This document shows positions 1 to 64,000 of a stretch of DNA of 64,000 bases, one piece after another. A program made the position numbers and the translations under genes. Below the pieces are notes generated by a model, which saw only the letters and a program-made list of their open reading frames with translations, ran no database searches and was not told the DNA's origin. The DNA is from an uncultured Clostridia bacterium (GTDB lineage: Bacteria; Bacillota; Clostridia; Christensenellales; Aristaeellaceae). Numbering within the stretch: the stretch's first letter is position 1; each line of letters begins with the position of its first letter. Where the stretch lies: contig CANRLC010000006.1 in the NCBI GenBank assembly GCA_947631405.1, forward strand, positions 1-64,000, read 5' to 3'.

Positions 1-202
1 ATCCGCAACTGTCCATACTCTGATGTTTTATATCTTTTCTAAAAGTTCGCTAGATAGAGTTCTATATTAGAGATGTATCATAGTGTGTCTTTCTACACCT
101 TTCAATTTTTCCTACACCTTTTAATTATTCCCATACTTTAGCACCCCAAGGTTCTGGTAGCAGTTTTCAGCTGCCAGCCAGACCACATAACCACATAAAA
201 GT

Positions 203-243
203 AAGGGCTTCCGAAGTCGACGATTGACCTCGGAAGCCCTTTA
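203..243. terminator. Intrinsic terminator-like hairpin
   Basis: AAGGGCTTCCGA...TCGGAAGCCCTTT inverted repeat followed by TTT; the upstream gene is outside the window. Confidence 0.6.
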
Positions 244-464
244 TTCCAAGCCTTTTTCGACATTTCTGCGCCGGAGAAGGCTTTTTCTGTTTGTATCAAA
301 ATCAGCAGGAACATTGACCCGTCAGCGGGCGGCGGAAACGCTCTGGCGGAGGCGGTTCTTTCCCTGCCAAGCAGGAAAGCGGGCTATAGACAAAAAACAG
401 GCGGTTACCAGAGAAGCGGGAATCGCTTGTTTGTCGGTTATAGAGTTTCTTGCGCGGGGGCGAC

Positions 465-581
465 GCCCGGTCTCGCGAGACGCTGCGCGTCCGCTCCCGG
501 GCTGCGGTTTTATTCTTTGGGGTTACGCTGGGGCGGCTGCCCCAGACCCTGCCCGAGGAATTTCATCCCCCGGACCCCCAA
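465..581 (-). repeat. Structured GC-rich intergenic repeat, copy A
   Basis: RC reads GGGGGTCCGGGGGATGAAATTCCTCGGGCAGGGTCTGGGGCAGCCGCCCCAGCG...GCCCGGGAGCGGACGCGCAGCGTCTCGCGAGACCGGGC; same architecture as the other copies; just 3' of the ABC transporter stop. Confidence 0.75.
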
Positions 582-603
582 CATTTGGTTTAAGATACTG
601 TTT

Positions 604-2382
604 TTATTCTCCCGCCAGCGTCGCGCCTGCGGCCAGCTCGGCGTAGACGCCGCCCTGCGCCACGAGCTGCGCGTGCGTGCCGCGCTCCAAGATCCCGTGC
701 TCGCCGATGACCACGATCTCGTCCGCGTTCTTGATCGTGGATAGCCGGTGCGCGATGACCAGCGTCGTGCGGCCCTTCGCCAAGCGGTCAAACGCCGCCT
801 GAATCTTGCGCTCGGTCGCGGTGTCCAGCGCGCTGGTCGCCTCGTCGAGGATCAGCACGCGCGGATTCTTGAGGAAGATGCGCGCGATGGACACGCGCTG
901 CTTCTGCCCGCCGGAGAGCATCACGCCCCGCTCGCCCACCAGCGTGTCGTAGCCGTTCGGCATGAGCATCACGTCGTCGTGAATCTCCGCCAGCTTCGCC
1001 GCCGCGACGACCTCCTCCATCGTGGCGTCGGGTTTTCCGTAGCGGATGTTGTCCAGCACCGACCCGGCGAAGAGGAACACGTCCTGCTGCACGATGCCGA
1101 TGTTGCGGCGCAGGTCGGCCAGCTTCACCTTGCGGATGTCCTTCCCGTCGATGGTGATGCGGCCGCTGGTCGCCTCGTAAAAGCGCGGGATAAGCTGGCA
1201 GAGCGTCGTCTTGCCGCCGCCGCTCGGGCCGACCAGCGCGAGCATCTCGCCCGGGCGGATGTGCAGATCGATGTGGGAGAGCACGGCGTCCTTCTCGCGG
1301 TCGTAGGTGAAGGTCACGTCCTCAAAGGCGATGTCGCCCTCGACGCTGGGCAGCGGCTCGGCGTCCGGCGCGTCCTCGATGTCGGGCTTCTCGTGCATGA
1401 TCGCGCGGAAGCGCTGGAAGCCCGCCATGCCCGCGGTGAATTGCTCGGTGAACTGCGTCAGCTTGCGGATGGGGCTTTGCACGCTGGCGACGTACATGTT
1501 GAACGTGACGAGCGTCGCCACGTCCATGCGCCCGCGCATGATGAGATAGCTGCCCACGCAGATGACCGACAAGCCCATCATGTTCATCATGAACTCGGTG
1601 CCCGCGAAGAAGTCCGCCATCACGCGGTAGTAGCTGCGCTTGGCGTCCACATATTGATCGGTGCAGTGGGAGAACTTGGCGATCTCCTCGCGCTCGTTGC
1701 CGAACGCCTTCGCCACGCGGATGCCCGAGATGCTGCTCTCGATCTCCGCGTTGATGCCCGCCGTGCGCTGCTTGACCCGGCGGGAGACGCGCATCATGCT
1801 CGTGCGCCGCAGCGAGACGAACAGGATGGTGAGCGGCACCGCGATCAGCAGCACGAAGGCGAGCGTGGGCTGAATATGAACCAGCACGAGCAGCGCGCCC
1901 AGCAGCGTGGTGATCGAGATGAACAGATCCTCCGGCCCGTGGTGGGCCAGCTCGGTGATGTCGAACAGGTCGGTCGTCACGCGGCTCATCAGGTGGCCGG
2001 TGCGGTTTTTGTCGTAGAAGCTGAAGCCGAGCCGCTGCATGTGCTCGAAGATCGCCGAGCGCATGTCCGCCTCGATGGCGACGCCCATCAGGTGGCCCAG
2101 ATAGGTCACGATCCACTGGGCCGCCGTGCGCACGACGTAGGCGACGAGCATCGCCGCCATCACCAGCAGGAACGTGCGCATCGCCTGATTGGGGATGTAA
2201 TCGTAGAGCACCTTGCGCGTGACCACGGGGAAGAGGATGTCCACCAGCGCGATCAGCAGCGCGCACGCCATATCCAGCAGGAACAGCCGCAGGTGCGGCT
2301 TATAGAACGCGGCGAACTCGCGCAGCGCGCCGCGGGGCGCGGCCTTTTCCTCGGGGTCGCGGGGAGCTTGTGTGGGATTCAT
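604..2382 (-). CDS. ABC transporter, fused permease and ATP-binding subunit (MsbA/MdlB type)
   Basis: 592 aa; N-terminal TM domain; Walker [10 protein letters not shown], signature LSGGQKQR, Walker [13 protein letters not shown]. Confidence 0.95.
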
Positions 2383-2416
2383 GGGTTCCTCCTATGGGAT
2401 CGAAGAGGGAAAGGCG

Positions 2417-3352
2417 TCACAGCGTCCGCCCGGAGAGCACCTGAAACACCGGGCTGTGCTCGATGACGAACGGGCCGTCCTGCACGAAGAAGAGCATGCC
2501 CGTCACGGGCGTGCGCAGCACCTCGCGCACGCCGCCGTCGAGCGGATTCATGATGAAGGTGAGCTGCTCGCCCCGGCGCACATGCGCGCCCGCGAACTTG
2601 ACGCGCCGCAGCAGGCCCGCCTCGGACGAGACGACGGTGGTGAGATCGTCGTCGGAGATGACGCTGGAGGCGTGGCCGGGCGTGATCTCGCTGCGGATGA
2701 GGCCGCGCCCGTTGAGGAAGCGCACGATGGCGCGCAGCGCCTGTTCGGCGGCGGCCTCGTCGATCTCCTGCGTCTTGCCCGCGTAGAGCGAGTACGCCTG
2801 CGTGCCCGCGAGCTGCCAGTTGTAGTTGAGCGTCGTGTGATCGACGGTGCGCGGCGTGCGCACATAGACGTAGGGCAGGCCGAACTCGCGCGCCAGCTCC
2901 GGGTTGTGGCGGCCCGTATCCATCATGCGCACATGCGGGATGAACGAGCCGGGCTGGTAAAAGCTGGTGAGCTGCACGCCGTAGCGGTAGAGCTTTAGCC
3001 GCTCAAAGAGCGCGCCCGCGATGCGCTCGGTGGTCGAGCCGTCGGCCGCGCCGGGGAAGCGGCGGTTGATGTCGCGGTTCTCGGGCGCCCACAGGCGGCT
3101 GCCCACGTTCATGGAGAAGCCCACCGCCGTGGGCACGACCATCACGCTCTTGCCGGGCAGGATGCCGCCGTCCTTCTCCACCTCGCGCAGGAAGGAGACG
3201 AGCCGCGCGCAGACGTAGAGCTGCTGCACCTCGTCGCCGCGCAGCGCGCCCAGAACCACGCAGCTCTTTTCGCCCTTGCCGAAGCGGTAGCCCATGATGT
3301 CCATGTCGTCGCGGAAGTACGACGGCACGGTAAAAAGCACGTCCTTTTTCAC
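2417..3352 (-). CDS. Succinylglutamate desuccinylase/aspartoacylase (M14 AstE/AspA) family protein
   Basis: GTG start after AAAGGAG; GALRGDEVQ zinc-binding-like motif and NRRFPG; similar to the adjacent protein. Confidence 0.75.
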   Translation of the reverse strand: MKKDVLFTVPSYFRDDMDIMGYRFGKGEKSCVVLGALRGDEVQQLYVCARLVSFLREVEKDGGILPGKSVMVVPTAVGFSMNVGSRLWAPENRDINRRFPGAADGSTTERIAGALFERLKLYRYGVQLTSFYQPGSFIPHVRMMDTGRHNPELAREFGLPYVYVRTPRTVDHTTLNYNWQLAGTQAYSLYAGKTQEIDEAAAEQALRAIVRFLNGRGLIRSEITPGHASSVISDDDLTTVVSSEAGLLRRVKFAGAHVRRGEQLTFIMNPLDGGVREVLRTPVTGMLFFVQDGPFVIEHSPVFQVLSGRTL

Positions 3353-4314
3353 GGCTGCTCCTTTCTGCACAGGCGGGCGATCAGCGTGCCCGGGTAGACG
3401 GTCGAGTAGCTGCGCTGGCTGAAGACCAGCCCGGCCGCGGGGGCCAGCACGGTTTGCAGCGCCTCGCCCTGAAGCGCGTCGATCACGACGCCCAGCACTT
3501 CGCCCTCCTTCACCCATGTGCCGATGTGATCCTCCGGCACATAGATGCCGGGGCGCTCGCAACCCACGCGCAAAACGTCCTTCGGGCTGCGGATGCACGG
3601 AATGTCGCCCTCGGGCGGCTTTCTCGTCTCGCCGGAAAAGAGGCCCATCTCCCGCAGCTTGCAGAAGATGCCGGAGACGACCGCGTCGGCGATCTCCTGC
3701 GGGCGGCGGCGGCGCTCGTCGGCCTCGAGGATCAGCGCCTTCGTCCCGGCGGCGGCGAGCGCGCCGGTCAGAGAGGCGTCGAAATCGCTGCGGTCGGGCA
3801 GCACCCAGAGCAGCTCCGGGCAGAGCGCGCGCGCCTCGCGCAGCATCACGTCCGCCTGACGGGCGCTCACGCGCGCCTCGTAAAGCTCGCTCTTGAAATT
3901 CGTGCTGGTGTGGATGTCGAGTACGAGATCGGCGTCCAGCATGTCGCAAAAGACGCTGTGGCAGATGCCTTCCAGCGCCGTGCCGTCCGGCGAGCCGGGG
4001 AAGGCGCGGTTCATGTCCAGCCGCGTCACGGAGGGCACCATGCGCTCGCCGACGTCCAGCCCCAGAGGGTTGAGCATGGGGTAGACGTCGATCGTGCCCA
4101 GCAGATGCTCCGGCTCGGCGATCAGCCGCGAGACCACGCCGTAGACGATGAGCTGGCCGAGCACCTCGTCGCCGTGCACCCCCGTGGCGATGCACACGCG
4201 CCCCTTGCCGCCGCCCTGCGGCGCGTAGCGGCAGCGGCGCACGTTCCACCGTTCGCCCACGGGCATGGCGACGCTGGCCACCGTGGCGATCTCCCTGACG
4301 AGCTGCAAGATCAA
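3349..4314 (-). CDS. Succinylglutamate desuccinylase/aspartoacylase (M14 AstE/AspA) family protein
   Basis: GVHGDEVLGQ, MNRAFPG and DIHTS motifs; overlaps the next gene by 4 bp. Confidence 0.85.
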   Translation of the reverse strand: MILQLVREIATVASVAMPVGERWNVRRCRYAPQGGGKGRVCIATGVHGDEVLGQLIVYGVVSRLIAEPEHLLGTIDVYPMLNPLGLDVGERMVPSVTRLDMNRAFPGSPDGTALEGICHSVFCDMLDADLVLDIHTSTNFKSELYEARVSARQADVMLREARALCPELLWVLPDRSDFDASLTGALAAAGTKALILEADERRRRPQEIADAVVSGIFCKLREMGLFSGETRKPPEGDIPCIRSPKDVLRVGCERPGIYVPEDHIGTWVKEGEVLGVVIDALQGEALQTVLAPAAGLVFSQRSYSTVYPGTLIARLCRKEQP

Positions 4315-4494
4315 CGCCCTCCTTTATATGCGTGCGCCGTGCGGCGCCCAAAACCCTCCCCATGCTATCATAAATCGCGCGATTTGGCAAGCGGATTCGC
4401 GCGCAATTGCGCGCATTTGCGCGCGGGGCTGGCACGGCGCGGCCAACTATGCTATAATGAGAGTTAATCGCGCGAAGAAAGGGAGAGAGACGGC

Positions 4495-5658
4495 TTGCGC
4501 ATCGGCATCTTTACCGACACGTTTTACCCGGAGATCAACGGCGTGGCGACCTCCTGCCTGAACCTGCAAAGGGAGCTGATCCGGCGCGGGCACGAGGTTC
4601 ACGTCTTTGCGCCCCGCTGCAAGGGCTGGGAGGCACACGAGAGCGACAGCGTTCACTATCTGGCGAGCGCGCCGCTACTCGTGCTGCGCGATCGGAACGT
4701 CGCCTTCCCCAGCCCCATCGCCGCGCGCGTCGCCGAGCGGCTGCGCTTCGACGTCGTCCACACCAACAGCGAGTTCATCATGGGCCACTTCGGGCGGCAC
4801 GTCGCGGGAAAGCTCGGCTGCGCGCTGGTTCACACCTATCACACGGTCTGGGAGGACTACACCTATTACGTCACCCACGGCGTCGCCGACGAGGCCGCGC
4901 GGCGCATCGCGCGGCGCTACTCGCAGTGGTGGTGCAACCGCTTCGAGCGCGTGATCGCGCCGACGGGCAAGACGCGCGACCTGCTCGTGCGCTACGGCGT
5001 CACCGCGCCCATCGACGTCATCCCCAGCGGGATGGACATCGCCCGCTTTGCGCCGGAGCGCCACGACGGCGCGCAGCGCGCGCACACCCGCGAGGAGTGC
5101 GGCGTGCGGCCCGGTGAGCGCGTGCTGCTCAACATCGGGCGCATCGCGCGGGAAAAGAATCTGGAGCAGGTGATGCGCGTGTTCCCCCGGCTGCGCGAGC
5201 GCTGCCCGGACGTGCGCTTCGTGCTCGTCGGCGAGGGGCCGATGCGCGAGGCGCTCGCGGCGCAGGCGCAGGCGCTGGGCGTCGCGGACGCCGTGACGCT
5301 GACCGGCCCCAAGCCGTGGGAGGAGATCGACCGCTATTACGCGATGGGCGACGTGTTCGTCAGCACGTCGCGCTCGGAGACGCAGGGCCTCACCTATGTG
5401 GAGGCGATGGCCTCCGGGCTGTGCGTGTGCGCGGCGGACGACCCGTGTCTGGAGGGCGTGATCGAGGACGGCGTGAGCGGCGTGCTGTGCGACGGGGACG
5501 ACGACGAATCGGTGCTCGCCGCGCTGACGCGCGCCTTTGGCGAGGAGGGCCGCCGCATCGCGCGCGACGCCGCGAAGCACGCGGAGCCGTTCGGCACGGC
5601 GGCGTTTGCGACGAAGGCGCTCGCGTGCTACGAGCGCGCCATCGCGGGGGAGGCATAA
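4495..5658 (+). CDS. Glycosyltransferase family 4 protein
   Basis: MRIGIFTDTFYPEINGVATS, NIGRIAREKNLEQ, ETQGLTYVEAMASG; TTG start with upstream GGGAGAGAGA. Confidence 0.92.
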   Translation: MRIGIFTDTFYPEINGVATSCLNLQRELIRRGHEVHVFAPRCKGWEAHESDSVHYLASAPLLVLRDRNVAFPSPIAARVAERLRFDVVHTNSEFIMGHFGRHVAGKLGCALVHTYHTVWEDYTYYVTHGVADEAARRIARRYSQWWCNRFERVIAPTGKTRDLLVRYGVTAPIDVIPSGMDIARFAPERHDGAQRAHTREECGVRPGERVLLNIGRIAREKNLEQVMRVFPRLRERCPDVRFVLVGEGPMREALAAQAQALGVADAVTLTGPKPWEEIDRYYAMGDVFVSTSRSETQGLTYVEAMASGLCVCAADDPCLEGVIEDGVSGVLCDGDDDESVLAALTRAFGEEGRRIARDAAKHAEPFGTAAFATKALACYERAIAGEA

Positions 5659-5659
5659 T

Positions 5660-6445
5660 ATGGCGCAGGAGACAGGAAGCGGCGCGGCGGAGACGCTCGC
5701 GCGGCAGACCGAGGCGCTGTGTACGGCGGCGGAGCTGGTGCTGGAGAGCGGCGGGGAGACCTACCGCGTCGAGGAGACCGTGCAGCGCATGGCCAAGGGG
5801 CTGGGCATGCAGGACGTGAACGTGGTCGCGTTCCCGACGTCGATCTTCGTGGAGGCGGGCGGGCGCGCGAGCCTGCGGCGCATCGTCCGCCGGGGCACGA
5901 ACCTGCGCAGGCTGGTGAAGGTCAACGACGTCTCCCGCCAGACGGAGCACGGGCAGATGACGCTGGACGGGGTTGAGACGGCGCTTGTGCAGATCGCCTC
6001 CGACTCCGGCGGGCGATGGGGCGTGGGGCTGATGGCCAGCGCGCTCGCCTGCGGCTCGTTCAGCGTGCTGGTCGGCGGAGGGGCGTGGGCGTTCGCCGCC
6101 GCGGCGGTCATCGGCGTGCTGGTGCAGGCGGCGCAGCCGCTCTTCTCTCACATGACGATGGGCGCGCTCTTCGGCAATTTCTGCGGCGGTCTGCTCACCG
6201 CCGTGCTCGCGCAGGCGGCGGCGCTCGCGCTGCCCGGCCTCGAGGTGAACGCGGTGATCGTCGGCGGCGTGATGCCGTTTCTCTCCGGCCTGCTCATGAC
6301 GACCGCCGTGCGCGATACGATGTACGGCGACCTCGTCTCCGGCGTCGCGCGGGCGGCGGAGGCGATGCTGCTCGCGGCGTTCGTGGCGCTGGGCGTCTAC
6401 GTCGGCCTCAAGCTGATGGCCGTGCTGGGAGGGATGCCGCTATGA
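5660..6445 (+). CDS. Threonine/serine exporter family, ThrE N-terminal-like subunit (DUF1212)
   Basis: VLESGGETYRVEETVQRMA plus several TM segments; start at ATG 5660. Confidence 0.85.
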   Translation: MAQETGSGAAETLARQTEALCTAAELVLESGGETYRVEETVQRMAKGLGMQDVNVVAFPTSIFVEAGGRASLRRIVRRGTNLRRLVKVNDVSRQTEHGQMTLDGVETALVQIASDSGGRWGVGLMASALACGSFSVLVGGGAWAFAAAAVIGVLVQAAQPLFSHMTMGALFGNFCGGLLTAVLAQAAALALPGLEVNAVIVGGVMPFLSGLLMTTAVRDTMYGDLVSGVARAAEAMLLAAFVALGVYVGLKLMAVLGGMPL

Positions 6446-6897
6446 CGCACGCGCTTGCACACATTGTGTTGGGCGCGTTTGGCGGCACGCTCGGCTTTGC
6501 GTATCTCTTCGGCGCGCCGCGCCGCACGCTGCTGCCCGTTTCGCTGATCGCGGTCGCGGGCTACGGTGCGTACTATGCGCTGTGTACGCTGGCGGGCGTG
6601 AGCATGATCGCCGGATACTTCGCCGGGGCGGCGGTCATCGCGGCGCTGTGCGAGATCTCCGCGCGCGTCTACCGCATGCCCGCGACGGTGTTCCTGCTCT
6701 GCGCGCTGGTGCCGCTGGTGCCCGGCTACGACCTGTACAGCGCGATGCTCGCGCTGGTGGAAAACGACGGCATGCGCGCCGCCTCGGCGATGATGCAGGC
6801 TGTGCAGATCATCGCGGCCATCGCGGTGGGCGCGGCGGCCGCCTCGGCGACGGTGCGCGCGGCCTCAGGGCTGATCGAGCGCCGCGCGGTGAAGTGA
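6442..6897 (+). CDS. Threonine/serine exporter family, small integral membrane subunit (DUF3815)
   Basis: 152-codon polytopic protein with LVPGYDLY; start overlaps the previous stop by 4 bp. Confidence 0.85.
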   Translation: MTHALAHIVLGAFGGTLGFAYLFGAPRRTLLPVSLIAVAGYGAYYALCTLAGVSMIAGYFAGAAVIAALCEISARVYRMPATVFLLCALVPLVPGYDLYSAMLALVENDGMRAASAMMQAVQIIAAIAVGAAAASATVRAASGLIERRAVK

Positions 6898-6910
6898 GGA
6901 GGGGAACGCC

Positions 6911-7126
6911 ATGTTTGGGAAAAAGCGACCCGCCTCGCCGCGCTACGATCCTGCGCGCGAGACGCCTGCGATCCGCTGCAGCATCTGCACGGGCGAGCAG
7001 GCCGCGGGCTTTGTGGACAGGCAGACCGGCGCTTTTCGCGAGATCATGCTCCTGCGGGACGCGCGCGATCTGGAGGCGTTCCGCCGCGCCTACGGCGTGG
7101 ACGGGGAGATCAAGAAAATCTATTGA
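6911..7126 (+). CDS. Conserved small hypothetical protein
   Basis: 71 aa with CSICTGEQAAGF motif; RBS GAGGAGGGG upstream. Confidence 0.7.
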   Translation: MFGKKRPASPRYDPARETPAIRCSICTGEQAAGFVDRQTGAFREIMLLRDARDLEAFRRAYGVDGEIKKIY

Positions 7127-7133
7127 TGAAAAC

Positions 7134-7168
7134 TGAGCGCCGGGAACGCGATCTGTTCCCGGCGCTCA
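7134..7168. terminator. Bidirectional hairpin between convergent genes
   Basis: TGAGCGCCGGGAAC-gcgatct-GTTCCCGGCGCTCA, perfect 14-bp stem. Confidence 0.7.
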
Positions 7169-7170
7169 TG

Positions 7171-7626
7171 TCATCCTTCGCTCGTCTCGCGCAGCAGCCC
7201 CTCGCACCCGGCGTGTACGTCGCGCCACGCGGCGTCGAAGTCGCGCGTGTACCACGGGTCGTCGATGTCGCCCGCGCGCCCCGCGAAGGAGAGCAGCAGC
7301 CGCACCTTGCCCTGTGGGTCGCCGTCAAAGAGGCGGCGCATGTCGCGCAGGTTTTCCGCGTCCATGCCCACGAGCAGATCGAATCGGTCGTAATCCGCGC
7401 GGGTCAGGCGGCGGGCGGTCTTGCCCGCGCAGGAGATGCCGTGCGACGCGAGCACGCGCCGCGCGGGCGGGTAGACCGGGTTGCCCAGCTCCTCGGCGGT
7501 GGTCGCGGCGGACTCGATGTGGTAGCGGCTTTCCAGCCCGGCGCGCCGCACGAGATCCTTCATAGCGAACTCGGCCATCGGGCTGCGGCAGATGTTGCCG
7601 TGGCAGACGAAGAGGATGCTGGTCAT
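7171..7626 (-). CDS. Low molecular weight protein-tyrosine-phosphatase
   Basis: VCHGNICRSPMAE P-loop near the N-terminus; DPWY near the C-terminus. Confidence 0.93.
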   Translation of the reverse strand: MTSILFVCHGNICRSPMAEFAMKDLVRRAGLESRYHIESAATTAEELGNPVYPPARRVLASHGISCAGKTARRLTRADYDRFDLLVGMDAENLRDMRRLFDGDPQGKVRLLLSFAGRAGDIDDPWYTRDFDAAWRDVHAGCEGLLRETSEG

Positions 7627-7747
7627 TTTTTCTTACAACTCCAATGGTTCTTTCAAAAGAGGGAAGCCGGGCTTGCGGTATATCATACCACAAATCCGGT
7701 TCCCCGTACAGATTTGCTTTTCAGATGAAACCATTTTTGAGAAATGG

Positions 7748-8161
7748 TCAGTTGTCCTGCGGCCCCGCGAGCAGCGCGCGAAGCGCCTCCCCGGCGCTTT
7801 CGAGCAGCGCAGCGTCCGCCGGGCAGAGCGGCAGCGCGAGAATCTCGCCCAGCGTCAGCCACGCGAGCGCGCGGTGCTCCAACCGCTGCGGCTCGCCGGA
7901 GAGGAGCACACACAGGTAAAACCGCACGCGCACCCGCGCGCCGGGTTCGCCGCTTTGCGCCTCGCCCACAAGGCGCAGCGGGCGCACTTGGATGCCCAGC
8001 TCCTCGCGGCACTCCCGCGCGAGGCATTCCTGCGGCGTCTCGCCCGGCTCGATCTTCCCGCCGGGAAACTCCCAGAGCAGCGCGCAGCGCTTGCCCTCCG
8101 GCCTCTGGCAGACGAGCAGGCGATCGCCCCGGCGCAGCAGCGCGGCGGTGACCTCGATCAT
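7748..8161 (-). CDS. (Deoxy)nucleoside triphosphate pyrophosphohydrolase, NUDIX (MutT-like)
   Basis: Nudix box GGKIEPGETPQECLARECREELGI. Confidence 0.92.
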   Translation of the reverse strand: MIEVTAALLRRGDRLLVCQRPEGKRCALLWEFPGGKIEPGETPQECLARECREELGIQVRPLRLVGEAQSGEPGARVRVRFYLCVLLSGEPQRLEHRALAWLTLGEILALPLCPADAALLESAGEALRALLAGPQDN

Positions 8162-8218
8162 GGCGGCCTCCTTGCGCGCGGGCGCTCGCCCGCGCATACG
8201 ATGGTGGGGAAAGGGGAG

Positions 8219-8704
8219 ATGCGCGTGAAGATCAAGCCGTATGACCGCGCGGCGGCCGTGGCCTACGCGCGAAGGTGGGCGCTCTCGCGCAACCCGGCGT
8301 TTTACGACTTTGAGCGCGTCGGCGGGGACTGCACCAGCTTCGCGTCCCAATGCCTGTACGCGGGCGCGGGCGTGATGAACTACACGCCCGTGATGGGCTG
8401 GTATTATCGCGCCTCGTCGGATCGGACGGCGTCGTGGAGCGGCGTCGAATACCTCTACAACTTCCTCGTGGGGAACATGGGCGCAGGCCCGTTCGCGCGC
8501 GTCGTGCCGCGCGAGGCCGCGCAGCCGGGCGACATCGTGCAGCTCGCCACGGCGGACGGCGACTTTTTCCACTCGCCCGTGGTGATCGCGGTGGGGCCGC
8601 TGACGCTCGTCGCCGCGCACTCCGCCGACGCCATCGACCGGCCGCTGGCCAGCTACGATTACGACGCGGCGCGGTTTTTGCACATCGTGGGCGTGCGCGT
8701 CTAG
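8219..8704 (+). CDS. Putative amidase-domain protein (Amidase_6-like)
   Basis: YDRAAAVAYARRWAL..NPAFYDFERVGGDCTSFASQCL..; start chosen at ATG 8219 after AAGGGGAG. Confidence 0.82.
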   Translation: MRVKIKPYDRAAAVAYARRWALSRNPAFYDFERVGGDCTSFASQCLYAGAGVMNYTPVMGWYYRASSDRTASWSGVEYLYNFLVGNMGAGPFARVVPREAAQPGDIVQLATADGDFFHSPVVIAVGPLTLVAAHSADAIDRPLASYDYDAARFLHIVGVRV

Positions 8705-8707
8705 CGC
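8690..8707. repeat. 18-bp direct repeat, left copy (contains CTAG stop)
   Basis: GGCGTGCGCGTCTAGCGC, identical to 8793-8810. Confidence 0.9.
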
Positions 8708-8743
8708 CCCGCCGCATGTTGCCGAAACACGAAAGGATCAGGC

Positions 8744-8781
8744 CGTTTTTTCTCCCCCTTTGGGGAGAAAAAAGGCTGCTT
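8744..8781. terminator. Bidirectional intrinsic terminator
   Basis: TTTTTTCTCCCC-CTTT-GGGGAGAAAAAA between convergent genes. Confidence 0.85.
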
Positions 8782-8792
8782 TGACAGATGGA

Positions 8793-8810
8793 GGCGTGCG
8801 CGTCTAGCGC
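8793..8810. repeat. 18-bp direct repeat, right copy (contains CTAG stop)
   Basis: GGCGTGCGCGTCTAGCGC. Confidence 0.9.
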
Positions 8811-10222
8811 TCCCGTTTATCCGCGAATCGTTTTCTAAAGGCGGGCAGCGCGGCGACGCCCTGCTCCGTCACGGGCTGAATCCAGCGGCCGGAGTAGAGG
8901 CGGCGCTGCATGAGCGCGTAGCGGATCGGCTCGTCGATGTAGCAGCACAGGAAGATCGCCCAATACGGCAGGTGAAGGACGAACCCGGCGAGCAGCACGC
9001 ACGGGAGCACCAGCGCATACATGAAGGCGATCTCCAGCACCGTGCCGGTGACGGCGTCGCCGGAGGCGCGATAGGTGTCGTTTTGAATCCAGTTGCCCAT
9101 GCGGATGATCGCCACGAAGACGTAGATCGCCAGCATCGCCGTGCCCGCCCGGTGCGACGCGCCGGACAATCCCATGCGCGTGAGGATGGGCGCGCTGACG
9201 AAGAGCAGCGTCAGCCCCGCCAAGGCGATGATACCGCTGCACAGGTAGATCAGCCGCTTGGCGCGCTCGTAGGCGGTGTCCAGTTCGCCCGCGCCCACGC
9301 ACGCGCCCACGAGGATGGAGGACGCGTTGGAGAAGCCCGCGAAAAAGCCGATGAGCAGCCCCTCCAGCGTGCGGAAGACGGCGAGGGCGGTGATGACGTG
9401 CTCCGGCTGGCGGCCGAGCGTGATGTTGATGGTCATATTGCCCACGCCGATCAGGATCTCGTTGCACAGGATGGGGAAGCACTTGACGAAATACAGCCGG
9501 ACGTGCTCGCGCGTCCAGCAAAAGTGCGCGCGCAGATGGAACAGATACGGGTAGCGGACGCGGCGCGCCATCGCGTAGATCGCCGCCACGTTGACCGCCG
9601 CCGCGATCGTCGTGGCCAGCGCCGCGCCCCGGATGCCCATCGCGGGCAGGCCGAGGTGGCCGTAGATCAGCACCCAGTTGAGGAAGATGTTTGTGCCCAC
9701 CGAGGCGATGGAGGCGAGCATCGGGATGCGCACGCGCTCCGTCGCGCGCAGCAGGCTGCTCATCGCCATCGCAAAGACCTGAAACAGATACGCGAAGCCC
9801 ACGATGCGCAGATACCCGACGCCGATCGCCTGAATGGACGCCTTGTCCGTATACACGCGCATGACCAGCCCCGGCGCGAAAACCGCCATCAGGCAGAAGA
9901 CGACGGCGACGGCCATCATGCTGGCGAGCGTCAGGCCGTAGGAGCGGTCGATGCCGTCGTCATCCTTCGCGCCGTAATACTGGGCGAAGAAGAGCATGCC
10001 GCCGCCGACGAAGCCCCAGTAGCCGGAGAACATCAGCGAGGAAAACTGCGCGCAAAGCCCCAGCGCGCCGACGCTGAGTTCGCCCAGCGGCGCGACCATC
10101 ATCGTGTCGATCATGCTGGCGGTCGTCGTCAGCAGGTTTTGCAGCGCCACCGGGATGGCGAGCGCCGCCAGATTGTGTAGGAACGCCCGCCAACCGAACC
10201 GGGCGCGTGCTTCTTTGGCCAT
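8804..10222 (-). CDS. MATE family efflux transporter
   Basis: Polytopic ~472 aa protein, MATE-like fold pattern; start set at ATG 10222 because the longer ORF runs into the tRNA. Confidence 0.88.
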   Translation of the reverse strand: MAKEARARFGWRAFLHNLAALAIPVALQNLLTTTASMIDTMMVAPLGELSVGALGLCAQFSSLMFSGYWGFVGGGMLFFAQYYGAKDDDGIDRSYGLTLASMMAVAVVFCLMAVFAPGLVMRVYTDKASIQAIGVGYLRIVGFAYLFQVFAMAMSSLLRATERVRIPMLASIASVGTNIFLNWVLIYGHLGLPAMGIRGAALATTIAAAVNVAAIYAMARRVRYPYLFHLRAHFCWTREHVRLYFVKCFPILCNEILIGVGNMTINITLGRQPEHVITALAVFRTLEGLLIGFFAGFSNASSILVGACVGAGELDTAYERAKRLIYLCSGIIALAGLTLLFVSAPILTRMGLSGASHRAGTAMLAIYVFVAIIRMGNWIQNDTYRASGDAVTGTVLEIAFMYALVLPCVLLAGFVLHLPYWAIFLCCYIDEPIRYALMQRRLYSGRWIQPVTEQGVAALPAFRKRFADKRER

Positions 10223-10389
10223 GGATGATCCCTCCGGGGCCGCGTCCTCGCGGCCCAGCACGAGTATAGCATGCCGGGCGGAATTTGCCAATGGGGTGCG
10301 CCGGAGAAAAGGAAAAGAAGGGCCGCCCTTCTTTCGCCGACGGGGCATAAAAAAACGACCGTCAACGGCGCGAAGCACGTCAACAGTCT

Positions 10390-10466
10390 TGGTGCACCCA
10401 ACAGGATTCGAACCTGTGGCCTTTTGATTCGTAGTCAAACGCTCTATCCAGCTGAGCTATGGGTGC
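10390..10466 (-). tRNA. tRNA-Arg (anticodon ACG), CCA encoded
   Basis: RC GCACCCATAGCTCAGCTGGATAGAGCGTTTGACTACGAATCAAAAGGCCACAGGTTCGAATCCTGTTGGGTGCACCA folds as a cloverleaf. Confidence 0.96.
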
Positions 10467-10677
10467 TTGGGAACGATGATTATTATAGCCGAGGCAAGGC
10501 CGATTGTCAACACCCTTTTTTGCCTCCGCTTTTTGTGCATTTGGACAAGATCGCCCCGCCGCGCCGACGCCCCGAACGCGCAGTAAAGAGGCGCGCGGGC
10601 GACTTTGTTCTGTACAGATCGGCGATCATCCGCTATAATAGAAGGGACGACAAAACCTTTACGAAAGGGATGCGGCT

Positions 10678-12087
10678 ATGGGCAAGGATACGATAAGCGA
10701 ATGGACGCGCCGGGCGCTGCGCGCGAGGAGCGCGGCGCTTTGGCGCGCGCTGCTCTGGGCGGCGTCTTGCGCGATCTTCTGCGCGTTCGCGCTGAACGCG
10801 CGCTACGCGTCGATCGACGATTTCGCCGCCTACGGCGTCGCGCGGATGACGCGCATCACGGCGGCGTCGTTTACGGCGGTCTACGCGCTCACGCTGGCGC
10901 TGGCGCTCTCGCTTTCCCGGCGGATGACCCTCGGGCAGCAGGCGCTCGCGGCGGTAATCACGGGCGCGGTGATCCTGGGGAAGATCTCGCTGCTGGACTA
11001 CGTCAGCGACGACTACTCGATCTTTTTGAGCAACTGGATCTACGAATACTCGCAAATGGGGTTTAAGCAGGGGCTTGGCTCGTACATCAGCAGCGACTAC
11101 ACGCCGCCGTATCTGTACTTCCTGCTGCTGATCTCGCGCACGGGCAGCTTCCCGTGGCAGTATCTGGTCAAGGCCGGGTCGGTCGCGGCGGACGCCGTGC
11201 TCGCCTACGCCGTGACGAAGCTCTGCGCGCTGCGCGGCTGCGGCGAGACGAAGAAGCTGGCGATCTTCACCGGCGTCACGCTGCTGCCGACGGTCGTCTT
11301 CAACGGCGCGTACTGGGGCCAGTGCGACGCGATCTACGTCTCCTTCTGCCTGCTGGCGCTCTACTGTGGCCTCACGCGCCGCAGCGCCGGGTGCATGGCG
11401 CTTTTCGGCGTGGCGCTCTCCTTCAAGCTGCAAACGGTCTTCTTCCTGCCCGCGCTGCTGCCGCTGTGGCTGCGCCGGGATGTGAAGCTGCGCCACCTGC
11501 CGCTCATCCCCGCGGCGTACATGGCGATGATGATCCCCGCGTTCTGGGGCGGCAAATCGCTGCACCATGTGCTGACCGTGTATCTCTCGCAGGCGGGCAA
11601 GTACAACTTCATGACGGTCAACGCGCCCAGCCTCTACCAGTTCCTGCCCTCGGGCGTGGATCCGGACACGCTCTACAAGATGTTTTCCGGCATGGCGATG
11701 GCGCTGGGGATGGCGGCGCTGGCGGCGGCCTGCGCGCTCGTGTGCGGCCGGCGCCAGCGCGTGACGCGCGAGGCGACGCTGCTCTTTGGCGTGCTGATCC
11801 TCGCGGGCGTGCCGCTGTTTCTGCCCAAGATGCACGAGCGCTACACATTCGGCGCGGACGTGCTTTCCGTGGCGCTGGCGGCCAACGACCGCCGCCTGCT
11901 CGCGCTGCCCGCGCTGTTCGGCCTCGCGTCATACGTCTGCTACACCGAGGGCCTGCCGGGACAGCCGATCATGGATCTCAAATGGGCGACGGTGTTTCAG
12001 ATGATCGGCGTCGCGCTGACGGCGGCGGCGCTGTATCGGGCGCTTGCGCCCGAGGCGTCGCCGAGGGAAGCGGAGGTGAAGGCGTGA
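10678..12087 (+). CDS. Polytopic GT-C-type glycosyltransferase-like protein (GT87/DUF2029-like), paralog 1
   Basis: Multiple TM; GAYWGQCDAIYVS and PKMHERY motifs; tandem with two paralogs. Confidence 0.75.
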   Translation: MGKDTISEWTRRALRARSAALWRALLWAASCAIFCAFALNARYASIDDFAAYGVARMTRITAASFTAVYALTLALALSLSRRMTLGQQALAAVITGAVILGKISLLDYVSDDYSIFLSNWIYEYSQMGFKQGLGSYISSDYTPPYLYFLLLISRTGSFPWQYLVKAGSVAADAVLAYAVTKLCALRGCGETKKLAIFTGVTLLPTVVFNGAYWGQCDAIYVSFCLLALYCGLTRRSAGCMALFGVALSFKLQTVFFLPALLPLWLRRDVKLRHLPLIPAAYMAMMIPAFWGGKSLHHVLTVYLSQAGKYNFMTVNAPSLYQFLPSGVDPDTLYKMFSGMAMALGMAALAAACALVCGRRQRVTREATLLFGVLILAGVPLFLPKMHERYTFGADVLSVALAANDRRLLALPALFGLASYVCYTEGLPGQPIMDLKWATVFQMIGVALTAAALYRALAPEASPREAEVKA

Positions 12088-13460
12088 TGGAGACGAGAAG
12101 AAGCGCGCTTTGGCGCGATCCGCTGCGCGCGCTGCTGACGGCGCGCGTGGGCGGCCGGGGGCTTTGCTGCCTGTGCGCGGCGCTCTGCGCGGCGTTTTTC
12201 GCCGGGGCGCTCGCGAGCCTTGCGGGAGAGACGGGCGCGGCCGCCGTCGCGCTGACGGGCGCGGCGTGCCTTGGGCTGCTGCTCTGGGGCGCGCACGCGG
12301 CGCTGGGCGACGGCAGCGAGGCGATGCTCTGGCTGTGCGTGGCGCTGACGGGCGCGCTGGCGATTGCGGCGCATCTGGCGATGCTGGGCATCAAGCCCGG
12401 CCGCTACGCGAATACGATCGCCCCGATGCTGGAGGACATGTACCACTACGACCTGCTCACCGCGGCGGCGTGGGAGGACGGGAGCTGGAGCGGCGGCCAC
12501 CTGCTGGTGATGGCGCTCGTCTCGCGGCTGGAAAGCTTCCCCCGGATGACCGCGCTCAAGCTGTTTGACATGGTCTGCCAGTGCCTGTGCGGCTGCGCCG
12601 TGCTGCGCCTTTCCCTCGCGAGGGGCGCGAAGGCGGCGGGCGCGGTGGCGGGCATGCTCGCCTGCGTGCTCGCGCCGACGATGCTGCTCAACGCGGGCTG
12701 CTGGCTGCACTTCGACGCGACGTTCTCGATGCTCGCGCTGTGGGGGCTGTTTTTCCTGCTGACGGACAGGCCGCTCGCCGGGTGCGCGCTGTGGGGGCTG
12801 GCGCTGGGCACGAAGCTGCAAAGCGCGTTCCTGTTCCCGCTGCTGCTGCCGCTGTTCATGCGCGGCAAGGTCTCGCTGCGCCATCTGCTCGCGCTGGCCG
12901 CCGCGGCGGTCGCCGTGCAGGCGGCGATCCTGCTCGACAGGCAGGGCTTTGCCGCGCTGCTCGCGCGCTACGCGGGCCAGCTCGCGAGCGCGCGGGAGAG
13001 CATCGGCCTCGGCGACAACGCGCCGGGCGTGTTCGGGCTGATGAACGTCGCCTCCGTGCGCGAGTTCAGCGGCATGGGACTGTACTTCGGCATCGCCGCG
13101 GCGCTGATGATCGCGCTGGCGCTGCTGCGCGCGAAGGGGACGCCCTCCCCCGACGCGTGGCTGCTGGGCGCGTGGCTGCTGGCGGCGGCGCTGCCGCTGC
13201 TGCTGCCGCAGATGAACGCGCGCTGCCTTTATCTGGCGACCCTGCTGGGGTTTGCGCTGGCGAAGAACGCGCGGCGGGCGGCGGCGCTGGCGATCCTCGA
13301 ATTCGTATCGCTGTGCGGATACATGAAGAGCATCTTCGGCGTCGAGTTTTTGCCCATCGCGTTTTTGAGCTTGCTGGCGATCGGCGCGGCGGCGCTCCTC
13401 TTCGCGGAGCTGACGGATGCGCTCGCCGGGAAGGAGGACGCCCATGCAAAGGCGGCTTGA
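12087..13460 (+). CDS. Polytopic GT-C-type glycosyltransferase-like protein, paralog 2 (divergent motifs)
   Basis: Same layout as paralog 1 but WLHFDATFS replaces WGQCD and PQMNARC replaces MHERY. Confidence 0.7.
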   Translation: METRRSALWRDPLRALLTARVGGRGLCCLCAALCAAFFAGALASLAGETGAAAVALTGAACLGLLLWGAHAALGDGSEAMLWLCVALTGALAIAAHLAMLGIKPGRYANTIAPMLEDMYHYDLLTAAAWEDGSWSGGHLLVMALVSRLESFPRMTALKLFDMVCQCLCGCAVLRLSLARGAKAAGAVAGMLACVLAPTMLLNAGCWLHFDATFSMLALWGLFFLLTDRPLAGCALWGLALGTKLQSAFLFPLLLPLFMRGKVSLRHLLALAAAAVAVQAAILLDRQGFAALLARYAGQLASARESIGLGDNAPGVFGLMNVASVREFSGMGLYFGIAAALMIALALLRAKGTPSPDAWLLGAWLLAAALPLLLPQMNARCLYLATLLGFALAKNARRAAALAILEFVSLCGYMKSIFGVEFLPIAFLSLLAIGAAALLFAELTDALAGKEDAHAKAA

Positions 13461-14784
13461 CGATTGGGACGACCGCCTGCGCGGGGCTTTGACGGCGCAG
13501 GCGGGCGCGGGCGCGGCGGTCGCGCTGGCGGCGCTCACCTGCGCGGCGTTCTTCGCGCTGCTGTGTACGCGCGCGTTCCCCTCGCTCGCAGGGGCGGGCG
13601 CGGGCGTGCGCGTGGCGACGCTGCTAGCGCTGTGCCTGCCGCTTTTAGCGATGCTCGCCTTCGCGCTGCGCGCGGCGCGGCAAAACGGCTGGGGGCTGCT
13701 GCCGTGCGCGGCGGCGTGCGCCGCGTGCGCGCTGGCGATGCTGCTGCGGCTGTGCTTCATCGAGCGCTCCTCCGGCGATTACGACATCTACTTCTCCCAC
13801 TGGATGGCCGAGCTGGGCGCAGGCTCCTTTTCCGAGGGCATGCGCAAGAACGTGGGCGAGTACAACGTGCTCTACCAGTACATCCTCTTTGCGACCTCGC
13901 GCCTGCCCGTGCAGCCGCTCTACGCGCTCAAGGCGGTGTCCTTCGTGGGCGACGCGTTCCTCGCCGGGGCGGTCGCGCGGCTGTGCGCGCGGGACGGGCG
14001 CGACAGCGTGGGCGCGCTGTGCGTCGCGCTGCTGCTGCCGAGCATCGCGCTCAACGGCGGCATGTTCTGCCAGTGCGACAGCCTGTTCGCGGGCTGCGCG
14101 CTCTGGGGTCTGGCCCACGCGCTGGAGGGACGCCGCCGCGCGTCGGCGGCGTGCTACGCGCTTTCGCTGGCGTTTAAGCTGCAGGCGGTCTTCGCCCTGC
14201 CGATGGTCGCCGTCCTCTGGGCGGGCAAGCGGCTGCGGCTTAGCGACGCGCTGACCTTCCTGCTCACGCTGCTGGCGACCGCGCTGCCCGCGCTGCTGGG
14301 CGGCAAGAGCGCCGCCGACCTGCTGCGGGTGTACGTCTCGCAGACGGGGCTGTACACCGGGCTGACGTACAGCGCGCCGAGCTTCTTCGGCCTGCTCAAC
14401 ACGCAGGGCCTCGACGTCTACGCCTACGGCAACTTCGGCATGGCGCTGGCGATGGGCGCCTGCGCGCTGCTGGTCGCGCGCGGCATGACGCGCGCGCCGC
14501 GCATGGGGAAGGCGGAGCATGTGTACCTCGCGGCGGAGATCGCGCTCGTCGTCGTCTTCTTCCTGCCGCGCATGCACGAGCGCTACTTCTATCTGGCCGT
14601 CGTGCTCGCGCTGTGCTGCGCCGCGCGGGATCGCCGCTTCGCGCCCGCGCTCGCGCTCGCGGAGACCGCCTCGCTGGCGTGCCTGTGGGATATGGGGCTG
14701 TCGCTTTCCGCCTGCTCGGCGATGATGCTCGCCGCCGGGGCATGGCTGCTCGCCGTTCCCCTGCGCGCGGGGGAAAACGGCTGA
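13444..14784 (+). CDS. Polytopic GT-C-type glycosyltransferase-like protein, paralog 3
   Basis: FCQCDSLFAG and PRMHERY motifs; start ATG 13444, overlapping paralog 2 by 17 bp. Confidence 0.72.
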   Translation: MQRRLDDWDDRLRGALTAQAGAGAAVALAALTCAAFFALLCTRAFPSLAGAGAGVRVATLLALCLPLLAMLAFALRAARQNGWGLLPCAAACAACALAMLLRLCFIERSSGDYDIYFSHWMAELGAGSFSEGMRKNVGEYNVLYQYILFATSRLPVQPLYALKAVSFVGDAFLAGAVARLCARDGRDSVGALCVALLLPSIALNGGMFCQCDSLFAGCALWGLAHALEGRRRASAACYALSLAFKLQAVFALPMVAVLWAGKRLRLSDALTFLLTLLATALPALLGGKSAADLLRVYVSQTGLYTGLTYSAPSFFGLLNTQGLDVYAYGNFGMALAMGACALLVARGMTRAPRMGKAEHVYLAAEIALVVVFFLPRMHERYFYLAVVLALCCAARDRRFAPALALAETASLACLWDMGLSLSACSAMMLAAGAWLLAVPLRAGENG

Positions 14785-14882
14785 GCGCGCTTGTCATCCG
14801 CGCGGAAGGTGTGGTATCATAGTCCTTAAAGAAGAACGATACGCATGCGCGCCGCGCGGGGCGCATACGAAAGGAGGACGCC

Positions 14883-15536
14883 ATGAACAGGGAGGATATG
14901 CTCGCGTTTTTGAAGGGGGAGGCCCGCGGCATCGCGCAGATGTTCGGCCCCAACTGCGAGACGCTCGTACACGACATGACCCGCCCCGGCCACCCGATTC
15001 TGGCCATCTACAACGGCACGGTCACCGGGCGCGACGTCGGCTCCACGGCGGACATCTTCGGGGACATCGGCGATTACGACCAGACCGTGTATCTGAACAA
15101 GGACTACACCAACCAGCTCGTGCTCTCCCGCGACGGGCGGACGCTCAAGAGCAGCACCTTCAACGTCGTGGGCGAGGACTACCACTTCGCGCTGGGCATC
15201 AACATGGACATCACCCAGCTCGTGCGCGCGGGACAGCAGCTGAGCGAGATGACGGCAACCAGCGGCGAGCTGCAGCAGACGCTCATGCAGGACGCGCGCA
15301 GCCAGCTGGAGGAGCTGCTTCGCGCGTGCGTGAGCGCCGTGGGCAAGGATCCGGCGCAGATGAAGAAGACCGACCGCATGCGCATCATCCGCATGCTCTA
15401 CAAGCGCCGCGCGTTCACCTACCAGAAATCGGTGGCGATCGTCGCGGAGCGGCTGTGCGTGTCGCGCTACACCGTCTACAAATACATGCACGAGCTGGAA
15501 AAGGCCGAGGCCGCCGGGAGCATCGTGGAAGACTAG
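14883..15536 (+). CDS. YheO-like PAS/HTH transcriptional regulator
   Basis: N-terminal PAS-like domain (FGPNCETLVHDM..) and C-terminal HTH (SVAIVAERLCVSRYTVYKYMHEL). Confidence 0.88.
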   Translation: MNREDMLAFLKGEARGIAQMFGPNCETLVHDMTRPGHPILAIYNGTVTGRDVGSTADIFGDIGDYDQTVYLNKDYTNQLVLSRDGRTLKSSTFNVVGEDYHFALGINMDITQLVRAGQQLSEMTATSGELQQTLMQDARSQLEELLRACVSAVGKDPAQMKKTDRMRIIRMLYKRRAFTYQKSVAIVAERLCVSRYTVYKYMHELEKAEAAGSIVED

Positions 15537-15652
15537 CGGCGACAGTTTGGCGCGCGGGGCCAGGTTTGTGGACGCTTTCGCTTGTCAAACCGGCGCGCTT
15601 CGGGTACGCTAGGCTTGAGGCGGGCGCATGCGCCGCCCAAAGGAGGAACGCC

Positions 15653-16342
15653 ATGTTCGGCTATTATTACGATCCCACGATGCTGCTGCTCGTGCCGGGG
15701 CTGCTGCTGGCGTTGGCCGCGCAGCTTCTCGTATCCTCTGCGTTTTCCAAGTGGAAGCGGGTCGAGTCGCGCGCGGGCATGACCGGCGCGCAGGCCGCCC
15801 GGCTCATCCTCGACCAGAACGGCGCGGGAGACGTGCGCGTGGAGCGCGTACCCGGCAGCCTCACCGATCACTACGATCCCGAGGACGGCGTGCTGCGCCT
15901 GAGCGACGAGGTCTACGGCTCGCGCTCCGTCGCCGCGCTGGGCGTCGCCGCGCACGAGGCCGGGCACGCCATCCAGGATGCGCAGGACTACGCGCCGCTG
16001 CGCATCCGCTCGACGATGGCCCCGATCGCAAACATCGGCTCGCAGGCGGCGTTTCCGCTGTTCCTGCTGGGGCTGCTCTTCTCGTGGCAGCCGCTGATGC
16101 GCGTGGGCATCTGGTGCTTCGCGCTGGCGGTGCTCTTCTATGTGGTCACGCTGCCCGTCGAGTTCAACGCCTCCCGCCGGGCCGTGGCCGTATTGCAGGC
16201 GGGCGCGCTGCCCGAGGATGAGCTGAAGGGCGTGCGCGCCGTGCTCTCCGCCGCCGCGCTGACCTACGTCGCCGCGGCGCTGCAGGCGCTCTTGCAGCTG
16301 GCGAGGCTGCTGCTGATTTCCGGCCAGCGCCGCCGTGACTGA
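15653..16342 (+). CDS. Zinc metallopeptidase, YugP/PF04298-like membrane protein
   Basis: AAHEAGHAIQDA zinc motif; MFGYYYDPTMLLLVPG N-terminus; RBS AAGGAGG. Confidence 0.92.
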   Translation: MFGYYYDPTMLLLVPGLLLALAAQLLVSSAFSKWKRVESRAGMTGAQAARLILDQNGAGDVRVERVPGSLTDHYDPEDGVLRLSDEVYGSRSVAALGVAAHEAGHAIQDAQDYAPLRIRSTMAPIANIGSQAAFPLFLLGLLFSWQPLMRVGIWCFALAVLFYVVTLPVEFNASRRAVAVLQAGALPEDELKGVRAVLSAAALTYVAAALQALLQLARLLLISGQRRRD

Positions 16343-16372
16343 CGAAAGATCATCCGATCTGCGGGGGAAGAT

Positions 16373-17308
16373 ATGTCCTATTCATCCGTCGCCAAGGAGG
16401 AGCTTTGCCGCGTCGTGCCGCAGAACGTCTGCTGTCTGCTGGCGGAGCTGAGCGGCATCGTCTGCGCCGCCGGTTCGATCATCTACCGGGGCGGGGGCGA
16501 AAAGCGCCTGTGTATCGAGACCGAGAACGCCGCCGTCGCGCGGCGCGTGTTCCGCCTGCTCGGCGACGTCTTTGACATCAGGCCCCGGCTCGTCACGCTC
16601 GAGCGCGCGCGGCTGGGCGGGCGCAGCGCGCACCGCATCGAGATCGCCGGCGGCGAGGCGTCCTTCGTGCTGGAGGGCTGCGGCATCGACGTGACGCAGC
16701 GGCGCGCCGTGCCCAAGGAGATCACGCTGCGCAAGTGCTGCCGCCGCGCGTTTTTGCGCGGCGTGTTCCTCGCCTGCGGCTCGGTCACCGACCCGGGCAA
16801 GGAATATCATCTGGAGTTCGTCCTCTCCGACGAGGCGTTCGCCGCGTCGCTGGTGCGCCTGATCGCGCGCTTTGAGTTGACCGCGCGCATCGCCTCGCGC
16901 CGCCAGATGACGGTGGTCTACCTCAAGGGGCAGGGCGCGATCGGCGACATGCTCAGCATCATCGAGGCGCAAAAGGCGCGCTTCGCGATGGAGGAGACGT
17001 TTATCCGCAAGGAGCTGCGCAACAACGCGAACCGCGCGGTCAACTGCGACAGCGCCAACGTGCAGCGCGCCGTGGCCGCCGCCGGGCGGCAGGCGGACGC
17101 GATCGGCCGGGTGATCGCGGCGATGGGCGAAAGCAGCCTGCCGCCCGCGCTTGCCGAGACGGCGCGGCTGCGCCTCGCCCACCCGGAGATGTCCCTGGAG
17201 GAGCTGGGCCGCCTGTGCGACCCGCCCGTGGGCAAGAGCGGCGTCAACCACCGCCTGCGCAAGCTGGAGGAGATGGCCCGCGACCTGGAGGCGCAAAGCG
17301 AGCCTTGA
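16373..17308 (+). CDS. whiA: DNA-binding protein WhiA
   Basis: SYSSVAKEELCR N-terminus, NRAVNCDSANVQRAV, C-terminal HTH PEMSLEELGRLCDPPVGKSGVNHRLRKL. Confidence 0.96.
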   Translation: MSYSSVAKEELCRVVPQNVCCLLAELSGIVCAAGSIIYRGGGEKRLCIETENAAVARRVFRLLGDVFDIRPRLVTLERARLGGRSAHRIEIAGGEASFVLEGCGIDVTQRRAVPKEITLRKCCRRAFLRGVFLACGSVTDPGKEYHLEFVLSDEAFAASLVRLIARFELTARIASRRQMTVVYLKGQGAIGDMLSIIEAQKARFAMEETFIRKELRNNANRAVNCDSANVQRAVAAAGRQADAIGRVIAAMGESSLPPALAETARLRLAHPEMSLEELGRLCDPPVGKSGVNHRLRKLEEMARDLEAQSEP

Positions 17309-17333
17309 CAAACGCGCGGGGATTGCCTATAAT
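17305..17333 (+). promoter_or_regulatory. Consensus sigma-A type promoter for the T-box-proS unit
   Basis: TTGACA (17305-17310), 17-nt spacer, TATAAT (17328-17333). Confidence 0.9.
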
Positions 17334-17339
17334 ACATTC

Positions 17340-17567
17340 ATCTATTGGCAACGACGGGGAAGGCGGGCGCATCCGCCCCCAGAGAGCGCGGACACGGCTG
17401 GAAGCCGCGCGGTGGGATGCGCATACGCTCCGAGCCTCATCAGCCGCGGCGCCAAGAACGCCGCCGTGCCGCCCGCGATAAGGGCGAGAGGTGGGCGCGC
17501 AAGCGCCAAGCCGGGTGGTACCGCGAAGCGTCGCTTCGTCCCAGCGTGGGGCGGAGCGTTTCTTTTT
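17340..17567 (+). promoter_or_regulatory. T-box leader upstream of proS
   Basis: GGGTGGTACCGCG core (17512-17525) plus terminator CGCTTCGTCCC-agcgt-GGGGCGGAGCG-TTTCTTTTT (17532-17567); AGAGAGCG in Stem I; candidate Pro specifier CCT in ctccgagCCTcatc. Confidence 0.92.
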
Positions 17568-17642
17568 GGGCGCTTCGCGGGCGGCGATAAGCCGCCGTCA
17601 TCATGGACAGAGCAAGAGTCAGAGCAAGAAGGAGAAACGATC

Positions 17643-19085
17643 ATGGCGAAAAAGAGTCAGCAGGAGTTCGTTCAGCACATCACGCCTCGCGATGAGGACT
17701 TTTCTCAGTGGTACACCGACGTCGTGCGCCTCGCCGACCTGATGGATTACACGCCCGTGCGCGGCTGCATGGCCATCAAGCCCTACGGCTACGGCATCTG
17801 GGAGCTGATCCAGAAGGAGATGGACGCCGCCTTCAAACGCACCGGGCACCAAAACGTGTCCATGCCGATGCTCATCCCGGAGAGCCTGCTGCTCAAGGAG
17901 GCCGACCACGTCGAGGGCTTCGCGCCGGAGGTCGCGTGGGTGACGCAGGGCGGCACGGAGCCGCTGACCGAGCGGCTGGCCATCCGCCCGACGAGCGAGA
18001 CGATCTTCTGCACGATGTACGCCAAGTGGGTGCAGAGCTGGCGCGATCTGCCGCTGCTCTACAACCAGTGGTGCTCCGTGATGCGCTGGGAGAAGACCAC
18101 GCGCCCGTTCCTGCGCACCTCCGAGTTCCTCTGGCAGGAGGGGCATACCGTCCACGCCACCGCCGAGGAGGCGCAGGAGGAGACGATGCGCATGCTGGAG
18201 GTCTACCGCGACTTCTGCGAAAACGTGCTCGCCGTGCCCGTCTACTGCGGGCAGAAGAGCGAAAAGGAGAAGTTCGCCGGCGCGCAGGCGACGTATTCCG
18301 TCGAGGCGATGATGCAGGACGGCAAGGCGCTGCAGAGCGGCACCAGCCACAACTTCGGCACCAACTTCACCGAGCCGTTCGAGGTCAAGTTCCTCGACAA
18401 GGACGGCGCGCAGAAGTACGCCTATGAGACGAGCTGGGGCACCAGCACGCGGTTCATCGGCGCGCTGATTATGACGCACGGCGACGAGCGCGGCCTCAAG
18501 CTGCCGCCGAAGGTCGCGCCCGTGCAGGTCGTGGTCGTGCCCGTGGCCGCGCACAAGGAGGGCGTGCTGGAGGGCGCGAAGGCCGTCGCCGATCGCCTGA
18601 CCGAGGCCGGGCTGCGCGTGAAGCTCGACGACCGCGACAACGTGACGCCGGGCTGGAAATTCAACGAGTGGGAGCTGAAGGGCGTGCCGCTGCGGCTGGA
18701 GATCGGCCCGCGCGATCTGGAGAACCGGCAGGCGATGTGCGTGCGCCGCGACACGTTTGAAAAGACGCCCGTGCCGCTTGACGAGATCGTGGAGAGCGTC
18801 AAGGCGACGCTTTGCGCCATCCAGAAGAACCTCTACGAGATCGCCCGCGCCTTCCGCGACGCGCGCACCAAGGACGTCTTCACCATGGAGGAGCTGGAAG
18901 AGCAGGTAAACGGCGGCTACGCGCGCGCGATGTGGTGCGGCGAGCGCGCCTGCGAGGACGAGATCAAGGAGCGCTTCGGCGCGACCAGCCGCAACATGCC
19001 CTTTGACCAGACGCCAATCGCCGAAACCTGCGTCTGCTGCAGCAAGCCGGCGAAGAAGCTCATCTACTTCGCCAAGGCGTATTGA
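17643..19085 (+). CDS. proS: Proline--tRNA ligase (archaeal/eukaryotic-like ProRS class)
   Basis: TPRDEDFSQWYTDVV, RPTSETIF, RWEKTTRPFLRTSEFLWQEGHT; T-box upstream. Confidence 0.97.
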   Translation: MAKKSQQEFVQHITPRDEDFSQWYTDVVRLADLMDYTPVRGCMAIKPYGYGIWELIQKEMDAAFKRTGHQNVSMPMLIPESLLLKEADHVEGFAPEVAWVTQGGTEPLTERLAIRPTSETIFCTMYAKWVQSWRDLPLLYNQWCSVMRWEKTTRPFLRTSEFLWQEGHTVHATAEEAQEETMRMLEVYRDFCENVLAVPVYCGQKSEKEKFAGAQATYSVEAMMQDGKALQSGTSHNFGTNFTEPFEVKFLDKDGAQKYAYETSWGTSTRFIGALIMTHGDERGLKLPPKVAPVQVVVVPVAAHKEGVLEGAKAVADRLTEAGLRVKLDDRDNVTPGWKFNEWELKGVPLRLEIGPRDLENRQAMCVRRDTFEKTPVPLDEIVESVKATLCAIQKNLYEIARAFRDARTKDVFTMEELEEQVNGGYARAMWCGERACEDEIKERFGATSRNMPFDQTPIAETCVCCSKPAKKLIYFAKAY

Positions 19086-19098
19086 TGGAGACGCAGGC

Positions 19099-21294
19099 AT
19101 GAAAGGAAGACGGGCGATCCTCACGGCGCTGCCCGTGCTCGCCGCCGCCGCGCTGATCGCGGTCGTATTCGCGACGGGTGCGCTGGACAGGCAGACGACG
19201 TGGGACACGCTGCTGGATCGGGAGCTGCGCTTTGACCGCGGCCTGACGCTGGAGGCGCAGGACGAGCAAAGCTACGGGCCGATGAACAGAGGGCCGGGCT
19301 TTGACCTGCCCGCGGGCGTCTACCGCCTGAAATGGCGCGTCGAGGCGGACGGCGAAAACGCCATCGCGCTGAGCGCCTCAAACGGCGCGGCATTCTCGCC
19401 GCAGCGCATCGCGCTCTCCCCGCAGGAGCCGCAGGGCGAGGCATACGTCACCCTCGAGCGGGCGGCGGACGATGTGCAGATCGCGGTCGAGTTCCTCTCC
19501 GGCACGCGGATCGACGTGCAGGAGATCCGGCTCTACAGCCCGTTTTACCGCGACGACGCGTTCTCCTTCGCGCTGGCCGCGGCGGGGCTGTGCGTGCTGT
19601 GGATCGCCTATCGGCGCGGCGCGCTCACGCCGCAGCGGCGCGGGGCGTTGGCCGTGATCGGCTTCGCCGTGCTGCTCTCGAGCGTGCCGTCGCTCAAGGA
19701 CAACCTGACCCTCGTCTACGACACGAACTTTCACATGACGCGCCTGCAAAACCTGCGCGACGCGCTGACGGGCGGGCAGTTCCCCGCGCGGGCGGGCGGC
19801 TACAGCTACAACGGCTTCGGCGCGGTGACCTCCGCGATGTATCCCGACGTCTTCCTGACGCCGTTCGCGCTGCTGCTCGCGCTCGGCGCGTCCATCCAGT
19901 ACGCGATGCACCTGTGCGAGATCGCCGTGAACGCGCTGGCGGCGTGGTCGATGTACGTCTGCGCGAAGCGGATGTTCGGCAAGCGGGAGATCGCCCTGTG
20001 CGCGTCCGCGCTCTACACGCTGGCGATCTACCGCATCACGGACGTGTATGTGCGCTGCGCGCTGGGCGAGGCGCTCGCGATGGGGATGCTGCCGCTGTTT
20101 CTCTGCGGGCTGTGGGAGACGATCTTCGGCGACCGCTCGCGCTGGCCGCTGCTGGCCGCGAGCGCCTCGTGCATCTGCCTTTGCCACCTGCTCTCCACGG
20201 CGCTGTGCGGCCTGTTCGCGCTGGGGACTGCCGTGCTGTTCGCGGCGCGCATCGTGCGGGAAAAGCGCTTTGCGGCGCTGGCGAAGGCGGCGTGCCTGTC
20301 CGCACTGCTGTGTGCGTTCTTCCTCGTGCCGTTTCTGGGCTACGCGCGCGACGGCATCGGCGCGCAGAATATCCGCGCCTCGTCCACGATGCACGGCTCC
20401 GCGCCCGCGCAGATGCTGCTCTGGGGCGAGGGGGACAGGCCCGTCGACCCCACGGACAACTTTTTGAGTCCGATGCCCACGGAGATCGGGCTGCCGCTGC
20501 TGCTGGGCGCGCTGATGCTCGTCTACCTCTATGTCTCCTCGCGGCGAGATCAACAGCTTCGCCTTGCGATGACGCTCTGCGCCGCGGGCGCGTTGGCCGC
20601 GCTGGCGGCGACGTCGCTCTTCCCGTGGGGCCATCTGTACGCGCTCACGGGCGGGGCGGCGGGCTACATCCAGTTCCCCAACCGGCTGCTGATGTTCACG
20701 GACGCGCTGCTCGCGCCGGCCGCCGCCTGCGGCTACGCGCGTTTCCTGCGCGGCAGGGACGGCGCGGCGACGTTCGCGGCGCTGGCCCTCTCGGCGCTGA
20801 TCGCCCTGCCCACGCTGGGGGCGCAGACGCGCGTAGACAGCTATCTGCCCTACGGGCAGGGCGTCAGCGCGATGACGGGATACGGGGAATACCTGCTGCC
20901 CGGCACGCAGACCGCCGCCACGCGCGATCCCGGCGTGATCGCCGAGGGCGACGTGACGCTCGAGGATTACCAAAAAGACGGCACGCGGATCACCGCGCGG
21001 GTGAGCGCCGGGGGCGACGCGCGGCTCTCGCTGCCGCTATTCGGGTTTGACGGCTACGCGGCGACGCTGGACGGAGAACCCGTCGCGTGGACGCTCGGTG
21101 AAAACAACCGCCTGACGCTCTCGCTCCCCGCCGGAACGCAAGGCGAGCTGCGCGTGTGGTTTAAGGGGAAGGCGATCTGGCGCGCCGCAGACGCCGTGTC
21201 GCTTGCCGCGTGGGGCGCGCTCGCGGCGCATGCGCTGCGGCGCAGGATGAAGCGCCGGACGCGCAGCGAGACCCAAGGTGAAATGATTTCGTGA
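19099..21294 (+). CDS. Large polytopic membrane protein (YfhO-like / GT-C-like)
   Basis: TM segments; DTNFHMTRLQNLRDALTGGQFPARAGGYSYNGFGAVTSAMYPDVFLTP segment typical of YfhO-like proteins. Confidence 0.7.
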   Translation: MKGRRAILTALPVLAAAALIAVVFATGALDRQTTWDTLLDRELRFDRGLTLEAQDEQSYGPMNRGPGFDLPAGVYRLKWRVEADGENAIALSASNGAAFSPQRIALSPQEPQGEAYVTLERAADDVQIAVEFLSGTRIDVQEIRLYSPFYRDDAFSFALAAAGLCVLWIAYRRGALTPQRRGALAVIGFAVLLSSVPSLKDNLTLVYDTNFHMTRLQNLRDALTGGQFPARAGGYSYNGFGAVTSAMYPDVFLTPFALLLALGASIQYAMHLCEIAVNALAAWSMYVCAKRMFGKREIALCASALYTLAIYRITDVYVRCALGEALAMGMLPLFLCGLWETIFGDRSRWPLLAASASCICLCHLLSTALCGLFALGTAVLFAARIVREKRFAALAKAACLSALLCAFFLVPFLGYARDGIGAQNIRASSTMHGSAPAQMLLWGEGDRPVDPTDNFLSPMPTEIGLPLLLGALMLVYLYVSSRRDQQLRLAMTLCAAGALAALAATSLFPWGHLYALTGGAAGYIQFPNRLLMFTDALLAPAAACGYARFLRGRDGAATFAALALSALIALPTLGAQTRVDSYLPYGQGVSAMTGYGEYLLPGTQTAATRDPGVIAEGDVTLEDYQKDGTRITARVSAGGDARLSLPLFGFDGYAATLDGEPVAWTLGENNRLTLSLPAGTQGELRVWFKGKAIWRAADAVSLAAWGALAAHALRRRMKRRTRSETQGEMIS

Positions 21295-21332
21295 GAAAGT
21301 AAAAAGGGATTCACTTTTGTGCGATTCGACGC

Positions 21333-21361
21333 TTGACAGCGCGCGCACCGCATGATAACAT
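21333..21361 (+). promoter_or_regulatory. Putative promoter of ilv operon
   Basis: TTGACA, 17-nt spacer, TAACAT; no obvious T-box or attenuator in the short leader. Confidence 0.7.
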
Positions 21362-21408
21362 GCACCAATAGCGATTGAATTGTTTTTGGTGGACAAGGGA
21401 GAGAGACG

Positions 21409-23118
21409 ATGAAACTCAACGGAGCGGCCATCCTGATCGAGTGCCTGATCGAGCAGGGCGTGGGCACGGTGTTCGGCTTCCCGGGCGGCGCCGTGCTGCC
21501 GATCTACGACGAACTGTACGCCCGTCAGGATCGCATACGCCATGTGCTCACCGCGCACGAGCAGCACGCGGGCCACGCCGCCGACGGCTACGCGCGCGCC
21601 AGCGGGCGCACGGGCGTGTGCATCGCCACCAGCGGCCCCGGCGCGACGAATCTGGTGACGCCCATCGCCACGGCGTACATGGATTCCTCGCCCGTGGTGT
21701 TCATCACCGGCAACGTGCCGCAGAGCCTGATGGGCACCGACTCCTTCCAGGAGGCGGACATCTCCGGCATGACGATGCCGGTGACCAAGCACAACTATCT
21801 GGTCACGCGCGTGGACAGGCTCGCCGACACGCTGCGCGAGGCCTTCTATATCGCGCGCACGGGGCGTCCCGGCCCGGTGCTGGTGGACATCCCCAAGGAC
21901 GTGCAGATCGCGGAGACGGAGTACGAGCCGCTCAGCGGCGAGGCGCTCATCCCGCGGCTGTCGATGAAGCGCGCGATGATGCAGCTTCGCCCGGAGGGCG
22001 AGGCGCTGGAGCGCTACAAGATTCACGCCGAGCCGCGGCTGGAGCAGGCCGCGCAGCTCATCGCCGAGGCGCACAGGCCGCTGATCTACTGCGGCGGCGG
22101 CGTCATCCACGCGGGCGCGGAGGAGGCGCTGCTCGCCCTCGCCGAGCGCGCGGACGCGCCGATCGTCTCCTCGCTGATGGGGCTGGGCGCGGTCGCCGCG
22201 GACGACCCGCGCATGCTGGGCATGCTGGGCATGCACGGCACGCACGCCGCGAACATCGCGATGCAGCGCTGCGATCTGCTGATCGCCGTGGGCGTGCGCT
22301 TTTCCGACCGCGCGCTGGGCAACGCCGAGGCGTTCGCGCCGGGCGCGAAGGTGCTGCACATCGACATCGACCGCGCCGAGATCAACAAGAACGTATCCAC
22401 CACGCTGCACATCACCGGCGACGCGCGGGTGGTGCTGGAATTGCTGCTCTCGCGCGTGTCGCAAAAGCACCACGAGCAGTGGATGCAGCAGGCGCGCTCG
22501 ATGGCCGAGGAATACTTAAGCGACGACCTGTTCGAGCCGCGCAAGATCCTGCAGGCGATGGCCAAAACCGCGCCGCGCATGACCGTCGCCACCGACGTCG
22601 GCCAGCATCAGATGTGGACGGCGCAGCACTTCCCGTTCCTGCGCCCGCGCCAGCTCATCAGCAGCGGCGGGCTGGGCACGATGGGCTTCGGCCTCGGCGC
22701 CGCGATGGGCGCGGCCGCCAGCGATCCCGAGGGGCGGCCGGTCGCGCTGGTCACGGGCGACGGCTCCTTCCGCATGAACCTGACCGAGCTGTCCACGCTG
22801 GCGTACTACCATATCCCGGTGATCGTCGTCATCTTCAACAACGGCACGCTGGGCATGGTGCGCCAGTGGCAGACGCTCTTCTTCGGCAAGCGCTACAGCC
22901 AGACGACGCTCGACCGCGGGCCGGACTTTGTGAAGCTCGCGCAGGCTTACGGCCTGCACGGCGAGCGCGTTCATACGAACGAGGGCTTTACCGCCGCGTT
23001 TGAGCGCGCCTACGCCGCGGGCGAGCCGTGCCTGATCGAGTGCATGCTGGACATCGACGAGATGGTCGCGCCGATGGTCGCGCCCGGCTCGCCGATCGAC
23101 ACCTTCTGCCTGAACTGA
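21409..23118 (+). CDS. ilvB: Acetolactate synthase large subunit
   Basis: FGFPGGAVLPIYDEL, GDGSFRMNLTEL ThDP motif; followed by ilvN, ilvC, ilvD. Confidence 0.97.
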   Translation: MKLNGAAILIECLIEQGVGTVFGFPGGAVLPIYDELYARQDRIRHVLTAHEQHAGHAADGYARASGRTGVCIATSGPGATNLVTPIATAYMDSSPVVFITGNVPQSLMGTDSFQEADISGMTMPVTKHNYLVTRVDRLADTLREAFYIARTGRPGPVLVDIPKDVQIAETEYEPLSGEALIPRLSMKRAMMQLRPEGEALERYKIHAEPRLEQAAQLIAEAHRPLIYCGGGVIHAGAEEALLALAERADAPIVSSLMGLGAVAADDPRMLGMLGMHGTHAANIAMQRCDLLIAVGVRFSDRALGNAEAFAPGAKVLHIDIDRAEINKNVSTTLHITGDARVVLELLLSRVSQKHHEQWMQQARSMAEEYLSDDLFEPRKILQAMAKTAPRMTVATDVGQHQMWTAQHFPFLRPRQLISSGGLGTMGFGLGAAMGAAASDPEGRPVALVTGDGSFRMNLTELSTLAYYHIPVIVVIFNNGTLGMVRQWQTLFFGKRYSQTTLDRGPDFVKLAQAYGLHGERVHTNEGFTAAFERAYAAGEPCLIECMLDIDEMVAPMVAPGSPIDTFCLN

Positions 23119-23147
23119 CGCGGCGCGCCGCAACGGACGGAGGAATT

Positions 23148-23675
23148 ATGAACACCAATCCCGACAACCTCAAGCGCTATACCGTCGGCGTCCTCGTGGA
23201 CAACGAGCCGGGCGTGCTCTCGCGCGTCTCCGGCCTGTTCTCCCGCCGGGGGTTCAACATCGAGAGCCTCGCCGTCGGCCCCACGCAGGACGCCGAGATC
23301 TCCCGCATCACCATCGCCGTGCTGGGCGACGACGCGCACATCGAGCAGCTTGTGCAGCAGCTCTACAAGCTCGTCTGCGTGCAGAAGGTGCAGGTGATGG
23401 AGCGCCACAACGCCGTGGAGCGCCAGCTATTGCTGGTGAAGGTCGCCGCCGACCCCGCCGAGCGCGAGAGCCTGATGCGGCTGGTGGACATCTTCAAGGC
23501 CAAGGTGCTCGACGTCACGCGCTCCTCGATGATCCTGCAGATCACCGGGGACAACGAGAAGATCGGCGCGCTGATGAAGCTGCTGGAGGACTACGGCATC
23601 CGCGAGCTGGTGCGCACCGGCGTGGTCGCCCTGGAGCGCGGCGACGGCGTGATGACCCCCGATCTCTTCGACTGA
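23148..23675 (+). CDS. ilvN: Acetolactate synthase small subunit
   Basis: ACT domain: VLVDNEPGVLSRVSGLFSRRGFNIESLAVGPT. Confidence 0.96.
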   Translation: MNTNPDNLKRYTVGVLVDNEPGVLSRVSGLFSRRGFNIESLAVGPTQDAEISRITIAVLGDDAHIEQLVQQLYKLVCVQKVQVMERHNAVERQLLLVKVAADPAERESLMRLVDIFKAKVLDVTRSSMILQITGDNEKIGALMKLLEDYGIRELVRTGVVALERGDGVMTPDLFD

Positions 23676-23748
23676 TCCCGCCCCCAATCCCGCCCAAATG
23701 GGAAACACCCCATTTCCATAACCCATCACTTGCAAGGAGGAAACGAAA

Positions 23749-24753
<1,005 letters not shown>

Positions 24754-24754
24754 G

Positions 24755-26422
<1,668 letters not shown>

Positions 26423-26430
26423 AGACAAGC

Positions 26431-26471
26431 AAAGGGGCCTTTCCTCTGAAACGGGGGAAAGGCTCCTTTTT
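26431..26471 (+). terminator. Intrinsic terminator after ilvD
   Basis: GGGGCCTTTCC...GGAAAGGCTCCTTTTT. Confidence 0.85.
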
Positions 26472-26545
26472 ATCCCCGCCTTGCGCTGCGTGCGCGGGCG
26501 CGCTATAATGGGGCCGGGGAATCGACGGAGCGAGGAGGGGATAAC

Positions 26546-26869
26546 ATGCTCGTTACGATCTTGTGGCTGCTGATCGCGGGACTGTTCATCGTGCTGGGAA
26601 TCTTGGCTTTCTTCGCCGCGAAGCCCGTTGGCTTCTGGGCGAACGCGCCCGTGGAGCGGATGCAAGACGTGCGCGGCTATAACGCCGCGATGGGCAGGCT
26701 CTTCATCGCCGCGGGCGTCGCCTTCGCGGTGATCGGCCTGCCGCTGATGCTCGCGCCGGACGCGCCGCTCGCGCTGGTCGCAAGCGTGCTCGGCGCGGCG
26801 CTTTGGGCGATCGCGCTCATGGCCGTCTACGAGCTGGCGGTCGCAAAGCGCTACCGCGCGAAGGGGTGA
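26546..26869 (+). CDS. Small membrane protein (DUF3784-like), paralog 1
   Basis: RMQDVRGYNAAMGRLFI with three TM segments; RBS GGAGGGG. Confidence 0.65.
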   Translation: MLVTILWLLIAGLFIVLGILAFFAAKPVGFWANAPVERMQDVRGYNAAMGRLFIAAGVAFAVIGLPLMLAPDAPLALVASVLGAALWAIALMAVYELAVAKRYRAKG

Positions 26870-26879
26870 GGGAACCGGC

Positions 26880-27224
26880 ATGCGGGGGATCGACATCGTG
26901 TGGCTGCCCGGCGCGCTCTTCCTGATCGCGCAAGGGCTTTACGCTTTCGCTGCCCAAAAGCCCGTCATTCCCCAGCGATCGGGCCTGCGCGCGCAGGAGA
27001 TCGAAGACGTGCGCGGCTACAACGCCGCGGTGGGCAAGTGGTGCGTCGCATCGGGCGTCGTCCTCGCGGCGCTCGGCCTCGTGCTCACGCGCGCGCTGGA
27101 CGCGCCGCGCGTGTGGTTTGCGGGGCTGATCGGCATCGCGCTCTGGCTGGCGGCGAACGCTTACGTCTACGACCGCGTCATCGTCAGGCGCTATCGCGCG
27201 AAGCGGGAAGCAAAGAAGGATTGA
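26880..27224 (+). CDS. Small membrane protein (DUF3784-like), paralog 2
   Basis: EIEDVRGYNAAVGKWCV, similar layout to the preceding protein. Confidence 0.65.
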   Translation: MRGIDIVWLPGALFLIAQGLYAFAAQKPVIPQRSGLRAQEIEDVRGYNAAVGKWCVASGVVLAALGLVLTRALDAPRVWFAGLIGIALWLAANAYVYDRVIVRRYRAKREAKKD

Positions 27225-27232
27225 CAGGATGG

Positions 27233-27262
27233 AGCCGCGGATTTTGTGGAGTCCGCGGCTTT
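27233..27262 (+). terminator. Terminator-like hairpin
   Basis: AGCCGCGGA...TCCGCGGCT with only a weak T run. Confidence 0.5.
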
Positions 27263-27375
27263 ACAGCGCCGCCCAAAAGCGCTACACTGTGCGCGATGGG
27301 CGAGCGCCCGCGGGACATGCCGCCGCGGCGCGCGCATAGGATAAAGCGCCGGTCTTCCGGCGAAGGGGGCATACG

Positions 27376-29727
27376 ATGACGCTCGACGAGCTGCCTGTGG
27401 GCAGCAGCGCGACGATCGCCCGCGTGGGCGGCGAGGGCGCGCTGCGCCAGCATTTCCTCAACATGGGCGTGATCCCGGGCGCGGAGATCACGCTGGTGAA
27501 GCTCGCGCCGATGGGCGACCCGATGGAGCTGCGGTTGCACGGGTATGAGCTGACGCTGCGCGTGAGCGACGCGAAGCAGATCGACATCGACGGCGTGCGC
27601 GACGCGGACGCCGAAATCGCCGCGCGCCCGCGCGCGCGGCGGGCGGCGCACCCGGGCCTCGGCGAGGGCGGGCGCTACCACACCCGCGCGGACGAGCACC
27701 CGCTGCCCGCGGGCACGACGCTGACCTTCGCGCTGGCGGGCAACCAGAACTGCGGCAAGACGACGCTCTTTAACCAGCTGACGGGCGCCAACCAGCATGT
27801 GGGCAACTTCCCCGGCGTGACGGTCGACCGCAAGGACGGCGCGATCCGCGGCCGCGCGAACACGCTGGTGACCGACCTGCCGGGCATCTACTCGCTCTCG
27901 CCGTACACGAGCGAGGAGGTCGTCACGCGGCGCTTCATCCTCGACGACAAGCCCAAGGGCATCATCAACATCGTGGACGCCACGAATATCGAGCGCAACC
28001 TGTACCTGACCATGCAGCTGCTCGAGCTGGACGTGCCGATGGTCGTCGCGCTCAACATGATGGACGAGGTGCGCGAAAACGGCGGCTCCGTGCGCGTGAA
28101 CGAATTGGAGGAGCGGCTGGGCGTGCCGGTCATCCCGATCTCGGCGGCGAAGAACGAGGGCATCGGCGAGCTGATCGACCACGCGATCCACGTCGCCCAG
28201 TATCAGGAGCGGCCCGGGCGCGCGGACTTCTGCGAACCGAACGGCGAGTGCGGCGCGGTACACCGCTGCCTGCACGGCGTCATGCACCTGATCGAGGATC
28301 ACGCGCGCGACGCGGGGCTGCCCGTGCGCTTCGCCGCGAGCAAGCTCGCCGAGGGTGACCCGCTCGTGCGCGAGCGGCTGCGCCTGAGCGACAACGAGCT
28401 GGAGATGATCGAGCACATCGTCGTGCAGATGGAGGAGGAGCGCGGCCTCGACCGCGCCGCCGCCATCGCCGACATGCGCTTCCGCTTCATCAACCGCGTC
28501 TGCGAGGAGGCCGTCGTCCATCCCCGGCAGAGCCGGGAGCGCGCCCGCAGCGAGCGCATCGACCGCATCCTCACCGGGCGCTACACCGCGATTCCCGCGT
28601 TCGCCGCGATCATGGGCCTCATGTTCTTCCTGACGTTCAACGTCGTGGGCAGCGTGTTTTCCGACCTGCTCGAGGCGCTCGTGGCCTTTGTGACGCGGCA
28701 GGCCGACGCGCTGCTGACCGCGGCGGGCGTCAGCCCCGTGCTGCGCTCGCTCGTCGTGGACGGCGTGTGCGGCGGCGTGGGCAGCGTGCTCAGCTTCCTG
28801 CCGTTCATCGTGACGCTGTTCTTCTTTCTCTCGCTGCTGGAGGACAGCGGCTACATGGCGCGCGTCGCCTTCGTGATGGACAAGCTACTGCGGCGCATCG
28901 GCCTGTCTGGCCGCAGCATCGTGCCGATGCTGGTCGGCTTTGGATGCACCGTGCCCGGCGTCATGGCCACGCGCACGCTGCCCTCCGAGCGCGATCGCCG
29001 CATGACCATCCTGCTGACCCCGTTCATGAGCTGCTCGGCCAAGCTGCCGATCTACGCGTTCTTCTCCGCCGTGTTCTTCCCCGAGCACGCGGCGCTGGTG
29101 ATGATCGGCCTGTATGTGCTCGGCGTCGCGATGGGCATCCTGACGGCGGCGCTGCTCAAGCGCTTCGCCTTCCGCGGCGAGCCGGTGCCCTTCGTGATGG
29201 AGCTGCCCAACTACCGCATGCCCGGCGCGCGCAACGTCGCGCAGCTGCTCTGGGAAAAGGCGAAGGACTTTTTGCAGCGCGCGTTCACGGTGATCTTCGC
29301 GGCGACGATCGTCATCTGGTTCTTGCAGACGTTCGGCGCGCAGCTGCGCGTCGTCGCCGACTCGCGGGACAGCCTGCTCGCGCATCTGGCGGGGCTGATC
29401 GCGCCCGTGCTCGCGCCGCTGGGCTTCGGCGACTGGCGCATCTGCACGGCGCTGATCTCCGGCTTCATGGCCAAGGAGAGCGTCGTCTCCACGCTGACCA
29501 TCCTCTTTGGCAGCGCGAGCGCGCTGCACGCCGCGCTGACGCCGCTTGCCGCCGCGTCGCTGCTGGTGTTCTGCCTGCTCTACACGCCGTGCGTCGCGGC
29601 GATCTCCTGCGTGCGCCGCGAGCTGGGCGGCAAGTGGGCCGCGGGGATCGTGGTCTTCCAGTGCGCGATCGCGTGGGTCGCGGCGCTGGCGGTGCGGCTG
29701 ATCGGCCTGATGCTCGGAGGGATTTGA
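27376..29727 (+). CDS. feoB: Ferrous iron transport protein, FeoA-FeoB fusion
   Basis: N-terminal FeoA domain (LPVGSSATIARVGGEGALRQHFLNMGVIPGAEI), then G domain GNQNCGKTTLFNQLTG and FeoB TM core. Confidence 0.96.
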   Translation: MTLDELPVGSSATIARVGGEGALRQHFLNMGVIPGAEITLVKLAPMGDPMELRLHGYELTLRVSDAKQIDIDGVRDADAEIAARPRARRAAHPGLGEGGRYHTRADEHPLPAGTTLTFALAGNQNCGKTTLFNQLTGANQHVGNFPGVTVDRKDGAIRGRANTLVTDLPGIYSLSPYTSEEVVTRRFILDDKPKGIINIVDATNIERNLYLTMQLLELDVPMVVALNMMDEVRENGGSVRVNELEERLGVPVIPISAAKNEGIGELIDHAIHVAQYQERPGRADFCEPNGECGAVHRCLHGVMHLIEDHARDAGLPVRFAASKLAEGDPLVRERLRLSDNELEMIEHIVVQMEEERGLDRAAAIADMRFRFINRVCEEAVVHPRQSRERARSERIDRILTGRYTAIPAFAAIMGLMFFLTFNVVGSVFSDLLEALVAFVTRQADALLTAAGVSPVLRSLVVDGVCGGVGSVLSFLPFIVTLFFFLSLLEDSGYMARVAFVMDKLLRRIGLSGRSIVPMLVGFGCTVPGVMATRTLPSERDRRMTILLTPFMSCSAKLPIYAFFSAVFFPEHAALVMIGLYVLGVAMGILTAALLKRFAFRGEPVPFVMELPNYRMPGARNVAQLLWEKAKDFLQRAFTVIFAATIVIWFLQTFGAQLRVVADSRDSLLAHLAGLIAPVLAPLGFGDWRICTALISGFMAKESVVSTLTILFGSASALHAALTPLAAASLLVFCLLYTPCVAAISCVRRELGGKWAAGIVVFQCAIAWVAALAVRLIGLMLGGI

Positions 29728-29728
29728 C

Positions 29729-29905
29729 GTGGCGAATGGGATCGTCGTCCTGCTGCTGACCGCGGCGCTGGCGCTGGCCGTGCGCGCGATACGGCGCCAT
29801 CGGCTGCTCTCCTCGTGCGGCGGGGATTGCGGCGCATGCCCGGCGGGATGCAAACAAAGGGAGGGGTCTGGGGACAATGTCCCCAGACAGGGTTTGGGGC
29901 GGTAG
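29729..29905 (+). CDS. FeoB-associated Cys-rich membrane protein; 3' end formed by repeat copy D
   Basis: GTG start 2 nt after feoB; MANGIVVLLLTAALALAVRAIRRHRLLSSCGGDCGACPAGCKQREGSGDNVPRQGLGR*. Confidence 0.75.
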   Translation: MANGIVVLLLTAALALAVRAIRRHRLLSSCGGDCGACPAGCKQREGSGDNVPRQGLGR

Positions 29906-29987
29906 CCCCAACGTACCCCGGCGCGTAGCGCCCACAGATAAGCAGCCCGGAAGCGAAGCGATCCCGGGCGAGTTGTTCATGAAAAGT
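29862..29987 (+). repeat. Structured GC-rich intergenic repeat, copy D
   Basis: GGGGTCTGGGGACAATGTCCCCAGACAGGGTTTGGGGCGGTAGCCCCAACGTACCCCGGCGCGTAGCGCC...GCCCGGAAGCGAAGCGATCCCGGGC. Confidence 0.9.
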
Positions 29988-30050
29988 TGCTGTATCCCGC
30001 CATTGCTTGCTCGGTATAATCCATAACACAAGAAGGCTTAACAGATAAAA

Positions 30051-30079
30051 CAAAGCGGCCCGGACGCCTGTCCGGGCCG
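30051..30079 (-). terminator. Intrinsic terminator of the DUF3877-like gene
   Basis: GGCCCGGAC-gcct-GTCCGGGCC; RC continues GCTTTGTTTT. Confidence 0.75.
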
Positions 30080-30084
30080 TAGCG

Positions 30085-30633
30085 CTATGGCGCGATCTCC
30101 TCGTCCTCAAAGCCGAAGGATTCGTAATCCTCCGGCGTGAAGCGGTGGTAGATCAGGTGGCATGGCTCCTGCTTGAAGCAGTAGCGGTAGGCGTTCGGCT
30201 CGCCGCGCGCGAAGTAGACCAGCGTGTCAAACTCCTCGCCGCGCATCGCGCGCACGACGACGCCGTCTGAAAAGCGGGAAAAGACCGCCAGCGCGTCCGC
30301 CAGCTGCGCGCCGGGACGCGACACGGCGGCGAGCAGCTGCGCAAGAAAGCCCTGCGCATCCGCCTGCTCATGGATGCGCTGCGCGCCCTCCGGCGGGACG
30401 GTCAGGCAAAAGCGGTCGCCCTGACGGGAGACGGCGATCTCCCCAAAGAGGCTTTGCTCTTCCTCGGCGAAGCGGCGCAGGACGGCCTCCATCCCCTCGG
30501 CGTCGGTTTGTGTGCCCGTCAGCGCGCAGAGCGAGGAGAGCGGGTAGTACAGCCGCATCGCCTCGCGGCGGTAGCCGAGCTTGAGCTGCGCCTCCTCGAC
30601 GGCGTCCCGGAGGCTTTCCTTCAGCGAGATCAT
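30085..30633 (-). CDS. DUF3877-like hypothetical protein
   Basis: MISLKESLRDAVEEAQLKLGYRREAMRLYYPLSSL..; good RBS. Confidence 0.7.
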   Translation of the reverse strand: MISLKESLRDAVEEAQLKLGYRREAMRLYYPLSSLCALTGTQTDAEGMEAVLRRFAEEEQSLFGEIAVSRQGDRFCLTVPPEGAQRIHEQADAQGFLAQLLAAVSRPGAQLADALAVFSRFSDGVVVRAMRGEEFDTLVYFARGEPNAYRYCFKQEPCHLIYHRFTPEDYESFGFEDEEIAP

Positions 30634-30988
30634 GCGCGCGATCCCTCCCCTTTTGTCCCGTCCATTGTAGCGCCATGCGAGCCGGATTGCAAGAGGGAAA
30701 GTCAGAAAAGGTCAAAGAAAAATGTTTTTCACAAGTGCGCCGTTTTGAGGCCAAAACGAAAGAAAAATGACTTTTTGGCTTTCCAAAAATGCAAAACGGG
30801 GCCAAAACCGCCCCCGCTGAGGCGGGCAAAATCGAGGGTTTGCAAGGCGGCCAGACGCCGAATTTATTCAGTGATTATTGAAAAAACGCGTGCTTTTCGA
30901 CTTGGAAGGTGCTATAATGACGGTGTCAAAAGGAGAGCCGATCTCCGATACCATTCCCACACATTCCAGTTTCAAAGGAGCGTTCCAT

Positions 30989-31156
30989 ATGACCGTTATT
31001 CTGGTTTTCGCCGCGCTGGTCGCCGCGAGTGTCGCGTATTCCATCTATGACGGGCGCAAGGCTGAGGCTTCCAGCCACATGCGCGATTTCTACCGGGTCG
31101 AGTACAAGAAGACCTATCGCACCAACAACGCCAACGCTCTGAGCACTTGGTATTGA
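30989..31156 (+). CDS. Small single-TM hypothetical protein
   Basis: MTVILVFAALVAASVAYSIYDGRKAEASSHMRDFYRVEYKKTYRTNNANALSTWY; RBS AAAGGAG; own promoter-like TATAAT and terminator. Confidence 0.65.
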   Translation: MTVILVFAALVAASVAYSIYDGRKAEASSHMRDFYRVEYKKTYRTNNANALSTWY

Positions 31157-31183
31157 TGCTCCGCCTTTGAACTGTAACCTTTG

Positions 31184-31216
31184 GCGCGGACAGGAAACTG
31201 TCCGCGCGGTTTTTTG
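31184..31216 (+). terminator. Intrinsic terminator
   Basis: GCGCGGACAG-gaaa-CTGTCCGCGC-GGTTTTTT. Confidence 0.92.
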
Positions 31217-31304
31217 TATTGTGAAATGAAGGTGAAAGGAAAAGCGGGGCCGATAGGGTTACAGAGAGGCGCAGTGGGAGAAGATAAGGCGGTTCGATGC
31301 GGCT

Positions 31305-31453
31305 TTACTTGTCCGGGGACGCAAACGCGATGCGTTTGCTGCCGGACGCGGGGGTTTGCCTACGGCGCGGGGTACACTGGGCTGCCGCCCAGACCTGCCC
31401 GAGGGGCCAGCCCCTCGGACTCCCTTCTCCGCTTCGCGCGGTTAGAAGAGGCC
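31305..31453 (-). repeat. Structured repeat, copy B (distal unit of tandem pair)
   Basis: RC includes CCGAGGGGctgGCCCCTCGG, TCTGGGCGGCAGCCCAG, TCCGGcagCAAACGCatcGCGTTTGcgtccCCGGA. Confidence 0.8.
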
Positions 31454-31490
31454 GTAGAGTAACAAGGATACGGCGGCTTGATGCGGCTTT

Positions 31491-31641
31491 ACTTGTCCGG
31501 GGACGCAAACGCGGCGCGTTTGCTGCCGGACGCGGGGTTTCGCCTGCGGCGTGGGGAACGGTTTTTTGGGGCGCTGCCCCAAACCCCGCTGGGGATTTCA
31601 TCTCCAGATCCCATCCTCGCTTCGCGCGGTTAGAAGAGGCC
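31491..31641 (-). repeat. Structured repeat, copy C (proximal unit of tandem pair)
   Basis: RC includes CTGGAGATgaaATCCCCAG, TTTGGGGCagcGCCCCAAA, TCCGGcagCAAACGCgccGCGTTTGcgtccCCGGA; shares a 24-bp bioY stop-region sequence with copy B. Confidence 0.82.
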
Positions 31642-32175
31642 CATGCGGTGGAGGGAGGGGCGCAGGCGCTGGGCCAGCAATGCCGCCAGCGCGATCTTTA
31701 CCGCGTCGCCCGGCAAAAACGGCAGCACGCAATAGGACAAACTCGCCCCAAGCCCCGTCCCCGTCAGCGCCATGAACCACAGCGTGCCAAACAGGTAGCA
31801 TGCCGCGACGCCCGCGGCCATCGCCGCGCACAGCCTCGGGAACGCAAACCCCCAGCGCCTTGACAGCAACCCGACGATCGCCGCCGCCAAGATATAGCCG
31901 AGAATATACCCGCCCGTGCGGCCGAACAGCGTCGCCGGGCCGCTGCCCAACCCTGCAAACACCGGCACGCCGATCGCGCCCAGTCCCGCATACGCCGCCA
32001 TCGACAGCGCGCCCCACTTCGGCCCGAGCGCCGCTCCGCAGAGATGCACGGCGAACAGCGCGAGGTTGATGGGCACCATCGGCAGCGGGATTTGCAGCTG
32101 GGAACAGACGGCCGTGAGTGCGGCGAAGAATGCCGCGAGGGTGAGCCTACGGGTGAAGAGGGCGCGATCGGACAT
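31630..32175 (-). CDS. bioY: Biotin transporter BioY
   Basis: LQIPLPMVPINLALFAVHLCGAALGPKWGALSMAAYAGLGAIGVPVFAG, FGRTGGYILGY, PFLPGDAVKIALAALLA. Confidence 0.95.
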   Translation of the reverse strand: MSDRALFTRRLTLAAFFAALTAVCSQLQIPLPMVPINLALFAVHLCGAALGPKWGALSMAAYAGLGAIGVPVFAGLGSGPATLFGRTGGYILGYILAAAIVGLLSRRWGFAFPRLCAAMAAGVAACYLFGTLWFMALTGTGLGASLSYCVLPFLPGDAVKIALAALLAQRLRPSLHRMGLF

Positions 32176-32192
32176 GGGAGCGAGGCCTCCTT

Positions 32193-32224
32193 TTGTAAAC
32201 TTGCGATTGATGAGCAGTTTACGC
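32193..32224 (-). promoter_or_regulatory. Putative BirA operator of bioY
   Basis: TTGTAAAC-N16-GTTTACGC between the promoter and bioY. Confidence 0.8.
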
Positions 32225-32233
32225 TCGAGAGAC

Positions 32234-32262
32234 AGGATAGCATGCGCGCGGCGAATTGTCAA
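32234..32262 (-). promoter_or_regulatory. Putative promoter of bioY
   Basis: On the minus strand TTGACA, 17-nt spacer, TATCCT. Confidence 0.8.
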
Positions 32263-32379
32263 CTGTTTTTTAAGGGACGGTTGACGCAAGGACGCAAAAG
32301 CGGGATTGTGTTTTGTACGGCAATCTGTTACAATACGGTGTTGTGGGCGCGTCTGCGCTCGCGGGAGGAGGAGCCGAAC

Positions 32380-34095
32380 ATGGACATGAAGATGCTGATC
32401 GCGGAGCGCGTGGCGTCCGCGGCGCGGGAGGCGTTCGAGGGCTGCGCGCTGACGGGCGAAGACGTCTGCGCGATGCTGGAGATCCCGCCGGAAAAGAAGC
32501 TGGGCGACTACGCGCTGCCGTGCTTTCGGCTATCGAAGACGCTGCGCAAGCCGCCGCAGGCCATCGCGCAGGCGCTCTGCGAGCGCCTTTCCTGCGAGGA
32601 GCTGGAGCGCGCCGAGGTCGTGGGCGGGTATCTGAACCTCTTCCTCGCGCGCGGCGGATTCGCCGGGAAGCTGATCGAGGCGGTGCTCGCCGATCCGGGC
32701 CGCTGGGGCGCCAGCGACGCGGGCCGGGGCAAGACCGTCTGCATCGACTATTCGTCCATCAACATCGCCAAGCGCTTTCACATCGGGCATCTGTCCACGA
32801 CGGTGATCGGCAACAGCCTCAAGCGCATCTACGATTTCTGCGGCTACAAGACCGTGGGCATCAACCACTTGGGCGACTGGGGCACGCAATTCGGCAAGAT
32901 GATCTGCGCCTACAAGAAGTGGGGCGACCGCGAGAGCGTCGAGCGGGGCGGCGTGCAGGCGATGGTCGATCTGTACGTCCGCTTCCACAAGGAGGCCGAG
33001 AGCGACCCCGCCCTGGAGGACGAGGGGCGCGCGTGGTTCAAGCGGATCGAAGAGGGCGACCCGGAGGCCATGGAGATCTTCTCGTGGTTCAAGGACGTGA
33101 CGCTCAAGGACACCCAGCGCGTGTACGATCTGCTGGGCGTGACGTTTGACTCCTACGCGGGCGAGAGCTTCTACAACGACAAGATGCAGCCCATCGTAAG
33201 CGAGCTGCGCGAGAAGGGCCTGCTCGTCGAATCGCAGGGCGCGCAGGTCGTCATGCTGGACGATTACGGCATGCCGCCCGCCATCGTGCTGCGCAAGGAC
33301 GGCGCGACGCTCTACATCACCCGCGACCTCGCCGCCGCGCAGTACCGCCACGACACCTACCATTTCGACCGCTGCCTCTACGTCGTCGCCTACCAGCAGA
33401 ACCTGCACTTCAGGCAGCTCTTCAAGGTGCTGGAGCTGATGGGCCGCGACTGGCACAAGGACATGGAGCACGTCTCCTTCGGCATGGTCTCCTACGAGGG
33501 GCGCTCGCTCTCCACGCGCGAGGGCTACGTCGTGTATCTGGAGGATCTGCTGCAGAAGGCCATCGACAAGGCGCGGGAGATCATCGAGGAGAAAAGCCCG
33601 AACCTGCCCAACAAGGATGAGGTCGCCCGGCAGGTCGGCGTCGGCGCGGTGGTCTATTTCGACCTGCACAACGACCGCAACAAGGACATCGACTTCCGCT
33701 GGGAGCGCGCCCTGAACTTCGACGGCGAGACCGGCCCCTATGTGCAGTACACGCACGCGCGCTGCTGCTCCGTGCTGCGCAAGGCGCAGGGACTGCCCGC
33801 CGCCGCGCCCGACTACGCGGCGCTCGCCGACGACGAGGCGAACGAGGTCGTGCTGCTCCTCTCGCGCTTCCCGGAGACGGTGGCGCGAGCGCGGGAGCAG
33901 AGCGAACCGTCGCTGATCACCCGGCAGGTGACGGCGCTGGCGCAGGCCTACAACAAATACTACTTCGAGCATCGCATCATGGAGGAGGGAGACCCCGCCG
34001 GAACGGCGGCGCGCCTCGCCCTCACGCGCGCGACGCGCGACGTCATCCGCACGGGGCTGTACCTGATCGGCGTGGAAGCCCCGGAGCGCATGTGA
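32380..34095 (+). CDS. argS: Arginine--tRNA ligase
   Basis: DYSSINIAKRFHIGHLSTTVIGNSLKRIYDFCGY, NHLGDWGTQFGKM; start set at ATG 32380. Confidence 0.97.
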   Translation: MDMKMLIAERVASAAREAFEGCALTGEDVCAMLEIPPEKKLGDYALPCFRLSKTLRKPPQAIAQALCERLSCEELERAEVVGGYLNLFLARGGFAGKLIEAVLADPGRWGASDAGRGKTVCIDYSSINIAKRFHIGHLSTTVIGNSLKRIYDFCGYKTVGINHLGDWGTQFGKMICAYKKWGDRESVERGGVQAMVDLYVRFHKEAESDPALEDEGRAWFKRIEEGDPEAMEIFSWFKDVTLKDTQRVYDLLGVTFDSYAGESFYNDKMQPIVSELREKGLLVESQGAQVVMLDDYGMPPAIVLRKDGATLYITRDLAAAQYRHDTYHFDRCLYVVAYQQNLHFRQLFKVLELMGRDWHKDMEHVSFGMVSYEGRSLSTREGYVVYLEDLLQKAIDKAREIIEEKSPNLPNKDEVARQVGVGAVVYFDLHNDRNKDIDFRWERALNFDGETGPYVQYTHARCCSVLRKAQGLPAAAPDYAALADDEANEVVLLLSRFPETVARAREQSEPSLITRQVTALAQAYNKYYFEHRIMEEGDPAGTAARLALTRATRDVIRTGLYLIGVEAPERM

Positions 34096-34123
34096 CGCGC
34101 GCCGCCCGACCGGATAAAGGAGC

Positions 34124-35464
34124 ATGGCGATGATGGATATGTTTGCGCTCAAGGAGCTGCTGCTCGATCTCGACTGCATGACGGCCTTCCGCCACGCGTT
34201 GCAGGCCCCGGCGATTGCGGCGCTGCGCGCGCTGCTGCGCGCCTGCGCGCAGGACGACGCGCAGCCGGACGCGCTCACCGAGGCGTACTGCGCGGCCTAT
34301 GAGGCATGGCTGCACGCCGCGAGCGAGGGCAAGGGCGGCTTCGCCCGCGAGGCGCTCGAGGCTGTCCTCTTTGAGGACAGCGCCGCCGCGGCGCTCTGCG
34401 CGCGCACCGAGCGGCTGCCCTACAGCCTCATCAACGCGATGGCGCACGATCTGGACGCGCTGGGCCGCCTGACCGCGATGGAACCCGCGATGTTCCTGCT
34501 GCTGTGCGAGCGCGCGGGCCTGCCCGCCGGGGCCGCCGCGCGGCTGCCCGTGTGGGAGCCTGCGCTGGGCAGCGAGGCGTTCGACCCGCGCGTGGATCGG
34601 GACATGCTCTCCCGCGAGGGCGCGCCGCGCGTGGCGGCGTTCTTCAGGCGCCACGGCACCGGGCTGTTCGCGCGCTATCCCGGCAGCACATGGGTCGGCG
34701 TGAGCGAGAGAGCGCCGCTCGGCCTGCGCGGCGTGCGCGAGCCGGATCCCATTCGCTTGGAGGACATGGTGCTCTATGAGCAGGAGCGCGGCGTGCTGGT
34801 GGAAAACACGCGCCGCCTGCTCGCGGGGCGGCAGGCGTGCAACGTGCTGCTCTACGGCGACAAGGGCACGGGCAAGAGCGCGACGGTGAAGGCGCTGCTC
34901 AGCTCCTTCTGGCTGGAGGGCCTGCGCATCGTCGAGGTGCCGCTGGCGCAGCTGACGCATCTGCCGGAGATCTTCGCGCTGCTGCGCGAGCAGCCGGGCA
35001 AGTTCATCGTCTTCGTGGACGATCTGGCGTTCGGCGATTCCTGCCCGGAGTACACGGCGCTCAAGACGGTGCTGGAGGGCGGGCTGGAGGCGCGGCCCGC
35101 GAACGTGGTCGTCTACGCGACGAGCAACCGGCGCAACATCGTGCGCCAGCGCTTCTCCGAGCGGCAGGACGACGTCAACGAGCGCGACACGCTGGAGGAG
35201 AAATTCTCCCTCGCCGACCGCTTCGACCTGCGCCTCACCTTCACCTCGCCCTCGCAGGAGGAGTACTTCACCATCTGCCGGGCGCTGCTGGACGCGCGCG
35301 GCGTCACCTACGACTGGGAGGAGCTGATGCCGCGCGCCCGCGCGTGGACGGTCAGCCATAACGGCTGCTCGCCGCGCATCGCGCGCCAGTTCGCCGACCT
35401 GATCGAGGGCGAACAGGCGGGAAACAAAGATGATGGCGATGTGGAGGACAAAGCCCAAGAATAA
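34124..35464 (+). CDS. DUF815-family AAA+ ATP-binding protein
   Basis: NVLLYGDKGTGKSATVKALLSSF Walker A; VFVDDLAFG Walker B. Confidence 0.9.
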   Translation: MAMMDMFALKELLLDLDCMTAFRHALQAPAIAALRALLRACAQDDAQPDALTEAYCAAYEAWLHAASEGKGGFAREALEAVLFEDSAAAALCARTERLPYSLINAMAHDLDALGRLTAMEPAMFLLLCERAGLPAGAAARLPVWEPALGSEAFDPRVDRDMLSREGAPRVAAFFRRHGTGLFARYPGSTWVGVSERAPLGLRGVREPDPIRLEDMVLYEQERGVLVENTRRLLAGRQACNVLLYGDKGTGKSATVKALLSSFWLEGLRIVEVPLAQLTHLPEIFALLREQPGKFIVFVDDLAFGDSCPEYTALKTVLEGGLEARPANVVVYATSNRRNIVRQRFSERQDDVNERDTLEEKFSLADRFDLRLTFTSPSQEEYFTICRALLDARGVTYDWEELMPRARAWTVSHNGCSPRIARQFADLIEGEQAGNKDDGDVEDKAQE

Positions 35465-35565
35465 CGGGAATAGACGGATAAACGAAGGATAAAAGGGAGA
35501 GATCATTCCGAAATTATGCCAAATTCCGCATAAAAGTGGGGATTTGACATGAAGGAGGGCGAAGC

Positions 35566-36078
35566 GTGCGCCGCAAGAGATGGGGAAGCGCCGCGCTGCG
35601 GCTGTTGCTGGTGCTCGTCAGCCTGCTGTGCGCGCTGGCGCTGGCCGCGATGTTTTACGGCACGATGGTCTACCAGCTGCTGGACGAGAACGGCCGCCCG
35701 CTCGCGCTGGAGGAGGAGGCGCAGATCGCCGGGCTGCTCGCGCTGAGCGAGGGCGAGATGACGGACGAGCGGACGGATACGGCGCGCGTCGGCGGGGTGA
35801 ACTGCGAGGTTGTGACGCGCGCGTATGCGCTGGAAGGCGGAGGCACGGCGAGGGCGATCACGGCGACGCCCGCGGCGTATCTGGAGAGGTTGCAGCTAGA
35901 GGGCTGGCAGCCGCAGCTGGTGACGGGTTTTACGCTCGCGGGGTTGGACGCGGTATGCGAGCGGCGCGAGGGGGAGATGCTGCTCGCGGCGCGAGCGGGA
36001 GAGACGGTGTATCTGCTGGCGACCGACGGGGAGGAGCAGACGCTGTACGCGCTGGGCACAGCAGCGAAAATTGAATAA
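35566..36078 (+). CDS. Hypothetical N-terminally membrane-anchored protein
   Basis: GTG start after AAGGAGGG; N-terminal TM then soluble domain. Confidence 0.65.
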   Translation: MRRKRWGSAALRLLLVLVSLLCALALAAMFYGTMVYQLLDENGRPLALEEEAQIAGLLALSEGEMTDERTDTARVGGVNCEVVTRAYALEGGGTARAITATPAAYLERLQLEGWQPQLVTGFTLAGLDAVCERREGEMLLAARAGETVYLLATDGEEQTLYALGTAAKIE

Positions 36079-36090
36079 TGGCTTCAGGAT

Positions 36091-36200
36091 GGGGGTCCGG
36101 GGGATGATATCCCCCGAGCGGGTCTGGGCGGCAGCCCAGCGTAGCCCCCAGAAGAAAAGCAGCCCGGGAGCGGACGCGAAGCGTCTGCGAGACCGGGCGG
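36091..36200 (+). repeat. Structured GC-rich intergenic repeat, copy E
   Basis: CGGGGGATgatATCCCCCG, CTGGGCggcaGCCCAG, GCCCGGGAGCGGACGCGAAGCGTCTGCGAGACCGGGC. Confidence 0.85.
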
Positions 36201-36457
36201 AGGATGTTGCAAAGTATCATGTGAGAAGGAGAGCCGGATGCGCTTTTGCAGAGGCTCTTTTTCTTTTGCGGGCTGGTTAGCGAGTTGTTTGCCGAACTCC
36301 TTCCGTCAGGATGCGTCCCTTACCATAAATTGCCATCAAAAAAGCCCGCGTCACCTCGCGGGCCGAAGGTATTTATAGAAATGGGAGAAACCTTGGGAGA
36401 TTATTACAAAACTTCACACTTAGAAAAAAGAATTTTACAAAAAGTGAGAAAAATGGC

Positions 36458-36486
36458 TTGACAGGGCTTTCAAAAGGGAATACAAT
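36458..36486 (+). promoter_or_regulatory. Putative rpoBC promoter
   Basis: TTGACA, 17-nt spacer, TACAAT; ~260 bp upstream of the likely rpoB start. Confidence 0.82.
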
Positions 36487-36748
36487 ACTATATTGCATCA
36501 GTATGCAAAATAGGCGGGTTGTGCCCGGAAAAGTGTGCCTCACCTCCCCTATTGTACACCGTCCTGGGCGGTTTGGCAAGAGGCGCGCTTCTTCCCGCCG
36601 GAGGCATGCGATGATTCCGGCGGACAGGCCCGGCGGCCCTCCGCGGCGACACAGGTGAACGGCCAAGCGCTGTTTGCAGGCTCAGACAAGAGTAGGGGTG
36701 ATGGAATTCGTGGTTACGATCCGAGACGCGCGCGAGGAAGAGGAGATC

Positions 36749-40537
<3,789 letters not shown>

Positions 40538-40632
40538 CGCGGGCGGCTTTCGCCGACGGAGAACATCACATGACCTGATCGCGCGCGCCGAATCGCGCCG
40601 CCGATCGCGAAACAGAAAGGGAGTGCAGCCCC

Positions 40633-44199
<3,567 letters not shown>

Positions 44200-44245
44200 C
44201 CCTTTGCGCGCGGGCGCCCGGACAGCCGGGCGCCCGCTTAGTTGG

Positions 44246-44289
44246 AGTGGCTTTTCTCCCCTCCCGGAGGGGGGAGAAAAGCCACTTTT
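44246..44289. terminator. Terminator after rpoC
   Basis: AGTGGCTTTTCTCCCC...GGGGAGAAAAGCCACTTTT. Confidence 0.9.
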
Positions 44290-44452
44290 CATGAACAACC
44301 CGCCCGGGATCGCTTCGCTTCCGGGCTTCTTATTTTTGGCGCCGCGCGCCGGGGAACGTTGGGGCTACCGCCCCAAACCCTGTCTGGGGACATTGTCCCC
44401 AGACCCCCTCATGTGCTTCGCACCATATTAAAGTTTTAACTGAGAAAAGTAT
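44285..44452 (-). repeat. Structured GC-rich intergenic repeat, copy F
   Basis: RC CTTTTCTCAGTTAAAACTTTAATATGGTGCGAAGCACATGAGGGGGTCTGGGGACAATGTCCCCAGACAGGG...CCCGGGCGGGTTGTTCATGAAAAG; near-identical core to copies D and I. Confidence 0.9.
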
Positions 44453-44531
44453 AACGCAAAGGCGTTGGTTTTCCGTTGCAGTCTCGCCCCGTTTGTGTTA
44501 TGCTAAAGCCATCAAAGGTCAGGAGGTCGCT

Positions 44532-46406
44532 ATGAGCTATCAGGCGCTGTATCGCCGCTATCGCCCGGCGCGCTTTTCCGATTTCGTGGGGCAGGAGGCC
44601 GTCATCCGCACGTTGAAGAGCCAGGTGACGAGCGGGCGCATCGCGCACGCGTACCTGTTCTGCGGCACGCGCGGCACGGGCAAGACCTCCGCGGCGAAGG
44701 TGTTCGCGCGCGCCGTCAACTGCCTGCATCCCGAGGACGGCGAGCCGTGCGGAACGTGCGAGGTCTGCCGCGCGCTCGCCGGGGAGGGCAGCCTCGATAT
44801 TCTGGAGATCGACGCCGCCAGCAACAACGGCGTGGACGAGATCCGCGACCTGCGCGAGAAGGTCAAGTATCCGCCGCAGAGCGGGCGCTATCGCGTCTAC
44901 ATCGTGGACGAGGTACACATGCTCTCGGCGGGCGCGTTCAACGCGCTGCTCAAGACGCTGGAGGAGCCGCCCGCCTACGTCGTGTTCATTCTGGCGACGA
45001 CCGAGCCGCAGCGCCTGCCCGCGACCATTCTCTCCCGCTGCCAGCGCTTCGACTTCGGGCGCATCCCCGCCCAGCAGATCGCGGCGCGGCTCAAACAGGC
45101 GCTCGAGGAAGACGGCGTGCCCTGCGAGGACGCGGCGCTCGCGCGCATCGCCCGCGCGGCGGAGGGCGGCATGCGCGACGCGTGGTCGATCCTCGACATG
45201 GCGCTGGGCTACGCGCAGGAGGACGGGCGCGGCGTGACCGAGGCGCTCGTGCTGCATGTGCTGGGCGCGGCGGATCGGCAGACGCTCTTCCGCTTCGCCG
45301 ACGCGCTGATCGGCGCGGACGCCCGCGCGGCACTGACGCAGATCGACGAGACGCTGCGCGCGGGCCGCGAGGCGCAGGTGTTCGCGCGCGACGTGAGCGC
45401 CCACCTGCGCGCGCTGATGCTCGCCGACGTCTGCGGCGAGGAACACGCGGCGGAGCTGCTGGAGACGACGCAGGAGGACGCGCTGGCGTATGTGCAGCAG
45501 GCGCGCCGCACATCGCACGCGCGGCTGATGCGCATGCTCGACCTCTTTTTGCAGAGCGAGACGGACATGAAGTGGTCCGCGCAGCCCCGCTTCGCGCTGG
45601 AGAGCGCCGCGCTGCGCGCCTGCGAGCCGGAAGAGGCGCTTCAGCTGGAGGCGCTCGCCGTCCGCGTGGACGAGCTGGAGCGCCGCCTGCGCGAGGGCGT
45701 CGCCTTCGCCGCGCCGCAGACGGTCGGAAGCGCCGCGCAGACCTTTAGAGATGGAGACGGGCACAGCCCGTCGGCCACGGGCGCACAAGTTGGAAGTCCT
45801 GCACAGTCGTTCGGAGATGGAAACGGGCACGGCCCGTCGGCCACGGGCGCAAACGCTGGCAGCCCTGCACAGCCCTTCGGAGACGGAAACGGGCACGGCC
45901 CGTCGGCCACGGGCGCACAGGCTGGAAACGCTGCACAGCCCTTCGGAGAAGGAAGCGGGCACGGCCCGTCGGCCACGGGCGCACAGGCTGGAAACGCTGC
46001 ACAGCCGTTCGGAGATGGAAGCGGGCACCGCCCGCAACAGATATGGCAGGAGGCGCTGCGCAGGCTCAAGCAGGATCCGAGGATCTTCGGCATCGCGCGC
46101 TTCGGCAGGCTCGCCTCCTGCGAGGACGGCCTGTTCACCGTCGTCTTCGACAAGACGTCGGGCGGGATGTATGTGCGGCTGCTCAATGCGGACGAAAAGC
46201 GCGCCCAGATGGAGGCGGCGCTCACCGCCGCGGCGGGCTTCCCCTGTACGTTCCGCGCCGCCATCGAGGGCACGGTCAAGGAGACCGACGCGGGCGTGCT
46301 GGCGGCGCAGGCCGACGCCGAGCGGCAGGCCAAGAAAAATCTCGACAAGGTGTTCGCGGCATTCGGCCGCGAGAATGTGAGGGTGGAGCATGAAGGAATG
46401 GATTGA
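44532..46406 (+). CDS. dnaX: DNA polymerase III subunit gamma/tau
   Basis: YRRYRPARFSDFVGQEAVIRTL, YLFCGTRGTGKTSAAK; contains an in-frame tandem repeat. Confidence 0.96.
   Translation: MSYQALYRRYRPARFSDFVGQEAVIRTLKSQVTSGRIAHAYLFCGTRGTGKTSAAKVFARAVNCLHPEDGEPCGTCEVCRALAGEGSLDILEIDAASNNGVDEIRDLREKVKYPPQSGRYRVYIVDEVHMLSAGAFNALLKTLEEPPAYVVFILATTEPQRLPATILSRCQRFDFGRIPAQQIAARLKQALEEDGVPCEDAALARIARAAEGGMRDAWSILDMALGYAQEDGRGVTEALVLHVLGAADRQTLFRFADALIGADARAALTQIDETLRAGREAQVFARDVSAHLRALMLADVCGEEHAAELLETTQEDALAYVQQARRTSHARLMRMLDLFLQSETDMKWSAQPRFALESAALRACEPEEALQLEALAVRVDELERRLREGVAFAAPQTVGSAAQTFRDGDGHSPSATGAQVGSPAQSFGDGNGHGPSATGANAGSPAQPFGDGNGHGPSATGAQAGNAAQPFGEGSGHGPSATGAQAGNAAQPFGDGSGHRPQQIWQEALRRLKQDPRIFGIARFGRLASCEDGLFTVVFDKTSGGMYVRLLNADEKRAQMEAALTAAAGFPCTFRAAIEGTVKETDAGVLAAQADAERQAKKNLDKVFAAFGRENVRVEHEGMD
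45744..46040 (+). repeat. 66-bp tandem repeat (~4.5 units, 22 aa each) inside dnaX
   Basis: Units begin at 45744, 45810, 45876, 45942 and 46008; protein unit FGDGNGHGPSATGAQAGNAAQP. Confidence 0.95.
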
Positions 46407-48033
46407 GCGCGCCGTCGTCTACCAGATCTATCCCAAGAGCTTTCAGGATACGAACGGGGACGGCATCGGCGATCTGCGGGGCGTCATCTCGCGCCTCGAT
46501 TATTTGAAGGAGCTGGGCGTGGACGTCGTCTGGCTCAACCCCGTCTACCGCCACTCCGGAGCGGACGGCGGCTACGACATCAGCGACTACCGCGCCATCG
46601 CCCCGGAGCTGGGCACGATGGAGGACTTTGACGAGCTGCTCGCGCAGGCGCATGCGCGCGGCATCCGCATCGTGATGGATCTCGTGGTCAACCACACCTC
46701 CACCGAGCATCCGTGGTTCATCGAATCCCGGCGGGATAAGACGAACGACAAGCGCGACTTCTACGTCTGGCGGCCGCCGTACCGCGGCGGCGTGCCCAAC
46801 GGCGAGCAGAGCATGTTCTCCGGCAGCGCGTGGAAGCTCGACGAGGCGACCGGCGAATACTACCTGCACATGTTCGCCGAGAAGCAGGCCGACCTCAACT
46901 GGAAGAACCCTCGCGTGCGCGAGGCCGTCTACGAGATGATGCGCTGGTGGCTCGATAAGGGCGTGGACGGCTTTCGCATGGACGTCATCAACCTGATCGC
47001 CAAGCCGGACGAGGTCACCGCATGCGACGGCGGCCCGCACCGCAACGGCTTCAACGGCCCGATGCAGGGCGCATACCTGAGCGAGATGAACGAGCGCGTG
47101 CTGAAAGGGCGCGACGTGCTGACCGTCGGCGAGACCGGCGGCGTGACCCCGAGCGAGGCGCTCGTCTACGCGCCGCTGGACGGCAGCCGCCTGACCATGA
47201 TCTTCCAGTTTGAGCACATGGACGCGGACGCCGGGCCGAAGCATAAGTGGACGGACAAGCGGGTGAGCCTGCCCAAGCTCAAGCAGGTGATGGCACGCTG
47301 GCAGACCGAGCTGCGCGGCCGCGCGTGGAATAGCCTCTATTGGAATAACCACGACCAACCGCGCGTGGTCTCCCGCTTCGGCTGCGACGCGGACGAGGAG
47401 AGCCGCACGCGCAGCGCCAAGATGCTCGGCGCATGCCTGCACATGATGCAGGGCACGCCCTACGTCTATCAGGGCGAGGAGCTGGGCATGACCAATTACC
47501 CCTTCGCCTCCATCGAGGAGAGCCTCGATGTCGAGGCCATCGGCGCGTACCGCGAGCTGGTGATAGAGAAGGGCGAGATGACGCCCGAGCAGATGATGGC
47601 CGCCATTCGCTTCAAGGGCCGCGATAACGCGCGCACGCCCATGCAGTGGACGGCGGGGAAGAACGCCGGATTCACCAGCGGCACGCCATGGATGCCCGTC
47701 AACCCCAACTGCGAGCGGATCAACGCCGCCTCGCAGGTGGGCGACCCGGACTCGGTCTTCAGCTTCTATAAGCGGCTGATCGCGCTGCGCCACGAGCTGC
47801 CCGTCGTGTGCCGGGGCGACTTTACCCTGCTCATGCCGCAGGACGAGCAGGTCTTCGCCTATACCCGCCAATATGAGGGGGAGACGTTGCTGGTCGCCTG
47901 TAACTTTTCCGGGAAGACGGCGGCGCTGGACGACGCCGCGAAGACGCGCGGCAAACGGCTGCTGGGCAACTATCCCGACGCGGGGGACGCGGGCGCGCTG
48001 AGGCCGTGGGAGACGCGGGTATACCTGCTGTAA
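46390..48033 (+). CDS. GH13 alpha-glucosidase (oligo-1,6-glucosidase-like)
   Basis: VYQIYPKSFQDTNGDGIGDLRGVISRLDYLKELGVDVVWLNP, DLVVNHTS, GFRMDVIN, NNHDQPR. Confidence 0.95.
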   Translation: MKEWIERAVVYQIYPKSFQDTNGDGIGDLRGVISRLDYLKELGVDVVWLNPVYRHSGADGGYDISDYRAIAPELGTMEDFDELLAQAHARGIRIVMDLVVNHTSTEHPWFIESRRDKTNDKRDFYVWRPPYRGGVPNGEQSMFSGSAWKLDEATGEYYLHMFAEKQADLNWKNPRVREAVYEMMRWWLDKGVDGFRMDVINLIAKPDEVTACDGGPHRNGFNGPMQGAYLSEMNERVLKGRDVLTVGETGGVTPSEALVYAPLDGSRLTMIFQFEHMDADAGPKHKWTDKRVSLPKLKQVMARWQTELRGRAWNSLYWNNHDQPRVVSRFGCDADEESRTRSAKMLGACLHMMQGTPYVYQGEELGMTNYPFASIEESLDVEAIGAYRELVIEKGEMTPEQMMAAIRFKGRDNARTPMQWTAGKNAGFTSGTPWMPVNPNCERINAASQVGDPDSVFSFYKRLIALRHELPVVCRGDFTLLMPQDEQVFAYTRQYEGETLLVACNFSGKTAALDDAAKTRGKRLLGNYPDAGDAGALRPWETRVYLL

Positions 48034-48119
48034 TTTTTTGCGGGCCGGGCGCACGCCTTGCAATCGCGCGCTCTTTCGGGTATAATACGCCGTACAGGGC
48101 AAAGGAGTGTGACGCCTGT

Positions 48120-48365
48120 ATGAAATCCGTGAATATCCGTCTGACGATGATGACCGATCACGTCAAGAACTTCGTCAGCCTGGTCAACCGCTATCCCTAC
48201 GATATGGATCTGCGCTCGGGCCGCTATGTGGTGGACGCCAAGAGCATTTTGGGCATCTTTTCCATCGACCTGTCGCGCCCGATCCGCATGGACATCTACA
48301 GCGACGACTGCGACGACCTGCTCGCCGAGCTGTCGGACTATCTGGTCAAGGAGGATCAGGAGTGA
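48120..48365 (+). CDS. HPr-like domain protein
   Basis: 82 codons; VVDAKSILGIFSIDLSRPI resembles the HPr Ser46 region; the His15 region is altered. Confidence 0.75.
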   Translation: MKSVNIRLTMMTDHVKNFVSLVNRYPYDMDLRSGRYVVDAKSILGIFSIDLSRPIRMDIYSDDCDDLLAELSDYLVKEDQE

Positions 48366-48940
48366 CGGGCGCGCCGCTGCACGCGCACGCCACGCCGCAG
48401 GAGGATAAGCTCGTGCTGCTGGACGCGCTCGCGCGTCTGGGCGGCTGCACGCAGGAACAGCTGCTGCGCTTCGCCGTGGAGACGGGCCTGCAGGAGCCGT
48501 TCCCGTTCCTGCTGGCGCTCTCGGAACTGAAGGAGGCCGCGCAGGTGCGCGAGGTGCGCCGCCCGGAGGGCGCGCTGCTCGTGCTGACGCCGGAGGGGCG
48601 GCAGAGCCTCGACCTCTTCGGCGACCAGATTCGGGCGGCGCAGCGGGAAAAGCTGGCGAAAAACGCGCCCGCGTGGCGCGAGCGCATCCGCGAGGAGCAG
48701 CAGCTTCCCGCGACGTTTGAGGAGACCGAATCGGGCTACACGGTGACGCTGCGCGCGCTGGAGGCGGGCGAGGAGATCGCGTGCCTGACGCTCACCGCCG
48801 CGACACGGGCGCAGGCGCAGCGCTTCTGCGCGCGCTGGCCAAGCCGCGCGCCGGAGATCTACCGCACGATCATGGCGCAGCTCGGCGAGGACGAGCAGGC
48901 CGAGGAACAACCGAATGACGACGGGGCGAAGGCTGAATGA
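48362..48940 (+). CDS. DUF4364-like hypothetical protein
   Basis: GTG start overlapping the previous stop by 4 bp; winged-helix-like N-terminal region. Confidence 0.65.
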   Translation: MTGAPLHAHATPQEDKLVLLDALARLGGCTQEQLLRFAVETGLQEPFPFLLALSELKEAAQVREVRRPEGALLVLTPEGRQSLDLFGDQIRAAQREKLAKNAPAWRERIREEQQLPATFEETESGYTVTLRALEAGEEIACLTLTAATRAQAQRFCARWPSRAPEIYRTIMAQLGEDEQAEEQPNDDGAKAE

Positions 48941-48961
48941 GGGCTTCGCTCCGCTTTATAT

Positions 48962-49093
48962 GACGCGAAGCGAGGGTGGGGTCTGGGGATGATATCCCCA
49001 GCGGGGTCTGGGGCGGCGCCCCAGCGTTCCCCGCGCGAAGCGCCGGCCTCGCCGCCCGGAAGCGGACGCGAAGCGTCTCGCGAAACCGGGCGA
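48962..49093 (+). repeat. Structured GC-rich intergenic repeat, copy G
   Basis: TGGGGATgatATCCCCA, CTGGGGCggcGCCCCAG, GCCCGGaagCGGACGCgaaGCGTCTcgcgaaaCCGGGC. Confidence 0.85.
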
Positions 49094-49180
49094 AGACAGG
49101 CGGCTTATGCTATTCTCAAATCAAAGCATCTATCATTCTGTCATGGGTTGCGCAGGACAAGCAAAAGCGGGAGTACGCTG

Positions 49181-49413
49181 CTTTTCATGAGCAACCCGCC
49201 CGGGATCGCTTCGCTTCCGGGCTACATTTCAATCGCTTCGCGATTGGAGGTACGTTGGGGCTACCGATCCGGGGAACTCACATAGTCGTGAGCTTCGCTC
49301 ACTCCTTGCTCCCGGGAAACGCAATAGTCGCGCAAGCGCTCCTTTGCGTTTCCGACGTTCCGCCTGCCTGCATCCGCCACAGGCGGCGGCAGGCTTCAGC
49401 CCCAGACCCCAAC
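49181..49413 (-). repeat. Structured GC-rich intergenic repeat, copy H (expanded/interrupted)
   Basis: Right end CTTTTCATGAGCAACCCGCCCGGGATCGCTTCGCTTCCGGGC as in copy F; central stem GGGGCTACC...AGCCCCAGACCCC is expanded by extra hairpins. Confidence 0.75.
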
Positions 49414-49457
49414 CCCACAAGCGCACCGAACTTCTTTTCCGCATTTCCCCAAAAACC

Positions 49458-49501
49458 GGAAAAGCGCCGTCCCGCGCGGTTCGCGGCAGCGGCGCTTTTC
49501 C
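49458..49501. terminator. Terminator-like long hairpin
   Basis: GGAAAAGCGCCG...CGGCGCTTTTCC. Confidence 0.65.
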
Positions 49502-49740
49502 ATTGGAAGGGAAAATGAGAAAGGGGAAGAAAAAGGAAGATTTTGTCCCCGCGTCAAGGGGAATGCGCGGGAACCGCAAAGGGGCGCCTGACCCCTTTAC
49601 CGCGAACAGTATACCGCCGGAATGTGACGAAAGTTTGTCATCCGATTGAATCAAATGGAAAATCTCGCCCGCCGCGCGATTGAGCTTTTGGGCGAAATGT
49701 GCTACACTGTGAGGGAAAGCGACGAGAGGAGGAAGCTGGC

Positions 49741-51321
49741 GTGCGAAAAGGCGCGACCGCCGCGCGAAAGGCTGCGGCGCTGACGCTCGGCGCGGCGATG
49801 TTTTCCCTCCTCTTTGGATTCGGCCGCGAGGCCGAGCGCCTGATGGAGGGCGACCCGCTCGCCTCCAGCGACCCCGCGCGCGCGCTGCGCTGCGCCCTGC
49901 TCGCGCTGCCCGCGCTGCTCGCGCTGCTCTTCGTGCTGCTTGAGGGCGGCGAGCGCCTGACCGCGCGCCGCCATGCGAAGCCCTGCCGCCCCTTTTCGGC
50001 CCGGCGCGCCTTCGGCTTTTTGCTGCTGTGCTATCTGCCCATGTTCGCGATCGCCTTCCCCGGCGTGTTCGCCTACGACGCGCCGTTCCAGCTGCGGCAG
50101 GCGTTTACCGGCGCGTATTCCACCCATCACCCGCTGGTACACACCCTGCTGCTGGGCGGCTGCGTGGCGCTGGGGCGCCTGCTGGGCAGCGCGCAGGCGG
50201 GCGCGGCGCTGTATACCGCCGCGCAGACGCTGCTGCTCGCCGCGCTCTTCGCGCTCACCTGCGCGTCCATCGCCCGCCAGTCGGGCGCGCGCGCGGCGAG
50301 GCGCTCGGCGGTCTTCTTCGGCCTCTATCCCATGCACATGCTCCTCGCCGTCAACGCGACAAAGGACGCGCTCTTCGGCGGCTTGTTCGCGCTGACGCTG
50401 GCCCTGCTGCGCGAGGCGTCCCGAAAGCCCCGCCTTTCCCAGCGCGAGGCCGCGCGGCTGATCGCCTGCGCCTGCCTGATGGCGATGATGCGCAACAACG
50501 CGGTCTACGCGCTTGCCGCGTGGGCGCTGCTCGCCGCCGTCCCCGCCGCAAGACGCCGTCGCGGCGCATGCGTCGCGGCGGCGGCGCTGGCCGTCGCGCT
50601 CTCGCTTTGCGCAAACGGCCTGCTCGCGCGCGTCACAGACGCCGCGCCGGGCGATCTGTCCGAGACGCTCTCGTGGCCCCTCCAGCAGCTCGCGCGCGCG
50701 CGGCTGACGCAGGGCGAGCGCCTCACCGACGCGGAGAAGGAGACGATCGACCGCCTGATGCCCGGCGAGGCGTGGCGGCTCTACGACCCGACGATCTCCG
50801 ACCCCGTCAAGTTCGAGTTTGACACCGCCGCGCTGCTGGACGACCCGCGGAGCGCCGCGCGCGTCTACCTGAGCGTGGGGCAAAAGTGCCCGCACGCCTA
50901 CGCCGACGCGCTGCTGCTGCACACCTATTCCTTCCTCTATCCCTATCGGGAATACCGCGTCTCCGGGCCGTATTTGCAGCTGACGATGGGCGAGGATTAC
51001 TACGACGACTGGTGCGACTTTGAGCGCATGCACAGCGCCTTTCCGGGGTTGCTCTCCGCGCTGGCGTGGCGCGTGGGCGCGCGCGGCGCGGCGCAGTTCC
51101 CGGCGGTCGGCTGGCTGTTTAACATGGGGCTGATCGTCTGGGCCATGCTGTTTCTGCTGCTGCGCGACGCCTACGCGGGCCGCTGGCGGCGGCTGGGCGT
51201 CGGCGGCCTCGCGCCGCTGCTGCTGGGCACTTATCTGCTCGGCCCCGTGATGGCGGGGCGGTATATCTATCCGTTTGTTTGTGCGCTGCCGGCGCTGGCC
51301 AGCCGGGACAGGGAGGAATGA
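49741..51321 (+). CDS. Polytopic membrane protein (DUF6020-like)
   Basis: GTG start after GAGGAGG; FPGVFAYDAPFQLRQAFTGAYSTHHPLVHTLLLGG; multiple TM. Confidence 0.75.
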   Translation: MRKGATAARKAAALTLGAAMFSLLFGFGREAERLMEGDPLASSDPARALRCALLALPALLALLFVLLEGGERLTARRHAKPCRPFSARRAFGFLLLCYLPMFAIAFPGVFAYDAPFQLRQAFTGAYSTHHPLVHTLLLGGCVALGRLLGSAQAGAALYTAAQTLLLAALFALTCASIARQSGARAARRSAVFFGLYPMHMLLAVNATKDALFGGLFALTLALLREASRKPRLSQREAARLIACACLMAMMRNNAVYALAAWALLAAVPAARRRRGACVAAAALAVALSLCANGLLARVTDAAPGDLSETLSWPLQQLARARLTQGERLTDAEKETIDRLMPGEAWRLYDPTISDPVKFEFDTAALLDDPRSAARVYLSVGQKCPHAYADALLLHTYSFLYPYREYRVSGPYLQLTMGEDYYDDWCDFERMHSAFPGLLSALAWRVGARGAAQFPAVGWLFNMGLIVWAMLFLLLRDAYAGRWRRLGVGGLAPLLLGTYLLGPVMAGRYIYPFVCALPALASRDREE

Positions 51322-52073
51322 AAATGGCGCTGTGGAGACCGTGGCACGGCTGCCGCAAATGCAGCCCGGGCTGCCAGAATTGCTATGTCTACCGGGGCGA
51401 CGAGCGCTACGGGCGCGACGCCTCGCAGGTGCGCACCACGCGCGAGTTCGACCTGCCCGCGCGCGGGCGGCGCGACGGGGAACCCGCGCTGCGCCCGGGT
51501 GAGTGCGTGTTCACCTGCCTGACGAGCGACTTCTTCATCGAGGAGGCGGACGCGTGGCGCGCGCGGGCATGGCGGCTGATGCGCGCGCGGCCCGACCTCA
51601 TGTTCTACATCATCACCAAGCGCATCGACCGCTTTGCCGTCGCCCTGCCGGAGGACTGGGGCGAGGGCTACGGCAACGTGACCGTCGCCGTGACCTGCGA
51701 AAACCAGCAGAAGGCCGCCGAGCGCATCCCCTTGCTGCTGGACGCGCCCATCCGGCACCGGGAGCTGATCTGCGAACCGCTGCTCGAGGAGATCGACCTG
51801 ACGGCGTGGCTGCCCGGCATCGAGGGCGTGACCGCCGGCGGGGAGAGCGGCCTGAGGGCGCGGCTGTGCCGCTACGAATGGGTGCTCGCGCTGCGCGACC
51901 AGTGCGCGGCGGCGGGCGTGCCCTTCACCTTCAAGCAGACGGGCGCGCTCTTTGAAAAGGACGGGCGCGAGTACCGCATCCCGCGCCGGGAGCAGCTCGC
52001 GCAGGCGCGCCGGGCGGGACTGGACACGCGCGCGCCGCTCGAGGGCGAGGAGCCGCTGCTCTGGGAGGAATAA
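51318..52073 (+). CDS. DUF5131 / phage Gp37-Gp68-like family protein
   Basis: WRPWHGCRKCSPGCQNCYVYRGDERYG; GGESG; overlaps the upstream stop by 4 bp. Confidence 0.85.
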   Translation: MKMALWRPWHGCRKCSPGCQNCYVYRGDERYGRDASQVRTTREFDLPARGRRDGEPALRPGECVFTCLTSDFFIEEADAWRARAWRLMRARPDLMFYIITKRIDRFAVALPEDWGEGYGNVTVAVTCENQQKAAERIPLLLDAPIRHRELICEPLLEEIDLTAWLPGIEGVTAGGESGLRARLCRYEWVLALRDQCAAAGVPFTFKQTGALFEKDGREYRIPRREQLAQARRAGLDTRAPLEGEEPLLWEE

Positions 52074-52088
52074 AGGAGGTAACGCCCC

Positions 52089-52346
52089 ATGAGGCTGGAT
52101 AAGTACCTGAAGGTATCGCGCATCATCAAGCGCCGCACGCTCGCCAAGGAGGCGTCCGAGGGCGGGCGCGTGAGCGTGAACGGCAAAGCGGCCAAGCCCG
52201 CCACCGACGTGAAGGCCGGGGACGTGCTGGAGATCCGCTTTGGAGAGAAGCTCGCGCGCTATCGCGTGCTCTCCGTCGCCGAGACCGTGCGCAAGGAGAA
52301 CGCCGCGGCGATGTACGAGCTGATCGGCGGGGAGGAAATCGAATGA
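52089..52346 (+). CDS. rqcP: S4-domain RNA-binding protein (RqcP/YabO-like)
   Basis: [49 protein letters not shown]. Confidence 0.9.
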
Positions 52347-53503
52347 ACGCGGCGATCGTCGTCGCGGCGGGGCGCGGCGAGCGCATGGGGCTGGGGCGCA
52401 ACAAGCTCTTCGCCCCGCTGCTGGGCGAGCCGGTCATCGTGCATACGGTGCGCGCGCTCCGGCAGACGGGCCTCTTTGGCGCGATCGTCGTCGTCACGGG
52501 CGAGGCGGATATGGAGCCGATGCGCGCGCTGCTCGAAGGCGAGGGTGCGATCCTCGTGCCGGGCGGCGCGGATCGGCAGGAGAGCGTCTACCGCGGGCTG
52601 GCCGCCTGCCCCAAGGAGGCGGAGATCATCGCCATCCACGACGGCGCGCGCCCGCTGGCGACGCCGCAGGTGATCGCGCGCACGGTCGAGAGCGCCATGC
52701 GCTGCGGCAGCGGCGTCGCGTCCGTGCCGCTCAAGGACACGGTCAAGCGCGTGGACGCCGAGGGCCGCGCCGTGGAGACGCCGCCGCGCGAGGCGCTGCG
52801 CGCCGTGCAGACGCCGCAGACCTTCCGCGCAGAACTCATCCGCCGCGCGCACGAGGAGGGGCTGCGCGGCCCGCGCGCGACCGACGACGCCGCGCTGGTG
52901 GAGCGGCTGGGCGAACGCGTGGCGCTCACGCAGGGCGACGAGGAGAACATCAAGCTGACCACGCCGGAGGACATGCTGCTCGCCGAGCGGCTGCTGCTGC
53001 GGCGGCGGGGACAGGAGGAGGGAGCGACGATGCGCGTCGGCCACGGGTACGACGTTCACCGCCTCGTCGAGGGGCGCAGGCTCGTGCTCTGCGGGGTGGA
53101 GGTACCCTATGAGCGCGGGCTGCTCGGCCACAGCGACGCCGACGTCGCGCTGCACGCGCTGATGGACGCGCTGCTCGGCGCGGCGGCGCTGGGCGACATC
53201 GGGCGGCATTTTCCGGACAGCGACCCCGCCTACGCGGGCGCGGACTCGACCGTGCTGCTCGGCCGCGTCGTCGAGCTGCTCGCACAAAACGGCTACCGCG
53301 TGGGCAACGCGGACGTGACGATCGTCGCGCAGCGCCCGAAGCTTTCGCCCTACATCGAGCAAATGCGCGCGCGCGTGGCGGAGTGCCTGCGCGTCCCCGT
53401 CTCGTGCGTGAACGTCAAGGCGACGACCACCGAAGGGCTGGGCTTTGAGGGCGAGGGGCTGGGCATCTCCAGCCACGCCGTGGCGTGCGTCGTGCGCGCG
53501 TAA
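52343..53503 (+). CDS. ispDF: Bifunctional IspD/IspF
   Basis: Isp[27 protein letters not shown]; Isp[45 protein letters not shown]. Confidence 0.96.
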
Positions 53504-53507
53504 AGCG

Positions 53508-54137
53508 ATGGCGGGGCGAAAAAGAAAGCGGCGCGGCGCGTTGGCCGCGCTGATGGACGGCCTGCTCACGCTGGTGGACAGGCTGTGCGAGGGCGTGGGC
53601 GCGCTGGCCGCCGCGCTGGGTCGGGCGTTGCTCGCCTTGCTGCGGCTGATTGCGCGCGGGCTGCTCGCGCTCGTGCGGCTGCTGGCGCGCATCGCGGCGC
53701 TGCCGTTTCGCGCGATTGCGCGCGCGGCGGGCAGGCGGGCGGGTGCCGCGCGCCAGTGCGACCGGCTGACGGGCGAGGAGTTTGAGCGCTATGTGGCGCT
53801 CGTGCTGCGGGACAACGGCTTTCGGGACGTGGAATTGACGCGCGCCAGCGGCGATCAAGGCGTGGATATCCTCGCCGATCGCGAGGGGAAGCGCTACGCC
53901 ATCCAGTGCAAAAACTACGCGGGCGCGGTCGGCAACGCCGCCGTGCAGGAGGCCTACGCGGGCGCGCAGTTCTATGGCTGCGACGTCGCGGCGGTGATCT
54001 GCCCCGGCGATTTCACCCCGGCCGCGCGCGAGCTGGCGCGCGCCACGGGCGTGCGGCTGTGGGACGGGCGGCGGCTGACGCACATGATGCGCGTGAGCGG
54101 GCGCAGGCCCCGAGAAGGGAAACTGAAAAAAGAGTAG
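53508..54137 (+). CDS. Membrane-anchored restriction endonuclease-like (Mrr_cat) protein
   Basis: Hydrophobic N-terminus; LTGEEFERYVALVLRDNGF..GDQGVDILADREGKRYAIQCKNY. Confidence 0.85.
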   Translation: MAGRKRKRRGALAALMDGLLTLVDRLCEGVGALAAALGRALLALLRLIARGLLALVRLLARIAALPFRAIARAAGRRAGAARQCDRLTGEEFERYVALVLRDNGFRDVELTRASGDQGVDILADREGKRYAIQCKNYAGAVGNAAVQEAYAGAQFYGCDVAAVICPGDFTPAARELARATGVRLWDGRRLTHMMRVSGRRPREGKLKKE

Positions 54138-54307
54138 AAGGGAAGACAAAGACGATCTAAAAACCGGCATACGCGCGCCGCGCCCTCTTTTCGGCAGAGA
54201 AGAGGGCGTTTTTGCGTCCTTTCCGCGCGGATAAACGCTCAAGCGCGCGCATAACGCGCGTCCCCGGCGTATATATATGGAGCATGAGGACAAGGAGGGA
54301 ACGCACG

Positions 54308-55447
54308 GTGAAACGCTCGATCTTTACGCTGCTGTTGGCGCTGCTGCTGGCGCTGCCGCTCGCCGCCCCGGCGCAGGAGACGCCGCGCATTTGCGTCTAC
54401 GTCGCGCGGGACGCGATGCCGCGCGAAACGGCGCTGCGGCTGATCGCGCTGGCGCGGCAGACGTATCCGCAGGCGGAGTGGGACGCGCTCTTTGAGGAGG
54501 ACGAGGGGCGAACGCTGCGCGAGATGGTGCTCGCGGACGAAGCGCCGCAGATCGCCCTGTGTGCGCCGGGGGAGGCGCTGCCGTGGGCGGAGGAAGGGCT
54601 GCTCGTGCCGCTGGAGGGCCGCGTGACCGGGCTTTCTCGCATGCAGCCGGAGGTGGTGGACGCCTGCGTCGCGGACGAGACGCTCTACGTCGCGCCGCTG
54701 CTGGCGCGCCACCGGCGCGTGGCGGTCAACGCGGGGATGCTGCGCGCGCTGGGGCTGGAGCACCTGCTCGACGGGCGGACGCACGGCGTGTGGCTGCCCT
54801 CCGAGGCGCTGCAGGCGGCGGAGGAGGCGTCGCTTGCGGGCGGCGCGGCGATGGACGTGTGGCTGTCCGACGGGGAGGACGCCGCCGCGCTCGAGGCGCT
54901 CTTGCAGGCGCTCTACGGCGGCGCGCTGCAGGAGGCGGACGGCGAGGCGATGGCCGACGCGCTCGGCTGGCTGCAAGACCTTGTTCAGGCCGGGATGGCC
55001 GGCGTGGCCGAAGACCGGCAGGCGGCGCTCGAGCGCTTTCTCTCGGGCGAAACGCTGCTCTTCATCGACTGGACGGACGCGGACGCCGAGGCTTGCCGCG
55101 AGGCGCTCTCCGGGATGGAGTGGACGGCGATGCCCTATCCCAGCGCGCAGGGCGTCACAGTGCGCTCCTTTGAGACGACGGGCGCGGCGGTCTTCGCCGG
55201 GCGGGACGCGCAGGCCTCGGCGCTGGCGCTGCAGGCGGTGGCGCTCTGGTCGCAGGACGAGCGATCCGGCGGCGCGCTGGGCGCGCGCGGGCTGTGGAAG
55301 GACGGCGCGGTGTGGCTGCGCGCGCCGGGCGGCACGCTGCGCAGCCTCTTCGCCGGGGCGGCGCGCGCGGCGCTCTTGGAGGGCGAGGATGCGGGTAGCG
55401 CGCTGCGCCGCGTGCGCGAGGTGATGCGGGCGGTCGAGGGAGGCTAA
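54308..55447 (+). CDS. Putative extracellular solute-binding-like protein
   Basis: Signal peptide KRSIFTLLLALLLALPLAAPAQ; SBP-like composition; GTG start after AAGGAGGG. Confidence 0.6.
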   Translation: MKRSIFTLLLALLLALPLAAPAQETPRICVYVARDAMPRETALRLIALARQTYPQAEWDALFEEDEGRTLREMVLADEAPQIALCAPGEALPWAEEGLLVPLEGRVTGLSRMQPEVVDACVADETLYVAPLLARHRRVAVNAGMLRALGLEHLLDGRTHGVWLPSEALQAAEEASLAGGAAMDVWLSDGEDAAALEALLQALYGGALQEADGEAMADALGWLQDLVQAGMAGVAEDRQAALERFLSGETLLFIDWTDADAEACREALSGMEWTAMPYPSAQGVTVRSFETTGAAVFAGRDAQASALALQAVALWSQDERSGGALGARGLWKDGAVWLRAPGGTLRSLFAGAARAALLEGEDAGSALRRVREVMRAVEGG

Positions 55448-55476
55448 AAAAGGCGGGAAAGGCGCGCAAGTTTTTC

Positions 55477-55505
55477 TTGCCAAATGCGCTTTGGGATGGT
55501 ATAAT
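55477..55505 (+). promoter_or_regulatory. Putative rplS promoter
   Basis: TTGCCA, 17-nt spacer, TATAAT; ~80-nt leader before rplS. Confidence 0.8.
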
Positions 55506-55587
55506 GTTCTCCGTGTGAAAACGGGCGGTCCGCTGACGGCGAAGTCCTGCCGGTCATGAACGCCTATGAGGAAAGGAGAAATCGACC

Positions 55588-55929
55588 ATGAGCGAGATCA
55601 TCCGTGCGATCGAGAGCGAACAGCTCAAGAAGGATCTTCCCAAGTTCAGCGTGGGCGACACCCTGCGCGTGATGGTGAAGGTCGTCGAAGGCGAGCGCGA
55701 GCGTCTGCAGGCCTTTGAGGGCATCTGCATCGCGAAGCGCAACGGCAGCGTGCGCGAGACCTTCACGCTTCGCCGCGTTTCCTACGGCATCGGCGTGGAG
55801 CGCACCTTCCCGCTTCATTCCCCGCGTCTGGACAAGATCACCGTCCTGCGCCGCGGCAAGGTTCGCCGCGCGAAGCTGTACTATCTGCGCAATCTGTCCG
55901 GCAAGGCCGCCAAGATCAAGGAGAAGTAA
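55588..55929 (+). CDS. rplS: 50S ribosomal protein L19
   Basis: [60 protein letters not shown]. Confidence 0.98.
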
Positions 55930-55997
55930 GCTGCTTTCACAGGGAGGCCTGCGGCATGTCCGCGGCCTCCCATTCTTTATATCGGTGAGAAAGGCGG

Positions 55998-56921
55998 GTG
56001 AGCGCGATGGATGAGAGCGTCCTCCTGCGCGCGCAGGATCAGAAGATCAACTGGTACCCCGGGCACATGGCGCGCGCGCGGCGCCTGCTCGCCGAGCAGC
56101 TCTCGCGCGTGGACGCCGTGGTCGAGCTGTGCGACGCGCGCATCCCGCGCGCCAGCCGCAACCCCGATCTGGACGCGCTGCTTTCGGGCAAGCCGCGCCT
56201 GCTCGTGCTGTGCAAGGCCGACCTCGCCGAGGAGGGCGTCACCCGCGCGTGGCTGCGCCATTTCAAAGCGCAGGGCGTGCCGTGCATGAGCTTTGACGCC
56301 GCGCGCGGCCGGGCCAAGGACGTGCTGCCGCGCATCGAGGCGCTCGCCGCGGAGGCGGTCGCGCGCATGGCGCAGCGCGGCGCGCGCAAGACCGTGCGCG
56401 CGATGGTCGTGGGCGTGCCGAACGTGGGCAAATCGACGTTCGTCAACCGCTTGTGCGGCGCGACGGTTGCGCGCACCGGGGATAAGCCCGGCGTGACCCG
56501 CGCCAACCAGTGGGCGCGCGTGACGCCGTATCTGGAGCTGCTTGACACCCCCGGGCTGCTCTGGCCCAAGCTGGACGACCAGCGGGACGCCCGCGCGCTC
56601 GCGTTCGTGGGCACGATCAACGACCGGATCGTCGATACGCAGATGCTCGCCATCGAGCTGCTGGAAACGCTGCTTGAGATCAAGCCGCAGGCGGCGCGCG
56701 ATCGCTTCCATCTAAAGGAGGCCGATGCGCGCGGCGCGGCTCTGCTGGAGGACGCCTGCCGCGGGCGCGGCTGGCTGCTGCCCGGCGGCGTCGCCGACAC
56801 CGACCGGGGCGCGGCGGTCATCCTCGACGAGTTCCGCGCGGGCAAGCTGGGCCGCGTGAGCCTGCAAAGGCCGCCGCAGCCGCAAGCGACGCAGGGCGAA
56901 AGCGAGGGCGGCAAGCTGTGA
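55998..56921 (+). CDS. ylqF: Ribosome biogenesis GTPase YlqF/RbgA
   Basis: INWYPGHMARARRLL, circularly permuted G motifs, VGVPNVGKSTFVNRL; GTG 55998 or ATG 56007 start. Confidence 0.95.
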   Translation: MSAMDESVLLRAQDQKINWYPGHMARARRLLAEQLSRVDAVVELCDARIPRASRNPDLDALLSGKPRLLVLCKADLAEEGVTRAWLRHFKAQGVPCMSFDAARGRAKDVLPRIEALAAEAVARMAQRGARKTVRAMVVGVPNVGKSTFVNRLCGATVARTGDKPGVTRANQWARVTPYLELLDTPGLLWPKLDDQRDARALAFVGTINDRIVDTQMLAIELLETLLEIKPQAARDRFHLKEADARGAALLEDACRGRGWLLPGGVADTDRGAAVILDEFRAGKLGRVSLQRPPQPQATQGESEGGKL

Positions 56922-57550
56922 AAAGGGATCACGAGGCGCGCCTTCGGGAGATCACGCGGACGGACAGCGCGCTGTGGGCTACGGGCACGGCGTTTGCGGG
57001 CATCGACGAGGCCGGGCGCGGGCCGCTGTGCGGCCCGGTGGCGGCGGCGTGCGTGGTGATGCCGCCCGAGCCGCTGCTGCTCTATGTGGACGACAGCAAG
57101 CGCGTGAGCGAAAAGCGGCGCGAGCAGCTCTACGAGCAGATCATGCAGACGGCGCTCTACGCGCGAGTGGAGCTGGCCTCCCCCGAGGAGATCGACCGGG
57201 TGAACATCCTAAACGCCACGAAGCGCGCGATGGCCGACGCCGCGCGCGGCGCGCCCTGCTCCCTCTATCTGGTGGACGCCATCGACCGCCTCGACGTGCC
57301 GGGCGAGGTGCGCGGCATCGTCCACGGGGACGCGCTGTGCTACTCGATCGCGGCGGCGTCCATTCTGGCGAAGGTGACGCGCGACCGGCTGATGCGCGAG
57401 GCCGACGCGCTCTACCCGCAATACGGCTTCGCGCGCAACAAGGGCTACGGCACGGCGGAGCACATCGCCGCGCTGCGCGCCTACGGGCCGTGCCCCATCC
57501 ACCGCAGGACGTTCATCGGCCACTTTGTGGACGCGGACGGGGCCAGATGA
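56918..57550 (+). CDS. rnhB: Ribonuclease HII
   Basis: FAGIDEAGRGPLCGPVAAACVV, YSIAAASILAKVTRDR. Confidence 0.96.
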   Translation: MKRDHEARLREITRTDSALWATGTAFAGIDEAGRGPLCGPVAAACVVMPPEPLLLYVDDSKRVSEKRREQLYEQIMQTALYARVELASPEEIDRVNILNATKRAMADAARGAPCSLYLVDAIDRLDVPGEVRGIVHGDALCYSIAAASILAKVTRDRLMREADALYPQYGFARNKGYGTAEHIAALRAYGPCPIHRRTFIGHFVDADGAR

Positions 57551-57915
57551 TGGACGGGCGACGGCAGGCCCGCGCGCTGGGCGCGCTGGGCGAGGTGCGC
57601 GCCGAGCAGCTCTTGCTGGAGCGCGGCATGGAGATCCTGGCGCGCAACGCGCGCGTGGGCGGCGCGGAGATCGACCTGATCGCCCGGGACGGCCAGACCG
57701 TCGTGTTCGTGGAGGTCAAGACGCGCAGCCGCGGCGCGCCGGGGCGCGAGGCCGTCACCGCCGCCAAGCGGCGGCGCATCAGCCGCGGGGCGCTCGCCTA
57801 TCTGGCCGAAAACGGCCTGCTGGGCGCGCCCGCCCGATTCGACGTGATCGAGGTGCAGGGCGCGCGGGCGACGCACCTCATCGACGCCTTCCCCTACGAG
57901 GGGCCGGCGTATTGA
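57547..57915 (+). CDS. YraN family protein (UPF0102)
   Basis: ALGALGEVRAEQLLLERGMEILARNARVGGAEIDLIARDGQTVVFVEVKTRS. Confidence 0.93.
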   Translation: MMDGRRQARALGALGEVRAEQLLLERGMEILARNARVGGAEIDLIARDGQTVVFVEVKTRSRGAPGREAVTAAKRRRISRGALAYLAENGLLGAPARFDVIEVQGARATHLIDAFPYEGPAY

Positions 57916-57954
57916 CCGGACGCCGCGCGCAAAACGGGGCAACGGAGGCAATTC

Positions 57955-60900
57955 ATGAAGAGCATCAGGCGCAGGCGCGTCGCCGCCGTGACGGCGCTGC
58001 TCCTGCTGGCGCTGGCCGTGCTGGCCGTGCGGCCCATGCGCCGCGGGCAGGAGGCGGCGAGCGAGGGCAACCTCATCCGCAACGGCGACTTTTCCGCCGT
58101 CACAAACGGCATGCCCGACGAGTGGAACACGGGCATGTGGGTGACGTCGGCGGGCGCGTCGTATCTGGAGGCGGCGACGCTGCCGGACGGCACGACGGCC
58201 GCGCTGGTCGAAAACGCCGCCCGCAACGACGCGCGCTTTGAGCAGACCGTCGCCGTGCAGCCGAACACGACCTACCGCCTGAGCGCGCGCGTGTGCGCCG
58301 AGGGCTGCGAGGAAGGCCGCGTCGGCGCGAACGTCTCCTTTCTGGGCATCTATGGGACGAGCGAGTGCGCCTACGACACGGACGGCGCGTTCACGACGCT
58401 GACGCTCTACGCGCGCACCGGGTCGGATCAGCACGAGGCGACGGTCTGCGCGCGGGTGGGCGGCTACGGCTCCGAGGCGCAGGGCAAGGCGTGGTTCACC
58501 GACGTGGAATTGACGGCGACCGACGACGTGCCCATCGGCGCGCAGGTGCTTAGCATCGCGCCGCAGGAACCCGCCCGGGACTCCGCCGAGGAGGCGGAGG
58601 AGGGCGCTGCGCCGTCCTTGACCATCCCGGCGCTGCTGATCGCGGCGGCCGTCTATCTGGCGATCGCGTGGGCGATCGCCTCCGGCGCGCTGCGCGCGGG
58701 CGCAAGGGAGAACCTCGACCCGCGCCGGGGCTGGCGCGGCGAGCTGGCCGCGCTGCTGGCCGCGGCGGGCGCGCTGCGCGTGGCGCTGGCCTTCGCCGTG
58801 GAGGGCTACGGCGTGGACATGGGCTGCTTCACCGCGTGGGCGATGCGCATGGCCGAGGTCGGCCCGCGGGGCTTCTATGAGAGCGGCTATTTCTGCGATT
58901 ACCCGCCCGCCTACATGCTCGTACTGGGGCTGTTCGGCGCGGCGGCGAATCTCTTCGGCTTCCCGCTGACGGGCGCGCTCGGGCAGGGCCTGCTCAAGCT
59001 GACGCCCATCGTCTGCGATCTGCTGCTGGCCGCCGTCGTGTTTGCCGTCGCCTCCCGCGAGGCGGGCAGGCGGCCCGCGCTGGGCATCGCCGCGCTGATC
59101 GCGGCCAACCCCGCGTTCATCGTCGCCGGGAGCTGCTGGGGGCAGATCGACGCGCTGCTGGCCGTGATGCTGTGCCTGATGCTGCTGCTCGCCCGCGAGG
59201 GAAAGTGGCACGCCGCCATCCCGCTCTTCGCGCTCGCCGTGCTGGCCAAGCCGCAGGCGGGCCTGCTCGCGCCGCTGGGCGTCGCGGCGCTCATCCGCGC
59301 GCTCATGCGCGGCGACCGGGCGCGCTCGGGCAAGTCCATCCTCACGGGCATCGGCGTCGCGCTGGCGCTGACGCTCGCCGTCGTGCTGCCCTTCGCGCTG
59401 CCGCAAAACCCCGTGACGTGGCTCATCGACCTGTATGGGCGCACGCTCTTCGGCTACAAATACGCGACGCTCTCCACCGGCAACCTCATGTTCCTGCTGG
59501 GCGGGAACTGGGTCGAGACCGACACGGCGCTCCTCGGCGGGATCACCTACGGACAGATCGGCGCGGCGATGATGGCGCTCTCGTTCGCGGCGGGCATCGC
59601 CGTGTACCTGCTGGGGCAGGGGAACGGGCGGCTGATGCTCGCCAGCGCCGTGACGATGCAGGGCGTCTTCGCGCTCGGCTCGATGATGCACGAGCGCTAC
59701 ATCCTGCCCGCGCTGGCGCTGCTGCTGCTCGCCTATGTGGAGACGGGCGACGCGCGGCTGCTGCTCTCCTGCGTGATCGCCAGCGCCGCCGCCGCCGTCA
59801 ACATCGGCGTCGTGCTCGCCTACGATTACCTGATCGACCCCAACCTCTGGCTGGGCTACCTGATCTCCATCGCACAGCTCGCCGCGCTGGCGCTCACGCT
59901 CTACACCGCCGCGCGGCTCTCGCTGGGCGGGCAGGTCGTGCGCCTGAAGGCGCGCGCGCCGAGGGCGGAGCAGAGCGCGGCGCATGGCGGCGAAGCGCCG
60001 GTGGACGCGCGCGAGGCGCGCATGCGGGACGAGCTGCTCGCGCCCCGCGAATACCGCCTGCGCCTGACCCGGCGCGACTGGGCGGCGATGCTGGGCATCA
60101 CCGCCGTGTACGCCGTGGTGGCCTTCTGGGGGCTGGGCGCGACGCGCGCGCCGCAGGGCGGCTGCACCTCCACCGCCGAGGGCGAGACGGTCGTCTTCGA
60201 TCTGGGCGAGCGGCGCGAGGACTTCCACATCTACTATTACGGCGGCGTCTCCTACGCAGGCTTCACCGTCGCCGCCTCCGACGACGGGGAGGACTACGGC
60301 CAGCAGACCGAGGCATACATGGCGCAGGGCGAGTGCTACAAGTGGATGGCCGTGCGCACGCCGCTCTTCGATCAGGAGGGCGAGGTGCAGGGCGTCACCG
60401 GGTCGATGCTTGATTTCTCCGGCCGGTACGTCTCCCTCACCTTTAAGGACGCGGGCGTGGCGCTCTGGGAGGTCGCCTTTGTGGACGGCGCGGGCCACGC
60501 GCTGCCCGTCGTGAGCGCGCGCATCTACGGCGGCCTCGAGGGGCGCATGGGCGACCCCATGGCGCTCGTGGACGAGCAGGACACCGTGCCCGACAAGCCG
60601 TCTTATCTCAACAGCATGTACTTCGACGAGGTCTACCACGCGCGCACCGGCTACGAGCACGCGCACGCGCAGTACACCTACGAGACGACGCACCCGCCGC
60701 TTGGCAAGGTGTTCATGAGCTGGTGCATCCGGCTGATGGGCATGACGCCGTTCGCGTGGCGCTTCGCCGGGGCGCTGGCGGGCGTGCTGATGCTGCCCGC
60801 ACTCTACCTGCTCGCCAGACAGCTCTTCGGCCGCACGCGCTGGGCGGCGCTCAGCACGCTGCTGCTGGCGGCGGACTGCATGCACTACACGCAGACGCGC

Positions 60901-61914
60901 ATCGCGACGATCGACTCGTTCCCGGTGCTGTTCATCCTGCTGATGTTCTTCTTCATGCTGCGCTGGACGCAGATGAGCTTCTTCCACCAGAAGCTCTCGT
61001 ACACGTTCGTGCCGCTGGCGCTGTCGGGTCTGAGCATGGGGCTGGCCATCGCCAGCAAGTGGATCGGCGTCTACTGCGCGGTCGGGCTGGCGCTGTTCTT
61101 CTTCGCGCGGATGGCCGCGCTCTGGCGGCAGAGCGTCTACGCGCAGCGCCACCGCAAGGAGAACGCGGCCTTCGCCCGCGCCGCCGACGCCTTCCCGCGC
61201 AATGCCGCGCTCACGCTGGCCGCGTGCGTCGCGTTCTTTGTGATCGTGCCGCTTGCCGTCTACTGCGCGAGCTACATCCCCTACCTGCGCGCCTACGGGC
61301 CGGTGAAACTCAATGCGCAGACCTTTGAGCGCATCTGGCACGCGCAGCTGACCATGTACAACTACCACCACAATCTGGTGGCGACGCACACCTTCGCCTC
61401 CCCGTGGTACGAGTGGCCGGTCATCGCCAAGCCGATCTGGTATTACAGCACGCCGTATTCCGCGCCGGGCAAGTTCTCCACGATCATGAGCTTCGGCAAC
61501 CCCGCCGTCTGGTGGACGGGGCTGGCGGGCATCGTGCTCGTGCTGCTGCGCAGCGCGCAGCGAAATGCGCTGCCCGCGCTGCGCGTGCTGCCCGTTCGCG
61601 GCGACGCGCTGGACGACGCCCTGCCGCTGATCGCCGTGGGCTTCCTCTCGGCATATCTGCCGTGGGTGCTGGTGCCTCGGCTCACGTTCATCTACCACTA
61701 CTTCGCCAGCGTGCCGTTCATCATTCTGGCGACGGTGCAGTGCCTGCGCTACGCCGAGCGCCGCGAACCGAAGGCCGCGCACATCGTGGCGCTCGCGCTG
61801 GGTGTCGCCTCGGTGGCGCTGTTCATCGCCTTCTATCCGCTGGCCTCCGGCGTCGAGGCGCCGATCGCGTGGTTTAACGCGATGAACTGGTTCAAGGGGT
61901 GGATGTATTACTAA
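57955..61914 (+). CDS. Giant fusion: CBM-like N-terminus, GT-C (GT87-like) core and protein-O-mannosyltransferase (PMT/GT39)-like core
   Basis: 1319 aa; LIRNGDFSAVTNGMPDEW CBM-like start; GSCWGQIDALLAV and MMHERYILPA; then PMT hallmarks FDEVYHARTGYEHAHAQYTYETTHPPLGKVFMSWCIRLMGMTPFAWR. Confidence 0.85.
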   Translation: MKSIRRRRVAAVTALLLLALAVLAVRPMRRGQEAASEGNLIRNGDFSAVTNGMPDEWNTGMWVTSAGASYLEAATLPDGTTAALVENAARNDARFEQTVAVQPNTTYRLSARVCAEGCEEGRVGANVSFLGIYGTSECAYDTDGAFTTLTLYARTGSDQHEATVCARVGGYGSEAQGKAWFTDVELTATDDVPIGAQVLSIAPQEPARDSAEEAEEGAAPSLTIPALLIAAAVYLAIAWAIASGALRAGARENLDPRRGWRGELAALLAAAGALRVALAFAVEGYGVDMGCFTAWAMRMAEVGPRGFYESGYFCDYPPAYMLVLGLFGAAANLFGFPLTGALGQGLLKLTPIVCDLLLAAVVFAVASREAGRRPALGIAALIAANPAFIVAGSCWGQIDALLAVMLCLMLLLAREGKWHAAIPLFALAVLAKPQAGLLAPLGVAALIRALMRGDRARSGKSILTGIGVALALTLAVVLPFALPQNPVTWLIDLYGRTLFGYKYATLSTGNLMFLLGGNWVETDTALLGGITYGQIGAAMMALSFAAGIAVYLLGQGNGRLMLASAVTMQGVFALGSMMHERYILPALALLLLAYVETGDARLLLSCVIASAAAAVNIGVVLAYDYLIDPNLWLGYLISIAQLAALALTLYTAARLSLGGQVVRLKARAPRAEQSAAHGGEAPVDAREARMRDELLAPREYRLRLTRRDWAAMLGITAVYAVVAFWGLGATRAPQGGCTSTAEGETVVFDLGERREDFHIYYYGGVSYAGFTVAASDDGEDYGQQTEAYMAQGECYKWMAVRTPLFDQEGEVQGVTGSMLDFSGRYVSLTFKDAGVALWEVAFVDGAGHALPVVSARIYGGLEGRMGDPMALVDEQDTVPDKPSYLNSMYFDEVYHARTGYEHAHAQYTYETTHPPLGKVFMSWCIRLMGMTPFAWRFAGALAGVLMLPALYLLARQLFGRTRWAALSTLLLAADCMHYTQTRIATIDSFPVLFILLMFFFMLRWTQMSFFHQKLSYTFVPLALSGLSMGLAIASKWIGVYCAVGLALFFFARMAALWRQSVYAQRHRKENAAFARAADAFPRNAALTLAACVAFFVIVPLAVYCASYIPYLRAYGPVKLNAQTFERIWHAQLTMYNYHHNLVATHTFASPWYEWPVIAKPIWYYSTPYSAPGKFSTIMSFGNPAVWWTGLAGIVLVLLRSAQRNALPALRVLPVRGDALDDALPLIAVGFLSAYLPWVLVPRLTFIYHYFASVPFIILATVQCLRYAERREPKAAHIVALALGVASVALFIAFYPLASGVEAPIAWFNAMNWFKGWMYY

Positions 61915-61916
61915 TA

Positions 61917-62085
61917 CTTTTCTCAGATAAAACCTTCCTATGGTGCGAAGCACAGGGTGGGGTCTGGGGACAATGTCCCCAGACAGGGTTTGGGGCGGTA
62001 GCCCCAACGTTCCCCGGCGCGTAGCGCCTACAAATGAGTAGCCCGGAAGCGAAGCGATCCCGGGCGGGTTCACCGTGAATATGAT
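61917..62085 (+). repeat. Structured GC-rich intergenic repeat, copy I
   Basis: CTTTTCTCAGATAAAACCTTCCTATGGTGCGAAGCACAGGGTGGGGTCTGGGGACAATGTCCCCAGACAGGG...CCCGGGCGGGTTCA; begins 3 nt after the PMT gene stop. Confidence 0.9.
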
Positions 62086-62142
62086 TTGAGGATAGCATAA
62101 AGCTCAGGGCAAGAAACGCCCCGAGCGAGCGCAATCCCCAAA

Positions 62143-62174
62143 GACCTGCCGCACATGCGCGGCGGGTCTTTTTT
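62143..62174 (+). terminator. Intrinsic terminator upstream of the surface-protein promoter
   Basis: AGACCTGCCGC...GCGGCGGGTCTTTTTTT. Confidence 0.85.
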
Positions 62175-62216
62175 TGCCGAAAAGGCGAAAAGTTCAAAAA
62201 ACCTTTCTGGAAAGCC

Positions 62217-62247
62217 TTGACAAAAAACTACCGGGGGGGGGTATGAT
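62217..62247 (+). promoter_or_regulatory. Putative phase-variable promoter with G9 tract in its spacer
   Basis: TTGACA (62217-62222), AAAAACTACC + G9 (62233-62241), TATGAT (62242-62247); spacer 19 nt. Confidence 0.75.
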
Positions 62248-62306
62248 GGTAGACGGATACGCATCGAAATCCAATGGCAAATTCACCATAAAGGAGACGG
62301 GGAAGC

Positions 62307-64000
62307 ATGAAGGAACAGAAAAGCAAGAGGATGCTCGCGTGGGTGCTGAGCGCGATGCTGCTGCTGTCCAACCTCCCGTTCGCGCTTGCGCAGGGGCTGG
62401 GCGAGGGACATCCGGACGAGGCGACGCCTAGCGAGGGCCTCGAGACCATCGCAGACGACGAGATGACGCCCTGCCCGGAGGGCGAGCACGCCTTTGTGGA
62501 CGGCGTCTGCACGGCGTGCGGAACGCCCTGCGCGCATGAGTTCAAGGCGGGCGTCTGCACCGTGTGCGGAGCGGCTTGCGCGCACGTCTTTGTGGACGGC
62601 GTCTGCGCCGTTTGCGGCGCGGAGGAGCCGGGCGAGGACGACGAGAACGCGTTGAACGACGAGAATACGTCGGACGATGAGACCGTGCCGAGCGGCGAGA
62701 CAGTGTCGGACGAGGCGACGCCGGGCGAAGGTACCGAGGAGATCGTCAGCGACGAGACGGTGTCGAACGACGAAACGGCATCGAATGACGAGACCGCGTC
62801 GAACGACGAGACCGTGTCGGACGAGGCGACGCCGGGCGAGGGCGCCGAGGAGGTCGTCAGCGACGAGACGGTGCCGAATGACGAGACCGTGTCGAACGAC
62901 GAGACTGTGTCGGACGACGAGGGCGCGACGGGCAGCGAAAGCGCATCGGACGACGAGACCGTACCGGACAACAAGCCCGAACCCTGCGCGGACGGCGCGC
63001 ATGTGTTTGAGAACGGCGTTTGCACGGTGTGCGGCACGGTTTGCACGCATGATTTCGTGGACGGCGTCTGCGCAAAGTGCGGCAAGAAGGAACCCTGCGC
63101 GGACGGCGCGCACGACTTTGTGGACGGCGTTTGCACGGTGTGCGGCGCTCCGGCGGATTCCTCCAAGGATCAGAGCGAGGAGGTATTTGACTTTGGCGTG
63201 TCGCTGATGGCGTTGGATGGGGAATGTACGCACGAGAACGCAAATTTCGGGCCGTATCAATCGACGACTGTTCCGCCTACGCCCAACGGCGACGGTACGC
63301 ATACCGTCACATATGATTGGATGCTGTATAGTTGTCCGACGTGCGGCGCAAAGAGCGTCGTAGTGGAAGCCGGATATATGACGATGAGAGAACCATGCTA
63401 TTATAATGATATGGATGATGTATGCGATGCATGCGGCTACGAATACAAATGCGAACATAAGTGGACAAAACAGGAAGAATGGCTTAAGAATGTAACTTAC
63501 GTTGGTTACAACGGCAACGGCACACATACCGAGATTGGCGATCTTTTCAGGCGGACAGTTTGCGTCACTTGCGGCAAGACGGTGAGTGAAGGGATTGTTC
63601 AAACGGGAGTGAGTGAGACTGAACCATGTTATAGCTATCAAGGCAAACAGAACTGTAGGGTGTGCAATGCGCCGCTTCTCGAAGGCGTAGCCTGTGCCCA
63701 TACGAACCGCGAATATTACTGGCTTCTAGTCGGCGGCTGTACTGGCGAGGACAATGGGGATGGCACGCACACAGAAACGTATGTGTTGGGCAAGTATTGG
63801 TATTGCGAAAACTGCGGCAGGGAAGAGCGCGACGAATCCGGCGAGACGACAGTCCAAATCTGTGTCGAGCCGCACCGTATGAAGTGGGATGGAACATGCT
63901 ATGATTGCGATTATATTGCCGGCAGCGATTATGTGGACAAAAGAGCCACATGTGAGCACAAGAACAAACGTGAAGTCCTGACAACAGATTTCACCATTTC
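62307..64000 (+). CDS. Secreted repeat-rich surface protein with Cys/His motifs (3' truncated by window end)
   Basis: ATG 62307 after AAGGAGACGGGG; MKEQKSKRMLAWVLSAMLLLSNLPFALAQG signal peptide; frame open to the window edge; six HxFxxGVCxxCG motifs and an acidic ETVSNDE-type repeat region; not in the supplied ORF track. Confidence 0.88.
   Translation, partial: MKEQKSKRMLAWVLSAMLLLSNLPFALAQGLGEGHPDEATPSEGLETIADDEMTPCPEGEHAFVDGVCTACGTPCAHEFKAGVCTVCGAACAHVFVDGVCAVCGAEEPGEDDENALNDENTSDDETVPSGETVSDEATPGEGTEEIVSDETVSNDETASNDETASNDETVSDEATPGEGAEEVVSDETVPNDETVSNDETVSDDEGATGSESASDDETVPDNKPEPCADGAHVFENGVCTVCGTVCTHDFVDGVCAKCGKKEPCADGAHDFVDGVCTVCGAPADSSKDQSEEVFDFGVSLMALDGECTHENANFGPYQSTTVPPTPNGDGTHTVTYDWMLYSCPTCGAKSVVVEAGYMTMREPCYYNDMDDVCDACGYEYKCEHKWTKQEEWLKNVTYVGYNGNGTHTEIGDLFRRTVCVTCGKTVSEGIVQTGVSETEPCYSYQGKQNCRVCNAPLLEGVACAHTNREYYWLLVGGCTGEDNGDGTHTETYVLGKYWYCENCGREERDESGETTVQICVEPHRMKWDGTCYDCDYIAGSDYVDKRATCEHKNKREVLTTDFTI

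Follow-up and report, generated by a model that had tools for sequence, protein, structure and literature searches.

A candidate promoter-spacer contingency locus with a G9 tract upstream of a secreted-protein gene in an uncultured Clostridia bacterium

The window analyzed here, a 64,000-nt stretch at the start of contig CANRLC010000006.1 from an uncultured Clostridia bacterium (Aristaeellaceae; assembly GCA_947631405.1), has a GC content of 67% and ends inside a gene encoding a secreted protein, the promoter region of which is described in Table 1. Direct reading of the sequence agreed with the preliminary description on the two promoter boxes, the nine Gs, and the 19-nt spacer, as well as on the ribosome-binding site and start codon of a signal-peptide protein downstream, with 59 nt between the -10 box and the ATG. 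The strong terminator reported just upstream was likewise found by folding energy and z-score, although a consensus terminator scanner made no call at this position; its 3′ end lies 41 nt from the -35 box, and it isolates the G9 promoter from the upstream gene. The arrangement TTGACA-N10-G9-TATGAT places between recognizable -35 and -10 boxes a homopolymer above the minimum of about 8 nt set for assignment to the porA/opc type. This G9 is the single run of seven or more Gs or Cs in the window. Against an expectation of 0.02, the window holds three promoters of the strict form TTGACA-N14-21-TATRAT, namely the G9 promoter and two with 17-nt spacers, and a whole-genome scan for TTGACA-N4-16-G6+-TANNAT returned only two sites, the window locus and one paralogue (C33).

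Table 1. Features of the G9 promoter region and the downstream gene (window coordinates).
Feature	Position	Strand	Details
Rho-independent terminator	62140..62175	+	13-bp stem, 6-nt loop, T7; -26.7 kcal/mol, z -5.5
-35 box TTGACA	62217..62222	+	read from sequence; identical at paralogues C33 and C32
Spacer, non-G part AAAAACTACC	62223..62232	+	10 nt; C33 counterpart AAAAACTAC, 1 nt shorter
G9 homopolymer, proposed slippage element	62233..62241	+	read from sequence
-10 box TATGAT	62242..62247	+	spacer 19 nt
Shine-Dalgarno AAAGGAG	about 62291..62297	+	read from sequence; conserved in C33 paralogue
Secreted-protein gene (ATG at 62307)	62307..64000 in window, to contig position 65870	+	1187 aa complete

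The interval from the upstream gene to the terminator holds, at 61950–62090, a dispersed repeat of 70–90 bp of which the genome has more than 30 copies; it contains a perfect 11-bp inverted repeat. A search of the 5′ region for RNA elements gave only weak matches, far under the gathering scores and for the most part located on the terminator, and no plasmid copies of the G9-promoter region were found. When the promoter and signal-peptide region was searched for at the DNA level in 100 relatives, just short matches to the signal-peptide part were recovered.

The open reading frame begins with MKEQKSKRMLAWVLSAMLLLSNLPFALAQ, a signal peptide, which suggests a surface location for the 1187-aa protein. 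It is followed by Cys-rich CxxC/H units, tandem arrays of acidic (S/N)DDETV (DDETVSN) repeats, further Cys/His units, a PT/PE-rich linker, and finally the C-terminal domain, approximately 150 aa long. In Pfam and NCBIfam searches of the protein, neither a family nor an anchor or adhesin domain reached the curated cut-off. Of the 201 genomes searched, 23 gave a match to the C-terminal domain, which was confidently predicted to adopt an alpha/beta structure (pLDDT 86) and for which no fold match was obtained in the PDB. This domain (L020:1501-1995 and homologues, alignment A3) occurs in secreted proteins across the family and is without a Pfam entry.

According to this shared domain, the genome encodes three family members: the window gene (C6) and the paralogues C33 and C32. 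A 9-nt G or C run sits between consensus -35 and -10 boxes in all three, with spacers of 19, 18, and 16 nt, respectively. The C33 gene (1051 aa) is preceded by TTGACA-AAAAACTAC-G9-TATGAT, and the C32 gene (640 aa, 39% identity in the domain) by TTGACA-GTA-C9-GGTT-TATAAT (G000:C32:1670-1697, L050). Nine G/C runs of at least 9 nt are present in the whole genome; combined with roughly 75–100 strict promoters, a figure extrapolated from the window, they give a rough chance expectation of about 0.004 runs inside strict promoters. That three such runs should fall by chance into strict promoters within a single family is very unlikely.

The two close paralogues, C6 and C33 (L009 16307-19870 and L010 4625-7780), are 91% identical over 209 bp at the 5′ end, a stretch that spans promoter, leader, and signal peptide, and 90% identical over 715 bp at the 3′ end, while the middles have diverged. 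Ends of this kind suggest gene conversion. They would speak for inter-paralogue recombination or promoter inversion as the main source of variation, with the G run secondary, but the paralogues lie on separate contigs, each with a complete promoter of its own, and flanking inverted repeats are absent around the promoter; we consider this explanation highly improbable, the least probable of those weighed. An invertible promoter of the CwpV type was rejected, the sole inverted repeat (61962-61984) being located upstream of the promoter and not flanking it.

Other G runs in the genome lie outside this family. A G9 at G000:C36:17438-17446 (L259), about 37 nt 5′ of the start of a chain-length/exopolysaccharide-like gene (MATEEQQAMRV...), is possibly another contingency site. 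G9 and G10 runs precede the start codons of two similar genes by 8 and 38 nt (G000:C1:118456, L236, MNEDLKRYIAN...; G000:C24:8943, L250, MQEMMERYLGN...), and a G11 is situated within a 703-aa open reading frame (G000:C2:43135-43145, L238), where slippage would shift the frame.

In related genomes, the homologue in G014, of the same genus, carries TTGACA-AAATTCACC-G11-TATAAT with a spacer of 20 nt directly 5′ of the gene, and that in G060, of a different genus, has a G9 5′ of TATAAT with a weaker -35 box. G9 and G10 runs in 19-nt spacers also precede other signal-peptide acidic-repeat proteins (G060:C25 and G138:C75), and in G056 a C9 run in a 19-nt spacer lies 5′ of a secreted-protein gene. 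The homologues in G028, G017, G010, and G115 have ordinary promoters without a tract, so the tract has been gained and lost. Since the run consists of Gs in some promoters and of Cs in others, and can lie near the -35 box, in mid-spacer, or adjoining the -10 box, the common factor is spacer length and not a binding sequence. Some G6–G8 matches before housekeeping genes are probably unrelated to the class.

The search was extended to GTDB, where TTGACA-N8-11-G9-TATRAT was found in more than 117 stretches; the matches listed were mostly metagenome-assembled genomes (MAGs) of gut Bacilli and Clostridia, and included Saccharibacteria, Streptobacillus, spirochaetes, and Helicobacter. A looser pattern, allowing spacers from 8 nt, yielded 1 to 21 sites in each of 40 matching genomes, and the reversed-pattern control gave zero in every genome scanned. 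Three Streptobacillus genomes, a cultured genus (G789, G820, G821), carry about 11 to 21 G-run-spacer promoters each. Spacer lengths were hand-transcribed from the 40-genome scan into 119 rows, omitting genomes with one site and some of the identical rows from G815, and were distributed as 17:1, 18:27, 19:64, 20:23, and 21:4; the genomes had been picked for a spacer match of 17–20 nt, which biases the sample, and most of the other sites in them were unpicked. In Streptobacillus, the G-tract spacers ranged from 15 to 21 nt with a mode of 19. Ordinary promoters in the same loci peaked at 17 nt (10/35; 16:6, 18:3). With a simple hydropathy rule and simple gene calls, an N-terminal signal or transmembrane-like segment was predicted for 65 of 87 downstream genes (75%) versus 112 of 448 others (25%; Fisher p=2.5e-18). 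A phage origin of the class was rejected, as only three matches were found in IMG/VR.

These data bear on whether the window locus is simply an ordinary promoter with an incidental G run, or a mis-assembled homopolymer. Composition alone predicts 0.43 G/C runs of 9 nt per shuffled 64 kb, the genome is in 68 contigs, and several homologues are devoid of the tract. Against this, the run falls exactly in the spacer in all three paralogues and in relatives, the reversed controls are empty, and the downstream genes are far from random, which makes a neutral or artefactual origin very improbable.

Concerning variation in tract length, 14 of 20 families of copies sharing their non-G flank within one genome included unequal numbers of Gs. 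In Streptobacillus (phylum Fusobacteriota), orthologous promoters differed in tract length in most pairs, between species: L283/L300 and L302/L291 showed G10 versus G11 with flanks 96–98% identical, and L303/L294 (upstream flank) and L308/L316 showed G11 versus G10 with up- or downstream flanks 91–95% identical, while L283/L275 and L286/L297 had equal tracts. Homopolymer lengths in draft assemblies can be off by one, and the single-G differences between these orthologues may be assembly errors; the window assembly is probably a MAG, in which homopolymer lengths can be wrong. Nine Gs lie near the lower limit for a high rate of slippage. Other observations also count against a slippage switch: the closest paralogues, C6 and C33, have G9 alike, and the 1 nt by which their spacers differ is the only gap in the 209-bp alignment and lies at the C/G border of the tract; in addition, several same-genus or same-family homologues have no tract.

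A further explanation takes the G-run spacer of about 19 nt for a stable variant that acts through the altered twist of the G/C run or as a regulator site and tunes secreted-protein promoters without switching. The class spacers are tight at 18–20 nt with a mode of 19, a concentration that could equally reflect a fixed functional length, and the non-G part and the G count compensate for each other (Spearman -0.51), so total length is constrained. Such a constraint, however, is equally expected for switching around a functional length; the run may be of either base and at any of three spacer positions, and tract lengths differ among near-identical orthologous and paralogous promoters. We therefore regard a fixed variant as unlikely, while giving it more weight than the alternatives above.

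Several characterized systems resemble this locus. In Neisseria meningitidis, a poly-G tract between the -35 and -10 boxes of porA determines surface expression, which is high with 11G, about 2-fold lower with 10G, and about 13-fold lower with 9G (PMC3639595). The likeness lies in a G run within the promoter spacer of an outer-surface protein, whereas porA encodes a Gram-negative porin whose switching was experimentally shown, and the window locus is known from its architecture. The preliminary description implied that GC-rich Gram-positive bacteria offered no precedent, yet PPA1880 of P. acnes (Cutibacterium) has the same design, albeit in an actinobacterium and not a clostridium: tracts of G11, G13, and G15 give spacers of 18, 20, and 23 nt, and the protein was secreted only in the strain with 18 nt (PMC3224659). 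Both loci combine a GC-rich Gram-positive host, a secreted repeat protein, and a G-run spacer; PPA1880 differs in its longer tract and in being a single gene with no shared domain recognized, whereas the window locus belongs to a three-gene family and to a class found across gut Firmicutes. Also in P. acnes, the homopolymer HPT_37 upstream of PPA1943 lies between the -10 and -35 boxes and alters spacer length, with a difference in expression (PMC4746626); it shares this mode of spacer change with the window locus but is a short C5/C7 run with a leaderless transcript. In Mycoplasma gallisepticum, of a Firmicutes-derived lineage, repeat length controls the multigene vlhA surface lipoproteins, a parallel to the control proposed here, although the repeat is a GAA trinucleotide 5′ of the promoter and not a G run in the spacer (PMC6258824).

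Taken together, the architecture of the paralogues, of the G014 homologue, and of the wide class, with the signal-peptide enrichment, fits slippage control, and we propose, at a probability of about 0.74, a slipped-strand, promoter-spacer contingency locus in which the G9 tract is the part that mutates. Replication slippage would add or remove single Gs, altering the distance between the -35 and -10 boxes from the 19 nt of the assembly and with it the fit of the housekeeping RNA polymerase, so that the level of the secreted protein would differ from cell to cell as a rheostat or an ON/OFF switch. The porA series and PPA1880 show or suggest that a change of 1–2 nt is enough to alter output. With C6, C33, and C32 each under its own homopolymer-spacer promoter, a cell could present varying combinations of the three proteins. 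What is observed is the promoter architecture, its recurrence in paralogues and relatives, the signal-peptide enrichment, and the tract-length differences within the class; slippage of the window tract, control of transcription by its length, and the choice of an ON length are inferred. The slippage switch outlined in the preliminary description retains its core, a spacer homopolymer before a secreted protein, and loses, in addition to the implied lack of precedent, the 17-nt optimum as a supported value for this promoter: ordinary promoters of the same loci peak at 17 nt, G-tract promoters at 19 nt. Because the class centers on 19 nt, its commonest setting, 19 nt cannot be assumed to be off-optimum. 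Two readings of this length remain, namely that G-run DNA has its functional length close to 19 nt, or that most copies are in a weak state and occasional slips of -1 or -2 raise expression.

No report of G-run promoter phase variation in Firmicutes was found in the open-access literature searched. The window locus appears to be a predicted addition to an already known type, while the breadth of the class appears to be the new part and, provisionally and with respect to that open-access literature, undescribed. We lean, at little better than even odds, towards G-run spacer switches constituting a large undescribed “phasome” in gut Bacilli and Clostridia as well as some further phyla, with the window locus as one member; it would act mainly on secreted and surface genes, number as many as about 20 sites in a small genome, and favor a spacer of about 19 nt over one of 17. 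That G-run promoters center on 19 nt and ordinary ones in the same loci on 17 raises a physical question about these spacers. The wider scan suggests that many gut Bacilli and Clostridia share this design. Should the tract slip, the bacterium would vary a family of Cys-rich, acidic-repeat secreted proteins in a way described chiefly for pathogens of mucosal surfaces.

Follow-up and report, generated by a model that had tools for sequence, protein, structure and literature searches.

Among the systems described so far, those closest to the protein considered here are the SasG and Aap rods of staphylococci, long surface rods in which G5-E modules or B-repeats form tandem, thin three-stranded sheets with no compact core. 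Contacts between such rods are mediated by zinc; we know of no Cys/His metal sites built into the rods themselves. The importance of zinc in Aap adhesion has been documented (PMC4330918). The present protein may resemble these rods, its tandem modules being predicted to have three long strands each, and they are among its best fold matches, albeit below significance. It differs from them in having no Pfam G5 match, no significant fold match, and another kind of C-terminus that lacks LPXTG. Most likely, it works like the SasG/Aap rods without being a member of that family.

Three other systems share particular features with the repeated module. Zinc ribbons and rubredoxin-type knuckles, which are mostly intracellular, have similar paired CxxCG knuckles and account for most of the sub-threshold Pfam matches. 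However, no curated profile cut-off of these families was reached, and the module differs in its eight putative ligands, which probably form two sites where strands of ~15 residues end, as well as in being exported and arranged in tandem arrays. C2H2 zinc-finger arrays are likewise built of tandem metal modules, and the profile matched both designed and natural arrays in the PDB (best 3.6e-10). These matches appear to rest on the spacing of CxxC and His and were set aside as coincidence; the predicted module has no finger helix, follows the ligand order CHHCCHCC and is exported. The collagen-flanked surface repeat CFSR (PF19079) has a similar NGDGTHT turn; it scored 18.4 and 26.9 bits (the latter in the paralogue P0002) against a cut-off of 27, with a match that covers about 14 of 49 positions and leaves the Cys/His sites of the module outside, except for the His of the turn itself.

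Neither the module nor the C-terminal domain (CTD) reached any curated Pfam or NCBIfam cut-off, and searches with whole proteins returned only low-complexity or sub-threshold matches; a literature search found no description of the module. The term "uncatalogued", used in an earlier sequence-only reading of this DNA, is thus well chosen. Matches to internalin K, SslE and ClfB fell wholly or largely within a Pro/Thr/Glu linker and were discarded, as were multihaem cytochromes, since the motifs are mostly CxxCG rather than CxxCH.

The gene, its surroundings and the architecture of its product

The window, which denotes the whole 64,000-nucleotide stretch analysed, comprises positions 1-64000 of contig C6 (65990 bases) in a 2.28 Mb draft genome of 68 contigs that is 94% complete. 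It contains an ATG start and 564 complete codons of the gene, with no stop. The open frame noticed at 62307 (+) in the sequence-only reading proved to be real: on the full contig it continues beyond 64000, with neither a frameshift nor an early stop, to a stop codon at 65868-65870, ~120 bases before the end of the contig. The encoded protein has 1187 aa, including 65 Cys and 31 His.

The promoter-like elements upstream (Table 1) were read directly and recur, with 18 nt spacing, in the aligned upstream region of the paralogue on contig C33; they are missing from the list of a consensus scanner. The same scanner gave no entry for a terminator-like stem with a T run behind it, seen by eye at about 62144-62176 (+) between this gene and the one before it. 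The adjoining upstream gene (window 57955-61914, +) encodes a membrane protein of 1319 aa bearing PMT_4TMC/PMT domains (protein O-mannosyltransferase family), which could modify the Ser/Thr-rich stalk described below; the C33 paralogue has other neighbours, namely dnaJ/dnaK (names taken from the translations).

The product starts with a signal peptide (residues 1-28), followed by three compact units (56-72, 75-88 and 91-104), an acidic Ser/Thr stalk (105-226) and three further compact units (227-243, 246-259 and 264-280). The compact units have the formula C-x(1 or 4)-H-x6-C-x2-C-G. Eight full modules of ~75 residues each then begin at residues 307, 382, 463, 549, 635, 716, 806 and 882, and are succeeded by a Pro/Thr/Glu linker and a CTD of ~150 residues. 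This architecture agrees with the earlier description of a secreted, modular protein: the signal peptide, the six HxFxxGVCxxCG motifs, the stalk (as DETVSNDE repeats) and three larger NG[DN]GTHT...CxxCG modules are all present. The count of three holds for the window only, at the edge of which a fourth module begins, and the total is eight. The C-terminus had been expected to carry LPXTG, SLH or a repeat tail, but the protein instead ends in the lineage-restricted CTD. As read from the translation, it has no LPXTG and no C-terminal hydrophobic segment, although sortases are encoded in the same genome; SLH domains were found neither in the protein nor in the genome.

Table 1. Coordinates of the features of the gene and its upstream region (window positions unless a contig is named)
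Feature	Position	Strand	Remarks
Promoter-like TTGACA - 19 nt - TATGAT	62217..62247	+	direct reading and upstream alignment with C33
Window part of the 1187-aa gene	62307..64000	+	564 codons; rest on contig C6 to 65868-65870
Signal peptide MKEQKSKRMLAWVLSAMLLLSNLPFALA	62307..62390	+	n-, h- and c-regions in translation; near-identical in P0002
Compact module 1	62472..62522	+	C-x4-H-x6-C-x2-C
Compact module 2	62529..62570	+	C-x-H-x6-C-x2-C
Compact module 3	62577..62618	+	C-x-H-x6-C-x2-C
Acidic Ser/Thr-rich stalk	62619..62984	+	DETVSNDE repeats
Compact module 4	62985..63035	+	
Compact module 5	63042..63083	+	
Compact module 6	63096..63146	+	
Full module 1	63225..63449	+	Cys at third His position (EPCYY)
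Full module 2	63450..63677	+	EPCYS, Cys at or beside third His position; basis includes AlphaFold2 model
Full module 3	63693..63923	+	basis includes AlphaFold2 model
Full module 4, start only	63951..64000	+	leaves the window edge
Modules 4-8, linker and CTD	contig C6 63951-65867		

The module and its candidate metal sites

By using a profile built from one regular relative, 221 distinct modules were collected from 45 open frames in this genome and related genomes. The pattern C-x-H ... H ... C-x2-C ... H ... C-x2-C is exact in 207 of them, and the eight positions are occupied, in order, by C in 220 (with one gap), H in 221, H in 217, C in 221, C in 221, H in 213, C in 220 and C in 221 modules, percentages that are somewhat inflated because the profile rewards these ligands and that come from partly related, non-independent modules. 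The recurrence of the same eight Cys/His positions in 221 modules of 45 frames rules out chance as the source of the pattern. Where the second His is replaced, it gives way to Cys (three modules) or Asp (one), and the third to Cys (five) or Tyr (three), one of these Tyr calls, in the window protein, being an alignment shift beside a Cys (EPCYS). The remaining columns are variable, with a Gly (74%) as the best. Swapping of His for Cys, confined to fixed positions while the surrounding residues vary, typically marks metal ligands, and the eight positions are read as probable ones on this ground.

AlphaFold2 modelling of two tandem window modules together with 34 related pairs gave a mean pLDDT of 87.8 and a pTM of 0.52. 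Three long strands were predicted in the first module (6-20, 25-38 and 44-59), and the modules consist of strands only, the sole helix lying at the C-terminal tail of the model. The model holds no metal; from the strand order of the antiparallel meander, C1, H3, C38 and C41 would form a CHCC site at one end of the module, and H26, H60, C69 and C72 an HHCC site at the opposite end (numbering follows the modelled module; the 221-module profile places the last pair at 68 and 71). Both His residues that tolerate change, H26 and H60, belong to the predicted HHCC site; the compact units resemble this putative site alone, with Cys replacing H26. The geometry between modules is uncertain, given the two-module pTM of only 0.52. 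A Foldseek search of the PDB found nothing significant for the module, the best match having an E-value of 0.0096 and TM-scores below 0.22; the best of these sub-significant matches include the Aap B-repeats (E 0.0096) and SasG G5-E modules.

Whether the Cys residues bind metal or form disulfides had been left open in the sequence-only reading. A disulfide-stabilised extracellular repeat, in which the Cys residues pair after export and the His residues are incidental, would suit an exported, Cys-rich protein, and Dsb catalysts do occur in some Clostridia (PMC12453122). However, the same source describes a tendency of obligate anaerobes to keep Cys out of the proteins they export. In addition, each full module has five Cys, an odd number, and several single-copy proteins, as read from their sequences, seemingly have exactly five Cys in the mature chain. 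Furthermore, the three His are conserved as strongly as the Cys and are mostly swapped for Cys, and the VKOR and DsbA families had no match in the 94% complete genome while control genomes were matched. Those relatives that bear names are Clostridia assembled from metagenomes, including one from sheep rectum and one from goat colon, and from them we infer a gut origin and an anaerobic life for the source genome. Considering the odd Cys count, the invariant His, the His-to-Cys swaps, the lack of a DsbA/VKOR match and obligate anaeroby, the evidence favours sites that would hold metal, most likely zinc, and pairing of the Cys residues is judged to be distinctly improbable.

The module is a mobile, self-contained domain, as it is found once in small proteins and beside unrelated domains. 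Small exported proteins of another genus carry it a single time with all five Cys and three His, and one to a few copies adjoin Big_2, copper amine oxidase N-terminal and EndoU domains. At the other extreme, the profile detects the unit in all full-length members, which have 15, 19 or about 20 copies, and the longest about 22-24. These arrays bear on the idea that the modules scavenge or store extracellular metal (zinc or other) instead of using it structurally, since eight putative ligands per module in about 22-24 modules could hold dozens of ions. Yet the spacing of the putative ligands, with long strands in between, is that of structural CCHC/HHCC sites, storage makes little sense for single or few modules beside Big_2, copper amine oxidase N-terminal or EndoU domains, and the flanking genes inspected on C6 (O-mannosyltransferase family) and C33 (dnaJ/dnaK) give no sign of metal uptake. 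Storage is therefore regarded as improbable, and a structural role for the metal is preferred.

Several individual carriers of the module were also noted. A narrower profile search of genome contigs gave seven loci. In another family of the class, a frame (L083:283-2649) encodes three modules followed by a C-terminal EndoU nuclease (PF14436, E 1.3e-21), which is the layout of a polymorphic toxin. In a genus labelled g229, some of whose genomes are near-complete in one or two contigs, a short exported protein (frame of about 260-320 aa; loci L112, L115, L116, L117, L119 and L125) carries exactly one module; its conserved C-terminal half, tested for L112, had no Pfam match.

The C-terminal domain and divergence between copies

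Modelling of the CTD from the sequence of a relative gave helices followed by a four-strand sheet (pLDDT 86, pTM 0.78), for which no fold match was found in the PDB. A match of the CTD profile to k-cTRP5 (E 8.8e-06) involved 50 helical residues, none of whose stretches passed alone, and was rejected as homology. Of the 52 frames with the CTD, some of which are overlapping views of one gene, 51 have it within 0-7 residues of the C-terminus. Modules accompany it in 37 of the 52; among the other 15, some are cut by locus ends, and others have Listeria-Bacteroides-type or other Cys repeats. Among 200 genomes of the family, the CTD was found in 30 and the module in 38, while in a class-wide sample of 291 genomes the CTD was found in this genome only and the module in six, this genome counted. 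Its presence at the extreme C-terminus of otherwise unlike exported proteins suggests that the CTD serves attachment or sorting, position and sharing being the grounds for a role at the envelope.

The same genome encodes two paralogues: contig C33 carries P0002 (1051 aa), and C32 a shorter third member. Near-identity between the C6 and C33 genes covers ~120 bases of upstream sequence, the signal peptide and the final 165 codons, with five differences in 495 nt of the CTD part, three of them synonymous (99% DNA identity), whereas the modules share about 45% protein identity and show many silent differences. A similar block structure, with a conserved 3' part, marks the 3' ends of two copies in a relative (G014). 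This pairing of near-identical ends with divergent modules, of which the 3' part is seen again in G014, would be best explained by recombination between copies that homogenises the ends while the arrays diverge freely.

Two further explanations of this mosaic deserve consideration. An assembly artefact, in which an identical CTD became attached to upstream sequence not its own, might be suspected in a draft of 68 contigs with C6 stopping ~120 bases after the stop codon, where the paralogues are alike. Nevertheless, five sites and the downstream flank distinguish the C6 copy from the C33 copy, and separate relatives show the same architecture within single contigs, which makes a misjoin exceedingly improbable. 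Alternatively, diversifying selection may act on the protein as an adhesin or decoy, its arrays being reshuffled among copies as in antigenic variation systems. The shared 5' end and CTD of C6 and C33 with divergent arrays, and the shared 3' part of the G014 copies, are what such a process would leave; however, a casual look at these loci noticed no silent cassette, invertase or phase-variation repeat, and this reading is considered possible but doubtful. It is compatible with, rather than opposed to, a metal-clamped rod.

A different kind of exported Cys-repeat protein, P0003 (999 aa; L007:7869-10868, contig C29), combines CxxCG with HxW motifs and has a Pro/Thr/Glu tail of great length; a sub-threshold PT repeat is its sole trace of a curated family.

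Proposed mode of action and significance

The explanation preferred here, with a probability of roughly 0.6, is that the protein forms an exported, elongated, metal-clamped fibre, with the CTD held at the envelope and the variable rod directed outward; ligand clustering, the identity of the metal, the shape of the rod in solution, envelope attachment and adhesion are what we infer. The sequences themselves establish how far the gene extends, how the module is defined, the conservation of the candidate ligands, the paralogues and their mosaic identity, and the strand layout is a model prediction. Metal ions, most likely Zn2+, would clamp the two ends of a thin antiparallel sheet of three beta-strands in each module of ~75 residues and would substitute for a hydrophobic core or disulfides. 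Such clamping would suit a strict anaerobe, as DsbA and VKOR are apparently lacking. Joined head to tail, the modules would build a rod on the acidic stalk. The CTD would most likely hold the protein at the cell envelope, so that the variable rod points outward and may contact cells, substrate or host. Recombination between copies would keep the signal peptide and CTD homogeneous as the repeat arrays diverge.

A broader generalisation is put forward only tentatively: a new exported tandem metal-site domain may replace disulfides in strict anaerobes and build variable surface fibres, a CTD of new fold may act as a general envelope anchor in this Clostridia family, and recombination may preserve the anchor while varying the fibre. 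Cys tends to be scarce in what obligate anaerobes export (PMC12453122); by contrast, an exported family in which dozens of Cys and His are invariant would represent another route to stable extracellular modules, one that requires neither oxygen nor a disulfide system. If the CTD does attach these proteins to the envelope, it would constitute a new anchoring signal in a large family represented here mostly by metagenome assemblies.
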